Made by a program: the position numbers and the translations under genes. A stretch of DNA of 37,672 nucleotides from Candidatus Staskawiczbacteria bacterium (GTDB lineage: Bacteria; Patescibacteriota; Minisyncoccia; Minisyncoccales; Staskawiczbacteraceae). Where the stretch lies: assembly GCA_023245195.1 (NCBI GenBank), contig JAHFKU010000005.1, positions 1-37,672 on the forward strand, written 5' to 3'. Each line of letters opens with the position of its first letter. The first letter of the stretch is position 1. The notes beneath the pieces were generated by a model that worked only from the letters and a program-made list of their open reading frames with translations, had not been told where the DNA came from and ran no database searches. Positions 1-37,672 of the stretch are shown here, piece by piece.

Positions 1-53
1 TCAAAGTAAATATAAATCTTATGAAAAATCCATTTTCAAATCAGTCAGGCGTT

Positions 54-88
54 AAAAGTCAAATGTTAAATGTCAAAGGTCAAATGTC
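54..88 (+). repeat. Heptanucleotide array at the pilin start
   Basis: Five tandem 7-nt words fit AAA-N-GT-Y: AAAAGTC, AAATGTT, AAATGTC, AAAGGTC, AAATGTC. The last word contains the ATG at 84, which is the probable start of the pilin gene. The same vocabulary recurs downstream of efp at 34316-34346. Confidence 0.85.
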
Positions 89-536
89 ACGAGCAGGTTT
101 TACTCTTCTAGAAATTCTACTCGTCGTTGCCGCTATCGCTATTTTAGCGGGCATTGTCATTTTGGCCATTAATCCGAGCAAACAATTAGGAGATACTCGA
201 AACGCCCAGCGCAAGGCCGATGTCAATACTATTTTAAATGCTATTTATCAATATACGATTGATAATAATGGAACTTTGCCAACGATTCCTACGGGTTCTT
301 GTGCCCTTGTTGCAGCTAATCAAGTTTGCAAAGCCGCCGCAACTGGGACTTGTTCTACCGGGGTTGCGCTTACGGTGTTGACCGCCAGTGAAAAATATTT
401 AACCAGTTTGCCGATTGATCCTACGGTTTCATCAACTGATGGTACCGGATATTATATTTCAAAAAGTGCCAACGGCCGAGTAACTCTTTGCGCCCCAAGT
501 GCCGAACAAGGTGCAACGATCAGTGTAACCAGATAA
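84..536 (+). CDS. Type IV pilin-like / pseudopilin protein
   Basis: A 150-aa protein with a class III (prepilin) signal. After MSRAG comes the FTLLEILLVVAAIAILAGIV helix, so a PilD-type peptidase would cut between G5 and F6, and the conserved Glu is at mature position +5. The hydrophobic N-terminal helix is followed by a short globular part with four Cys residues that could form disulfides. An in-frame ATG at 21 would add 21 residues, but that stretch is mostly a heptanucleotide array (54-88), so I prefer the ATG at 84. The family forms or nucleates pili or type II-like pseudopili on the outer face of the cytoplasmic membrane. Which subunit this is cannot be told. It lies upstream of the sensor kinase gene with a repeat element in between. 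Confidence 0.8.
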   Translation: MSRAGFTLLEILLVVAAIAILAGIVILAINPSKQLGDTRNAQRKADVNTILNAIYQYTIDNNGTLPTIPTGSCALVAANQVCKAAATGTCSTGVALTVLTASEKYLTSLPIDPTVSSTDGTGYYISKSANGRVTLCAPSAEQGATISVTR

Positions 537-591
537 TATAATGATTCGGTATTGTGCCGGTTTAAACCGAAATAAGTCTTTTGTTTGCATG

Positions 592-820
592 ACTTTAAGT
601 TACGAAATGCCTTCGCGGTATTTTTTCTAAATTTGCGGGCGGGGGTACCCTCTGGGTCCCGATAGAATTTTCAGGCTTAGCCAAAGGCTCCGGAGACGGG
701 GGTTCGGGCGAAGCCCGTAACCCTCGCGTCTTAACCTGAAAATTCTTGTGAATTCGCAGTCCAAATTTAGAAAAAAGACCCGAAACTTGCTTTTCCAAAG
801 GGCATTTCGTAACTCAAAGT
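592..820. repeat. Nested inverted-repeat element, copy 1
   Basis: A 229-bp element. Its left end ACTTTAAGTTACGAAATGCC matches the reverse complement of its right end (801-820) at 19 of 20 positions. Inner arms are TCTAAATTTG / CAAATTTAGA-like and AGAATTTTCAGG / CCTGAAAATTCT. The GC-rich centre (CTCCGGAGACGG, CGCGTCTTAACC) recurs in inverted order in copy 2 at 4004-4212. A third copy is at 11074-11247. The right end stops 11 bp before the kinase ATG. No coding capacity is seen, so it resembles a MITE. Confidence 0.85.
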
Positions 821-831
821 TGCATGAGCAT

Positions 832-2694
832 ATGACCATAAGTAAAAAACTGGGGTTTAGTTCTATTGTTATCACGCTTGCCGTTGCAATATTCTTGGGT
901 GCAAGCGTTTTTTTGGTGTACCAACTGCAGGCATCTCAAGAAAAACAGCAATTGAGCCAGAAAATTAATGATATGTCATTTCAAATGGCGCTTTTGCAAA
1001 GCGAATATTTGGCCCACCCCAGTGAACAACTTAAAGGCCAGTGGATGGATACTAAAGAAGTACAGACACGAATTCTAGACCAAGGCAAGCACTTATTTGT
1101 CTTACCAGAAGAAAAAGCGTTATTTGAAAAAACGAGCGCAGTCTTGCAAGATAGTACGGTACTTTTTGGAGAATTAGTCTACAATATTGATAATGGCTGG
1201 GATCAAGCCATGGTCAAAGAATTAAATGACCGGCTGACCGCCAATACTCAAACCCAGGTTTCAAATGCTCTTAATCTGGCGGAATTGGGGAGCAGAGAAG
1301 CTGCCGATGCCCTGCGGACACTAGAATTTGTGATCGTTGTTTTGGCGATTATTATTTTAGCCATTTTAATTGGGTCTTATGTGATGGTTCGGTCAATCAT
1401 TAAGTCTTTAAACTTGCTTGGCAAGGGTGCCAGGACCATTGCCGAAGGCAATCTTAGCTACAACCTTAACATAAAAAGCAAGGATGAAATCGGTCAATTG
1501 GCGGAAGCGTTTAATACGATGGCGGTTAAATTGGAATCGTTTTATTCTGGTTTAGAAGAAAAAATCGCAGAACGTACCATTGAATTGGAAGCTGAAAAAG
1601 CCAAAGCCGAAGCTATTTTATTAAGCATTGCCGATGGTTTGGTGGCGTTGGATTTGCAGGGAAGGATTATGTTAGTAAATAAAGGTTTTGAAAATATGCT
1701 GGGCTGGAAAGAAGAAGAAATGCTGGGTAAAAAGTTAGTTGATGCGATGCCGCTCTTAAACGAAGCGGGCAAAGTTATTCCAGAATCTCAGAAAGTTTTG
1801 ACCAAAGTCCTTTTGGGTACTACAGCCATGGTGAAAGATATCCCTAATACCCAGTATTTTTATAAGAAAAAAGATGGATCGTTGTTATTGGTTACTTTTA
1901 ACGCCGCTCCCATTATGCTTGGCAAAAAGATTATCGGAGCGGTAGCGGTTTTCCGCGATGTAACCAAAGAAAAAGAAATTGATAAAGCTAAAACAGAATT
2001 CGTGTCTCTTGCTTCTCATCAGCTTCGCACACCCCTTTCCACGATTAATTGGTATACAGAAATGCTGCTTGCGGGAGACGCCGGCAAACTAAAAGATAAG
2101 CAAAAAGAGTATCTTAGCGAAATTTATACCGGCAACCAGCGGATGGTGGAATTGGTTGATGCGCTTTTGAGCGTTTCGCGCCTTGAACTGGGAACCTTTA
2201 TGGTAGAACCAGAACAAACCAATATTACTGAATTGATAGAAAGTGAAATCAACGAACAAAAGCCGCAAATTGAAAAACGGCAGATAAAAGTTTCTTCTTC
2301 TTTCCAGGAAAATAATTTTACCGTAAAAACTGATCCTAAATTGTTGCGCATGATTATTCAAAATCTATTGTCAAACGCCGTTAAATACACTCCCATTGGC
2401 GGTGAAGTAAAAACCGAAGTGACCTTTTCAAAGCTAAGGGGCAATATGCTAGACGCTTTAATTAAAATTTCTGATACCGGCTATGGCATACCCGATAATC
2501 AAAAAGATAAAATATTTTCCAAGCTTTTTCGAGCAGATAATGTGAGAGAAAAAGATACTGAAGGAACTGGTTTAGGCCTTTATATTGTAAGATTGATTAT
2601 TGAGCATTCTGGTGGTAAAATATGGTTTGAATCACAGGAAAATAAAGGCACGACGTTTTACCTTACACTACCTTTAGAAGTGGTATCAAAGTAA
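832..2694 (+). CDS. Membrane sensor histidine kinase (HAMP-PAS-HisKA-HATPase)
   Basis: A 620-aa kinase. TM1 is at about 9-31, an extracytoplasmic helical sensor at 32-165, TM2 at about 166-188, HAMP at 190-240, a PAS domain at about 255-375 (SIADGLVALD start), the HisKA H-box ASHQLRTPL with phospho-acceptor His396, and a HATPase_c domain at about 500-615 (N-box NLLSNAVKYTP, G1 DTGYGIP, G2 GTGLGLYIV). All catalytic boxes are intact. The reading frame is open upstream to 748, but that part is repeat element copy 1, so the ATG at 832 (MTISKKLGF) is chosen. It is followed by three receiver-only proteins that are its likely partners. The signal sensed is unknown. Confidence 0.93.
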   Translation: MTISKKLGFSSIVITLAVAIFLGASVFLVYQLQASQEKQQLSQKINDMSFQMALLQSEYLAHPSEQLKGQWMDTKEVQTRILDQGKHLFVLPEEKALFEKTSAVLQDSTVLFGELVYNIDNGWDQAMVKELNDRLTANTQTQVSNALNLAELGSREAADALRTLEFVIVVLAIIILAILIGSYVMVRSIIKSLNLLGKGARTIAEGNLSYNLNIKSKDEIGQLAEAFNTMAVKLESFYSGLEEKIAERTIELEAEKAKAEAILLSIADGLVALDLQGRIMLVNKGFENMLGWKEEEMLGKKLVDAMPLLNEAGKVIPESQKVLTKVLLGTTAMVKDIPNTQYFYKKKDGSLLLVTFNAAPIMLGKKIIGAVAVFRDVTKEKEIDKAKTEFVSLASHQLRTPLSTINWYTEMLLAGDAGKLKDKQKEYLSEIYTGNQRMVELVDALLSVSRLELGTFMVEPEQTNITELIESEINEQKPQIEKRQIKVSSSFQENNFTVKTDPKLLRMIIQNLLSNAVKYTPIGGEVKTEVTFSKLRGNMLDALIKISDTGYGIPDNQKDKIFSKLFRADNVREKDTEGTGLGLYIVRLIIEHSGGKIWFESQENKGTTFYLTLPLEVVSK

Positions 2695-2724
2695 TCTAAA
2701 TGCTCTTTATTAATTATTCTAAGG

Positions 2725-2733
2725 TGGTATAAT
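2725..2733 (+). promoter_or_regulatory. Extended -10 promoter for the receiver genes
   Basis: TGG-TATAAT is an extended -10 (TGn plus consensus hexamer at 2728-2733) in the gap after the kinase. No good -35 is seen. It gives a leader of about 30 nt to the ATG at 2771. Confidence 0.55.
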
Positions 2734-2770
2734 AGTCCAAAGGTAGTAATATTAATTTATTAAATATTAT

Positions 2771-3154
2771 ATGTCTCACACTGCAGAAAACAAAAAAGTG
2801 TTAATTGTTGAAGATGAGCGGCCCATGCGCGAAGCGCTTTGCAATAAATTCAAGCAAGAACATTTTAATGTGTTTGAAGCTAAAAATGGGGAAGAGGGGC
2901 TCAAAGTTGCCCTGCAAGAGCATCCTGACATGATTTTACTTGATATTATCATGCCGGTCATGGACGGCATGGCGATGCTTGAAAAGTTACGCTTGGACTT
3001 TTGGGGTAAAACCGCCAATGTCATCATGCTTACCAACATTGATAATAAAAGCAACATTACCGAAGCCATGCAAAAAGGAGTTTTGCAGTTTTTGGTAAAA
3101 AGCGATTGGAAAATAGAAGAAGTCTTGCATATCGTACAAGAAAAGTTAAAATAG
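2771..3154 (+). CDS. Single-domain response regulator (receiver) 1
   Basis: A 127-aa protein that is one complete receiver domain. It has the acidic pair E14-D15 (LIVEDE), phospho-acceptor D58 in MILLDIIMPVMDG, a Thr in the VIMLTN strand, and the conserved Lys in FLVKSDW. There is no output domain, so it must act by protein-protein contact or as a phosphate relay or sink. It has its own extended -10, and its closest relative here is the receiver at 3626 (both have AKNGEEGL and LLDIIMP), which suggests a local duplication. Receiver 2 starts 11 nt downstream. Confidence 0.93.
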   Translation: MSHTAENKKVLIVEDERPMREALCNKFKQEHFNVFEAKNGEEGLKVALQEHPDMILLDIIMPVMDGMAMLEKLRLDFWGKTANVIMLTNIDNKSNITEAMQKGVLQFLVKSDWKIEEVLHIVQEKLK

Positions 3155-3165
3155 CACGGCAATAT

Positions 3166-3570
3166 ATGACTAACAAGGCTAAAAATCAAAAGACGATATT
3201 GATTGTTGAAGATGAGCGTCCCTTGCTTGAGGCGATTAAATCTAAACTTGAGCAAAACGGCTTTGATGTAGTTACGGCTCGGACGGTAGAGCAAGCCATT
3301 GATTATCTTGAAACGATAAAGAAAATTGATGTCATTTGGCTTGATCACTATCTGTTGGGCAAGGGAAATGGTCTTGATTTTGTGGTTAAGCTTAAGGGTG
3401 ATAAAAAATGGAACAATATCCCTATTTTTTTGGTTTCTAATACCGCCAGTTCTGCCAAAGTACAGACTTACATCAGGCTCGGAGTCAATAAATACTACGT
3501 AAAAGCCGAACACCGGCTGGATAAAATCATAGAAGAAATGAAATCTTTTTTAGATAATCCAAATAGCTAA
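3166..3570 (+). CDS. Single-domain response regulator (receiver) 2, divergent
   Basis: A 134-aa receiver-only protein. The acidic pair is in LIVEDERP and the phospho-acceptor is D60 in VIWLDHYLLGKGNG. That loop has HYLLGKGNG where siblings have IIMPxMDG, so the usual Pro after the phospho-Asp is missing. The Lys is in YYVKAE and a Ser in FLVSN takes the Thr/Ser place. The ATG at 3166 is preferred over an upstream in-frame ATG at 3106, which lies inside receiver 1. Co-transcribed with receiver 1. It may respond to the same kinase with different output specificity (inference). Confidence 0.9.
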   Translation: MTNKAKNQKTILIVEDERPLLEAIKSKLEQNGFDVVTARTVEQAIDYLETIKKIDVIWLDHYLLGKGNGLDFVVKLKGDKKWNNIPIFLVSNTASSAKVQTYIRLGVNKYYVKAEHRLDKIIEEMKSFLDNPNS

Positions 3571-3591
3571 AAACGTGGATCTTAAACCTAG

Positions 3592-3617
3592 CTTCAAACC
3601 CAGGTTTGAAGGTTTTT
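3592..3617 (+). terminator. Possible intrinsic terminator after receiver 2
   Basis: CTTCAAAC-CCAG-GTTTGAAG is a perfect stem followed by GTTTTT. It sits only 9 nt before the next ATG, so it could equally be a leader hairpin of receiver 3. Confidence 0.5.
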
Positions 3618-3625
3618 GAAAAATT

Positions 3626-4012
3626 ATGACGGTGCCCAAAGAAGGTAAAATTTTAATTATAGAAGACGAAGTTTCTTTGCTTAATATATTAACTGATAAG
3701 CTTACCCGCGAAGGTTTCTTGGTGGTTCAGGCAAAAAATGGAGAAGAGGGGCTAGAAGTCGCCCTGCGTGAACATCCAGACCTTATGCTGTTGGATATTA
3801 TTATGCCAAAAATGGATGGCATAGCCATGCTCAAAGAATTACAACAAGACGAATGGGGTAAAAACGCCAAAGTCATTATTTTCTCAAATTTGAGTGAAAA
3901 TGAAAAAATAGATAAAGCTCTTGGGTCTGGTTCTTATGAATATCTGATTAAGGCAGACTGGAAAATAGGGGATGTGGTCACTAAAATCCGCAAGATTCTT
4001 TCCAAACTGTGA
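3626..4012 (+). CDS. Single-domain response regulator (receiver) 3
   Basis: A 128-aa receiver-only protein with LIIEDE, phospho-acceptor D57 (LMLLDIIMPKMDG), a Ser in VIIFSN and a Lys in YLIKADW. It resembles receiver 1 throughout (AKNGEEGLEVALREHPD). The last codons (CTG TGA) lie inside the left end of repeat element copy 2, so the element supplies the stop codon. No DNA-binding or enzymatic output domain is present. It completes the kinase plus three-receiver cluster. Confidence 0.92.
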   Translation: MTVPKEGKILIIEDEVSLLNILTDKLTREGFLVVQAKNGEEGLEVALREHPDLMLLDIIMPKMDGIAMLKELQQDEWGKNAKVIIFSNLSENEKIDKALGSGSYEYLIKADWKIGDVVTKIRKILSKL

Positions 4013-4212
4013 ATTACGAAATGCCCGTTTTAAACCGCTCTTTTGGTCTTTTATCCAAATTTGGGCTATAAATTTGCTATAATTCTTCGGTTAAGACGCG
4101 AGGCGCGAAGCGCCCCGTCTCCGGATGCGTTGCATAAGCCTCAGAATTCTATCAAATTTCTATCTCCAAATTTGGACGAAGTACCACGAAGGCATTTCGT
4201 GATTCACAGTTT
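4004..4212. repeat. Nested inverted-repeat element, copy 2
   Basis: A 209-bp element. The left end is a 22-bp arm reading AAACTGTGAATTACGAAATG plus CC, and the right end (4191-4212) is its reverse complement with one mismatch. Inner arms are TATCCAAATTTGG / CCAAATTTGGA and ATAATTCT / AGAATTCTAT. The core GGTTAAGACGCGAGG with CCCCGTCTCCGGA is shared with copy 1 in the opposite orientation. The left end overlaps the stop codon of receiver 3. Confidence 0.87.
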
Positions 4213-4238
4213 CTAAAAACCATTAAATTTATTCAAAA

Positions 4239-4272
4239 ACGCCAAGCATAGAATTATGCTTGGCGTTTTTTT
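4239..4272 (+). terminator. Strong intrinsic terminator of the kinase/receiver cluster
   Basis: ACGCCAAGCATA / TATGCTTGGCGT stem (12 bp, 3-nt loop) followed by eight T residues. Confidence 0.92.
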
Positions 4273-4288
4273 CTTCCTTGATTTGAAA

Positions 4289-4309
4289 GCATTTCGTAAT
4301 TCAGAGTAA
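4289..4309. repeat. Solitary end of the nested inverted-repeat family
   Basis: AGCATTTCGTAATTCAGAGT matches the right end of the element family (GGCATTTCGTGATTCAAAGT-like), but no partner left end is found nearby. It is a remnant or a recombination product. The first bases of the window (TCAAAGT) may be another such end. Confidence 0.55.
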
Positions 4310-4316
4310 TTTAAGG

Positions 4317-4388
4317 TACAATAAAAACACGGGGTTCTTTGACAATGACCATAATTTTTAACGCGTCATTTCCCTAACTTTAGGAGGA
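4317..4388 (+). promoter_or_regulatory. Leader of the desaturase gene with Shine-Dalgarno site
   Basis: A possible -10 TACAAT lies at 4317-4322 with no clear -35. A perfect AGGAGG at 4382-4387 precedes the GTG at 4395 by 7 nt and decides that start. Confidence 0.5.
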
Positions 4389-4394
4389 TTTGCT

Positions 4395-5255
4395 GTGGCA
4401 ACACTCTTTGCTTCAAAAAATAAGATATTTTTTGTGGGACTTCACGCCCTCGTGTTTACGGTTTTGCTAGTTCCTTTTCCTACCTGGGTATCTTTATTGC
4501 TCTGTATTGGTTTTTACTGCATAAGAATGTTCGGGCTTACCGCTGGTTATCATAGGGGATTGGCTCATAAATCATATGAAACATCTCGTTGGTTTCAATT
4601 TTGTATTGATTGGTGGGGATGTGCCGCAATGCAAAAAGGCCCGCTTTGGTGGGCCGAGCAACACCGGCGTCATCACCGATATTCTGATCAAGAAGGCGAT
4701 CCTCATTCACCGGTTGTGAGTACCACGAGTTTTTTTGCGAAGTTGCGCGGTTTTTTTTGGGCGCAGATGGGATGGGTGTTGGCCGATAAAAACGATAAAA
4801 ATTTGTCCCGAGTCCAGGATCTTGCTAAGTTTCCGGAATTGCGCATGTTAAATCGGTTTCACTGGATGCCGGGCTTGTGTTTAATCCCGATATGTTATGC
4901 CATTGATGGGTGGAGTGGAGTAGTCTATGGATTTGTGGTCAGTACGGTAGTTTTGTACCACGGGACATTTTCCGTAAATTCATTCTGCCATATTTTCGGC
5001 ACCAGGCGGTTTAACACAAAAGACCAAAGCCGGAATAATTGGTGGGTAGCTATATTCACTTTGGGTGAAGGCTGGCACAACAACCATCATCACCAGCAGA
5101 GAAGCGCGCGCCAGGGATTTATGTGGTGGGAATATGATATAAGTTATTACGTTTTGTGGCTTTTGTCCAAGCTAGGGTTGGTGTGGAATTTGCACCAACC
5201 TCGTCTGGAAACAATAGAAGACGAAACAAAAGAAGATTTGATCATGACTGGTTGA
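4395..5255 (+). CDS. Membrane acyl-CoA / acyl-lipid fatty acid desaturase
   Basis: A 286-aa integral membrane di-iron desaturase of the stearoyl-CoA (delta-9) type. The three His boxes are visible: HRGLAH after GLTAGY, HRRHH in the loop before GDPHSP, and HNNHH after GEGW. Two hydrophobic hairpins surround them (about 12-45 and 150-185). The family inserts a cis double bond into saturated acyl chains using O2 and an electron donor. It starts at a GTG behind a perfect AGGAGG and ends at its own terminator, so it is a monocistronic cassette. No lipid synthesis gene is nearby, so it may act on acquired lipids (inference). Confidence 0.9.
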   Translation: MATLFASKNKIFFVGLHALVFTVLLVPFPTWVSLLLCIGFYCIRMFGLTAGYHRGLAHKSYETSRWFQFCIDWWGCAAMQKGPLWWAEQHRRHHRYSDQEGDPHSPVVSTTSFFAKLRGFFWAQMGWVLADKNDKNLSRVQDLAKFPELRMLNRFHWMPGLCLIPICYAIDGWSGVVYGFVVSTVVLYHGTFSVNSFCHIFGTRRFNTKDQSRNNWWVAIFTLGEGWHNNHHHQQRSARQGFMWWEYDISYYVLWLLSKLGLVWNLHQPRLETIEDETKEDLIMTG

Positions 5256-5264
5256 TTCTTCGTA

Positions 5265-5295
5265 AACTCCCTGAAAGTTAGGGAGTTCTTTTTTT
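5265..5295 (+). terminator. Intrinsic terminator of the desaturase gene
   Basis: AACTCCCT / AGGGAGTT stem with a 7-nt loop, followed by CTTTTTTT. Confidence 0.9.
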
Positions 5296-5324
5296 AGTTT
5301 TTTTAAAAAAGCAAAATCCCCCCA

Positions 5325-5378
5325 AAATAAACGATACCCTAAAATGTAAAGCTTTACATTTTAGGGTATCGTTTATTT
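5325..5378. repeat. 54-bp perfect loop-less palindrome
   Basis: Two 27-bp arms meet without a loop at AAAG|CTTT (5351/5352). Outside an extra A on the left, CCC (5321-5323) and GGG (5379-5381) extend it. It ends 4 bp before the -35 of the lipoprotein promoter, so it could be an operator, a cruciform, or an upstream terminator remnant. Confidence 0.9.
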
Positions 5379-5382
5379 GGGC

Positions 5383-5411
5383 TTGACAGGGTACTACTTA
5401 TATGATACAAT
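5383..5411 (+). promoter_or_regulatory. Consensus promoter of the lipoprotein gene
   Basis: TTGACA (5383-5388), a 17-bp spacer, then TACAAT (5406-5411). The transcript would carry a leader of about 62 nt. Confidence 0.85.
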
Positions 5412-5480
5412 GAACAGTAGAAGGGTGGGGAGTGTTTCTTCATCTAACTTAACAACCAGATCCCCAAGAGGAGTCTTCAG

Positions 5481-6125
5481 ATGCGTAACTCTATCGTGCT
5501 GGTCTGCGTCGCCATCGCCATGTTCGGGGTGGGCGCCGTCAGTGGCTGCAGTTGCTCGGGTTCTTCCAGCGCCAAGGACAAGGACGAGAAGAAGCCCGAG
5601 GAGCAGAAGGCCTGGACCGAGAGTCAGATCAAGACTCTGTTGGTTGAACAGCAAAAGGAAGTCGTCATCCACCGCAATCAAATGGTGGAGGAAGCCAAGA
5701 CAATGATCGCAAAGGAGAGGGCCGAGGCGAACGCCAAGATCACTGCCGATGAAAAGGCCCTCAAGACCGCCAAGGACGAAGTGAATGCCGAAATTGGCAA
5801 GAAGGTTAAGGCTGAGGTGGCACAGATTGTCAAGGAAGACAAGACTATCGCCAAGCTTCAGCAAGACCTGGAAAGGCAGATTCTGGAGGTTAATAGGGAG
5901 AAAGAGGCTTTGTCCAAGGCAAAGGAGGCCTTGGACAAGAAAAAACAGACTGACCAAGAAGAGTTGGTCAGAACCAAGAAGGCCCAAGAGGAGGCCCTTA
6001 AGACTAAGCTGGCCATCGCTGACCTCGCGATCGAGATGGCCAATCTCGATATTGCCGGCCTCTATCAAAAGGCGAACGATCAGAGGAAAAAGATCCTCGA
6101 TGCAGTTCGTACGATGCGAAAGTAG
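5481..6125 (+). CDS. Coiled-coil lipoprotein, function unknown
   Basis: A 214-aa predicted lipoprotein. A hydrophobic signal (residues 4-21) ends in the lipobox VSGC, so Cys23 would be lipidated. A Ser/Lys/Glu-rich linker follows, then from about residue 45 an almost uninterrupted Lys/Glu/Ala-rich helix that should form a long coiled coil. No enzymatic motif is seen. AAGAGGAG at 5466-5473 is a good Shine-Dalgarno site and fixes the start. Base use differs sharply from neighbours: Lys is mostly AAG, and GTC, GCC and CTC are common, while flanking genes prefer AAA and AT-ending codons. Own promoter and terminator make it a self-contained unit, perhaps acquired or very highly expressed. Confidence 0.8.
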   Translation: MRNSIVLVCVAIAMFGVGAVSGCSCSGSSSAKDKDEKKPEEQKAWTESQIKTLLVEQQKEVVIHRNQMVEEAKTMIAKERAEANAKITADEKALKTAKDEVNAEIGKKVKAEVAQIVKEDKTIAKLQQDLERQILEVNREKEALSKAKEALDKKKQTDQEELVRTKKAQEEALKTKLAIADLAIEMANLDIAGLYQKANDQRKKILDAVRTMRK

Positions 6126-6151
6126 CTCGATTCTCGGATCGCGCTGCAAGA

Positions 6152-6205
6152 CCGGGTGCAGTATTGTATCTGGCGGAGCCGGTTGCAGTATTGTACCCGG
6201 CAGAT
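6152..6205 (+). repeat. Two 27-nt imperfect direct repeats after the lipoprotein gene
   Basis: The units at 6152 and 6179 share TGCAGTATTGTA flanked by CCGG-type ends. CCGGGT of the first can also pair with ACCCGG of the second. They lie between the stop codon and the terminator. Confidence 0.65.
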
Positions 6206-6260
6206 CCCCGCGAGAAGATGTTTCCACCTGGAAACTTCTTTCTCGCGGGGTTATTTTTTT
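6206..6260 (+). terminator. Intrinsic terminator of the lipoprotein gene
   Basis: A long stem: CCCCGCGAGAAG pairs with CTTTCTCGCGGGG, with an inner GTTTCC / GGAAAC, followed by TTATTTTTTT. The T tract overlaps the -35 box of the tRNA-Trp promoter. Confidence 0.9.
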
Positions 6261-6287
6261 GACAGAAAGCTAAAATTTTAATATTAT
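6259..6287 (+). promoter_or_regulatory. Promoter of tRNA-Trp
   Basis: TTGACA (6259-6264), a 17-bp spacer and TATTAT (6282-6287). The mature tRNA starts 9 nt later, so it has almost no 5' leader. Confidence 0.85.
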
Positions 6288-6295
6288 CCATATAT

Positions 6296-6366
6296 AGGGG
6301 CGTGGTGAAATGGTATCATATCGGTCTCCAAAACCGTTGGTCCAGGTCCGATTCCTGGCGCCCCTG
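6296..6366 (+). tRNA. tRNA-Trp (anticodon CCA)
   Basis: Cloverleaf read by eye: acceptor AGGGGCG / CGCCCCT, D stem GTGA / TCAT, anticodon loop CTCCAAA (CCA, Trp), T stem CCAGG / CCTGG, discriminator G. CCA is not encoded (CCT follows). The first anticodon-stem pair (27-43) is T-T. The T loop is TCCGATT, so position 55 is C instead of the nearly universal U (pseudouridine 55). Confidence 0.9.
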
Positions 6367-6410
6367 CCTTCGCTCGCCGAAGCGGCGAGCTACGGCAGGC
6401 AAAGCCTGCC
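6366..6410. repeat. Double GC-rich hairpin after tRNA-Trp
   Basis: GCTCGCCG-AAG-CGGCGAGC (6372-6390), then GGCAGGC-AAA-GCCTGCC (6394-6410). No T tract follows, so it is not a classical terminator. Its GC-rich style resembles the palindromes found in frame in several genes here. Confidence 0.75.
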
Positions 6411-6453
6411 AAGCACAATTCTGTACGTTTATTATGCGACAAATAATACGCTT

Positions 6454-7449
6454 ATGAACATAAATCTTAAAAACAAACTACTCATCGCTTTTTTTATTGC
6501 GGTTTTTTTAGTGTTTACGTGGGAAGCATATCTTCCCAAGTCTTTTGGCCAAAAGCCAACTTCAATATATGTTGTGCAGAAAGGCTGGGGATATAAAGAT
6601 ATCGCACGAGACTTAAAAAAACAGGGGATTATCAAAAGTGCTTATTTTTTTAATCTCTATGCCGTCATGTTTGGCGGTTATAACAAATTACAAGCTGGCA
6701 GATATGATTTGTCTGAATCAATGCCCCTTGCCCAGATTATAAAAAAAATGGCTACCGGAGACGTGGCTAAAAATACCATTACCTTAATTGAAGGCTGGAA
6801 TATGCAGGATATTGCTCTGTATCTTGAAAATAAGGGCATAGCTTCTAAGAAAGATTTTCTTGATGCTAGCCAAAAAGATTGGAGCCAAGAGTATGATTTT
6901 TTACGCGACAAGCCCAAAAACGCCACTTTGGAAGGGTATATTTTTCCCGATACCTATGAAGTCTACCAAAACCAAGACATTCAAGAAATATTGAAAAATA
7001 TCCTCTCGCATTTTGATAAAAAATTAACGCCCGAATTGAGGCAAGAAATTACCAATCGCCATAAATCCGTGTTCCAAATAATTACTATGGCTTCCATGAT
7101 TGAAAAAGAAGTCCAAACGCCTGAAGATAAAAAAATAGTTGCCGGAATACTCTGGAAACGAATAGAAAACGGGATGCCGCTGCAAATTGATGCTACGATT
7201 AACTATATCACCGGGAACGCAACCATTACTCAAAAAGACAAAGAAATAGATTCTGCTTACAATACTTACAAATATTACGGTCTGCCCAAAGGACCCATTG
7301 CCAACCCGGGGTTGGACAGTATTTTGGCGGCCATCTATCCCCAAAAAACTGATTATTGGTATTATCTTTCAGCCAATGAAACCGGCAAAACCATTTTTAG
7401 CAAAACCCTGCAAGAACACCAGGCCGCGGCGGAAAAATACTTAAGATAG
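6454..7449 (+). CDS. mltG: Endolytic peptidoglycan transglycosylase MltG (YceG)
   Basis: A 331-aa protein with one N-terminal TM helix (about 8-25), a LysM-like region, and the YceG catalytic domain. Family signatures are LEGYIFPDTYEV, MASMIEKE with the predicted catalytic Glu217, and YNTYKYYGLPKGPIANPG near the end. MltG cleaves nascent glycan strands at the outer face of the membrane and so ends glycan polymerisation. The reading frame is open upstream into tRNA-Trp, so the ATG at 6454 (MNINLKNKLL), just before the membrane anchor, is the supported start. No Shine-Dalgarno site is seen. It may be read through from the tRNA promoter (inference). Confidence 0.93.
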   Translation: MNINLKNKLLIAFFIAVFLVFTWEAYLPKSFGQKPTSIYVVQKGWGYKDIARDLKKQGIIKSAYFFNLYAVMFGGYNKLQAGRYDLSESMPLAQIIKKMATGDVAKNTITLIEGWNMQDIALYLENKGIASKKDFLDASQKDWSQEYDFLRDKPKNATLEGYIFPDTYEVYQNQDIQEILKNILSHFDKKLTPELRQEITNRHKSVFQIITMASMIEKEVQTPEDKKIVAGILWKRIENGMPLQIDATINYITGNATITQKDKEIDSAYNTYKYYGLPKGPIANPGLDSILAAIYPQKTDYWYYLSANETGKTIFSKTLQEHQAAAEKYLR

Positions 7450-7473
7450 GATTTAAATAATTTTGAATAAGAT

Positions 7474-7494
7474 TTGCGAGGTATGACCTCGCAA
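7474..7494. repeat. Intergenic copy of a 21-bp palindrome also present in prmC
   Basis: TTGCGAGGT-ATG-ACCTCGCAA, 9-bp arms. The same sequence in reverse orientation occurs twice in tandem in the 5' part of prmC (29404-29452). Confidence 0.85.
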
Positions 7495-7570
7495 TGATAA
7501 ATTGCGCATAAGTTAATAAATAATTAATGATTGAAAGGATAACATACACTATCATAAAAATTAATATTAT

Positions 7571-8614
7571 ATGAAAATTTTATATAGATTACTTGTTGTC
7601 ATTAGCTTGGTTTGCGCCGGCTTTTTAGCCTTGTTGTCAGTAAATCCCTTGCTTGCCTATGCCGATACTTGCGCGAGCCATGCCAATAAGCAATGCATCA
7701 GTAATATTGTATATTGGTATGATTCTTGCGGCGCCTTGGAAGATATTTATCAAAACTGCAACACCACCAACCAAATATGCCAGAATGCACAGTGCGTAAA
7801 TAAAGCTCCCGTTACACCGCCCCCTGCAACCACAGGCCAGGTAAAAAGCTGCTATAACGGCGATATCCATTGGTTTAATTCAAACGGAACGGTGGGCGCT
7901 ATTTACCAAAGCTGTAAAGATGCTAATAGTTGCACGCTCGATGATTGTGCCGGTAACCAATGTGTTAATGAATTAAAATGCGATGGGTCAACTTGCCTGC
8001 AGAGTTCTCAAGATTACATAGTTTATTGTGGCGGCGCTCAAAACACAACCCAGCCGCCGGTTCAACCGCAAATCCAAAACCAATCGTTATCCATTTCTCT
8101 TTTTGGCAAAAAAGATAGCATGGCGCCTGATTGGCAGCGAAGTATTAGCTTGGCTGCCGGCGACAAAGTTGATTTTTTGATTATTGTTAAAAATAATTCC
8201 AACACGCCCGCAGACAGCATAATCGTAAAAACAGATTTAACCAGTGCGATTTCTTATGCTGGGGATTTAAAAATAGGAAACTTAGCATCAGCCGGAAATA
8301 TTGCTTCTGGGATTGACCTTGGAACGCTTGCCCCAAAATCTTCCCAAATCATATCGTTTACCGGCATGCTGGCAAACCAAGTTCCAGATGGCGCTTTGCA
8401 GGTAGGTGCTAGTGTTAATGCTTCTAGTGTTTTATATGATTCGGATTACCTTATGGTAGCTGCTCCTGCGGCGGTTGCCGGGGCTTCTGTTGTTAGCGCA
8501 GAAAATTCTTTTGTTACGAGATTCAAGAAAAATTGGTACATTTGGCTGGTAGTCATATTAGTGCTGATCGTCGTTTTTATCATCATTTTCAGGAGGCTTG
8601 GCGCAAAGGCATAA
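7571..8614 (+). CDS. Secreted, C-terminally membrane-anchored Cys-rich protein
   Basis: A 347-aa protein of unknown function. It has an N-terminal signal peptide (hydrophobic to about residue 30, ending ..LAYADT), a Cys-rich part (about 32-155) with two related units (NIVYWYDSCGALEDIYQNC and DIHWFNSNGTVGAIYQSC), a Pro/Gln linker, and a beta-rich DUF11-like domain (about 175-280: VDFLIIVKNNSNTPADSIIVKTDL style). The C-terminal TM helix is at about 322-341, followed by FRRLGAKA. The layout suggests a surface protein displayed outside the cell. The 347-aa length and the paired units suggest internal duplication. No Shine-Dalgarno site is seen. Confidence 0.7.
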   Translation: MKILYRLLVVISLVCAGFLALLSVNPLLAYADTCASHANKQCISNIVYWYDSCGALEDIYQNCNTTNQICQNAQCVNKAPVTPPPATTGQVKSCYNGDIHWFNSNGTVGAIYQSCKDANSCTLDDCAGNQCVNELKCDGSTCLQSSQDYIVYCGGAQNTTQPPVQPQIQNQSLSISLFGKKDSMAPDWQRSISLAAGDKVDFLIIVKNNSNTPADSIIVKTDLTSAISYAGDLKIGNLASAGNIASGIDLGTLAPKSSQIISFTGMLANQVPDGALQVGASVNASSVLYDSDYLMVAAPAAVAGASVVSAENSFVTRFKKNWYIWLVVILVLIVVFIIIFRRLGAKA

Positions 8615-8645
8615 TCAAGAAGTTTTATATAGCAAGTTTCCTCGC

Positions 8646-8674
8646 TTGACATAGATTATATTTTAGATTAATAT
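8646..8674 (+). promoter_or_regulatory. Promoter of the rplJ-rplL operon
   Basis: TTGACA (8646-8651), 17-bp spacer, TAATAT (8669-8674). Transcription would start just before the L10 leader. Confidence 0.82.
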
Positions 8675-8682
8675 AGTCCTAT

Positions 8683-8835
8683 AAGCCGTAGACAATAGGT
8701 AGTATGCGAATAGCCTTAGCAAATGGGCACATTCGAATATATAAACCCTATCGAGGCACGACATGAGTATTACGTATCAAGTCTTTGGTATTGAGTATTG
8801 GTGTAGGTGTTGTCTGCAGGTCGCAGGCTTTTTTA
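8683..8835 (+). ncRNA. Ribosomal protein L10 leader RNA with attenuator
   Basis: GCCGTAGACAATAGGT (8685-8700) and ACCCTATCGAGG (8745-8756) match the conserved halves of the bacterial L10 leader, in which AGG/CCT-type segments pair around the L10-(L7/L12) binding site. The leader ends in GTCTGC-AGGTC-GCAGGC plus TTTTTT (8812-8834), an intrinsic terminator. The family lets L10 complexes repress their own operon. The position, between a good promoter and rplJ, fits. Confidence 0.85.
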
Positions 8836-8844
8836 TTAGTAATT

Positions 8845-8933
8845 GCTACGAAATACGAATTTTATACGAATATACGAATTACCACCACGACGTTTCTTAT
8901 TCGTATATTCGTACTTGATTCGTATTTCGTAGC
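8845..8933. repeat. Inverted-repeat element with GCTACGAAATACGAAT ends, copy 1
   Basis: Perfect 16-bp ends GCTACGAAATACGAAT (8845-8860) and its complement (8918-8933), plus perfect 15-bp inner arms TACGAATATACGAAT (8865-8879) and 8899-8913. It lies between the L10 attenuator and the rplJ ATG (8941). Copy 2 is at 21473-21557 with identical ends. Confidence 0.9.
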
Positions 8934-8940
8934 CAAAACG

Positions 8941-9429
8941 ATGGCGTTAACCAAAGAAAAAAAACAACAATCTATTGCCGATTTAAAGGCCCATATTGCC
9001 AAGCAAAAATCAGTTATTTTCGCTGATTTTTCAAAAGTAAATTCCAAAGATTTATTCAGCTTGCGCAAGCAATTAAAAGAAGCCGGATGTAATTTGAAAA
9101 TAGCCAAAAAAACCTTGGTTAGAATCGCTTTTGGCCAGTCAAATATTTCTTTTTGGAACAAGATAAAACAGAGCATTCCGGGTCAATTGGCATTGGTATT
9201 TGGCATTGAAGATGAAATAGCTCCGGCTAGAATTTCACATGCTTTTACCAAAATCAATGAGAACTTTAAGATTTTGGGCGGGATTTTCGAAAGCCGATTC
9301 ATTGACCGCGAAAAGGCCTTAGTATTGGCTAATTTGCCAAGCCGCAATGAATTGTTGAGCAAGTTGGTCGGGTCTCTTTCTAGTTCAATGGCAAATTTTG
9401 TGAGAGTACTAAGCAAAATTAAAAATTAA
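8941..9429 (+). CDS. rplJ: 50S ribosomal protein L10
   Basis: A 162-aa protein, usual size for L10. N-terminal rRNA-binding domain (MALTKEKKQQSIADLKAHI, ADFSKVNSKDL, LRKQLKEAGCNLKIAKKTL) and the C-terminal helix that carries L7/L12 dimers. It forms the stalk base of the large subunit and feeds back on its own leader. The frame is open from 8785, but that part is leader RNA and repeat, so the ATG at 8941 is used. It has no Shine-Dalgarno site and begins 7 bp after the inverted-repeat element. rplL follows after a heptanucleotide array pair. Confidence 0.95.
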   Translation: MALTKEKKQQSIADLKAHIAKQKSVIFADFSKVNSKDLFSLRKQLKEAGCNLKIAKKTLVRIAFGQSNISFWNKIKQSIPGQLALVFGIEDEIAPARISHAFTKINENFKILGGIFESRFIDREKALVLANLPSRNELLSKLVGSLSSSMANFVRVLSKIKN

Positions 9430-9536
9430 AAAATCAAAATTAAAAATGACAATTCAAAATTAAAAATGGACGGAACGTAGAATTTTAGATTTTACACTGT
9501 CATTTTTCATTTTGATATTTGCATTTTGCATTTACC
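9424..9536. repeat. Inverted heptanucleotide array pair between rplJ and rplL
   Basis: The left block has 7-nt steps of the CAAAATT / AAAAATG type (9424-9470). The right block reads GTCATTT, TTCATTT, TGATATT, TGCATTT, TGCATTT (about 9500-9534), close to its reverse complement. It ends a few bases before the rplL ATG. Confidence 0.8.
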
Positions 9537-9539
9537 ATC

Positions 9540-9944
9540 ATGTCAGAAGAAACTGTAAAAATAGAAGTACCAGAAAAATTCAAAGATCTGGTAAAAAAAG
9601 TTGAAGAGATGTCAATCGTAGAATTGGCAGAATTAGTAAAAGTATTGGAAAACAAATTCGGCGTGTCAGCAGCAGCCCCAGTGGCCGCCGCAGCCGGCCC
9701 AGCCGGTGCTCCAGCTGAAGAAAAAACTTCTTTTAACGTTGAATTAAAAGAAGTGGGAGCTCAAAAAATCGAAGTTATTAAAGCCGTCAGAGATATTACG
9801 GCAAAAGGATTGAAAGAATCAAAAGATTTAGTTGATGCCGCTGCCACCGCTCCTCAAATGGTAAAGGAAGGAGTCAAAAAAGAAGAGGCTGAAGAGATTA
9901 AAAAGAAATTCGAAGCTGCAGGTGCAAAGGTGGAAATTAAATAG
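9540..9944 (+). CDS. rplL: 50S ribosomal protein L7/L12
   Basis: A 134-aa acidic protein. N-terminal dimerisation domain ([31 protein letters not shown] region), an Ala/Pro hinge ([18 protein letters not shown]) and a C-terminal factor-binding domain with [30 protein letters not shown] and a final AGAKVEIK. It binds L10 and recruits translation GTPases. The ATG at 9540 is chosen because the family starts this way and an in-frame ATG at 9519 lies in the repeat. A palindromic terminator follows directly. Confidence 0.96.
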
Positions 9945-9946
9945 CA

Positions 9947-9992
9947 TAGGTAATTAAAAAGCCCTTTTTAAAAAGGGCTTTTTAATTACCTA
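9947..9992 (+). terminator. 46-bp perfect palindrome acting as rplL terminator
   Basis: Two 23-bp arms meet at TTTTT|AAAAA. The inner GCCCTTTTT / AAAAAGGGC plus CTTTTT gives a typical terminator, and the pairing continues through TAGGTAATTAAAAA to the ends. It abuts the -35 box of the next promoter. Confidence 0.88.
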
Positions 9993-10021
9993 TTGACAAC
10001 GGAATTTGGCGGGAGTAGAAT
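9993..10021 (+). promoter_or_regulatory. Promoter of the 34-aa membrane peptide gene
   Basis: TTGACA (9993-9998), 17-bp spacer, TAGAAT (10016-10021). The -35 starts immediately after the palindromic terminator. The leader is about 70 nt. Confidence 0.82.
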
Positions 10022-10099
10022 CGAATTCATGTTGGGTTGATTTGGCTTGTCCTTGCACGGTTGCTTGGATAAAGCCAAATCAAAAAAAGGAGTTTCGAA

Positions 10100-10204
10100 A
10101 TGTTGGACCCCCTCTCCAGGCGCTGGTGGTTGGTCGCGCTGTTTCTGGGATCCACGCCGGTGGTTTTGGCCGCCATGATGCCGCGGTTTGGCTTCAAGTG
10201 GTAG
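10100..10204 (+). CDS. Small membrane peptide (34 aa)
   Basis: A short gene supported by context: a consensus promoter upstream, AAAAGGAG (about 10085-10092) seven nt before the ATG, and a strong terminator 30 nt after the stop. The product starts MLDPLSRRWW, has one hydrophobic helix LVALFLGSTPVVLAA, and ends MMPRFGFKW. Positive residues before the helix suggest an N-in topology. Codon use is GC-rich (CCC, CTC, GCG, CTG), like the lipoprotein at 5481 and unlike the AT-rich neighbours. No family is recognised. Confidence 0.65.
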   Translation: MLDPLSRRWWLVALFLGSTPVVLAAMMPRFGFKW

Positions 10205-10233
10205 GCCCGTGTAGTACATTGTCAGGTTCTCTT

Positions 10234-10262
10234 GCTATCTCTACATAAGAGATAGCTTTTTT
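10234..10262 (+). terminator. Terminator of the 34-aa peptide gene
   Basis: GCTATCTCT-ACATA-AGAGATAGC followed by TTTTTT. Confidence 0.9.
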
Positions 10263-10288
10263 GTTGTACTGTAGTTTTTATTAAAAAA

Positions 10289-10297
10289 TGGTAAAAT
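10289..10297 (+). promoter_or_regulatory. Extended -10, leaderless promoter for 10304
   Basis: TGG-TAAAAT ends 6 nt before the ATG, so transcription should begin at or next to the start codon. No Shine-Dalgarno site is possible. Confidence 0.65.
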
Positions 10298-10303
10298 AAG
10301 CCC

Positions 10304-10654
10304 ATGAGGAAACTTTACTGGACCGAGCATGCCAAGGTGAAAATGCGCCAATATGGGCTTTCAAAAAGCAAGATATTAAGTATTGTATATAAGCCAGAAA
10401 GGAAAGAAAAGGGGATTGCTCCAGGAACTACGGCTTTGATGCAAACCAGGAAAACATATTCGTTTTCAAAAACAAAAAAACCGGCTGAGATTGGGCGTAA
10501 CATTGCCCCCGGAGAAATTTGGTTGATGTATAAAGATACCAAGGATTTGCGAAAGATCATCAGTGCTTGGCGTTATCCCGGAATATCTAAGCCGGGCGAA
10601 AGCATACCGATACCGGCAGAAATTAGAGAAGAATTATTACATGATAAGTTGTGA
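10304..10654 (+). CDS. Conserved hypothetical, possibly DUF4258-like
   Basis: A 116-aa protein starting MRKLYWTEHAKVKMRQYGLSK. The pattern H-A-x-x-K-M-x-x-x-G-L near the N-terminus recalls DUF4258 / RelE-fold-like proteins, but the resemblance is weak. The middle is basic (TRKTYSFSKTKKPAEIGRN), followed by EIWLMYKDTK and an R-rich strand KKIISAWRYPG-like. No antitoxin-like partner is adjacent. It is probably leaderless (see promoter at 10289). Function is not known. Confidence 0.55.
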   Translation: MRKLYWTEHAKVKMRQYGLSKSKILSIVYKPERKEKGIAPGTTALMQTRKTYSFSKTKKPAEIGRNIAPGEIWLMYKDTKDLRKIISAWRYPGISKPGESIPIPAEIREELLHDKL

Positions 10655-10692
10655 ATACCGTATCTTGTATTCTGGAGCTAGAATGTGAAGCG

Positions 10693-10749
10693 AATTCAAT
10701 ATTCAAAATTCTATTCAAGCTACTGGATACAGAATTCAAAATTCAAATA
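10693..10749. repeat. Heptanucleotide words upstream of 10754
   Basis: 7-nt steps of AATTCAA / TATTCAA on the left, and AGAATTC, AAAATTC, AAATAAA ending at the ATG (10754). TGTATTCTG upstream and ACAGAATTC nearby also pair. Confidence 0.65.
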
Positions 10750-10753
10750 AAAA

Positions 10754-11080
10754 ATGAATATCAATAAAATACTGGGTTATATATTACTGATTGCGGGAAT
10801 TTTACTTATTGTGGTGCCTTTATATCAAACGTACCAGATTTTTACTGGTAAAGTCTTGCCGGTGCAAGTTTTTTCCGTCCAAGGCGGAAAACAACCCACT
10901 GATACTAAAAGCCCAAATAACCCCTTTGATCTGCAGCAACAATTACAAAAATCACTCATGAATATTTTGCCTATCGATTTGATTAATAACACCTTGAATT
11001 TGGCAAGTTGGATGATTTTAATGTGGATTTTGATTTATGGCGGCAGTAAATTGGCCGGTATTGGCATTCAATTACTTTGA
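10754..11080 (+). CDS. Small membrane protein, two TM helices
   Basis: A 108-aa protein with an N-terminal TM helix (ILGYILLIAGILLIVVPLYQTY), an external or luminal loop of about 55 residues rich in Gln/Pro, and a second TM helix (LASWMILMWILIYGGSKLAGIGI). No motif or family is recognised. Its last codons (TTA CTT TGA) lie in the left end of repeat element copy 3, which therefore supplies the stop codon. It starts directly after a heptanucleotide block without a Shine-Dalgarno site. Confidence 0.7.
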   Translation: MNINKILGYILLIAGILLIVVPLYQTYQIFTGKVLPVQVFSVQGGKQPTDTKSPNNPFDLQQQLQKSLMNILPIDLINNTLNLASWMILMWILIYGGSKLAGIGIQLL

Positions 11081-11247
11081 ATCACAAAATGCTTTCTAGG
11101 TATTTTCTCCAAATTTGGAAGGCAAAAATACGATAGAATTCTAAAACGTAGTTGCGCTACGTTTTAGAATTATTGCGGATTTTTGACCCAAATTTGGAGA
11201 AAAGACCAGAAACTGTGTTTTTCATGGGGCATTTTGTGATTCAAAGT
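11074..11247. repeat. Nested inverted-repeat element, copy 3
   Basis: A 174-bp element. The ends ACTTTGAATCACAAAATGC (11074-11092) and 11229-11247 are exact reverse complements (19 of 19). Inner arms are TTCTCCAAATTTGG / CCAAATTTGGAGAA and AATTCTAAAACGTAG / CTACGTTTTAGAATT around TTGCG. The GC-rich core of copies 1 and 2 is absent. It overlaps the stop codon of the gene at 10754. Confidence 0.9.
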
Positions 11248-11283
11248 TATAAAAGATTAGCAATTCGTAATTCGTAAGAATTT

Positions 11284-11670
11284 ATGCAACAGCATAAAGA
11301 AAATATTATCGTTCAATGGATTGTGTGGCATTTTTTTGAAGTGCCCAGATTTTTGTTTTCTGTTTGGAAAAATTACATGGCATTTGGCCTAGATTTTTTT
11401 TCTGCTCCACTTTTACTTTCCACTCTTTTTTCGCCCTGGAGAAGATATGGATGGGCTTACCCTCGGGGGTTTAACATTGTGGAATACGCAAACACCTTTG
11501 TTTCAAATATGTTTTCCCGCATGATAGGGGCGCTGTGCCGGTTAGTGTTGATTGTGGCCGGAGTTTTTGTTCAAATAATTATCTTTTTAGTCGGAATTAT
11601 CGTTATTTTGCTTTGGGTGTTGATACCCTTTATTATGATCGGCATTATTTTTTTGGTAATTCAAAGCTAA
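11284..11670 (+). CDS. Conserved membrane protein upstream of the Clp-like ATPase
   Basis: A 128-aa protein. An amphipathic N-terminal region (QWIVWHFFEVPRFLFSVWKNYMAFGLDFF) and a conserved-looking SPWRRYGWAYPRGFN segment are followed by two strongly hydrophobic segments to the C-terminus (LCRLVLIVAGVFVQIIIFLVG and ILLWVLIPFIMIGIIFLVI). It lies 9 nt before the ATPase gene, so co-transcription and a joint membrane complex are likely (inference). AATTCGT-AATTCGT words precede the ATG. Confidence 0.7.
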   Translation: MQQHKENIIVQWIVWHFFEVPRFLFSVWKNYMAFGLDFFSAPLLLSTLFSPWRRYGWAYPRGFNIVEYANTFVSNMFSRMIGALCRLVLIVAGVFVQIIIFLVGIIVILLWVLIPFIMIGIIFLVIQS

Positions 11671-11679
11671 TTATTAAAC

Positions 11680-14247
11680 ATGGAAAATAATTTTAATTTT
11701 GATATCACTGCCACTTCTGTTTTTAGATCGTACAAACTATGGTCGTTTCCTTTGTTTAGATATGCCAATATCATAAACCGGCTTTTTTTAGCGTTATTTA
11801 TTCTTTCTCTCTTTTTGTATGCGAGCTCTTTTTTGGGTTTTATCTTGCAAGCCCAAGCTTTTAAAATTTCGCTTTTGATGCTCTTTTTCTATTTGGCATT
11901 TCTTGAAATTGAGCTATTTGTAAATTCTAAAATAAAAAATCCAAGTCAAGAAGTACCACTTTCAGAGGTGCTTGCTACCCCAGAAGCATACAATGCGGCC
12001 GAATCCTTAGATTTCCAAATGTGCCAAGCCGTTCAAAAAGCAATTAAAAAAAGCAGGAAAGAAAAGTTTCCCGGGACAAGTTCAGAATTACTTTTATATT
12101 TTTGCCTGCAGCAAAAATCTGATATGCAGATATTATTGTTGAGATTAGGATTAGATCCAAGCAAGCTTTTGCAGGATCTGAAAAATTATTTGGAAAAACA
12201 AAAAAGGGGGCAGCAAAGTAAAGTTTTGTTTTCAACCTCCTTTAAGGAAGCGATTAATGAAGCTTTGAGTATTGCTAGCCAAAGAGGTAAGCGCTCCATT
12301 GGGCAAAAAGAATTACTGGTTGCCTTGGCCCGCCACGATGATTTTTTTAAAAAAGTATTAGTAGAGCATGATTTAAAAGAAAAAGATGTTGAGAATATAA
12401 CGCTGTGGCTGGATAAGATAGAAGAAAAAATAGAAAAAAACAAGCAATTTTGGACTAAAGAAAATTTATCGCGTTTTGGATCTTTTGGCCGCGATTTTGC
12501 TTCAGGTTTTACCGTTACCCTTGATGCATTTTCACATGATTTAACTCGGGCCGCCAGCAAACATATTTTTGGCGAAATTGTCGGGCATCAAAAGGAAATA
12601 GAAGAACTGGAAATTATTTTAACTAAGTCAAGCCAAAGCAACGCTTTAATCATTGGAGATCCGGGTGTGGGCAGGAAAAGCATTGTTGAGGCGCTGGCTC
12701 AAAGGTGTTTTTTAAAAACGGGTTTGCCGGGCTTGGCTAGTAAGAAAGTAATTGAGCTTGATATGGTTGCGCTGGTTTCGCGGATCCAGGATGCAGAAAA
12801 ACTGGAAACAACCCTGGACAATATATTTCAAGAAGTACTGCGAGCAGGAAATGTCATTTTGGTTATTGATCAATTAGATCAATATGCCCATCAAGGCGTC
12901 CAAAAGCCGGGCCAGGTTGATATTTCCGGTATCTTGGCAAAGTATTTAGCGCTTCCTAATTTCCAGTTTGTCGGGATTGCTTCATTTGATGGATTGCATC
13001 GAAACTTAGAGCAAAACAGCTCGTTTTTGGAATATTTCCGTAAAATCGAGGTGCTGGAAGTTTCGGAGCTGGAAACGATTAGAATTTTACAGAATCTGGC
13101 GCTTTACATGGAACAAAAATATCGCATCCTGGTTGTGTATCCCGTTATTCGGGAAATAATAAACCTGACAGCGCGATACCTTCCTAGCGTCCCTTTTCCT
13201 AAAAAAGCCATCGATGTGTTAGACGAAGCGATATCGTATGCCAAGGCGTTAAATGTTAAAGTCGTTTTGCCAAGCTATATTGCTAAGATCATTTCAGATA
13301 AAACCCAAATTCCTATCGGCAAGATGGAATTTAAAGAAAAATCAATTTTATTGGATTTAGAGCATTTAATCCACCAAAGAATTATCGGCCAAGAAGAAGC
13401 GGTGCACGAAATATCGATAGCCATGAGAAGGGCGCGTTCTGGATTGAGTTCTAAAAAGCGCCCCATGGGAACCTTCTTATTTTTGGGGCCTACGGGAGTT
13501 GGTAAAACTGAAACCGCTAAAGCTTTAGCCGAAATTTATTTTGCCGGAGAAGATAAAATGATCCGGCTAGATATGTCTGAATTCCAGTCAATTGCCGATA
13601 TTCCAAGATTAATTGGCCAAATATCTCCGGTAGAAGAGCAGGGCCTTTTGACCACTCCCGTAAGGGAAAATCCATTTTCATTGGTGCTTTTGGATGAAAT
13701 TGAAAAAGCCCACCCTAACATTTTAAACCTCTTTTTACAGGTTTTTGACGAAGGTCACATTACCGATGGCCAGGGCCGGAAAATTATGTTTACCAACACC
13801 ATTATTATCTGCACTTCCAATGCCGGAGCCGACATGATTTTTAAGGCTGTTGAAACGGGCGAGGCCTTGCAAAAAAATACCCTGTTTGATGTGTTATTTT
13901 CCAAAGGTATTTTTAAACCAGAATTCATTAATCGCTTTGATGCCGCCGTGTTTTTCCATCCGTTAACCCGCGAAAATTTACTGGATATTGCCCAGTTGAA
14001 TTTAGAGAGCCTGGCTAAAAATCTTAAAGAAAAAGAAATCGATTTTATGATTACTAATCCCCTGAAAGAAAAAATAGTTGAACTTTCGTATAAGCCTGAA
14101 TTCGGCGCCCGCGAAATGCGCCGCGTGATGCAGGATAAAATAGAAAATGTTATTGCACAAGCTTTATTATCTGATACTATTATAAAGGGAGACAGCATTG
14201 AAATAAACCCAGAAAATTTTGAAGTAGTTAAAATAAAAAGTGGATAA
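11680..14247 (+). CDS. Membrane-anchored ClpB/ClpC-like AAA+ ATPase with degenerate first AAA module
   Basis: An 855-aa protein. Two TM helices (about 25-75) are followed by a Clp-N-like repeat region (about 100-235). The first AAA module has GDPGVGRKS at 326-334 where ClpB has GxPGVGKTA, and LVIDQLDQ (D397-Q398) where Walker B needs DE; the LERRF arginine-finger segment is also absent. The second module is canonical: GPTGVGKTE (603-611), LLDEIEKAH (D672-E673), sensor-1 TSNAG, arginine finger FINRF (R752) and sensor-2 GAREMRR. Clp/Hsp100 proteins thread proteins through a hexameric pore. No ClpP gene is in the window. Here module 1 probably binds or hydrolyses ATP poorly, leaving module 2 as the motor (inference). 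Confidence 0.88.
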   Translation: MENNFNFDITATSVFRSYKLWSFPLFRYANIINRLFLALFILSLFLYASSFLGFILQAQAFKISLLMLFFYLAFLEIELFVNSKIKNPSQEVPLSEVLATPEAYNAAESLDFQMCQAVQKAIKKSRKEKFPGTSSELLLYFCLQQKSDMQILLLRLGLDPSKLLQDLKNYLEKQKRGQQSKVLFSTSFKEAINEALSIASQRGKRSIGQKELLVALARHDDFFKKVLVEHDLKEKDVENITLWLDKIEEKIEKNKQFWTKENLSRFGSFGRDFASGFTVTLDAFSHDLTRAASKHIFGEIVGHQKEIEELEIILTKSSQSNALIIGDPGVGRKSIVEALAQRCFLKTGLPGLASKKVIELDMVALVSRIQDAEKLETTLDNIFQEVLRAGNVILVIDQLDQYAHQGVQKPGQVDISGILAKYLALPNFQFVGIASFDGLHRNLEQNSSFLEYFRKIEVLEVSELETIRILQNLALYMEQKYRILVVYPVIREIINLTARYLPSVPFPKKAIDVLDEAISYAKALNVKVVLPSYIAKIISDKTQIPIGKMEFKEKSILLDLEHLIHQRIIGQEEAVHEISIAMRRARSGLSSKKRPMGTFLFLGPTGVGKTETAKALAEIYFAGEDKMIRLDMSEFQSIADIPRLIGQISPVEEQGLLTTPVRENPFSLVLLDEIEKAHPNILNLFLQVFDEGHITDGQGRKIMFTNTIIICTSNAGADMIFKAVETGEALQKNTLFDVLFSKGIFKPEFINRFDAAVFFHPLTRENLLDIAQLNLESLAKNLKEKEIDFMITNPLKEKIVELSYKPEFGAREMRRVMQDKIENVIAQALLSDTIIKGDSIEINPENFEVVKIKSG

Positions 14248-14253
14248 TATATT

Positions 14254-14478
14254 ATGAATAATCAAAATAGTAGCATACCAAACAAACCAGAACCTAAAAA
14301 ATGGAAATTATTTATCAGTAAAACCTGGTCAATTATTTTAGGAATTTCGGGCCTCGTTATTATTATGTTAATTATCGGCGGCGGGGCACTTTTGGCCAGC
14401 CACGTATGGAATCCTTCTTGGAATCCTTTCGGCCAGCATCAAGACAAGGGGATTAAAGATAAGATTTTTAAGAAGTAG
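14254..14478 (+). CDS. Small single-TM protein after the Clp-like ATPase
   Basis: A 74-aa protein: a polar Asn/Pro/Lys-rich N-terminus, one TM helix (about 28-50, IILGISGLVIIMLIIGGGALL) and a short tail ending KIFKK. It begins 6 nt after the ATPase stop and ends before a terminator, so it closes the 11284-11680-14254 operon. No family is recognised. It may be an accessory subunit of the membrane Clp complex (inference). Confidence 0.65.
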   Translation: MNNQNSSIPNKPEPKKWKLFISKTWSIILGISGLVIIMLIIGGGALLASHVWNPSWNPFGQHQDKGIKDKIFKK

Positions 14479-14506
14479 TAACGCTTTGCCAACAATTACA
14501 CCAAAG

Positions 14507-14528
14507 AATCCGCTTTTGCGGATTTTTT
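14507..14528 (+). terminator. Terminator of the Clp-like operon
   Basis: AATCCGC-TTTT-GCGGATT followed by TTTT. Confidence 0.88.
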
Positions 14529-14567
14529 AGTGTGTAACATAATCAGAGCTTAAAGAAGTAAAAAGTG

Positions 14568-14606
14568 GGTCCGCTAAGCGGGTCTCCACCACGCTGAGCG
14601 TGGTGG
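14568..14606. repeat. Two GC-rich hairpins upstream of the division cluster
   Basis: CCGC-TAA-GCGG (near 14571-14581) and CCACCACGC-TGA-GCGTGGTGG (14586-14606). They stand out in AT-rich surroundings, have no T tract, and resemble the GC-rich palindromes found inside genes. Confidence 0.65.
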
Positions 14607-14662
14607 GAAATTGGGAATTTGTAACTTTAAGCATAAATGTGAGAAATTTAGCGTGTCCCAAC

Positions 14663-14671
14663 TGTGGATAA
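14663..14671 (-). promoter_or_regulatory. DnaA-box-like site upstream of mraZ
   Basis: TGTGGATAA, the exact complement of TTATCCACA. A second site, TGTTGATAA (complement TTATCAACA), is at 14792-14800. AGTGGATAA at 14751 and 14761 are one mismatch away. No AT-rich unwinding array or dnaA gene is present, so a regulatory role is likelier than an origin. Confidence 0.5.
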
Positions 14672-14713
14672 CTAGCCCAATTTAAGCTTAAATTAAGGCT
14701 TTTTTAGTGGGTG

Positions 14714-14742
14714 TTGACTCGTTTATTTTAATAGGATATTAA
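14714..14742 (+). promoter_or_regulatory. Putative promoter of the mraZ cluster
   Basis: TTGACT (14714-14719), 17-bp spacer, TATTAA (14737-14742). The -10 is weak. A TAATAT at 14743-14748 is an alternative with poor spacing. The MraZ-type repeats begin 10 bp downstream. Confidence 0.5.
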
Positions 14743-14751
14743 TAATATGTA

Positions 14752-14776
14752 GTGGATAATAGTGGATAAAAGTGGG
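14752..14776 (+). promoter_or_regulatory. MraZ-type operator: three GTGGA/G repeats at 10-bp spacing
   Basis: GTGGA (14752), GTGGA (14762), GTGGG (14772), each separated by 5 nt. MraZ is known to bind direct repeats of GTGGG type with 5-nt spacers in the promoter of its own operon; both spacing and place fit. Confidence 0.75.
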
Positions 14777-14805
14777 AAAATCCTAGTTATCTGTTGATAA
14801 CTCTT

Positions 14806-14945
14806 AACGAATCCCCACGAAATTGACGAACGAATCAACACGAATCACGAATCATAACATTATTGTCTATTATAGCCATTTGGCTGATAAAACAAATATT
14901 CGTGATTCGTGTGAATTCGTTGGTTATGTGAGAATTCGTAATATA
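14806..14945. repeat. Inverted heptanucleotide array pair upstream of mraZ
   Basis: Left block (14806-14852) with CACGAAT words, right block (14898-14945) with ATTCGTG words. CACGAATCACGAAT (14839-14852) pairs perfectly with 14898-14911. The right block ends next to the mraZ ATG. The same vocabulary appears upstream of ftsL and of the gene at 30533. Confidence 0.85.
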
Positions 14946-14947
14946 AC

Positions 14948-15379
14948 ATGTTAATAGGCCAATATAAACATACGATAGACGTTAAGAAAAGATTGGCTCT
15001 GCCAGTTCGTTTTCGCGGTGAATTGGGCAGCAAAATAATTATTACTAAAGGAGTTGAAAATTGCTTGGTGGTATACACAGAAAAAGAGTGGGAAGTGATG
15101 TCAGAGAAACTGGGAAATTTGCCGATATCGCAGGGTGAGGCTAGGAGTTTTACCCGGCACTTATTGGCCAGCGCCACCGAAGTTGAATTGGATAAGCTAG
15201 GAAGGGTTTTATTGCCAGATTATTTAAAAGAATACGCTAAATTGCAAAAAAATGTTGTGGTATGTGGCTTGTCTAATCGGCTCGAAATCTGGGATCAGGC
15301 TATGTGGGAAAATTATACCAAGAGTGCAGAAAAAGGAGTTGAAGAGATTGTGTCAAAACTGGGACCCCTCGGAATATAG
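14948..15379 (+). CDS. mraZ: Transcriptional regulator MraZ
   Basis: A 143-aa protein of usual length with two AbrB-like halves: GQYKHTIDVKKRLALPVRFR / IIITKGVENCLVVYTEKEWE and VELDKLGRVLLPDYLKEYA / VVVCGLSNRLEIWDQAMWE. The D-x-K-x-R-L-x-L-P and D-x-x-G-R-V-x-L-P motifs are visible. MraZ forms ring-shaped oligomers, binds GTGGG repeats and regulates the division cluster. A matching operator is at 14752-14776. It is followed by rsmH, ftsL and ftsI in the normal order. The ATG has no Shine-Dalgarno site. Confidence 0.95.
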   Translation: MLIGQYKHTIDVKKRLALPVRFRGELGSKIIITKGVENCLVVYTEKEWEVMSEKLGNLPISQGEARSFTRHLLASATEVELDKLGRVLLPDYLKEYAKLQKNVVVCGLSNRLEIWDQAMWENYTKSAEKGVEEIVSKLGPLGI

Positions 15380-15382
15380 ATT

Positions 15383-15513
15383 AAAAATTTCTAATTTCTA
15401 ATTTTAAATTTCTATTAAATGTTTAATTACCGAATTTCTAAACTGTAAACGGTTTAAAAATTTAGCTGCTGAAAATTTAATAGAAATTAGGAATTGAAAA
15501 TTAAAAATTAGTA
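15383..15513. repeat. Inverted heptanucleotide array pair between mraZ and rsmH
   Basis: Left words TTTCTAA, TTTCTAA, TTTTAAA, TTTCTAT; right words TAGAAAT, TAGGAAT, TGAAAAT, TAAAAAT, TAG, ending a few bases before the rsmH ATG. The blocks are approximate reverse complements. Confidence 0.8.
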
Positions 15514-15517
15514 GCAT

Positions 15518-16405
15518 ATGGCTCATATCCCCGTTCTTACAAAAGAAGTTTTAGAATATTTAGATCCCAAATCAGATGAAAATTTTATTGACGGCACGGT
15601 TGGACAGGCGGGACACACATTGTTGTTATTAGAAAAGAATGGCCAAAAGGGCAAAGTATTGGGGATAGATTTAGATGCCGGCCAAATAGAAAATGCCAAG
15701 GCAAAAACAGCTAGGTATAAAGAAAGAGTAATCTTAGTTCATGATTCCTACGCTAACCTAAAAGAAATTGTCAAGAAAAATGATATTAGGCCGGTAAGCG
15801 GAATTTTGCTGGACCTGGGCTTTTCATCTTGGCAGCTTGAAAACTCAACCAAAGGATTTTCTTTTCAAAAAGACGAAATGCTAGACATGCGCTACGACCT
15901 GCAAAATACTCTGACCGCAGAAAAAATAGTTAATGAATATCCAGAAGACAGCATCAAGAACATATTAAAAGAATATGGAGAAGAAAAATTTGCCAAGCAA
16001 ATTGCAGCAAAGATTGTAAAGCAAAGAGCTGTAAAAAGAATCCAAAGCACGTTCCAGTTAAAAGAAATCATCGAAAGTGCGGTGCCGGCGAAATTCCAGC
16101 GCGGCCGGATTCATTGTGCGACAAGGTCATTTCAGGCTTTGCGCATTGCGGTAAATGATGAATTGCAAAGCTTAGCAAAAGCCTTGCCCGATGCCTTATC
16201 AGTATTATCTTCTCAAGGAAGATTGGTGGTAATATCTTTTCATTCTTTAGAAGATAGGATTGTTAAAAACTTTTTTAAGGAAAAAGCCCAAGAGGGGATT
16301 GTAACTATATTAACTAAAAAGCCGGTGGTGGCAAGTGATGGGGAAGTGTCGCAAAATCCCCGGGCCAGATCCGCAAAATTAAGAGCCATTATTAAAACGA
16401 ATTAA
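15518..16405 (+). CDS. rsmH: 16S rRNA (cytosine-1402 N4) methyltransferase RsmH
   Basis: A 295-aa protein of family length. N-terminal HIPVLxxEVLEYLDP-type start, SAM-binding FIDGTVGQAGHTLLLL, acidic loop GIDLDAGQ, LLDLGFSSWQLEN and the C-terminal FHSLEDRIVKNFF with NPRARSAKLRAI. RsmH methylates C1402 of 16S rRNA in the P site. It is the usual neighbour of mraZ and ftsL. The start is fixed by conservation; there is no Shine-Dalgarno site and a repeat block immediately precedes it. Confidence 0.96.
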   Translation: MAHIPVLTKEVLEYLDPKSDENFIDGTVGQAGHTLLLLEKNGQKGKVLGIDLDAGQIENAKAKTARYKERVILVHDSYANLKEIVKKNDIRPVSGILLDLGFSSWQLENSTKGFSFQKDEMLDMRYDLQNTLTAEKIVNEYPEDSIKNILKEYGEEKFAKQIAAKIVKQRAVKRIQSTFQLKEIIESAVPAKFQRGRIHCATRSFQALRIAVNDELQSLAKALPDALSVLSSQGRLVVISFHSLEDRIVKNFFKEKAQEGIVTILTKKPVVASDGEVSQNPRARSAKLRAIIKTN

Positions 16406-16480
16406 CGCGAATTGCAAAACGAATGAACACGAATTACGAATTCGTGCTTTCGTGAAAATTCGTGGTGCAACCGCGCCTGA
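16397..16480. repeat. CACGAAT-type word block upstream of ftsL
   Basis: ACACGAA-TTACGAA followed by TTCGTGC-TTTCGTG and AATTCGTGG gives a fold-back of 7-nt words. It uses the vocabulary of the blocks at 14806 and 30395 and begins inside the last codons of rsmH. Confidence 0.7.
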
Positions 16481-16502
16481 TTCGTGTTTATTTATCACAA
16501 AA

Positions 16503-16859
16503 ATGACAACTACAACCTTGCATGCAAATAATCGCGCGTTATATCATAAAATTCCAGTGCTTGGCGCTATAAAGATAAATTGGAAATTATTCTATCTTTC
16601 AGCTATTGCCGCTTCTTTGGCCATGCTTATTATGTATATTTACATGGTTAATCAACTGATCCAGGGGGCTTACGTGATTAAAAATTATAACAAAGATGTG
16701 GCCGCGCTCTTAAAAGAAAATAAGGTTTTAGAAGTTAATTTTGCCGAAAGCGGATTTTTAGCGGGCGTTCAAGAAAAAGCTCGAGAATTGAGTTTTGAAA
16801 AGACGACCGGTGTAACATATATTAAAGTGTTGCAAAATTCATTAGCAGAAGCCAAGTAA
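16503..16859 (+). CDS. ftsL: FtsL-like cell division protein
   Basis: A 118-aa bitopic protein: a cytoplasmic tail of about 30 residues, one TM helix (FYLSAIAASLAMLIMYIYMV) and an extracytoplasmic coiled coil (NYNKDVAALLKENKVLEVNFAE ...). Sequence similarity to FtsL cannot be judged by eye because the family is poorly conserved, so the call rests on topology and on the position between rsmH and ftsI, where ftsL is normally found. FtsL links the early and late divisome through FtsB/FtsQ. The ATG at 16503 is chosen because upstream codons are repeat-derived. Confidence 0.75.
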   Translation: MTTTTLHANNRALYHKIPVLGAIKINWKLFYLSAIAASLAMLIMYIYMVNQLIQGAYVIKNYNKDVAALLKENKVLEVNFAESGFLAGVQEKARELSFEKTTGVTYIKVLQNSLAEAK

Positions 16860-16861
16860 TC

Positions 16862-16933
16862 ACATAACACATAACATAGAACACATAACAATACGACGTC
16901 GTTTTGTTTCATGTTTCATGTTTCATGTTCCAT
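16862..16933. repeat. Inverted heptanucleotide array pair at the ftsI start
   Basis: Left words ACATAAC, ACATAAC, ATAGAAC, ACATAAC (16862-16889); right words GTTTCAT three times then GTTCCAT (16906-16933). The spacer holds the palindrome ACGACGTCGT. The probable ftsI start codon lies inside the right block. Confidence 0.87.
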
Positions 16934-18637
16934 GAAGTGAAGGGCTGGAGGCCAAACATACTTATATCCGGGTTTTTTATCTTAGCAGCAATTATTATTG
17001 GCTGCTTGTTTTATGTACAGGTTTTACAACACAAATTTTACCAAGCAAAGGCTTTGGGCCAGCAATCAGGATTTTCTGAAGTTTTTGGATCGCGCGGCGA
17101 AGTTTTTTTAAAAAATAGCAAAGAATATCAGAATCAAGAAGTAAAAAGTTTGGCCATTAATAAAGATAAGTGGCTCGTTTCGGCCGTGCCAAGCAACATT
17201 GAAGATAAAACTAGTGTTGCCGCAACTTTGGCCCCAATGATAAGCCTTTCAAAAGAATTTATTGTAAATAAACTGGAAAGCTCTGATTCCTACGTGATTA
17301 TTAAAAAAGATGTATCTAGCCAGGAATTAAAAAATATTAAAGATTTTGATCAAGAAGGTCTTGCCTTGGAAAATATACCCAGCCGTTATTATCCCCAAGG
17401 CGCCATGCTTTCACAGGTTATCGGATTTTTTGGGGGAAACAATACCGGCCAGTATGGAATCGAAGGTTATTACGACGACATTTTAAAAGGCAAATCTGGC
17501 ATCAAAGAAGAAAAAAGGGGATTGAACGTGATTAATTCCAAGGCGCCTGTAGATTTAAACGGATCAGACCTTTATTTAACCATAGATTATAATATCCAAT
17601 TCCAGGCAGAAGATTTATTAAAAGAGGCCCGAAAAAAGATTGATATAGATTCTGGCCAAATTATCGTGCTGGCTCCGGATTCGGGCAAGATTCTGGCCCT
17701 CGCTAATTTCCCGTCATTTGATGTTAATAAATACTCAAAAGAACATGATTTAGAAATTTTCCAAAATTCAGCCATTCAAAAATTGTTTGAACCGGGCTCG
17801 GTTTTTAAGCCCTTTACTATGGCCATGGCCTTGCAAGAAGGCAGGGTCACCAAAGATAGCACCTTTGTTGATACAGGAAGTGTAACGATTGGCCCCGACA
17901 CCATCAGTAATTTTAACCACGAAGTCTATGGCAAGCGCGATATGTCGGGCATTTTAGAAAAGTCTATTAATACGGGAGCGGTTTTTTTGTCGCAATTAAT
18001 TTCTCATCAAACATTTTCAAATTACCTGGACACGTTCGGCTTTAGCGATAAAACGGGGGTAGATTTACAGGGAGAAGTGTATTCTGAAAATACTATTTTA
18101 AAAAACGGTTCGGATTTTGGTTTTGCAACGGCTTCTTTCGGCCAAGGTATTGAAATGACGCCTATTCAGCTCGCCCGCTCGTTTTCGATATTTGCCAATG
18201 GCGGTAAAATGGTAAAACCTTATATTGTTGATAAAATTAGCCATGGCCAGGATGAACAAAAAACAAAACCTCAAATTTCAGATCAGTTAATTTCCTCTAA
18301 AACCGCTTCTGATGTTACGACCATGTTAATTAATGTGGTAGAACGTGGGTTTGGCGACGGGGCGAAAATCCCGGGTTATTACCTGGCGGGCAAAACCGGG
18401 ACGGCGCAAGTTCCTTTTGAAAATAAAAAAGGGTATTATCCTGATAAAACCATTCAAAGTTTTATCGGTTTTGGGCCGGCACTAAAACCTCAATTTTTAA
18501 TATTGGTAAAATTGGATAATCCGAAAGTCCCCAAAAGTTCTTTGTCGGCTGTTCCCATTTTTAAAAAATTAGCTCAATATATTATAAACTATTGGCAAAT
18601 TCCTCCGGATTATGACGTTGTTTCAGGCGCTAAATAA
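16925..18637 (+). CDS. ftsI: Class B penicillin-binding protein (FtsI/PBP2-type transpeptidase)
   Basis: About 570 aa. One N-terminal TM helix (NILISGFFILAAIIIGCLFYVQV), a PBP dimerisation domain with SRYYPQGAMLSQVIGFFG, and a transpeptidase domain with all three motifs: S292-VFK in EPGSVFKPFT, S347-IN, and K490-TG in KTGTAQVP. It cross-links septal peptidoglycan outside the membrane with FtsW. The start is uncertain: a TTG at 16904 and the ATG at 16925 lie in the heptanucleotide block, and a GTG at 16937 would start right after it. The C-terminus ends at a bidirectional terminator. Confidence 0.92.
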   Translation: MFHEVKGWRPNILISGFFILAAIIIGCLFYVQVLQHKFYQAKALGQQSGFSEVFGSRGEVFLKNSKEYQNQEVKSLAINKDKWLVSAVPSNIEDKTSVAATLAPMISLSKEFIVNKLESSDSYVIIKKDVSSQELKNIKDFDQEGLALENIPSRYYPQGAMLSQVIGFFGGNNTGQYGIEGYYDDILKGKSGIKEEKRGLNVINSKAPVDLNGSDLYLTIDYNIQFQAEDLLKEARKKIDIDSGQIIVLAPDSGKILALANFPSFDVNKYSKEHDLEIFQNSAIQKLFEPGSVFKPFTMAMALQEGRVTKDSTFVDTGSVTIGPDTISNFNHEVYGKRDMSGILEKSINTGAVFLSQLISHQTFSNYLDTFGFSDKTGVDLQGEVYSENTILKNGSDFGFATASFGQGIEMTPIQLARSFSIFANGGKMVKPYIVDKISHGQDEQKTKPQISDQLISSKTASDVTTMLINVVERGFGDGAKIPGYYLAGKTGTAQVPFENKKGYYPDKTIQSFIGFGPALKPQFLILVKLDNPKVPKSSLSAVPIFKKLAQYIINYWQIPPDYDVVSGAK

Positions 18638-18669
18638 AAAAGCTAGATGTCCTACGATATCTGGCTTTT
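18638..18669. terminator. Bidirectional terminator between ftsI and the minus-strand gene
   Basis: AAGCTAGAT / ATCTGGCTT stem (with two G-T pairs) with runs of A on one side and T on the other, so it can serve both converging genes. Confidence 0.75.
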
Positions 18670-19033
18670 AACTTTTATAAACATATATGGGCCTTGAAGG
18701 ATACCTTTGATAATGGTTGGGCAAGTATTGTTCTGCAGTTTCTCTTGATATGGAAAACAGGAATTTTCCTAATCGAAAGTGTTTTTGACTGTAGTTACCT
18801 GTCGGATGGCCACCTAAAAAACCACGTATGATGTTTTCTTTTGAACTAGCCAGGTGAATATTTATTCCTTCATCATTGGTGTCGCAGGGCTTCTTACGTT
18901 TTTGTGAACTTGGAATTTCTTTTAGAATTTCTTGGCTAATGGCGGAAAAGAAATATACATCATCGCGTGTACCGGCCATGAGAGTTATTCCGCATTTCAT
19001 TTCTTGTCCAGTTTCATCACAAATGAGCGACAT
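18668..19033 (-). CDS. Orphan protein linked to tRNA-Glu
   Basis: A 121-aa soluble protein of unknown function, starting MSLICDETGQEMKCGITLMAG and ending YPSRPIYVYKS. Charged, Ser-rich, with four Cys in the first half (two close to the start, as C-x8-C) and no TM helix. AAAGAGG lies 7-8 nt before the ATG and supports this start; an open frame upstream runs through the tRNA gene and is rejected. It follows tRNA-Glu by about 35 nt on the same strand, so both are probably on one transcript. No family is recognised. Confidence 0.65.
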   Translation of the reverse strand: MSLICDETGQEMKCGITLMAGTRDDVYFFSAISQEILKEIPSSQKRKKPCDTNDEGINIHLASSKENIIRGFLGGHPTGNYSQKHFRLGKFLFSISRETAEQYLPNHYQRYPSRPIYVYKS

Positions 19034-19067
19034 GGTATGCCTCTTTGTAAAGGTGCTGGAACAACAG

Positions 19068-19139
19068 CGCTCCCACGGAGAGTCGGACTCCGCTTTCTTG
19101 GATGAGAACCAAGTGTCCTGGCCGATAGACGATGGGAGC
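19068..19139 (-). tRNA. tRNA-Glu (anticodon CTC)
   Basis: On the minus strand: acceptor GCTCCCA / TGGGAGC, D stem GTCT / GGAC with TCGTCTATCGGCCAGGAC typical of Glu tRNAs, anticodon stem CTTGG / CCAAG with loop TTCTCAT (CTC), T stem CGGAG / CTCCG, discriminator G, no encoded CCA. The T loop is TCCGACT, again with C at position 55 as in tRNA-Trp at 6296. Confidence 0.9.
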
Positions 19140-19142
19140 AGG

Positions 19143-19164
19143 CCGCGCGCCTGCGGGCGCGCGG
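19143..19164. repeat. GC-rich hairpin just 5' of tRNA-Glu
   Basis: CCGCGCGCC / GGCGCGCGG with a 4-nt loop (on the minus strand CCGCGCGCC-CGCA-GGCGCGCGG). It ends 3 bp from the mature tRNA 5' end and may help or guide 5' processing, or be another dispersed palindrome. Confidence 0.7.
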
Positions 19165-19216
19165 AATTTTCAATTTTCAACTTCAATCTATCATAAAATT
19201 GTTGTTTTGTCTTCAC

Positions 19217-19251
19217 CCCCACACCAAAGTTATAAAACTGGTGGTGTGGGG
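19217..19251. other. Long hairpin between divergent tRNA-Glu and permease
   Basis: CCCCACACC / GGTGTGGGG with inner CAAAGTT / AACTGG-like pairs. Only a weak T run follows, so terminator, operator or insulator are all possible. It lies upstream of both divergent units. Confidence 0.6.
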
Positions 19252-19265
19252 TAAATATATTTTTA

Positions 19266-19274
19266 TGTTATAAT
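19266..19274 (+). promoter_or_regulatory. Extended -10, leaderless promoter of the permease
   Basis: TGT-TATAAT ends 6 nt before the ATG at 19281, so the transcript should start at the initiation codon. Confidence 0.72.
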
Positions 19275-19280
19275 ATGTAA

Positions 19281-20411
19281 ATGCTAAAAGATTTATTTAA
19301 AAACTACATTTACCCGATAGCTACGTTGTCGGGCAGTATTATCGGAGTTGGATTTTTATCTTTGCCCTATATCACCTTGAAAGTTGGCATCTGGCCAATG
19401 ATTTTTTATTTTATTGTTTTAACGTCATTAATGGTGTTTTTGCATATTATTTTTGGCGAAATTTGCCTTAAAACGCCTGATTTTAAACGATTTCCCGGCT
19501 TTGTCGGTTTTTACTTGGGCAAGCCCGCGGAAAAATTAATCATCATTTTGACCATTTTAGGTGCTTTTGGAGTCTTGCTGGCTTATTTGATTATCGGCGG
19601 GCAATTTTTAGCCACCATCTTTTCTCCCTTTTTTGGGGGAGAAGTATTTACGTATGTTATCTTATATTTCATTATCTTAAGTTTTATTGTGTATTTTGGC
19701 ATTAAGTTAATTTCCAAGATTGAATTTTGGGCTTTAATATTGCTTCTATCATTATTTTTTATTATTTTTGTAAGAGGTTTTTCACAAATCAAATTAGGAA
19801 ATGTGTTTTTGGCCAGTCCCTTGTTGGCTGGCGATTTCAAAAATATCTTTTTACCTTATGGCGCGGTGATTTTTTCATTGTGGGGGACTGGCTTGATCCC
19901 AGAAGTAGAAGAAATGCTAAAGGGAAGGAAAAAATTATTAAAAAATGTCATCATTATTGCAACCCTAATACCCGCCTTGGTATACCTGTTATTTATTTTT
20001 TTAATCTTGGGAATTACCGGATCTCAAACAACCGATTCAGCCTTAGTTGGGCTTTACGCCCACTTTGGCCGGGGATTATTTTCTTTGGCGCTGTGCATTG
20101 GCGTTATAACCACCTTTACCGCTTTTGTCACTCAGGCCCTTATCTTAAAGAAGGTTTTTATGTACGACATGGGTGTTGGCGAATTTCCGGCCTGGATTTT
20201 TGTTTGCTTTATCCCGTTAATTCTTTTTTTACTGGGAGTTAATTCTTTTATTCCTTTAATATCGTTTGTCGGAGGAGTATTTTTGGGAATCGATGGTCTG
20301 GTTATTTTACTGATGTATCGAAAAATCGGCGGTAAAAAAATGATCATGTATCCGCTGGCATTAGTTTTTATTTTGGGAATCGCATACGAAATTTTTTACT
20401 TTATTAAATAA
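19281..20411 (+). CDS. Amino acid permease (aromatic/branched AAAP-type)
   Basis: A 376-aa membrane protein with about 11 TM helices. TM1 contains ATLSGSIIGVGFLSLPYITLKVG, the substrate/ion-site signature of the hydroxy/aromatic amino acid permease group (GTIIGAGILGLPY type). The GE motif FGEICLKT follows TM2. These transporters import amino acids with protons or sodium. The substrate cannot be told from sequence. It is probably leaderless and is followed by a heptanucleotide-rich spacer and an ion exchanger. Importing amino acids suits an organism with reduced biosynthesis. Confidence 0.82.
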   Translation: MLKDLFKNYIYPIATLSGSIIGVGFLSLPYITLKVGIWPMIFYFIVLTSLMVFLHIIFGEICLKTPDFKRFPGFVGFYLGKPAEKLIIILTILGAFGVLLAYLIIGGQFLATIFSPFFGGEVFTYVILYFIILSFIVYFGIKLISKIEFWALILLLSLFFIIFVRGFSQIKLGNVFLASPLLAGDFKNIFLPYGAVIFSLWGTGLIPEVEEMLKGRKKLLKNVIIIATLIPALVYLLFIFLILGITGSQTTDSALVGLYAHFGRGLFSLALCIGVITTFTAFVTQALILKKVFMYDMGVGEFPAWIFVCFIPLILFLLGVNSFIPLISFVGGVFLGIDGLVILLMYRKIGGKKMIMYPLALVFILGIAYEIFYFIK

Positions 20412-20504
20412 TGTAAAAATCTAAGTTTAAAATTTAAAAATAATTTAAAATTAATAAATTTAAAAATTGTTTAAAAATTAGAAATTTGAAATTAAAAATT
20501 CGCT
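20412..20504. repeat. AT-rich heptanucleotide block upstream of the CaCA exchanger
   Basis: Words TTAGAAA, TTTGAAA, TTAAAAA, TTCGC end next to the ATG at 20508; the left part (TTTAAAATTTAAAAATAATT) has the same composition. This 96-nt gap holds nothing else that I can see. Confidence 0.65.
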
Positions 20505-20507
20505 AAC

Positions 20508-21470
20508 ATGTTGTGGTATTTTCTAGTATTCATACTCGTATTTTCTTGCATCATACTTTCCTGGCTTTCTTCCAGGCTGATTAATTCTTTGGTTGGCATA
20601 GCCAAATATCTTGGCTGGAAAGAATTTATTGTTGCTTTTTTTATGATGTCCTTTGCCGCCTCTCTGCCCAATTTGTTTGTCGATATTAATGCGGTCTTTC
20701 AAGGCGTGCCAGAGCTTGCTTTCGGAGATATTATTGGCGGTAATTTAGTTGATCTTACGCTGGTATTAGCGGTGGCGGTATTTTTCACTAAAAAGGGGCT
20801 CGGGGCTGAAGGCAAAATGGTTCAGCAGAGTGCTGTTTTTACGGCGATTATTGCCATATTGCCCTTGCTTTTAGTATTAGATGGCCGGCTTAATCGATAT
20901 GACGGGATTATACTGATTTTTTCATTTATGGTTTACGCCGCGTGGCTCTTTTCAAAAAAACAGAGATTCCAGGGAATTTATAAAAATGATGGCAAGAATA
21001 TCATGCAAGATTTTAGCGGGTTTTTAAAAAATGTATTAAAGATAGTCGTATTTTTATCATTGCTTTTGATAACTTCCCAGGTCGTGGTCTGGTCTGCCCA
21101 ATTTTTTTCAGATAAACTAGGCATTTCCCTTGCTTTAGTGGGCATTTTAATTGTCGGCCTTGGAAACGCATTCCCGGAAGGCTATTTTGCCGTTGTGTCG
21201 GCGCGAGAAGGAAAGAGCGCCTTGGTATTGGGGGACTTAATGGGATCGGTTATTGTCAGCGCTACGTTAGTATTAGGAATTATCGGCCTTTTCTTTCCCT
21301 TTACCATAACCGATTTTTCTCCCTTTTTAATTGCCCGAATATTTTTGATCGTCGCAGCCTTATTATCATTTTTATTCATTAAAACCGGCAGAAAAATCAC
21401 CAAAAAAGAGGGATTATTTTTACTTTTAGTATATGTAGTGTTTTTGTTAGTAGAAATATTCATCAAGTGA
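20508..21470 (+). CDS. Sodium/calcium exchanger family (CaCA) membrane protein
   Basis: A 320-aa protein with about ten TM helices and two alpha-repeats: AASLPNLFVDINAVFQG with GDIIGGNLVDLTLVLA in the first half, and GNAFPEGYFAVVSAREG with LGDLMGSVIVSATLVLG in the second. In the first repeat the usual SxPE is SLPN, so the acidic ion ligand of that half is replaced by Asn; in the second the Glu is present (FPEG). This could change the cation or stoichiometry (inference). It lies between an amino acid permease and a cation ATPase, so the region is an ion/solute transport block. Confidence 0.85.
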   Translation: MLWYFLVFILVFSCIILSWLSSRLINSLVGIAKYLGWKEFIVAFFMMSFAASLPNLFVDINAVFQGVPELAFGDIIGGNLVDLTLVLAVAVFFTKKGLGAEGKMVQQSAVFTAIIAILPLLLVLDGRLNRYDGIILIFSFMVYAAWLFSKKQRFQGIYKNDGKNIMQDFSGFLKNVLKIVVFLSLLLITSQVVVWSAQFFSDKLGISLALVGILIVGLGNAFPEGYFAVVSAREGKSALVLGDLMGSVIVSATLVLGIIGLFFPFTITDFSPFLIARIFLIVAALLSFLFIKTGRKITKKEGLFLLLVYVVFLLVEIFIK

Positions 21471-21472
21471 TC

Positions 21473-21557
21473 GCTACGAAATACGAATGTCATACGAATA
21501 TACGAATACAAACGCCGTTGTTAATTCGTATATTGGTAACTATTCGTATTTCGTAGC
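21473..21557. repeat. Inverted-repeat element with GCTACGAAATACGAAT ends, copy 2
   Basis: Perfect 16-bp ends (21473-21488 and 21542-21557), identical to copy 1 at 8845-8933. Inner arms CATACGAATATACGAAT / ATTCGTATATTGGTA are slightly degenerate. It starts 2 bp after the exchanger stop and ends 3 bp before the ATPase ATG, filling the whole gap. Confidence 0.9.
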
Positions 21558-21560
21558 CAA

Positions 21561-24164
21561 ATGATGCATTGGAGCTATTACACCAATAAATCCATTGGCG
21601 AAGTTTTTGAAGAATTGAAAACTTCGCCGGCCGGGCTTCTAAAACAAGAAGCGGTTTTACGCCAGAAAAATTACGGCCTTAATGAAGTATCGTCCAAGAA
21701 AATTGGCATTTTTGATATTTTAGTGCGCCAAGCGAAGTCACCGTTTTTTTATTTGTTGCTGATCGCCGGAATCGTGGCCTTTTTTATTGGTGAAAAAATC
21801 GATAGCCTGGTCATTATGATTTTCATCGTGGTTAACTTAGTGATCGGGTTTTTACAGGAATACAAGGCAGAAAGAACCATATCTCTTTTAAAAAATATCA
21901 TATCTTCAAAAACAACGGTTGTGCGTGAAGGCAGCTATGAAACCATCGAAAAAAAGTATTTGGTGCCAGGAGATATTGTTTCGCTTTCTCTAGGCGATAT
22001 GGTGCCAGCCGAATTAAGAGTTTTACATACGGAAAATTTTCTGGTTGACGAATCGGTGTTAACCGGAGAATCGGCGCCGGTGCTTAAAAACAGCGAACCT
22101 TTACCTTCAGAAGAAAAAGAGGTTTTTAAAAGCACGAATATATTGTTTACCGGAACATCGGTAATTTCTGGCAAGGCTTTGGGCATCGTGGTTGGCACCG
22201 GAGAAGATACGGCCCTTGGAAACATCGTGGCATCTGTCCAAGAAAAACGCCCTCAAGGGGTGTACGAAAAAGATTTAATGTATTTTTGCCGCTTGATGTT
22301 AAAAATAGTGGTCACAACGGTTTTTTTGATATTTTTACTGAATTTAATCATTAAAGGCACTGAAAACTTTTTTGAGTTTTCTCTTTTTTGCGTTGCCCTT
22401 ATTGTAAGCATTTTACCTGAAGCTTTGCCCGCCATTGTTATTTTGGCTCTATCGCGGGGAAGTATGAAAATGGCAAAAGAAAACGTGGTGGTAAAAAGAT
22501 TATCGGCCATTGAAGATTTGGGTAATATTGAAATTTTGTGCACCGATAAAACCGGCACCTTGACCCAAAATAAATTATCGCTGGAAAAAATTGTTTCTTT
22601 TAATAAAAGCAAAGCCGTTTTATACGGATTATTAGGCTCGCCAATTGATGAAGAAAAAAAATCATCTTTATTAAACCCCGCTAGAGGTCAAAGCGGCTTG
22701 GTGGAGTCACAAAAAAAGCAAACCTCTAACGGGGTAAATCCCTTTGATGTCGCTCTAAAAACGAGGGCGGATTGGCAGACATTAAAAGACATTAAAAAAT
22801 ATCGTATCGTCAAAGAGTTGGCATTCGATTCTTTCAGGATGCGGTCTTCCTTTTTAATAGAAGGCAAAAACCATGAAAAAATATTAATTACCAAGGGAGC
22901 CCCCGAAGTAATATTAAAGCTTTGTTCTACTTTTCCCGCTGGTTATAAGAGAAATGAAATTAAAGAAAATATCGCCAAAGAAGGCCAAGACGGAAAAAGG
23001 GTCCTGATGGTGGCTTTTAAGACTCACAAAAAAGACGTTATTGCCAAAGAAGATGAAAGGGGATTAACCTTTTTAGGGTATTTTGTGTTTGAAGATCCGC
23101 TCAAAACCACGGCTGAAGAAGCTATCAGGCTGGCTAAAAAGTTAGGCGTTCAAATAAAAATTATTACCGGCGATTCAAAAGAAGTGGCGCACTTTGTTTC
23201 TAAAAAAACCGGATTAATTAATAATGCCAGCGAAGTGATGCTGGGCCAGGATTTAGAAAACATGCACCAAGAAGAATTTAACAACGCCTGCCAAGATTAT
23301 GCGGTATTTGCGCGAATTTCCCCCGATATAAAACACCGTATTATTAAATCATTGCAGCGCAATTACGAAGTTGGGTTTTTGGGAGAGGGGATTAACGATG
23401 TCCCGGCCCTGGAAGCCGCCAATGTGGGAATTGCCGTTTTTGAAGCAACCGATATTGCCAAAGAGGCATCTGATATTGTGCTCCTCAAAAAAGACTTGCG
23501 GGTTATTATTAACGGCATTAAAGACGGCCGGATGGTTTTTTCTAATATTAATAAATACATCAAATGCTCGCTTTCTAGCAATTTTGGCAATTTTTATTCT
23601 ATCGCAGTCATATCACTGTTTATTCCATTTTTGCCCATGCTGCCGGTGCAAATTTTACTGGGAAATCTATTATCTGATTTCCCGTTAATTTCTATTGTTA
23701 CCGATTCGGTAGACATTGAAGAACTGCGAAAACCCAAAGCTTATCAATTACACAACATTTTGCCATTGATTATTGCCCTGGGCCTAGTTAGCACGGTGTT
23801 TGATTTTTTGTTCTTTTTGATTTTTTACAAAGATGCGCCGGCCAACATTCAAACATTATGGTTTATAGAGTCTATCATTACCGAACTCTTGCTCGTTTTT
23901 ATCATCAGGACGCGCCATGTTTTTTGGAAAGCGAAAAAACCCAGTTTTTCTTTAGTATTTTTATCAATCACTGCTGGTCTGGCAACGTTAATTTTGCCGT
24001 TTACCCATGTTGGCCAGAGTTTTTTTCATTTTGCCAAAGCTCCGCTTTCTGGCGTATTGGTAGTGATGGTACTGGTAATACTCTATATTGCCCTAAGCGA
24101 AATCGTAAAATTGGTATATTTTAAATATTTTAAAATGAAAGATCGAAAATTTGATTTGTCATAG
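21561..24164 (+). CDS. P-type cation-transporting ATPase (P2/P3B-like)
   Basis: An 867-aa pump. Actuator loop LTGESAPV, ion-site helix SILPEALPAIV, phosphorylation motif with Asp329 in CTDKTGTLTQNKL, DPLKTTAEEAI hinge, then TGDSK and GEGINDVPALEAA. The last has Glu where most P-type ATPases have Asp (GDGxND). The N-terminal domain resembles cation_ATPase_N (WSYYTNKSIGEVFEELKTS). PEALP recalls the PEMLP of Mg2+ pumps, but Ca2+ is also possible. An inverted-repeat insert sits in the nucleotide-binding domain (22675-22735). A second ATG follows immediately (21564). Confidence 0.9.
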   Translation: MMHWSYYTNKSIGEVFEELKTSPAGLLKQEAVLRQKNYGLNEVSSKKIGIFDILVRQAKSPFFYLLLIAGIVAFFIGEKIDSLVIMIFIVVNLVIGFLQEYKAERTISLLKNIISSKTTVVREGSYETIEKKYLVPGDIVSLSLGDMVPAELRVLHTENFLVDESVLTGESAPVLKNSEPLPSEEKEVFKSTNILFTGTSVISGKALGIVVGTGEDTALGNIVASVQEKRPQGVYEKDLMYFCRLMLKIVVTTVFLIFLLNLIIKGTENFFEFSLFCVALIVSILPEALPAIVILALSRGSMKMAKENVVVKRLSAIEDLGNIEILCTDKTGTLTQNKLSLEKIVSFNKSKAVLYGLLGSPIDEEKKSSLLNPARGQSGLVESQKKQTSNGVNPFDVALKTRADWQTLKDIKKYRIVKELAFDSFRMRSSFLIEGKNHEKILITKGAPEVILKLCSTFPAGYKRNEIKENIAKEGQDGKRVLMVAFKTHKKDVIAKEDERGLTFLGYFVFEDPLKTTAEEAIRLAKKLGVQIKIITGDSKEVAHFVSKKTGLINNASEVMLGQDLENMHQEEFNNACQDYAVFARISPDIKHRIIKSLQRNYEVGFLGEGINDVPALEAANVGIAVFEATDIAKEASDIVLLKKDLRVIINGIKDGRMVFSNINKYIKCSLSSNFGNFYSIAVISLFIPFLPMLPVQILLGNLLSDFPLISIVTDSVDIEELRKPKAYQLHNILPLIIALGLVSTVFDFLFFLIFYKDAPANIQTLWFIESIITELLLVFIIRTRHVFWKAKKPSFSLVFLSITAGLATLILPFTHVGQSFFHFAKAPLSGVLVVMVLVILYIALSEIVKLVYFKYFKMKDRKFDLS
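22675..22735 (+). repeat. In-frame inverted repeat inside the P-type ATPase gene
   Basis: ACCCCGCTAGAGGT (22675-22688) and ACCTCTAACGGGGT (22722-22735) are complementary at 13 of 14 positions, with a 33-nt loop. The 61 nt are read in frame as NPARGQSGLVESQKKQTSNG-type sequence, low in complexity, in a surface loop of the N domain. Confidence 0.75.
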
Positions 24165-24179
24165 TATTTTTGCTAAGAT
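24151..24179 (+). promoter_or_regulatory. Promoter of purC
   Basis: TTGATT (24151-24156), 17-bp spacer, TGC-TAAGAT (hexamer 24174-24179). It overlaps the last codons of the ATPase gene. The leader is about 53 nt. Confidence 0.68.
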
Positions 24180-24238
24180 GATTTAAATTTTAGCTACACT
24201 TGGTAGCTCGAAATTCACACCAGGAAAGGACATTGACA

Positions 24239-25060
24239 ATGCCGCATCAAAAAGATCTTTTATTGGCCGAAGGCAAAACCAAGAGAATTTGGTCTTCAAG
24301 CTTAACTAATAAGCACGTGATTATCGAATCAAAAGATGATCTGACGGCTGGCGACGGGGCAAAGCACGATATCATCCCGGGCAAGGGAGCTTTGTCAAAC
24401 CAGACAATCTGCAATGTGTTTGAGTGTCTGAAAGCTTGGGGCTTGCCGGTTGCTTTTTTTCGTCAGTACAGTGCTACTGAATTTATTGCAGAGCATTGCG
24501 CCATGATTCCCTATGAAGTTGTGGTAAGGCGTTTAGCTTTCGGGTCAATTCTCAAGCGCTACCCTAGCTATGATAAAGGTTATGTTTTCCCAGAACTTTT
24601 ACCTGAGTTTTTCTTGAAGACCTCGGGTAAGAAGTGGCAGGGTTACGGTTTGCCGGTCGATGATCCACTGATCATTTTTTCTCAAAATCGCGGGTGTTTA
24701 TTCCGTCCTGATCAGCCGATCGGCCAGCAAGCACCGTTTCTTATTCTCGATGACTTTCCTTTACAACATAGTCCTAAAGAAATTAAAGATATAGACCAAA
24801 TAGCGATTAGAGCTTTCTTGGAAGTAGAAATAGCTTGGCGTAAGCTTGGCTATCGGCTTGTCGATTTTAAGCTAGAGTTTGGACATAATGTTGATGGCGA
24901 GTTACGCCTGGCTGATGTCATTGATAACGACTCATGGCGTTTGCTGGATGAACACGGTTATGATGTTAGCAAGCAAGCTTACCGAGAGGGAGAGCCTCTC
25001 GAAAAAGTGGCTGCCAATTACCGGTTGGTCGCCCAAAGGACCGAACTGTTCTGTATCTGA
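24239..25060 (+). CDS. purC: SAICAR synthetase (phosphoribosylaminoimidazole-succinocarboxamide synthase)
   Basis: A 273-aa enzyme. LLAEGKTKRIW at the N-terminus, DDLTAGDGAKHD, VVRRLAFGSILKRYP (variant of the RxxxxGS region), LVDFKLEFG and LADVIDNDSWRL near the C-terminus. It joins CAIR and aspartate with ATP in purine synthesis. AGGAAAGGA precedes the ATG at 24239 and fixes the start over an open frame from 24200. It forms a monocistronic unit with its own promoter and terminator. No other purine genes are in the window. Codon use is more balanced than in flanking AT-rich genes, which fits transfer (inference). Confidence 0.93.
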   Translation: MPHQKDLLLAEGKTKRIWSSSLTNKHVIIESKDDLTAGDGAKHDIIPGKGALSNQTICNVFECLKAWGLPVAFFRQYSATEFIAEHCAMIPYEVVVRRLAFGSILKRYPSYDKGYVFPELLPEFFLKTSGKKWQGYGLPVDDPLIIFSQNRGCLFRPDQPIGQQAPFLILDDFPLQHSPKEIKDIDQIAIRAFLEVEIAWRKLGYRLVDFKLEFGHNVDGELRLADVIDNDSWRLLDEHGYDVSKQAYREGEPLEKVAANYRLVAQRTELFCI

Positions 25061-25072
25061 TTTGATTTTCAT

Positions 25073-25104
25073 AGCGTTGTCTATTTAGGCAGCGCTTTTT
25101 CTTT
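25073..25104 (+). terminator. Terminator of purC
   Basis: AGCGTTGTC-TATTTA-GGCAGCGCT (9 bp with two G-T pairs) followed by TTTTTCTTT. Confidence 0.85.
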
Positions 25105-25232
25105 ACAAACAGTTTAATTTGACGGATGACAATTAATATGCTAGAAAACATATAGTCTGCACATTTACAAATAAACAGTTGCTCATCGTGGCGTTCACGA
25201 TGACTGTTTAATTGTCACTCTGGACACAGGAG
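25105..25232 (+). promoter_or_regulatory. Leader of the M50 protease gene with hairpin and Shine-Dalgarno site
   Basis: AAACAGT-TGCT-CATCGTG pairs with CACGATG-ACTGTTT (about 25172-25208); GACAATTAA (25128) can also pair with TTTAATTGTC (25207). CACAGGAG at 25225-25232 lies 6 nt before the ATG. Promoter boxes are unclear (TATAGT at 25151 is a candidate). The structured leader suggests regulation or mRNA stabilisation. Confidence 0.5.
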
Positions 25233-25238
25233 CTACTC

Positions 25239-26279
25239 ATGAGTCAAGATAAAAACGATCAGAAAAAGTCTTATGCTGGATTTATTGCAGCGGGAATTTT
25301 GGTAGCCTTAAAATCAACCAAGATCATTGCAGCGCTCAAGTTGTTAAAATTCACCAAGCCCTTGGTGACAGCCATTTCTCTGGTAATTTCAGCTATTTTT
25401 TATGGCATTTGGCTTGGACCCTGGTTTGGGATCGGATTTTTGGCAATGCTGTTTATCCATGAGATGGGTCATATTATTGCCTTAAGAATCAAGGGGATAG
25501 AAACTCCCGGACCGGTGTTTATCCCATTTTTGGGAGCTGCTATCTTTGCTCCAAAATTCAAAGACAGAAATACGGAAGCTTTTGTTGCTTATGGTGGTCC
25601 CTTAGTTGGGACTATTGCTGCCCTTGGCGCCTTCGGCTTATGGTTTGCAACCAGTCAAACTTCACAGATACTATTGCTAGTAAGCTATGTCGGAGTATTT
25701 TTAAATCTGTTTAATCTCATTCCAATTAGTCCTCTTGATGGTGGCCGGATTACCCAAATTGTTGGCGGATGGTTTAAGTATGTTGGGCTGGCAATACTGC
25801 TTGCTCTCACGCTTATGATCCATCAACCTCAAATGTTAATGATTTGGGTTTTAACCCTGAATGACTTCAAAAATAATCTCTGGTTTAAGCTATTACTTGC
25901 AATTGTTCTGGGCCTTGGCATGGCAATATGCATGGCACTGGGTTTCAGTAGTCAGCCATGGTATATAGATATCATTGATTGCCTTGCGGTTACCATTTTT
26001 ATTTTAATTTACTGGACCCAGTATTTGGATAGTCAGAAAGAAAAAGCAATACAACAAAGGCTTTTGGAACTCGAGGGTAAAGCACCAGATAACAATAAGG
26101 TAATTGAAGAACTTCCTTACCCTGGTCTTTATACCAGGCTTGGGTGGTTTGCCTGCTATTTAGCTTTGGCGATTGTGGCAACTATTGCCATGTCCATCCA
26201 ATCTAAATATCTGCCCGAAGCCGTTCATAAAGATTCGCAAGAACTCACAAAGCCTGCCGATCAAGATAAAAAAGATTAG
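25239..26279 (+). CDS. Site-2-protease family (M50) membrane metalloprotease
   Basis: A 346-aa membrane protein. Zinc ligands are visible in HEMGH (His74, catalytic Glu75, His78) in one TM helix and in NLIPISPLDGGRI (Asp167) in another. No PDZ domain is seen, placing it with the SREBP-like/YdiL-type subgroup. After about 6 TM helices a cytoplasmic stretch (SQKEKAIQQRLLELEGKAPDNNK) and a last TM helix follow, with a hydrophilic tail ending DQDKKD. Such proteases cut TM segments of anti-sigma factors or other substrates; none is recognisable here. Monocistronic, with its own leader and terminator. Confidence 0.88.
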   Translation: MSQDKNDQKKSYAGFIAAGILVALKSTKIIAALKLLKFTKPLVTAISLVISAIFYGIWLGPWFGIGFLAMLFIHEMGHIIALRIKGIETPGPVFIPFLGAAIFAPKFKDRNTEAFVAYGGPLVGTIAALGAFGLWFATSQTSQILLLVSYVGVFLNLFNLIPISPLDGGRITQIVGGWFKYVGLAILLALTLMIHQPQMLMIWVLTLNDFKNNLWFKLLLAIVLGLGMAICMALGFSSQPWYIDIIDCLAVTIFILIYWTQYLDSQKEKAIQQRLLELEGKAPDNNKVIEELPYPGLYTRLGWFACYLALAIVATIAMSIQSKYLPEAVHKDSQELTKPADQDKKD

Positions 26280-26289
26280 GCAGGTACGT

Positions 26290-26325
26290 CCCCGCAAACA
26301 CCAGTTTGCCGGGGCTTTTATTTTC
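26290..26325 (+). terminator. Terminator of the M50 protease gene
   Basis: CCCCGCAAAC-ACCA-GTTTGCCGGGG with one bulged C, followed by CTTTTATTTT. Confidence 0.85.
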
Positions 26326-26336
26326 TACAAGGAGAT

Positions 26337-26365
26337 TTGACTTATTAGGCTTAATATGTTACATT
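26337..26365 (+). promoter_or_regulatory. Promoter of the 26426 gene
   Basis: TTGACT (26337-26342), 17-bp spacer, TACATT (26360-26365). Leader of about 55 nt with AGGAGA before the ATG. Confidence 0.68.
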
Positions 26366-26425
26366 GGGTGCAATCAAACACGGTGTTTGAGTAAACTCAC
26401 AGTACCTTAAAACAGGAGACATTCA

Positions 26426-26749
26426 ATGGGCATGGAATCCGCCTTGACCATTCTTGACTTACCCATAAGACCACAAACATCTGATCTTGGTCACAGGTAC
26501 ATACTTTTTCACCCAGCGACACGCAAGTTCTATTATGCCAGTAGCTCGGGACCATGTTGGCCAATTGAACAGGGTGTGCAGGCAAATGATGAGGTTGGCT
26601 TGAGAGATTTGGCCACGTATTTTGATCATGCACATGGTTACCATCATGGATTATTAACTCCCTCTCAAGTCATAAAACTTGGCGACGCACTTGTTGCTCT
26701 CGGCAAAGTGTATCATGAAGTCAAGTCTTTTTACGATGACCTGCCCTAG
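26426..26749 (+). CDS. Orphan soluble protein, 107 aa
   Basis: Unknown function. The sequence starts MGMESALTILDLPIRPQT and contains HRYILFHPATRKFYYASSSG, a His-rich stretch YFDHAHGYHHG and a helical C-terminus (VIKLGDALVALGKVYHEVKSFYDDL). The five nearby His could bind a metal, but that is a guess. CAGGAGA lies 8 nt before the ATG. It has its own promoter and terminator, like the other cassettes. No TM helix or signal peptide. Confidence 0.65.
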   Translation: MGMESALTILDLPIRPQTSDLGHRYILFHPATRKFYYASSSGPCWPIEQGVQANDEVGLRDLATYFDHAHGYHHGLLTPSQVIKLGDALVALGKVYHEVKSFYDDLP

Positions 26750-26759
26750 TCTATGTTCG

Positions 26760-26797
26760 AAGTAGTGTGATAATATTCCACTACTTTTTTCTTTTTA
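26760..26797 (+). terminator. Terminator of the 26426 gene
   Basis: AAGTAGTG / CACTACTT stem with an 11-nt loop, followed by TTTTCTTTTT. Confidence 0.9.
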
Positions 26798-26805
26798 AGC
26801 ATTTG

Positions 26806-26814
26806 TGCTAAAAT
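26806..26814 (+). promoter_or_regulatory. Extended -10, leaderless promoter of rmuC
   Basis: TGC-TAAAAT ends 6 nt before the ATG at 26821. Confidence 0.68.
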
Positions 26815-26820
26815 CAACTC

Positions 26821-27855
26821 ATGGACTACTCAATTCTATTTTACTTGCTAATTATTATCGGCATCGGGGTTGTCATTTTTTTGCAAACCAGAAAAAAGCC
26901 CGAGCCCAAAAAAGATGACAGTGCCATGTTAATGTTACAGCAGCAGATTAACCAGATTTCTCAAGAATTACGTGGCGGGCTTTCAGAGTCCAATAAAAAC
27001 CAGCAATTCCAGTTTAACCAATCGGCAAAAATTATCGGGGATGTGCGTGAACGATTGGCCAAATTAGATGAAACCAATCGGCAAGTGGTGGGTTTTGCCG
27101 ACCAGCTCAAGGGCTTGCAAGATATTTTAAAAAATCCAAAACAGCGGGGAATTTTAGGCGAATATTATTTGGAAACCGTGTTAAAAAATGTCTTGCCGCC
27201 CAGTTCCTATCAAATGCAGTACGGCTTTAAAGACGGCACGATGGTGGACGCCGTGGTGTTTGTTGATAAGCACATTATTCCTATTGATTCAAAATTTTCG
27301 CTGGAAAATTATAACAGAATGGTGCAGGCCCATGATCCTAATGAAAAAAAGAAATTTGAAACGGCTTTTATTACCGATTTAAAATTACGGATTGATGAAA
27401 CTTCAAAATATGTAAAACCGGAAGAAAAAACGATGGATTTTGCTTTTATGTTTATTCCTTCTGAAGCGGTTTACTACGATTTATTGATTAATAAAGTAGG
27501 GGTTATTTCGCAAGATTCGGATAATTTGGTGTACTATGCAGGCAAAAAGAAGGTGATCGTGGTTTCACCAACTTCGTTTTTGGCCTATTTGCAAACGGTG
27601 TTGCAAGGGCTTCGTAACCAAAAAATTTCGGAACAGGCTCAACATATTATCAAAGAAGTGGAAAAATTAGGCAAGCATTTATTTGTCTATTCAGAGTACA
27701 TGAGGCGTTTGGGGGATCATTTGGGATCCACAGTCAGTTCTTACAATAAAGCCGGCAAGGAACTGGAGAAAATAGATAAAGATGTGGTAAGGCTGACCGA
27801 TGGCAAGCCGAAGATTAAAATAGGAGATGTGGAAGCACCCACTATTGACCAATAA
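26821..27855 (+). CDS. rmuC: RmuC-family DNA recombination protein
   Basis: A 344-aa protein: N-terminal TM helix ([21 protein letters not shown]), a coiled coil (about 35-100) and the RmuC nuclease-like core with [44 protein letters not shown], and [14 protein letters not shown]. The D-(x)n-D-S-K arrangement resembles the PD-(D/E)xK fold. RmuC limits inverted-repeat-dependent rearrangements in E. coli, which is of interest in a region so rich in inverted repeats (inference). The start is set by the leaderless promoter. rplU begins 25 nt downstream from its own promoter. Confidence 0.92.
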
Positions 27856-27873
27856 TCATATTTTTGCTAAGAT
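27845..27873 (+). promoter_or_regulatory. Leaderless promoter of rplU
   Basis: TTGACC (27845-27850), 17-bp spacer, TGC-TAAGAT (hexamer 27868-27873). The ATG lies 7 nt after the -10, so the mRNA should start at or next to the codon. The -35 overlaps the rmuC 3' end. Confidence 0.75.
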
Positions 27874-27880
27874 AGCACCA

Positions 27881-28216
27881 ATGTTAGCTGTAATAAAAAC
27901 CGGTGGCAAGCAGTATCTTGTCCAGCCTGGCGATAAAATTAAAGTGGAGAAATTAGAAGCCGAAGAAGGGTCTGAGGTTTTGTTTTCGGAGGTTTTATTG
28001 CTTTGCCCGTCCGAAGCTTTAGCGAAGGAGGGTGCGAAATTAAACGTGCAAATCGGAAATCCTTTAGTTGAAAATGCCAAGGTAACCGCCAAAGTATTAA
28101 AAAACGGCAAAGGCAAGAAATTGATTATTTTTAAATATAAACCAAAGAAACGATATAAAAGAAAGATCGGGCATCGACAAACCTTTACCGAAGTTGAAAT
28201 TTTAACGATTAGCTAA
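27881..28216 (+). CDS. rplU: 50S ribosomal protein L21
   Basis: A 111-aa protein. Start [20 protein letters not shown] and end [19 protein letters not shown] are typical for L21, which binds 23S rRNA with L20. After EVLLL an extra stretch of about 9 residues ([10 protein letters not shown]) precedes [11 protein letters not shown]; other L21 proteins have only a short turn there. It is encoded by a GC-rich palindromic insert (28006-28032). The frame is open upstream, but the ATG at 27881 fits the family and the promoter. Confidence 0.95.
28006..28032 (+). repeat. In-frame palindromic element in rplU
   Basis: CCC-G-TCC ... GGA-GGG outer pairs around GAAGC-TTTA-GC-GAA, read in frame as roughly PSEALAKEG. 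It falls in the turn between two strands of L21. Confidence 0.75.
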
Positions 28217-28218
28217 AA

Positions 28219-28240
28219 AATCCGCAATAGGCGGGTTTTT
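28219..28240 (+). terminator. Terminator of rplU
   Basis: AATCCGC-AATAG-GCGGGTT followed by TTT, total T run of five. Confidence 0.8.
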
Positions 28241-28256
28241 CATTAAGAGATTATTT

Positions 28257-28308
28257 CTTGTAAACCGCGGATTGTATTTTTACAAAAATACAATCCGCGG
28301 TTTACAAG
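28257..28308. repeat. 52-bp near loop-less palindrome upstream of pyrB
   Basis: Two perfect 25-bp arms (28257-28281, 28284-28308) around AC. The arm starts CTTGTAAACCGCGG. TTGTAA (28258) and TACAAA (28281) inside it are spaced 17 bp and could form a promoter, which would make the palindrome an operator; this is weakly supported. AGGAG precedes the pyrB ATG at 8 nt. Confidence 0.88.
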
Positions 28309-28340
28309 TATTCAGTCCTTTTACAACCAGGAGAACTGCA

Positions 28341-29285
28341 ATGCCTACATTTGATGGGTTTCCGCATGTGATGGTATCTCAACAATTTAGCCGCCAGTGG
28401 ATCGTGGAAGAATTTTTCCCGTTAGTAGACCAAATGAAACATATTTTTGTTAGCGGTGGGTGTGACATGTTGAAAGGAAAAAGGATGGTGTCATTTTTTT
28501 ACCAGCCAAGCACCCGCACCAGAATGTCATTTGAATTTGCTATTGGTTACTTGGGCGGAAATGTCCTTTTTTCTACTGAAAATGCCAGGGAATTTTCTTC
28601 AGGTGCCAAAGGGGAAAGCCTGAAAGATACAATATTAGTTATTAATCGTTATCGTCCCGATGTGATTGTGCTCCGATACGACAGAGAATTGGGATCAGAA
28701 GTAGTATCTGGTATTTCACGAGTACCCGTAATAAATGCGGGTGACAGGAATCCCGGCCAACATCCTACTCAAGGTTTGCTTGACCTAAATACCATCAAAA
28801 AACACTTTGGGCATATTGATGGCCTCACGGTTACGATGGTGGGAGATCTTAAAAATGGCAGAACGGTGCGGTCGCTATCGTATTTATTGGGTAAATTTGG
28901 GAGGATAAGCATTAATTTTGTATCACCGCCAAATCTAGCCATGAAATCTGATGTCAAAGAATATCTGTTTAAACACGGTGTGGAAGTGGAGGAATTTACC
29001 GATTTAAGAAGGGTGGCACCAGCTTCCGATGTTATTTATCAGACTCGTACCCAAACAGAGTGTGGTTCGACCATGAATGGCAAAGATGGATATTTTAGAA
29101 TTGATCAAACAATATTAGATATGCTTAATACTGATACTATCATTATGCATCCTCTACCAAAATTAGATGAAATTGCGTCGGAAGTAGACGATGATTCGCG
29201 TGCAGTTTATTTAACCGATCAAATTGACAGTGGGTTATTCACTAGAATGGCACTGCTAAAAATGATTCTTGCTCCAAAGAGGTAA
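28341..29285 (+). CDS. pyrB: Aspartate carbamoyltransferase, catalytic chain
   Basis: A 314-aa enzyme. Carbamoyl-phosphate site FFYQPSTRTRMSFEFA, the SGAKGESLKDT loop, NAGDRNPGQHPTQGLLDL, TMVGDLKNGRTVRSL, and MHPLPKLDEI with ...GLFTRMALL. In the last motif most family members have HPLPRxDEI; here the Arg is Lys. It makes carbamoyl-aspartate in pyrimidine synthesis. CCAGGAG precedes the ATG and excludes an upstream open frame. No pyrI or other pyr gene is nearby. The gene stands alone with its own terminator, so it is a candidate acquired cassette or a salvage of carbamoyl-phosphate. Confidence 0.92.
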   Translation: MPTFDGFPHVMVSQQFSRQWIVEEFFPLVDQMKHIFVSGGCDMLKGKRMVSFFYQPSTRTRMSFEFAIGYLGGNVLFSTENAREFSSGAKGESLKDTILVINRYRPDVIVLRYDRELGSEVVSGISRVPVINAGDRNPGQHPTQGLLDLNTIKKHFGHIDGLTVTMVGDLKNGRTVRSLSYLLGKFGRISINFVSPPNLAMKSDVKEYLFKHGVEVEEFTDLRRVAPASDVIYQTRTQTECGSTMNGKDGYFRIDQTILDMLNTDTIIMHPLPKLDEIASEVDDDSRAVYLTDQIDSGLFTRMALLKMILAPKR

Positions 29286-29296
29286 TTGTTCGCTAG

Positions 29297-29321
29297 GACC
29301 CAAAATGTGGGTCTTTTTTTT
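29297..29321 (+). terminator. Terminator of pyrB
   Basis: GACCCA-AAATG-TGGGTC followed by eight T residues. Confidence 0.92.
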
Positions 29322-29350
29322 GTCTGGCGTTTGGTGTAAAAAGAAAACAT

Positions 29351-30211
29351 ATGAAAAATACCAATAAAGAGGTTGCTTGGCTTTTGAAAGAAAAATACCC
29401 AAACCTTGCGAGGTCATACCTCGCAAGGTTATTGCGAGGTCATACCTCGCAAGGTTTTAACAAGGATGTTGAAAGATTGAAAGCGGGGGAGCCACTGGCT
29501 TATGTTATAGGATTTACTGATTTTTTGGGCTGCAACATTGATTTGTCAAAAAAGCCATTAATTCCAAGGGTGGAAACGGAATTTTGGGTAGAGCAGGCAA
29601 TTAAAGAAATAAAAAATAGGAAGCCCTTCGGCTTCGCTCAGGGTAAAATAAATAATAGATTGTTTATTTTAGACATTTTTTCCGGGTCGGGGTGCATTGG
29701 TGTTGCTATCTTACAACATATGAAAAATGCCAAAGTGACTTTTGTCGAAAAAGATAGAAAATTATTAGAGCAAATAAACATAAATTGCAAATTAAATAAC
29801 ATTGATAAAAAAAGATATATCACAGCCCAATCTGATATTTTTAATAACGTAAAGAGGAAACCTGCCCTGAGTGGAGCCGAAGGGTTTGACTATATTTTTG
29901 CCAATCCTCCATATATTCCCACCATAAAAAAATCAAAAATTCAAAAATCCGTTTTACAATACGAGCCCAAAAAAGCTTTATTTGGTGGCAAAGAAGGCCT
30001 TTTTTATATCAGGAAATTTTTGGCCGGAGCCAAGAATTTTTTAAATCCCAATGGGCGTATTTTTATGGAATTCGATTCTTTCCAAAAAAGAGAAATTGAA
30101 AAACTGCTTAAAAAATATGGTTATCAAGCATGGGAATTTCATAAAGACCAATATAAAAGATGGCGATGGGTTATAATATGGAACAAACATTATGAAAACC
30201 GTACTCCATAA
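29351..30211 (+). CDS. prmC: Peptide chain release factor N5-glutamine methyltransferase
   Basis: A 286-aa protein. A shortened N-terminal substrate-binding domain ends with GEPLAYVIGFTDFLG; the methyltransferase has LDIFSGSGCIGVAIL (SAM site) and the catalytic FANPPYIP. PrmC methylates the GGQ glutamine of release factors. Four insertions interrupt the gene: two tandem palindromes near codons 18-35 (29404-29452), and a 20-bp element in opposite orientations at 29624 and 29865, read as KPFGFAQGK and PALSGAEGF. The last 11 codons lie in the left arm of a fold-back element. All are in frame, and the catalytic motifs are intact. Confidence 0.92.
   Translation: MKNTNKEVAWLLKEKYPNLARSYLARLLRGHTSQGFNKDVERLKAGEPLAYVIGFTDFLGCNIDLSKKPLIPRVETEFWVEQAIKEIKNRKPFGFAQGKINNRLFILDIFSGSGCIGVAILQHMKNAKVTFVEKDRKLLEQININCKLNNIDKKRYITAQSDIFNNVKRKPALSGAEGFDYIFANPPYIPTIKKSKIQKSVLQYEPKKALFGGKEGLFYIRKFLAGAKNFLNPNGRIFMEFDSFQKREIEKLLKKYGYQAWEFHKDQYKRWRWVIIWNKHYENRTP
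29404..29452 (+). repeat. Two tandem 21-bp palindromes in the prmC 5' end
   Basis: TTGCGAGGT-CAT-ACCTCGCAA twice, separated by GGTTA. They encode most of LARSYLARLLRGHTSQG in the N-terminal domain. The same unit occurs once between mltG and the surface protein gene (7474). Confidence 0.88.
29624..29643 (+). repeat. In-frame palindromic element in prmC, orientation 1
   Basis: CCCTTCGGCTTCGCTCAGGG, read as KPFGFAQGK. A close relative in reverse orientation is at 29865-29884. Confidence 0.82.
29865..29884 (-). repeat. In-frame palindromic element in prmC, orientation 2
   Basis: On the minus strand CCCTTCGGCTCCACTCAGGG (18 of 20 identical to 29624-29643); on the coding strand it is read as PALSGAEGF, just before the NPPY motif. 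Confidence 0.82.
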
Positions 30212-30361
30212 GATATAAAAAATGGCGATAGGCTAGCTTTTCAACAAAAAATTCGCAAGCCGTAGTTATGGCTAAGCCTTACAAATTTTTTGTCTCCAAA
30301 GCGTCGCCTCTCATCCATTTTTTTATACTTCTTAGTACGTTTTCATAATGTTTGTTCCATA
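30177..30361. repeat. 185-bp fold-back element overlapping the prmC 3' end
   Basis: Perfect 23-bp arms (30177-30199 and 30339-30361, starting TATGGAACAAAC) continue as an imperfect stem through GTACT...ATAAAAAATGGCGA...GGCTAGC and CAACAAAAAATTCGCAAGCC to a centre near 30265. It includes the last 11 codons and stop of prmC. It is unrelated to the other repeat families here. Confidence 0.85.
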
Positions 30362-30373
30362 AACAATAAAATG

Positions 30374-30382
30374 TGATATAAT
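30374..30382 (+). promoter_or_regulatory. Extended -10 promoter of the 30533 gene
   Basis: TGA-TATAAT (hexamer 30377-30382). The transcript would include the repeat block at 30395-30530, giving a structured leader of about 145 nt. Confidence 0.6.
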
Positions 30383-30394
30383 TTAAAAAAGTAC

Positions 30395-30530
30395 GAATTT
30401 TCACAAAATAACGAATGTACACAAATCACGAATGCGAAATCGTTTCGGTAGTAGGCGCCTTGCAATGATGGCTACGAAAATTTGTGATTCGTGTTGATTC
30501 GTTCGTCAATTCGTGTTAATTCGTCACAAA
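30395..30530. repeat. Inverted CACGAAT-type word pair upstream of 30533
   Basis: Left block CACAAAATAACGAATGTACACAAATCACGAAT-like (30395-30433), right block ATTTGTGATTCGTG ... AATTCGTGTTAATTCG (30478-30528), ending at the ATG. Same words as the mraZ and ftsL leaders, with steps of 7 to 12 nt. Confidence 0.78.
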
Positions 30531-30532
30531 TT

Positions 30533-31132
30533 ATGAACAAAAAATCTAAAGGTGCTGCATCAAGTATTCTGTTAATTTTAGGCGTGGTATTGGCCATTGT
30601 TATTATTGTTGTTTTTGTGGTGATTAAAATTAATGCCTCAAAAACGGCCACCAAAGCCAAAGAAACCGAATCTGCGCAAAATAACGAGCCACCGCCAGCT
30701 GTTTATCAGGCCCAACTTGGAGATATTAACTTTACCTTTGAATTGGCCCAAAATGTTGGTAGCGTTTTAAAAAGCAAAGATCCCAGATTCCAACCGGATT
30801 TAACCACGACCGAAAAATTTATCAAAGTGGTGATCGGAGCGCAAAATAAAGGAAAGGTTAATATAAAAAAGGGATCGTGGGATATTGGCAATATTGTCGA
30901 TTCTGAAGGCCGGAATTTTGTCCCTGTCAACCAAGATAATCAGATTTTTGCTTTTGCCAATAATGCTAATGTGTGCGGCGCTTTGCTTAAGCCCGAATTT
31001 GAGCCAACGCTCTGCGAAAAGTATTACGAAGTTTCAAAAGGATCAACTGATCTTAAAGTAGAAATTGACCTCATTGACGAAAATTCTGCCAAAAAGAAGT
31101 CCAGCTCATTTTTGGATTTAATTGTGGAGTAA
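30533..31132 (+). CDS. Membrane-anchored extracellular domain protein (DUF4352-like)
   Basis: A 199-aa protein: short basic N-terminus, one TM helix (SILLILGVVLAIVIIVVFVVI), a linker of about 30 polar residues, then a beta-rich domain with VVIGAQNKGKVNIKKGSWDIGNIVDSEG-type sequence that resembles DUF4352/telokin-like immunoglobulin folds. Two Cys (CGALL and LCEKYY) may form a disulfide. The domain should face outward. It is next to a small acidic protein and a TraG-like ATPase, possibly as one transcription unit (40 nt gap to the next ATG). Function unknown. Confidence 0.72.
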   Translation: MNKKSKGAASSILLILGVVLAIVIIVVFVVIKINASKTATKAKETESAQNNEPPPAVYQAQLGDINFTFELAQNVGSVLKSKDPRFQPDLTTTEKFIKVVIGAQNKGKVNIKKGSWDIGNIVDSEGRNFVPVNQDNQIFAFANNANVCGALLKPEFEPTLCEKYYEVSKGSTDLKVEIDLIDENSAKKKSSSFLDLIVE

Positions 31133-31169
31133 TTTAGGTATCAGTCAAAACTTAAAACTAAAAATCATT

Positions 31170-31562
31170 ATGTCAGACGATAAACAAGAAAAAGAAGTTA
31201 AAAATCCTAATATGAATTCGGGAGAAGTTTTTGCTGGCCAAGAAAAAGTTCTCGACGAAACAGAATTTAATGAATCGAAAGAAGGCGGGGAGTCAATCAG
31301 CCCGGAAGCTGTAAAAGAAATAAAAGCCCAAATAGAATCTGCCGATCTATCCGACACATTAAAAATGCAATCCCAATCCCAGGCCGGTGATTTGCAATCG
31401 CTTGAAACTAAAGAAAAACTGCAAAAATTACTCCAAACGGCCAAGGCAAAAGGAGTGGTGTTTGCGGTTCATGTGGCTAAAAACATGAACGATCCTTATA
31501 TGTTGGATATGCTGCACGATGCGCTGGCGCGCGAAGGATACTATAAAAATTTTCTTAAATAG
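31170..31562 (+). CDS. Small acidic soluble protein upstream of the TraG-like ATPase
   Basis: A 130-aa protein. The first 85 residues are acidic and probably disordered (DDKQEKEVKNPNMNSGEVF, ETEFNESKEGGESISPE). The C-terminal 45 are compact and look conserved (LQKLLQTAKAKGVVFAVHVAKNMNDPYMLDMLHDALAREG). The architecture would suit an adaptor or partner of the ATPase downstream, but no family is recognised. The ATG at 31170 is preferred over an upstream in-frame start at 31122, which overlaps the preceding gene. Confidence 0.68.
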   Translation: MSDDKQEKEVKNPNMNSGEVFAGQEKVLDETEFNESKEGGESISPEAVKEIKAQIESADLSDTLKMQSQSQAGDLQSLETKEKLQKLLQTAKAKGVVFAVHVAKNMNDPYMLDMLHDALAREGYYKNFLK

Positions 31563-31694
31563 AAAATTTAAATTTTAAATTATCAATTTTTAATTTTTAT
31601 TAAATTTTCAATAAGGTGAATTTTTAAACACGTTTAAAAATTAAAACATTTGGTTATTATTTAGAAATTTAAAATTAGAAATTAGAAATTTTCG
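31563..31694. repeat. Inverted heptanucleotide array pair upstream of the TraG-like gene
   Basis: Left block of AAATTTAAATTTTAAATT type, centre AATTTTTAAAC-AC-GTTTAAAAATT (11-bp arms), right block AATTAGA, AATTAGA, AATTTTC ending next to the ATG at 31698. Confidence 0.78.
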
Positions 31695-31697
31695 TTT

Positions 31698-34175
31698 ATG
31701 CCTTTCATCATCTACGGCCTCATTTTAGTCTTTTTGTTGGTGTTATTGGCTTTTGTGATTGTGTTGCGCTCGGAGCAATCAGAAAAGCGGGCGGTTTTTG
31801 GCGGCTTGGAATCAGTACTGTTTTTGATCTTAATGCCAAAAAATGATTCAAAATCTGATGAGACGGCAAAAAAAGAAGAAAAAGTATTAATATCCCAGAT
31901 GGAACAAGTCTTGGCTAATTTTTTGTACCTCAAACAGCCAAAAATGTTTCAAGAACCGCCATCCGTCGCTTTAGAAATTGCTTCCCAAGTTGGAGGCACC
32001 GATATTTCGTTTTACATTTGCGTGCCAAAGTATTTAGAAACCGCTTTTGAAAAATATGTTCAGGGAGTTTATCCGCGGGCCATCATTGAAAAAGTACCGC
32101 AAGATTATACCGTTTTTGAACCGCAGGGCCAAACCTTGGGAGCCTATTTAACCTTAAAAGAAAATTACTTATTTCCTATTAGCACGTATCAAACCTTAGA
32201 AAAAGATCCGCTTTCTACCATTACCAATAATTTAAGCAAAATTACTGCAAACGAAGGGGCGGCCGTTCAACTTATTATTAAACCCTTATCTAAAATAAAT
32301 TTACGAAAAAAGGGCGAAAAAGCTTTATCTAAAATTCGGGAGGGAAAAAACACTCGTAGCGCGGTTATGGAAGCTACCCAATCAATGTTTTCTAATATTA
32401 TTTCTGACATTTTAAAATCTGCGCCAAAAGAAAATAACCCAGCCTCCGCCAAGGCTACGGCGGGCAAGGAAAAAGAGCAGGGGATTGACCAGGTTGCCTA
32501 TGACGCTGTCCAAAGTAAAATCCAAAAACAGCCGTTTTCGGTAAATATCAGGCTGGTGGCTTCAGCCCAGTCAAAAGAGCGCGCCGAAGACATTTTAAGC
32601 CATTTGACCGGCGCCTTCAGCCAGTTTTCCATTTCTGCCATCAACAGTTTAAAGCCCGCCCCAGTCAAAGGCAAGGCGTTGAAAAAATTTATTTACGAAT
32701 TCAGTTTTAGGATTTTCAACCCCCGCCAAAGCAGCATTTTAAACATTGAAGAGCTGGCCAGCATTTATCATTTTCCAACTCATTTTACCGAAACTCCCTA
32801 TATTAAAGGCGCTAAATCAGAAGTGGTGGCGCCTCCGGCTGACCTGCCAAAAGAGGGGGTGAGCTTAATTGGAAAGGTGCTGTTTCGCCAAGAAGAAAAA
32901 AAGGTGTATTTTGCTTCGCGGGAAGATCGGCGGAGGCACTTGTATGTTATTGGGCAGACTGGAGTGGGAAAGTCCGGCTTTTTGGAAAACATGATCAACC
33001 AAGATATCCAAAACGGCGAAGGGGTGGCGGTAATTGATCCCCACGGCGAATTGGTTGAACATACTTTGGCCAATATTCCTAGAAACAGGATTGATGACGT
33101 GGTGTTATTTGAGCCGTTTGATTTGGAGCGGCCCATGGGTTTAAATATGCTCGAATACGACACGCCCGAACAAAAAGATTTTGCTGTCCAAGAAATGATT
33201 TCTATTTTTTACAAATTATTTCCGCCTGAAATCATCGGCCCCATGTTTGAACACTATATGCGAAATGCCATGCTGGCCTTGATGGCTGATAAAGAAAACC
33301 CCGGCACATTGGTTGAAATTCCCAAAATGTTTACCGACCCCGCTTTTTTGGCCGAACGCCTAAAAAAAGTGCAAGATCCGATTGTGCGAAGTTTTTGGAC
33401 AAAAGAATGGGCGCAAACTACGGGCAATACTCGGTCTGATATGCTTGGCTATGTGGTTTCAAAAATCGGCCGGTTTATTGAAAACCAAATGATGCGAAAT
33501 ATCATCGGGCAAGGGCATTCGGGTTTTGATTTGGCCGATGTGATGGATAAAGGCAAAATCTTTTTGGCTAATTTATCAAAAGGCCAAACGGGAGAAGTTA
33601 ATAGTTCGCTCTTGGGATTAATTTTGGTTTCTAAAATGCAAATGGCGGCCATGAAGCGAGCCAGTATTGCCGAAGACCAAAGAAAAGATTTTTATTTGTA
33701 CGTTGACGAATTCCAAAACTTTACCACCGATAGCATTTCTACCATTTTATCTGAAGCCAGAAAATACAAATTAAATTTAACCATTGCCCACCAATATATC
33801 GCCCAATTAACCGATCCGATTAAAAATTCAGTCTTTGGTAACGTGGGCACGGTAGGATCATTTCGGGTAGGAGCCGAAGATGCCGAATTTTTGGAAAAAC
33901 AGTTTGAGCCCGGTTTTTCACGGTTTGATTTGGTTAATCTTGATAATTTCCACATGGTTATCAAAATGATGCTTAACAACAAAACATCTACTCCGTTTAA
34001 AATGCAAACGCTTCCGCCCGAAAAAGGCAAGCCTCAAATTGTAGAAGCTATCAAGAAAATCTCAAAGTTAAAATATGGCAAAGCTAAAGCCATCATTGAA
34101 GAAGAAATTGCCAAGCGGTCTTTCACGGCCGCTCCCGTAGCGCCCCAAACCCCGCCACCAATAAAGTCGTTGTAA
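31698..34175 (+). CDS. TraG/VirD4-like (DUF87-type) membrane ATPase
   Basis: An 825-aa protein. An N-terminal TM helix (FIIYGLILVFLLVLLAFVIVL), a large N-terminal domain (to about 400), then an ATPase core: Walker A in VIGQTGVGKSGFLENM (G419-K425), Walker B-like GVAVIDPHGELVE, and a C-terminal TraM-recognition-type segment DFYLYVDEFQNFTTDSIS with ARKYKLNLTIAHQY. Such ATPases couple substrates to type IV secretion or act as membrane DNA/protein pumps. No relaxase or other secretion genes are in the window, so the substrate is unknown. An in-frame palindrome at 32443 encodes SAKATAG. The C-terminus is Pro-rich. Confidence 0.85.
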   Translation: MPFIIYGLILVFLLVLLAFVIVLRSEQSEKRAVFGGLESVLFLILMPKNDSKSDETAKKEEKVLISQMEQVLANFLYLKQPKMFQEPPSVALEIASQVGGTDISFYICVPKYLETAFEKYVQGVYPRAIIEKVPQDYTVFEPQGQTLGAYLTLKENYLFPISTYQTLEKDPLSTITNNLSKITANEGAAVQLIIKPLSKINLRKKGEKALSKIREGKNTRSAVMEATQSMFSNIISDILKSAPKENNPASAKATAGKEKEQGIDQVAYDAVQSKIQKQPFSVNIRLVASAQSKERAEDILSHLTGAFSQFSISAINSLKPAPVKGKALKKFIYEFSFRIFNPRQSSILNIEELASIYHFPTHFTETPYIKGAKSEVVAPPADLPKEGVSLIGKVLFRQEEKKVYFASREDRRRHLYVIGQTGVGKSGFLENMINQDIQNGEGVAVIDPHGELVEHTLANIPRNRIDDVVLFEPFDLERPMGLNMLEYDTPEQKDFAVQEMISIFYKLFPPEIIGPMFEHYMRNAMLALMADKENPGTLVEIPKMFTDPAFLAERLKKVQDPIVRSFWTKEWAQTTGNTRSDMLGYVVSKIGRFIENQMMRNIIGQGHSGFDLADVMDKGKIFLANLSKGQTGEVNSSLLGLILVSKMQMAAMKRASIAEDQRKDFYLYVDEFQNFTTDSISTILSEARKYKLNLTIAHQYIAQLTDPIKNSVFGNVGTVGSFRVGAEDAEFLEKQFEPGFSRFDLVNLDNFHMVIKMMLNNKTSTPFKMQTLPPEKGKPQIVEAIKKISKLKYGKAKAIIEEEIAKRSFTAAPVAPQTPPPIKSL
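32443..32464 (+). repeat. In-frame palindromic element in the TraG-like gene
   Basis: CCTCCGCC-AAGGCTAC-GGCGGGC type stem, read as ASAKATAGK in a charged linker of the N-terminal region (about residues 248-256). Confidence 0.78.
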
Positions 34176-34188
34176 GTGCTATTAGTAT

Positions 34189-34216
34189 AACAGCCGCGCC
34201 AAAAGGCGCGGCTGTT
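34189..34216 (+). terminator. Hairpin at the end of the TraG-like gene
   Basis: AACAGCCGCGCC-AAAA-GGCGCGGCTGTT, a 12-bp perfect stem followed by GTTATCT (weak T tract). Confidence 0.72.
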
Positions 34217-34230
34217 GTTATCTAAAAATG

Positions 34231-34274
34231 AAATGTAGTATATTTTCAAAAGCTTTTGAAAATATACTACATTT
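34231..34274. repeat. 44-bp perfect loop-less palindrome
   Basis: Two 22-bp arms meeting at CAAAAG|CTTTTG. The arm begins AAATGTAGTATATTTT. It lies between two terminators in the convergent gap of the TraG-like gene and efp. Confidence 0.9.
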
Positions 34275-34284
34275 ACTACCATAG

Positions 34285-34312
34285 AAAATCCGCTCAAATT
34301 TGAGCGGATTTT
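34285..34312. terminator. 28-bp palindromic terminator between convergent genes
   Basis: AAAATCCGCTCAAA|TTTGAGCGGATTTT, perfect and loop-less, followed by TTTTT on the plus strand and by TTTTC on the minus strand, so it can end transcripts from both sides. Confidence 0.83.
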
Positions 34313-34315
34313 TTT

Positions 34316-34346
34316 GTCAAATACCAAATGTCAATGGTTAAATGTT
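34316..34346. repeat. Heptanucleotide words at the efp 3' end
   Basis: GTCAAAT, ACCAAAT, GTCAATG, GTTAAAT, GTT: 7-nt steps with the same vocabulary as the pilin leader (54-88). The last word overlaps the efp stop codon. Confidence 0.75.
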
Positions 34347-34911
34347 ATTCCGATGCTCGTTTTACGTATTCTCCCAGTTCCGTGTTTACTTCAATTACAT
34401 CTCCTTCTTCAATAAAGAGGGGAACTTGAATGACAGCTCCGCTTTCTAGCACCGCTTCTTTAGTGCCTCCTTGCGCCCGGTCGCCTTTGACTCCCGGAGC
34501 CGATTCTTTCACTTTTAATTGTACTTTAATCGGAGCTACCACCGTAATAATCTTTTCATTGAAAATAATACCTTCCACCAGTGAATTAGGCTTGAAAAAC
34601 TTGGCTTGTTTGCCTAATTGGTCTTCGGTAAATGAGAATCGTTTTGAAGGGTCTTTTTCTTCGCAAAAGAAGTACTGGCCTTTGGTGGAATACAAAAACT
34701 TGATGTTTATTTTTTCCAAACCGGCTTCGTCAAACACGTCGCCCTGCTGGAAGTTTTTTTCTTGAAAGCTTCCGGTGATTAAATTTTTCATTTTGGTTTG
34801 CACCACCGGCCGGCGCTGGGCCATTTTAACCAAAAGTGCGTCAACCACTTCCCAGGGTTGATTTTCATAAATAAATTGAGTGCCTTTTTTGAGGTCAGTG
34901 TGAGTAAGCAT
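34345..34911 (-). CDS. efp: Elongation factor P
   Basis: A 188-aa protein of usual length: KOW-like domain I (LKKGTQFIYENQPWEVVDALLVKM), OB domains II (YSTKGQYFFCEEKDPSKRFSF) and III (ESAPGVKGDRAQGGTKEAVLESGAVIQVPLFIEEGDVIEVNTELGEYVKR). It helps ribosomes stalled at polyproline. The modified loop, GKG with Lys34 in E. coli, reads AQRRP here: by alignment the tip residue is Gln32, followed by Arg33 and Arg34. So a lysine-modifying EpmA route is not expected; modification on Arg or no modification is possible. A heptanucleotide array precedes the ATG. Confidence 0.95.
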   Translation of the reverse strand: MLTHTDLKKGTQFIYENQPWEVVDALLVKMAQRRPVVQTKMKNLITGSFQEKNFQQGDVFDEAGLEKINIKFLYSTKGQYFFCEEKDPSKRFSFTEDQLGKQAKFFKPNSLVEGIIFNEKIITVVAPIKVQLKVKESAPGVKGDRAQGGTKEAVLESGAVIQVPLFIEEGDVIEVNTELGEYVKRASE

Positions 34912-34915
34912 TTAC

Positions 34916-34976
34916 GTGTAACTAGTAACTGGTAACTAAGTAACTGGTAATTACGAGTTACAAGTTACGAGTTACA
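34916..34976. repeat. Inverted heptanucleotide array pair between efp and the PolX-type gene
   Basis: On the plus strand GTAACTA, GTAACTG, GTAACTAA, GTAACTG, GTAATTA, then ACGAGTT, ACAAGTT, ACGAGTT, AC. GTAACT and AGTTAC are reverse complements. The array fills the whole gap; read on the minus strand it ends 4 nt before the efp ATG. Confidence 0.88.
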
Positions 34977-35681
34977 TTACTCTATTATTTTCCATTCAAT
35001 GGTGCTTTCTTTATCCGCAAATTCCAGCCATTCGCCATATTTACTGATGACATACCATTTCTTTTTGGTTGCTGAATAAATCATGGCGTCTCCTTTATAA
35101 AATGGTTTTTTAACGATTTCTTTAGGCTTTAACCGGTCTAATTCCAGCCATTTTTTAAAGACCGTTTCAATGGTGTAGTCTAGTTTTCTGGAATTGGCCC
35201 AGGTAGCAACGGTATCAATCGCCTGTTTTGCAGCCACAATTGAACCGGCTAATTCTAACAATTGCTTGGCGGGCTTGGTATAGCGCGAATAAATTATTTT
35301 TCTCTTTTTAGCATTTTCTTTTAATTCTTGCAAGGAGAGACCCTTGGAGGCGAAAAAATGGGTGATAATTTGGCGCAAAGCCGTTTCTTCTTGTAATTTT
35401 TCAAAATCTTTGATTTTGCCAATGCCGGGCGCAGACTTGTGCCCGGCGCGGCCGGCTGACTTAATATACTCTTCTATCCGTTTGGCGCTACCCTCACCGA
35501 TGCCGGGTATCTCTTTTAATCCTTTAATGCCTTTTTCTTGGTAAATTTGCGAAACATCAATTTGTAGGGAATGTAAAACATTCGCGGCTTTGCGGTAAGC
35601 ATTAATTCTGAAAGCCGAATCTCCCTTTATTTCCAAAAGTCCGGCTGTTTCATTGAAAATGTTGGCAATTTCTTTATTCAT
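34977..35681 (-). CDS. PolX/Pol-beta-type helix-hairpin-helix protein without polymerase domain
   Basis: A 234-aa protein. The N-terminal 8-kDa-like domain has FNETAGLLEIKGDSAFRINAYRKAANVL and LKEIPGIGEGSAKRIEEYI, as in PolX and Pol beta. PolX proteins are about 570 aa; here the polymerase and PHP parts are absent. Instead there is a helical region and a C-terminal beta-like domain (YKGDAMIYSATKKKWYVISKYGEWLEF). After EEYIKS, about 12 extra residues (AGRAGHKSAPGI) interrupt the usual TGKIKDFEKL and come from an in-frame palindrome (35424-35447). It may bind gapped or nicked DNA (inference). Confidence 0.8.
   Translation of the reverse strand: MNKEIANIFNETAGLLEIKGDSAFRINAYRKAANVLHSLQIDVSQIYQEKGIKGLKEIPGIGEGSAKRIEEYIKSAGRAGHKSAPGIGKIKDFEKLQEETALRQIITHFFASKGLSLQELKENAKKRKIIYSRYTKPAKQLLELAGSIVAAKQAIDTVATWANSRKLDYTIETVFKKWLELDRLKPKEIVKKPFYKGDAMIYSATKKKWYVISKYGEWLEFADKESTIEWKIIE
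35424..35447 (-). repeat. In-frame palindromic element in the PolX-type gene
   Basis: GCCGGGC-GCAGACTTGT-GCCCGGC (with inner CA/TG pairing), read in frame on the minus strand inside AGRAGHKSAPGI, between the HhH motif and the following helix. Confidence 0.78.
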
Positions 35682-35702
35682 GCTTCTATCTTAGCATTTT
35701 TT

Positions 35703-35738
35703 CTAAAAAAAGAAGCCCCGTGCGTTGATCGCCGGGGC
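35703..35738 (-). terminator. Terminator of the 46-aa peptide gene
   Basis: On the minus strand GCCCCG ... CGGGGC stem (with an inner GCG/CGC pairing) followed by TTCTTTTTTT. Confidence 0.85.
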
Positions 35739-35747
35739 CTATATTGA

Positions 35748-35888
35748 TCACAGCTCGCGGACGGAGTGGATTCCTTCCACATTTTGCCACCGCAAAACCT
35801 GGGCGCGCGCCTCACCTTCGCCTTGGGCTTCCACTTCAAACCTCCTGATGACGCCTTTGACCCAAGCGAAAACTTCAAAATATCGCAT
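35748..35888 (-). CDS. Small soluble peptide (46 aa)
   Basis: A short minus-strand gene supported by a consensus promoter (35937-35965), GGAGG about 5 nt before the ATG, and a terminator 10 nt after the stop. The product starts MRYFEVFAWVKGVIRRFEVE, continues AQGEGEARAQVLRWQNVEGI and ends HSVREL. It looks like a small beta-alpha-beta fold with alternating charged residues, reminiscent of small ferredoxin-like or DNA-binding peptides, but no family is recognised. Codons are GC-rich (GCC, GGC, GTC, CGC, CTG), as in the 34-aa peptide and the lipoprotein. Confidence 0.65.
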   Translation of the reverse strand: MRYFEVFAWVKGVIRRFEVEAQGEGEARAQVLRWQNVEGIHSVREL

Positions 35889-35936
35889 ACGATCCTCCAG
35901 TGGAGCGCATCCTGCACAAGGAAAATCCTTAATACT

Positions 35937-35965
35937 ATATTACTACTATAAAATTTTGTTGTCAA
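35937..35965 (-). promoter_or_regulatory. Promoter of the 46-aa peptide gene
   Basis: On the minus strand TTGACA (35965-35960), 17-bp spacer, TAATAT (35942-35937). A good match in the divergent gap with thpR. Confidence 0.83.
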
Positions 35966-35987
35966 TAGTGAAGTGGATCTGAATTTT

Positions 35988-35996
35988 TGATAAGCT
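35988..35996 (+). promoter_or_regulatory. Possible leaderless promoter of thpR
   Basis: TGA-TAAGCT ends 6 nt before the ATG at 36003. The hexamer is a weaker match than in the other leaderless promoters, but the spacing is the same. Confidence 0.45.
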
Positions 35997-36002
35997 GAAA
36001 TT

Positions 36003-36569
36003 ATGAATAAACGACATCGGACTTTCATAGCCATTAATTTACCAAATGATGTTAAAAAAGTCTTGGCTGGTTACCAGAAAAAATGGGCTGATGTGCCAGC
36101 TCGGTGGACAGCCACGGAAAATTTGCACATTACCCTGCTTTTTTTGGGCGATTTGACCGATCTTGAATTGGGTGGAGTTTGTTTGGCGGTGAAAGGGGTT
36201 TTAGAAAAAAATAACTCTTTTAATATTACGCTAAACAAAGTGGCATACGGACCAGAAGGGAAATTACCTCCACGATACATTTGGGCGGGCGGCCAAGTTA
36301 GCAATGAAGCTTCATTGCTAAAAAAAGATTTAGAAGACGCTTTGCTTGAACTTGTAAAATTTAACGTAGATGCCTATGCTTTTCATCCGCACATCACCTT
36401 GGCTCGGATTAATTCTATGGCTTGGCGTGCTATTGAACCAGAAGAACGGCCGGAAGTTGGAGAACAAATCGAATTAACATTTACCGTAGAATCGATTGAA
36501 GTCATGGAAAGCGAATTAACCCGCCAAGGCCCGCGGTATTCTACTATAGAAAGTCATTCACTTTTATAA
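36003..36569 (+). CDS. thpR: RNA 2',3'-cyclic phosphodiesterase (2H family, 2'-5' RNA ligase)
   Basis: A 188-aa member of the 2H phosphoesterases. The start RTFIAINLP and the two catalytic HxT motifs are seen: H42-x-T44 in NLHITLLFLG and H130-x-T132 in FHPHITLARI. LPPRYIWAG fits the family loop. These enzymes open 2',3'-cyclic phosphates at RNA ends and can ligate 2'-5' in reverse. It ends just before the operator of the ArsR-like gene. Confidence 0.93.
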   Translation: MNKRHRTFIAINLPNDVKKVLAGYQKKWADVPARWTATENLHITLLFLGDLTDLELGGVCLAVKGVLEKNNSFNITLNKVAYGPEGKLPPRYIWAGGQVSNEASLLKKDLEDALLELVKFNVDAYAFHPHITLARINSMAWRAIEPEERPEVGEQIELTFTVESIEVMESELTRQGPRYSTIESHSLL

Positions 36570-36578
36570 TTATTTAGA

Positions 36579-36610
36579 ATATTATAACATTATATATAAT
36601 GTTATAATAT
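36579..36610. promoter_or_regulatory. Palindromic operator upstream of the ArsR-like gene
   Basis: A 32-bp perfect palindrome with half site ATTATAACATTATA (core 36581-36608). Its right half contains TATAAT (36603-36608), a -10 for the regulator gene, so a bound protein would block RNA polymerase. The same 28-bp core recurs at 36933-36960. Confidence 0.82.
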
Positions 36611-36672
36611 AAATGTACGGCGTCTTGGTTTGGGTAAATAATAATTCTTTTCCTTATTTTTCTTATGTTTTT

Positions 36673-36939
36673 ATGAAAAATCCAAGAGATTTAGAAAAAT
36701 ATTTCAAGGGAGTAGCCAATCATCGAAGAATTGGTATTCTTAATTTGGTCGATCAAAATCCAAATATTACCGTGGAGGGTATTTCAGAAAAATTGGAATG
36801 TGATTTTCAAGTAGCCGCAGTGCACACTCAAAAATTATCACGATTTGGCTTGATAAACAAAAAATATATTGGTAGGTCGGTAGGTCATGCTATATCGCCT
36901 TATGGTAAAAAGTTTTTAGCTTTTATTCAATCATTATAA
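36673..36939 (+). CDS. ArsR-like winged-helix transcriptional regulator
   Basis: An 88-aa protein, the size of a minimal ArsR/SmtB-type repressor. LEKYFKGVANHRRIGILNLVDQ matches the usual L-x-x-L-A-N-x-x-R-x-x-I-L-x-x-L start, ITVEGISEKLECDFQVAAVHTQKLSRFGLI the helix-turn-helix, and INKKYIGRSVGHAISPYGKKFL the wing. No Cys or His metal site of classical ArsR type is seen. The ATG at 36673 is preferred over 36613, whose extra residues are hydrophobic and unlike the family. The stop codon lies in the second palindrome. Autoregulation through the two palindromes is likely, and murC just downstream may be a target (inference). Confidence 0.82.
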   Translation: MKNPRDLEKYFKGVANHRRIGILNLVDQNPNITVEGISEKLECDFQVAAVHTQKLSRFGLINKKYIGRSVGHAISPYGKKFLAFIQSL

Positions 36940-36964
36940 CATTATATATAATGTTATAATGATT
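36929..36964. promoter_or_regulatory. Second copy of the palindromic operator, upstream of murC
   Basis: A 36-bp perfect palindrome sharing the 28-bp core of 36581-36608 exactly. It overlaps the last codons of the regulator (TCA TTA TAA) and contains TATAAT at 36955-36960, so it could be both operator and -10 for murC. Confidence 0.82.
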
Positions 36965-36967
36965 TTC

Positions 36968-37003
36968 TGGGAAAATTAAATGGGAAAAGTAGATGGGAAA
37001 ATT
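36968..37003 (+). repeat. Three TGGGAAA direct repeats upstream of murC
   Basis: TGGGAAAA-type units at 36968, 36981 and 36994, period 13 bp. They recall MraZ boxes in sequence (TGGG) but not in spacing (10 bp). They may instead be a 7+6-nt word array before the start codon, as at other genes here. Confidence 0.65.
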
Positions 37004-37014
37004 AACAGAGATTT

Positions 37015-37672
37015 ATGAAAATTCATTTTATCGGTATTGGGGGAATAGGGGTGTCTTCGTTGGCACAGTACTATTTGCAAAAAGGGTATGAGATTTCAGG
37101 CTCTGATTTAGCATCTTCAGAAATCACTGATTTTTTAAAAAACAAAGGCGTAGAAATTTTTATTGGAAATAATCCTGAAAATATTAAAGAGGGGATTGAC
37201 CTGGTAATTTATAGCCCGGCGGTCAAGGCAGATAATCCGGAACTGCTAAAAGCTAAAAGCTATAAGCTAAAAGCCATTACGTACCCCGAGGCGTTGGGTG
37301 AGCTTACGCGCCAATATACGACGATAGCCGTTTCTGGGAGCCACGGAAAAAGCACTACAACAGCGCTGATAGCCTTGGTTTTGATAAAAGCGGGAATTGA
37401 CCCAACGGTTATTGTGGGTACTAAATTGAAGGAATTTGGGAATAGTAACTTTCGGTTTGGCAAATCAAAATATTTGGTGATTGAAGCCTGTGAATACGAT
37501 GATTCGTTTAATAATTATTTCCCCAAAATTACGGTCGTTACCAATGTTGATAAAGAACATTTAGATTATTTTAAAACCTTTGCCAATGTGGTAAAAACGT
37601 TTAAGGAATTTATTTTTAAGTTGCCGAAAGAAGGGTTTTTGGTGGCTAATAAAGACGATAAAAATTTGGTAA
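37015..37672 (+). CDS. murC: UDP-N-acetylmuramate-L-alanine ligase, N-terminal part (cut by window end)
   Basis: The first 219 codons. MKIHFIGIGGIGVSSLAQYYL is the Rossmann-like N-terminal domain, ATP site GSHGKSTTTALIAL (G108-K112), then EACEYDDSFNNYFPKITVVTNVDKEHLDYF. MurC adds L-Ala to UDP-MurNAc in the cytoplasm. Codons around 78-87 consist of four heptanucleotides (CTAAAAG type) read as LLKAKSYKLKA; the length of the segment is normal, so existing sequence was replaced rather than extended. It lies apart from the mraZ-ftsI cluster and may be controlled by the ArsR-like regulator. Confidence 0.95.
   Translation, partial: MKIHFIGIGGIGVSSLAQYYLQKGYEISGSDLASSEITDFLKNKGVEIFIGNNPENIKEGIDLVIYSPAVKADNPELLKAKSYKLKAITYPEALGELTRQYTTIAVSGSHGKSTTTALIALVLIKAGIDPTVIVGTKLKEFGNSNFRFGKSKYLVIEACEYDDSFNNYFPKITVVTNVDKEHLDYFKTFANVVKTFKEFIFKLPKEGFLVANKDDKNLV
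37246..37273 (+). repeat. Heptanucleotide array inside murC
   Basis: CTAAAAG, CTAAAAG, CTATAAG, CTAAAAG in exact 7-nt register within coding sequence. Confidence 0.83.

Follow-up and report, generated by a model that had tools for sequence, protein, structure and literature searches.

Selection is expected to remove from essential genes any tandem repeat with a unit length not divisible by three. Dispersed tandem arrays of 7-nt units are reportedly found as the STRR heptanucleotides of Cyanobacteria, and the phase-variable heptanucleotide tracts of neuO and HMW1A are said to alter expression through changes in copy number. The array described here lies in murC, an essential cell-wall gene, has 4.3 copies and occupies a site of conserved length between species. 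Rickettsia palindromic elements are selfish-looking palindromic repeats of ~100 nt, which insert in frame into conserved proteins, at positions that tolerate them, and add sequence there. By contrast, the murC array is a direct repeat of 30 nt with no inverted partner and a net length change of zero, and hence does not qualify as a palindromic, protein-lengthening insert. According to Mrazek 2007, as presented in PMC4679880, most bacteria rich in repeats have more heptanucleotide repeats than any other class of long simple repeat, 7-nt polymerase slippage or contact has been proposed to account for them, and coding regions are the likeliest place for units divisible by three. Tandem 7-nt units exceed chance in the genome studied here, as they do in some of the bacterial genomes covered by that account (Mrazek 2007 via PMC4679880). 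What differs from the heptanucleotide LSSRs as presented there is that many arrays are found inside conserved core genes and that orthologous sites hold their length while the word changes. The TAACTGA direct repeats of Beggiatoaceae, Cyanobacteria and Bacteroidetes are likewise short heptamer arrays (2–6 copies), mostly intergenic with some in ORFs, but in that family one word dominates and the ORF copies are mostly at protein ends (PMC4679880). Here, the words number in the dozens, arrays occupy internal positions of MurC, MurD, enolase, LepA, UvrB and TyrS, and the word turns over between species. The murC array, whose word is CTAAAAG, falls outside the TAACTGA family and within the heptanucleotide LSSR/STRR class, defined by a tandem 7-nt unit in at least three copies. 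Heptanucleotide repeats are thus already known, and what appears to be new is the turnover of words at fixed length inside core genes. The literature searched here yielded no description of heptamer arrays in Patescibacteria.

The window analyzed here is a stretch of 37,672 nt from Candidatus Staskawiczbacteria bacterium (contig JAHFKU010000005.1, forward strand), and the contig ends inside murC. The remaining part of the gene (37015..37671, + strand) comprises the N-terminal 219 codons of UDP-N-acetylmuramate--L-alanine ligase and matches MurC proteins in the PDB. Its top NCBIfam model is TIGR01082 murC (1.3e-80), under the whole-protein cut-off because the ORF is truncated. The heptanucleotide array covers positions 37245–37274 (+ strand; TRF: period 7, 4.3 copies, 91% matches) and consists, in order, of the units GCTAAAA, GCTAAAA, GCTATAA, GCTAAAA and GC. 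In the lag profile its self-identity is 21/23 at lag 7, 15/16 at lag 14 and 9/9 at lag 21, with other lags not close. Read in the ORF frame from 37015, the array extends from the last base of Leu77 through Ala87, encodes LKAKSYKLK within this interval and is followed by ITYPEALGEL. The initial annotation had described four CTAAAAG words in exact 7-nt register. The register is confirmed, but only three of the four words are exact, the remaining one carrying an A-to-T change. This base, T37263, is the sole departure from a perfect array and forms the third position of the Tyr83 codon (37261..37263, + strand), which reads TAT where the perfect word would read the stop codon TAA. In an unbroken (CTAAAAG)n, each forward frame meets a TAA every 21 nt, so that such an array could not be translated. 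Stop-containing perfect words underlie 15 of the 49 coding arrays of three Staskawiczbacteria genomes, and each is interrupted at the stop. The stop-breaking base in murC shows a coding constraint on the array, which for arrays inside ORFs is partly forced.

The array is held by a length-conserved unit, the segment from NPE to LGEL (residues 74–97; 37234..37305, + strand). Of 110 homologues, 98 have this segment at 24 residues, and its alignment with solved MurC chains (phmmer, PDB) needed no gaps, in agreement with the earlier claim that its length is normal. The AlphaFold2 model (mean pLDDT 93.5) has a helix at residues 75–82, a turn at 83–85, a strand at 86–89 and another helix at 90–100. 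This model places the array within regular secondary structure of the first domain and not in a floppy loop.

When codons of the murC peptide were resampled synonymously, the observed period-7 score was reached with P ~9e-5, and with gene-specific codons it was reached in 0 of 4000 resamplings; both nulls take codons as independent, and the site had been picked for its striking look. The window as a whole contains 10 exact period-7 runs (at least 9 self-matches) against 0.3 expected, and genome-wide there are 28 coding period-7 arrays versus 3–4 after synonymous shuffling, with a background of ~12% at that threshold. An explanation by amino acid selection and codon bias, in which a Lys/Ala-rich helix end looks periodic by accident, draws on the fact that KAKSYK[IL]K is tolerated at the same site in two relatives, L027 and L028, the latter (genome G019) having KAKSYKIK without any heptamer pattern. 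The initial annotation had named, as evidence against its own reading, conservation of the same codons for the needs of the protein in distant homologues without the pattern. Half of that was found, since the residues evidently suit the site, but they leave the choice of codons unexplained. The codon null largely refutes the accidental origin of the periodicity, which also sits badly with the genome-wide counts and with the recurrence of an identical 21-mer in unrelated proteins, and we consider it very improbable. An assembly or sequencing artefact would be hardly credible: the genome is a draft of 41 contigs and the array is close to a contig end, but the murC frame is intact, period 7 is enriched across this and other genomes, and separately assembled records also show arrays at the murC site.

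The source genome (G000; 787 kb, GC 39%, 41 contigs) contains ~119 period-7 arrays, while neighboring periods mostly have 0–4, apart from period 9 with 22 and the harmonic 14 with 55. This population has the statistical excess typical of heptanucleotide LSSRs/STRRs, over neighboring periods as well as over shuffles. The words are AT-rich (22% GC), and a self-complementary tetramer is slightly commoner in them than in letter-shuffled words (0.71 vs 0.60). By mechanical ORF calls, 38 of the 119 arrays are in ORFs and 81 outside, the murC array itself being within a core gene. Besides those already named, array-bearing genes include, by family assignment, CCA tRNA nucleotidyltransferase and UvrC, next to LepA, UvrB and TyrS. 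Another array of the window falls within the leader at the N terminus of a pilin-like ORF (VKSQMLNVKGQMS; 51..89, + strand), and no Rfam families other than one tRNA were found in the window. Three Staskawiczbacteria genomes were compared in full, and their array loads differ strongly: 119 in G000, 146 in G012 and 11 in G005, which is a complete genome. Going by this within-genus contrast, the array-making process may still be active, as the initial annotation had proposed from the murC array.

The murC word is not confined to murC. Its 21-mer recurs in the source genome in the MurD part and in the N-terminal part of one fused ORF and in enolase, and a further variant is found in an ORF of contig C8, making four other coding sites; outside coding sites, the 21-mer pattern gave no matches of the CTAAAAG type in this genome. 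In a scan of 147 genomes of the order, none of the three congeners covered had the word and few of the other genomes did, with essentially no matches for the reversed control. A word that is private to a few genomes, yet shared among sites of one of them, suggests that arrays may exchange sequence with each other. The fused ORF (C16:21172-23869, − strand; ~898 aa) joins a MurD ligase to a long N-terminal part and holds two CTAAAAG arrays along with a SRLRQGYGGQAK repeat peptide. It is kept in many relatives as open frames of ~770–990 aa, as judged with a query that is inexact in a few residues before the conserved NTIIGITG, outside the region of interest here, which is unaffected. The C8 ORF (C8:42478-43684, + strand; ~400 aa) has four different heptamer arrays, and its orthologues in G012 (C9:22393) and even in array-poor G005 (C1:123759) carry arrays at several of the same sites, made of other words. 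Local templating of the murC array, as proposed by the initial annotation, receives a weak signal from the seeding of words by pre-existing sequence nearby (mean 6.3 vs 5.7, P ~0.01), but the word is also present at four other coding sites, and a template elsewhere in the genome is just as possible.

The comparison that the initial annotation had suggested, of murC in close relatives, answered the question it had raised: relatives lack the array or, as a rule, have one made of another word. The congener G005 has EYAAAKKMGIKTQSYP with no period at the site, and the congener G012 has a degenerate array in a segment of 24 residues (synonymous P 0.0025). In other species, the word is CTAAAAG in L027 (24 residues, net 0) and, among other Parcubacteria, AAATTAG in L265 (23 residues, −1), CTACAAG in L247 (29 residues, +5) and ATATCCA in L258 (33 residues, +9), and L253 and L248 have degenerate GTTxxAA-type repeats (29 residues, +5). 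A second loop region of murC contains a heptamer array in L247 (AAATTTG/AAATTTT, ..MGGFAKFEILNLKFEILIIEACEH) and other inserts in L258 and L240. Since the change in the murC of the source genome is length-neutral, it is not a simple expansion in 7-nt steps. The proposal of replacement instead of expansion is accordingly upheld at this locus by an array at unchanged length next to array-less or degenerate relatives, but length-neutrality is not general, given the −1, +5 and +9 at the same site. "Replacement" fits the murC locus, which is one end of a spectrum. In some net-0 pairs, namely murC of G000 and G012 and UvrB, orthologous identity is no lower than flank identity, so that these pairs do not show wholesale exchange of the word.

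The spread of net lengths among lineages (−1, 0, +5, +9) would also suit the insertion of ready-made arrays with loss of the original piece, in which selection retains net changes divisible by three, murC is a chance net zero and words are not rewritten afterwards. So would the observations that arrays are usually ~30 nt and yet net gains span 0 to +21 residues, and that the murC word is present at four other coding sites of the source genome and rare elsewhere. What such insertions with loss do not predict is that orthologous sites share a length while differing in word, and we regard them as a realistic possibility, if the less expected one.

Evidence on this last point comes from the 49 internal coding arrays of the three genomes. 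Where an array was compared with an array-less orthologue (54 comparisons), the protein was longer in 38, equal in 8 and shorter in 8; most arrays go with a longer protein, and roughly one in seven leaves its length unchanged. Where both orthologues carry an array, the net indel is zero in 8 of 16 pairs, against the 8 of 54 for pairs with and without array (Fisher P 0.006; P 0.004 after hand correction for one duplicate and one misclassified pair). The words usually differ in such pairs, although length is kept more often. In several of them the lag-7 self-similarity of the arrays is higher than the identity between the orthologues, as in enolase (0.85/0.73 vs 0.58) and the C8 ORF (0.72/0.69 vs 0.53). 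The most pronounced case is enolase, in which seven species have seven words and a loop of 16 residues in all seven, versus 11 in all array-less congeners with a complete gene. The carriers are scattered over the enolase tree, and thus the pattern may reflect either inheritance with turnover of the word or repeated gain at equal length. The same loop holds inverted-repeat inserts in G016 (L228), G027 (L230) and G049 (L233), suggesting that it is a site tolerant of several repeat families. Other length-neutral cases are LepA of the source genome, identified by family search, and the G012 ORF C11_88222, which we take, from its motifs, to resemble PolX.

To stay in frame, 7-nt slippage in a gene would have to alter the protein by multiples of 7 residues, but net indels range from 0 to +21 residues with no peak at 7, 14 or 21, and pure in-frame slippage is therefore not enough by itself. 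With a net gain or loss of 7 or 14 nt the reading frame is lost, so that simple slippage covers intergenic arrays and not the length-neutral ones in an essential gene. In our preferred explanation, DNA synthesis in which strands misalign or the template is switched in 7-nt steps would produce short heptanucleotide arrays throughout the genome, and protein genes would retain only products with an intact frame, no stops and a sequence compatible with the fold. In murC, the retained product would have overwritten ~30 nt of the helix-turn-strand segment with a net length change of zero. An array established in a gene may later have its word replaced at constant length when strands switch out of register, either inside that array or between it and a second one. 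We give this combination of misalignment or template-switch origin, selection and later word replacement at kept length about an even chance of being correct; the mechanism of misalignment or template switching, its ongoing activity and the source of the word are the parts of it that we infer.

Heptamer arrays are also found in larger intergenic structures. In the source genome, 47 pairs of arrays lie within 200 nt of each other, 26 of them with inverted words, and the arrays of inverted pairs are outside ORFs in 50 cases and inside in 2. The intergenic inverted pairs of the window are AATTTCT / TAGAAAT arrays around a 69-nt spacer (15386..15510), a pair with a 65-nt spacer (31557..31690) and GTAACTA.. 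/ TTACGAG.. (34918..34975). Pairs of the form AATTTCTAATTTCTA / TAGAAATTAGAAATT, with spacers of ~20–70 nt, include the first two of these and ~10 more in the source genome. There are also two families of dispersed elements. The first, of ~80 nt, consists of a CACATAA-array, AAAAAACGTCCGTCGTAG and a CATGTTT-array directly upstream of ORFs, the right array giving the start codon and an MFHVSCFM-type leader. The copy in the window (16861..16934, + strand) has two heptamer arrays around ATACGACGTCGTTT, and the ORF at 16904 (MFHVSCFMFH..) takes its start from the right one; other copies in the source genome are at C38:4024-4104, C32:103895-103975, C1:5515-5595 and C28:1906-1986. The second family, of ~170 nt, has terminal inverted heptamer arrays (AATTTGAAATTTGAAATTTAC.. 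/ ..AAATTTCAAATT) a CGACGTCG-like core and a GC-rich hairpin that may lie to one side or the other, with copies in that genome at C35:5635-5808, C36:10173-10339, C22:2888-3053, C32:61468-61629, C38:1396-1561 and others. The cores of both families are CGACGTCG-like, and near-full matches in the source genome number 9 for the 80-nt family and 11 for the 170-nt family (some counted in both orientations). The 170-nt element is found in G012, and has no matches in array-poor G005.

Such elements could in principle have supplied the murC array as a solo arm that remained from an inverted pair around a core or was recombined out of one. The abundance of pairs and inverted pairs, their strong bias to positions outside ORFs, the repeated composite elements with CGACGTCG-like cores and the lack of the 170-nt element in array-poor G005 all fit this origin. 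However, no inverted partner array is present in the murC neighborhood, where only isolated single words were found, and, given that the source genome has no non-coding match of the CTAAAAG type, the source element is missing. A solo arm is therefore an improbable explanation.

Less likely than not is a broader proposal, in which some Parcubacteria would have a length-conserving process with a 7-nt step that rewrites array words in essential genes, by strand switching inside an array or copying from another one. Orthologous protein segments would then change by concerted word replacement and not by point mutation, and the intergenic inverted pairs would be products of this process or its mobile source.

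Heptamer arrays recur here in many essential genes, in folded parts and not only in disordered tails, and they seem to change identity at constant length. The contrast between 119 and 146 arrays in two members of a genus and 11 in a third makes the cause searchable by comparative genomics. If our reading is true, alignments and phylogenies built on array-bearing genes would be biased, and a mutational process would supply whole blocks of new residues to the conserved proteins of these small-genome bacteria.
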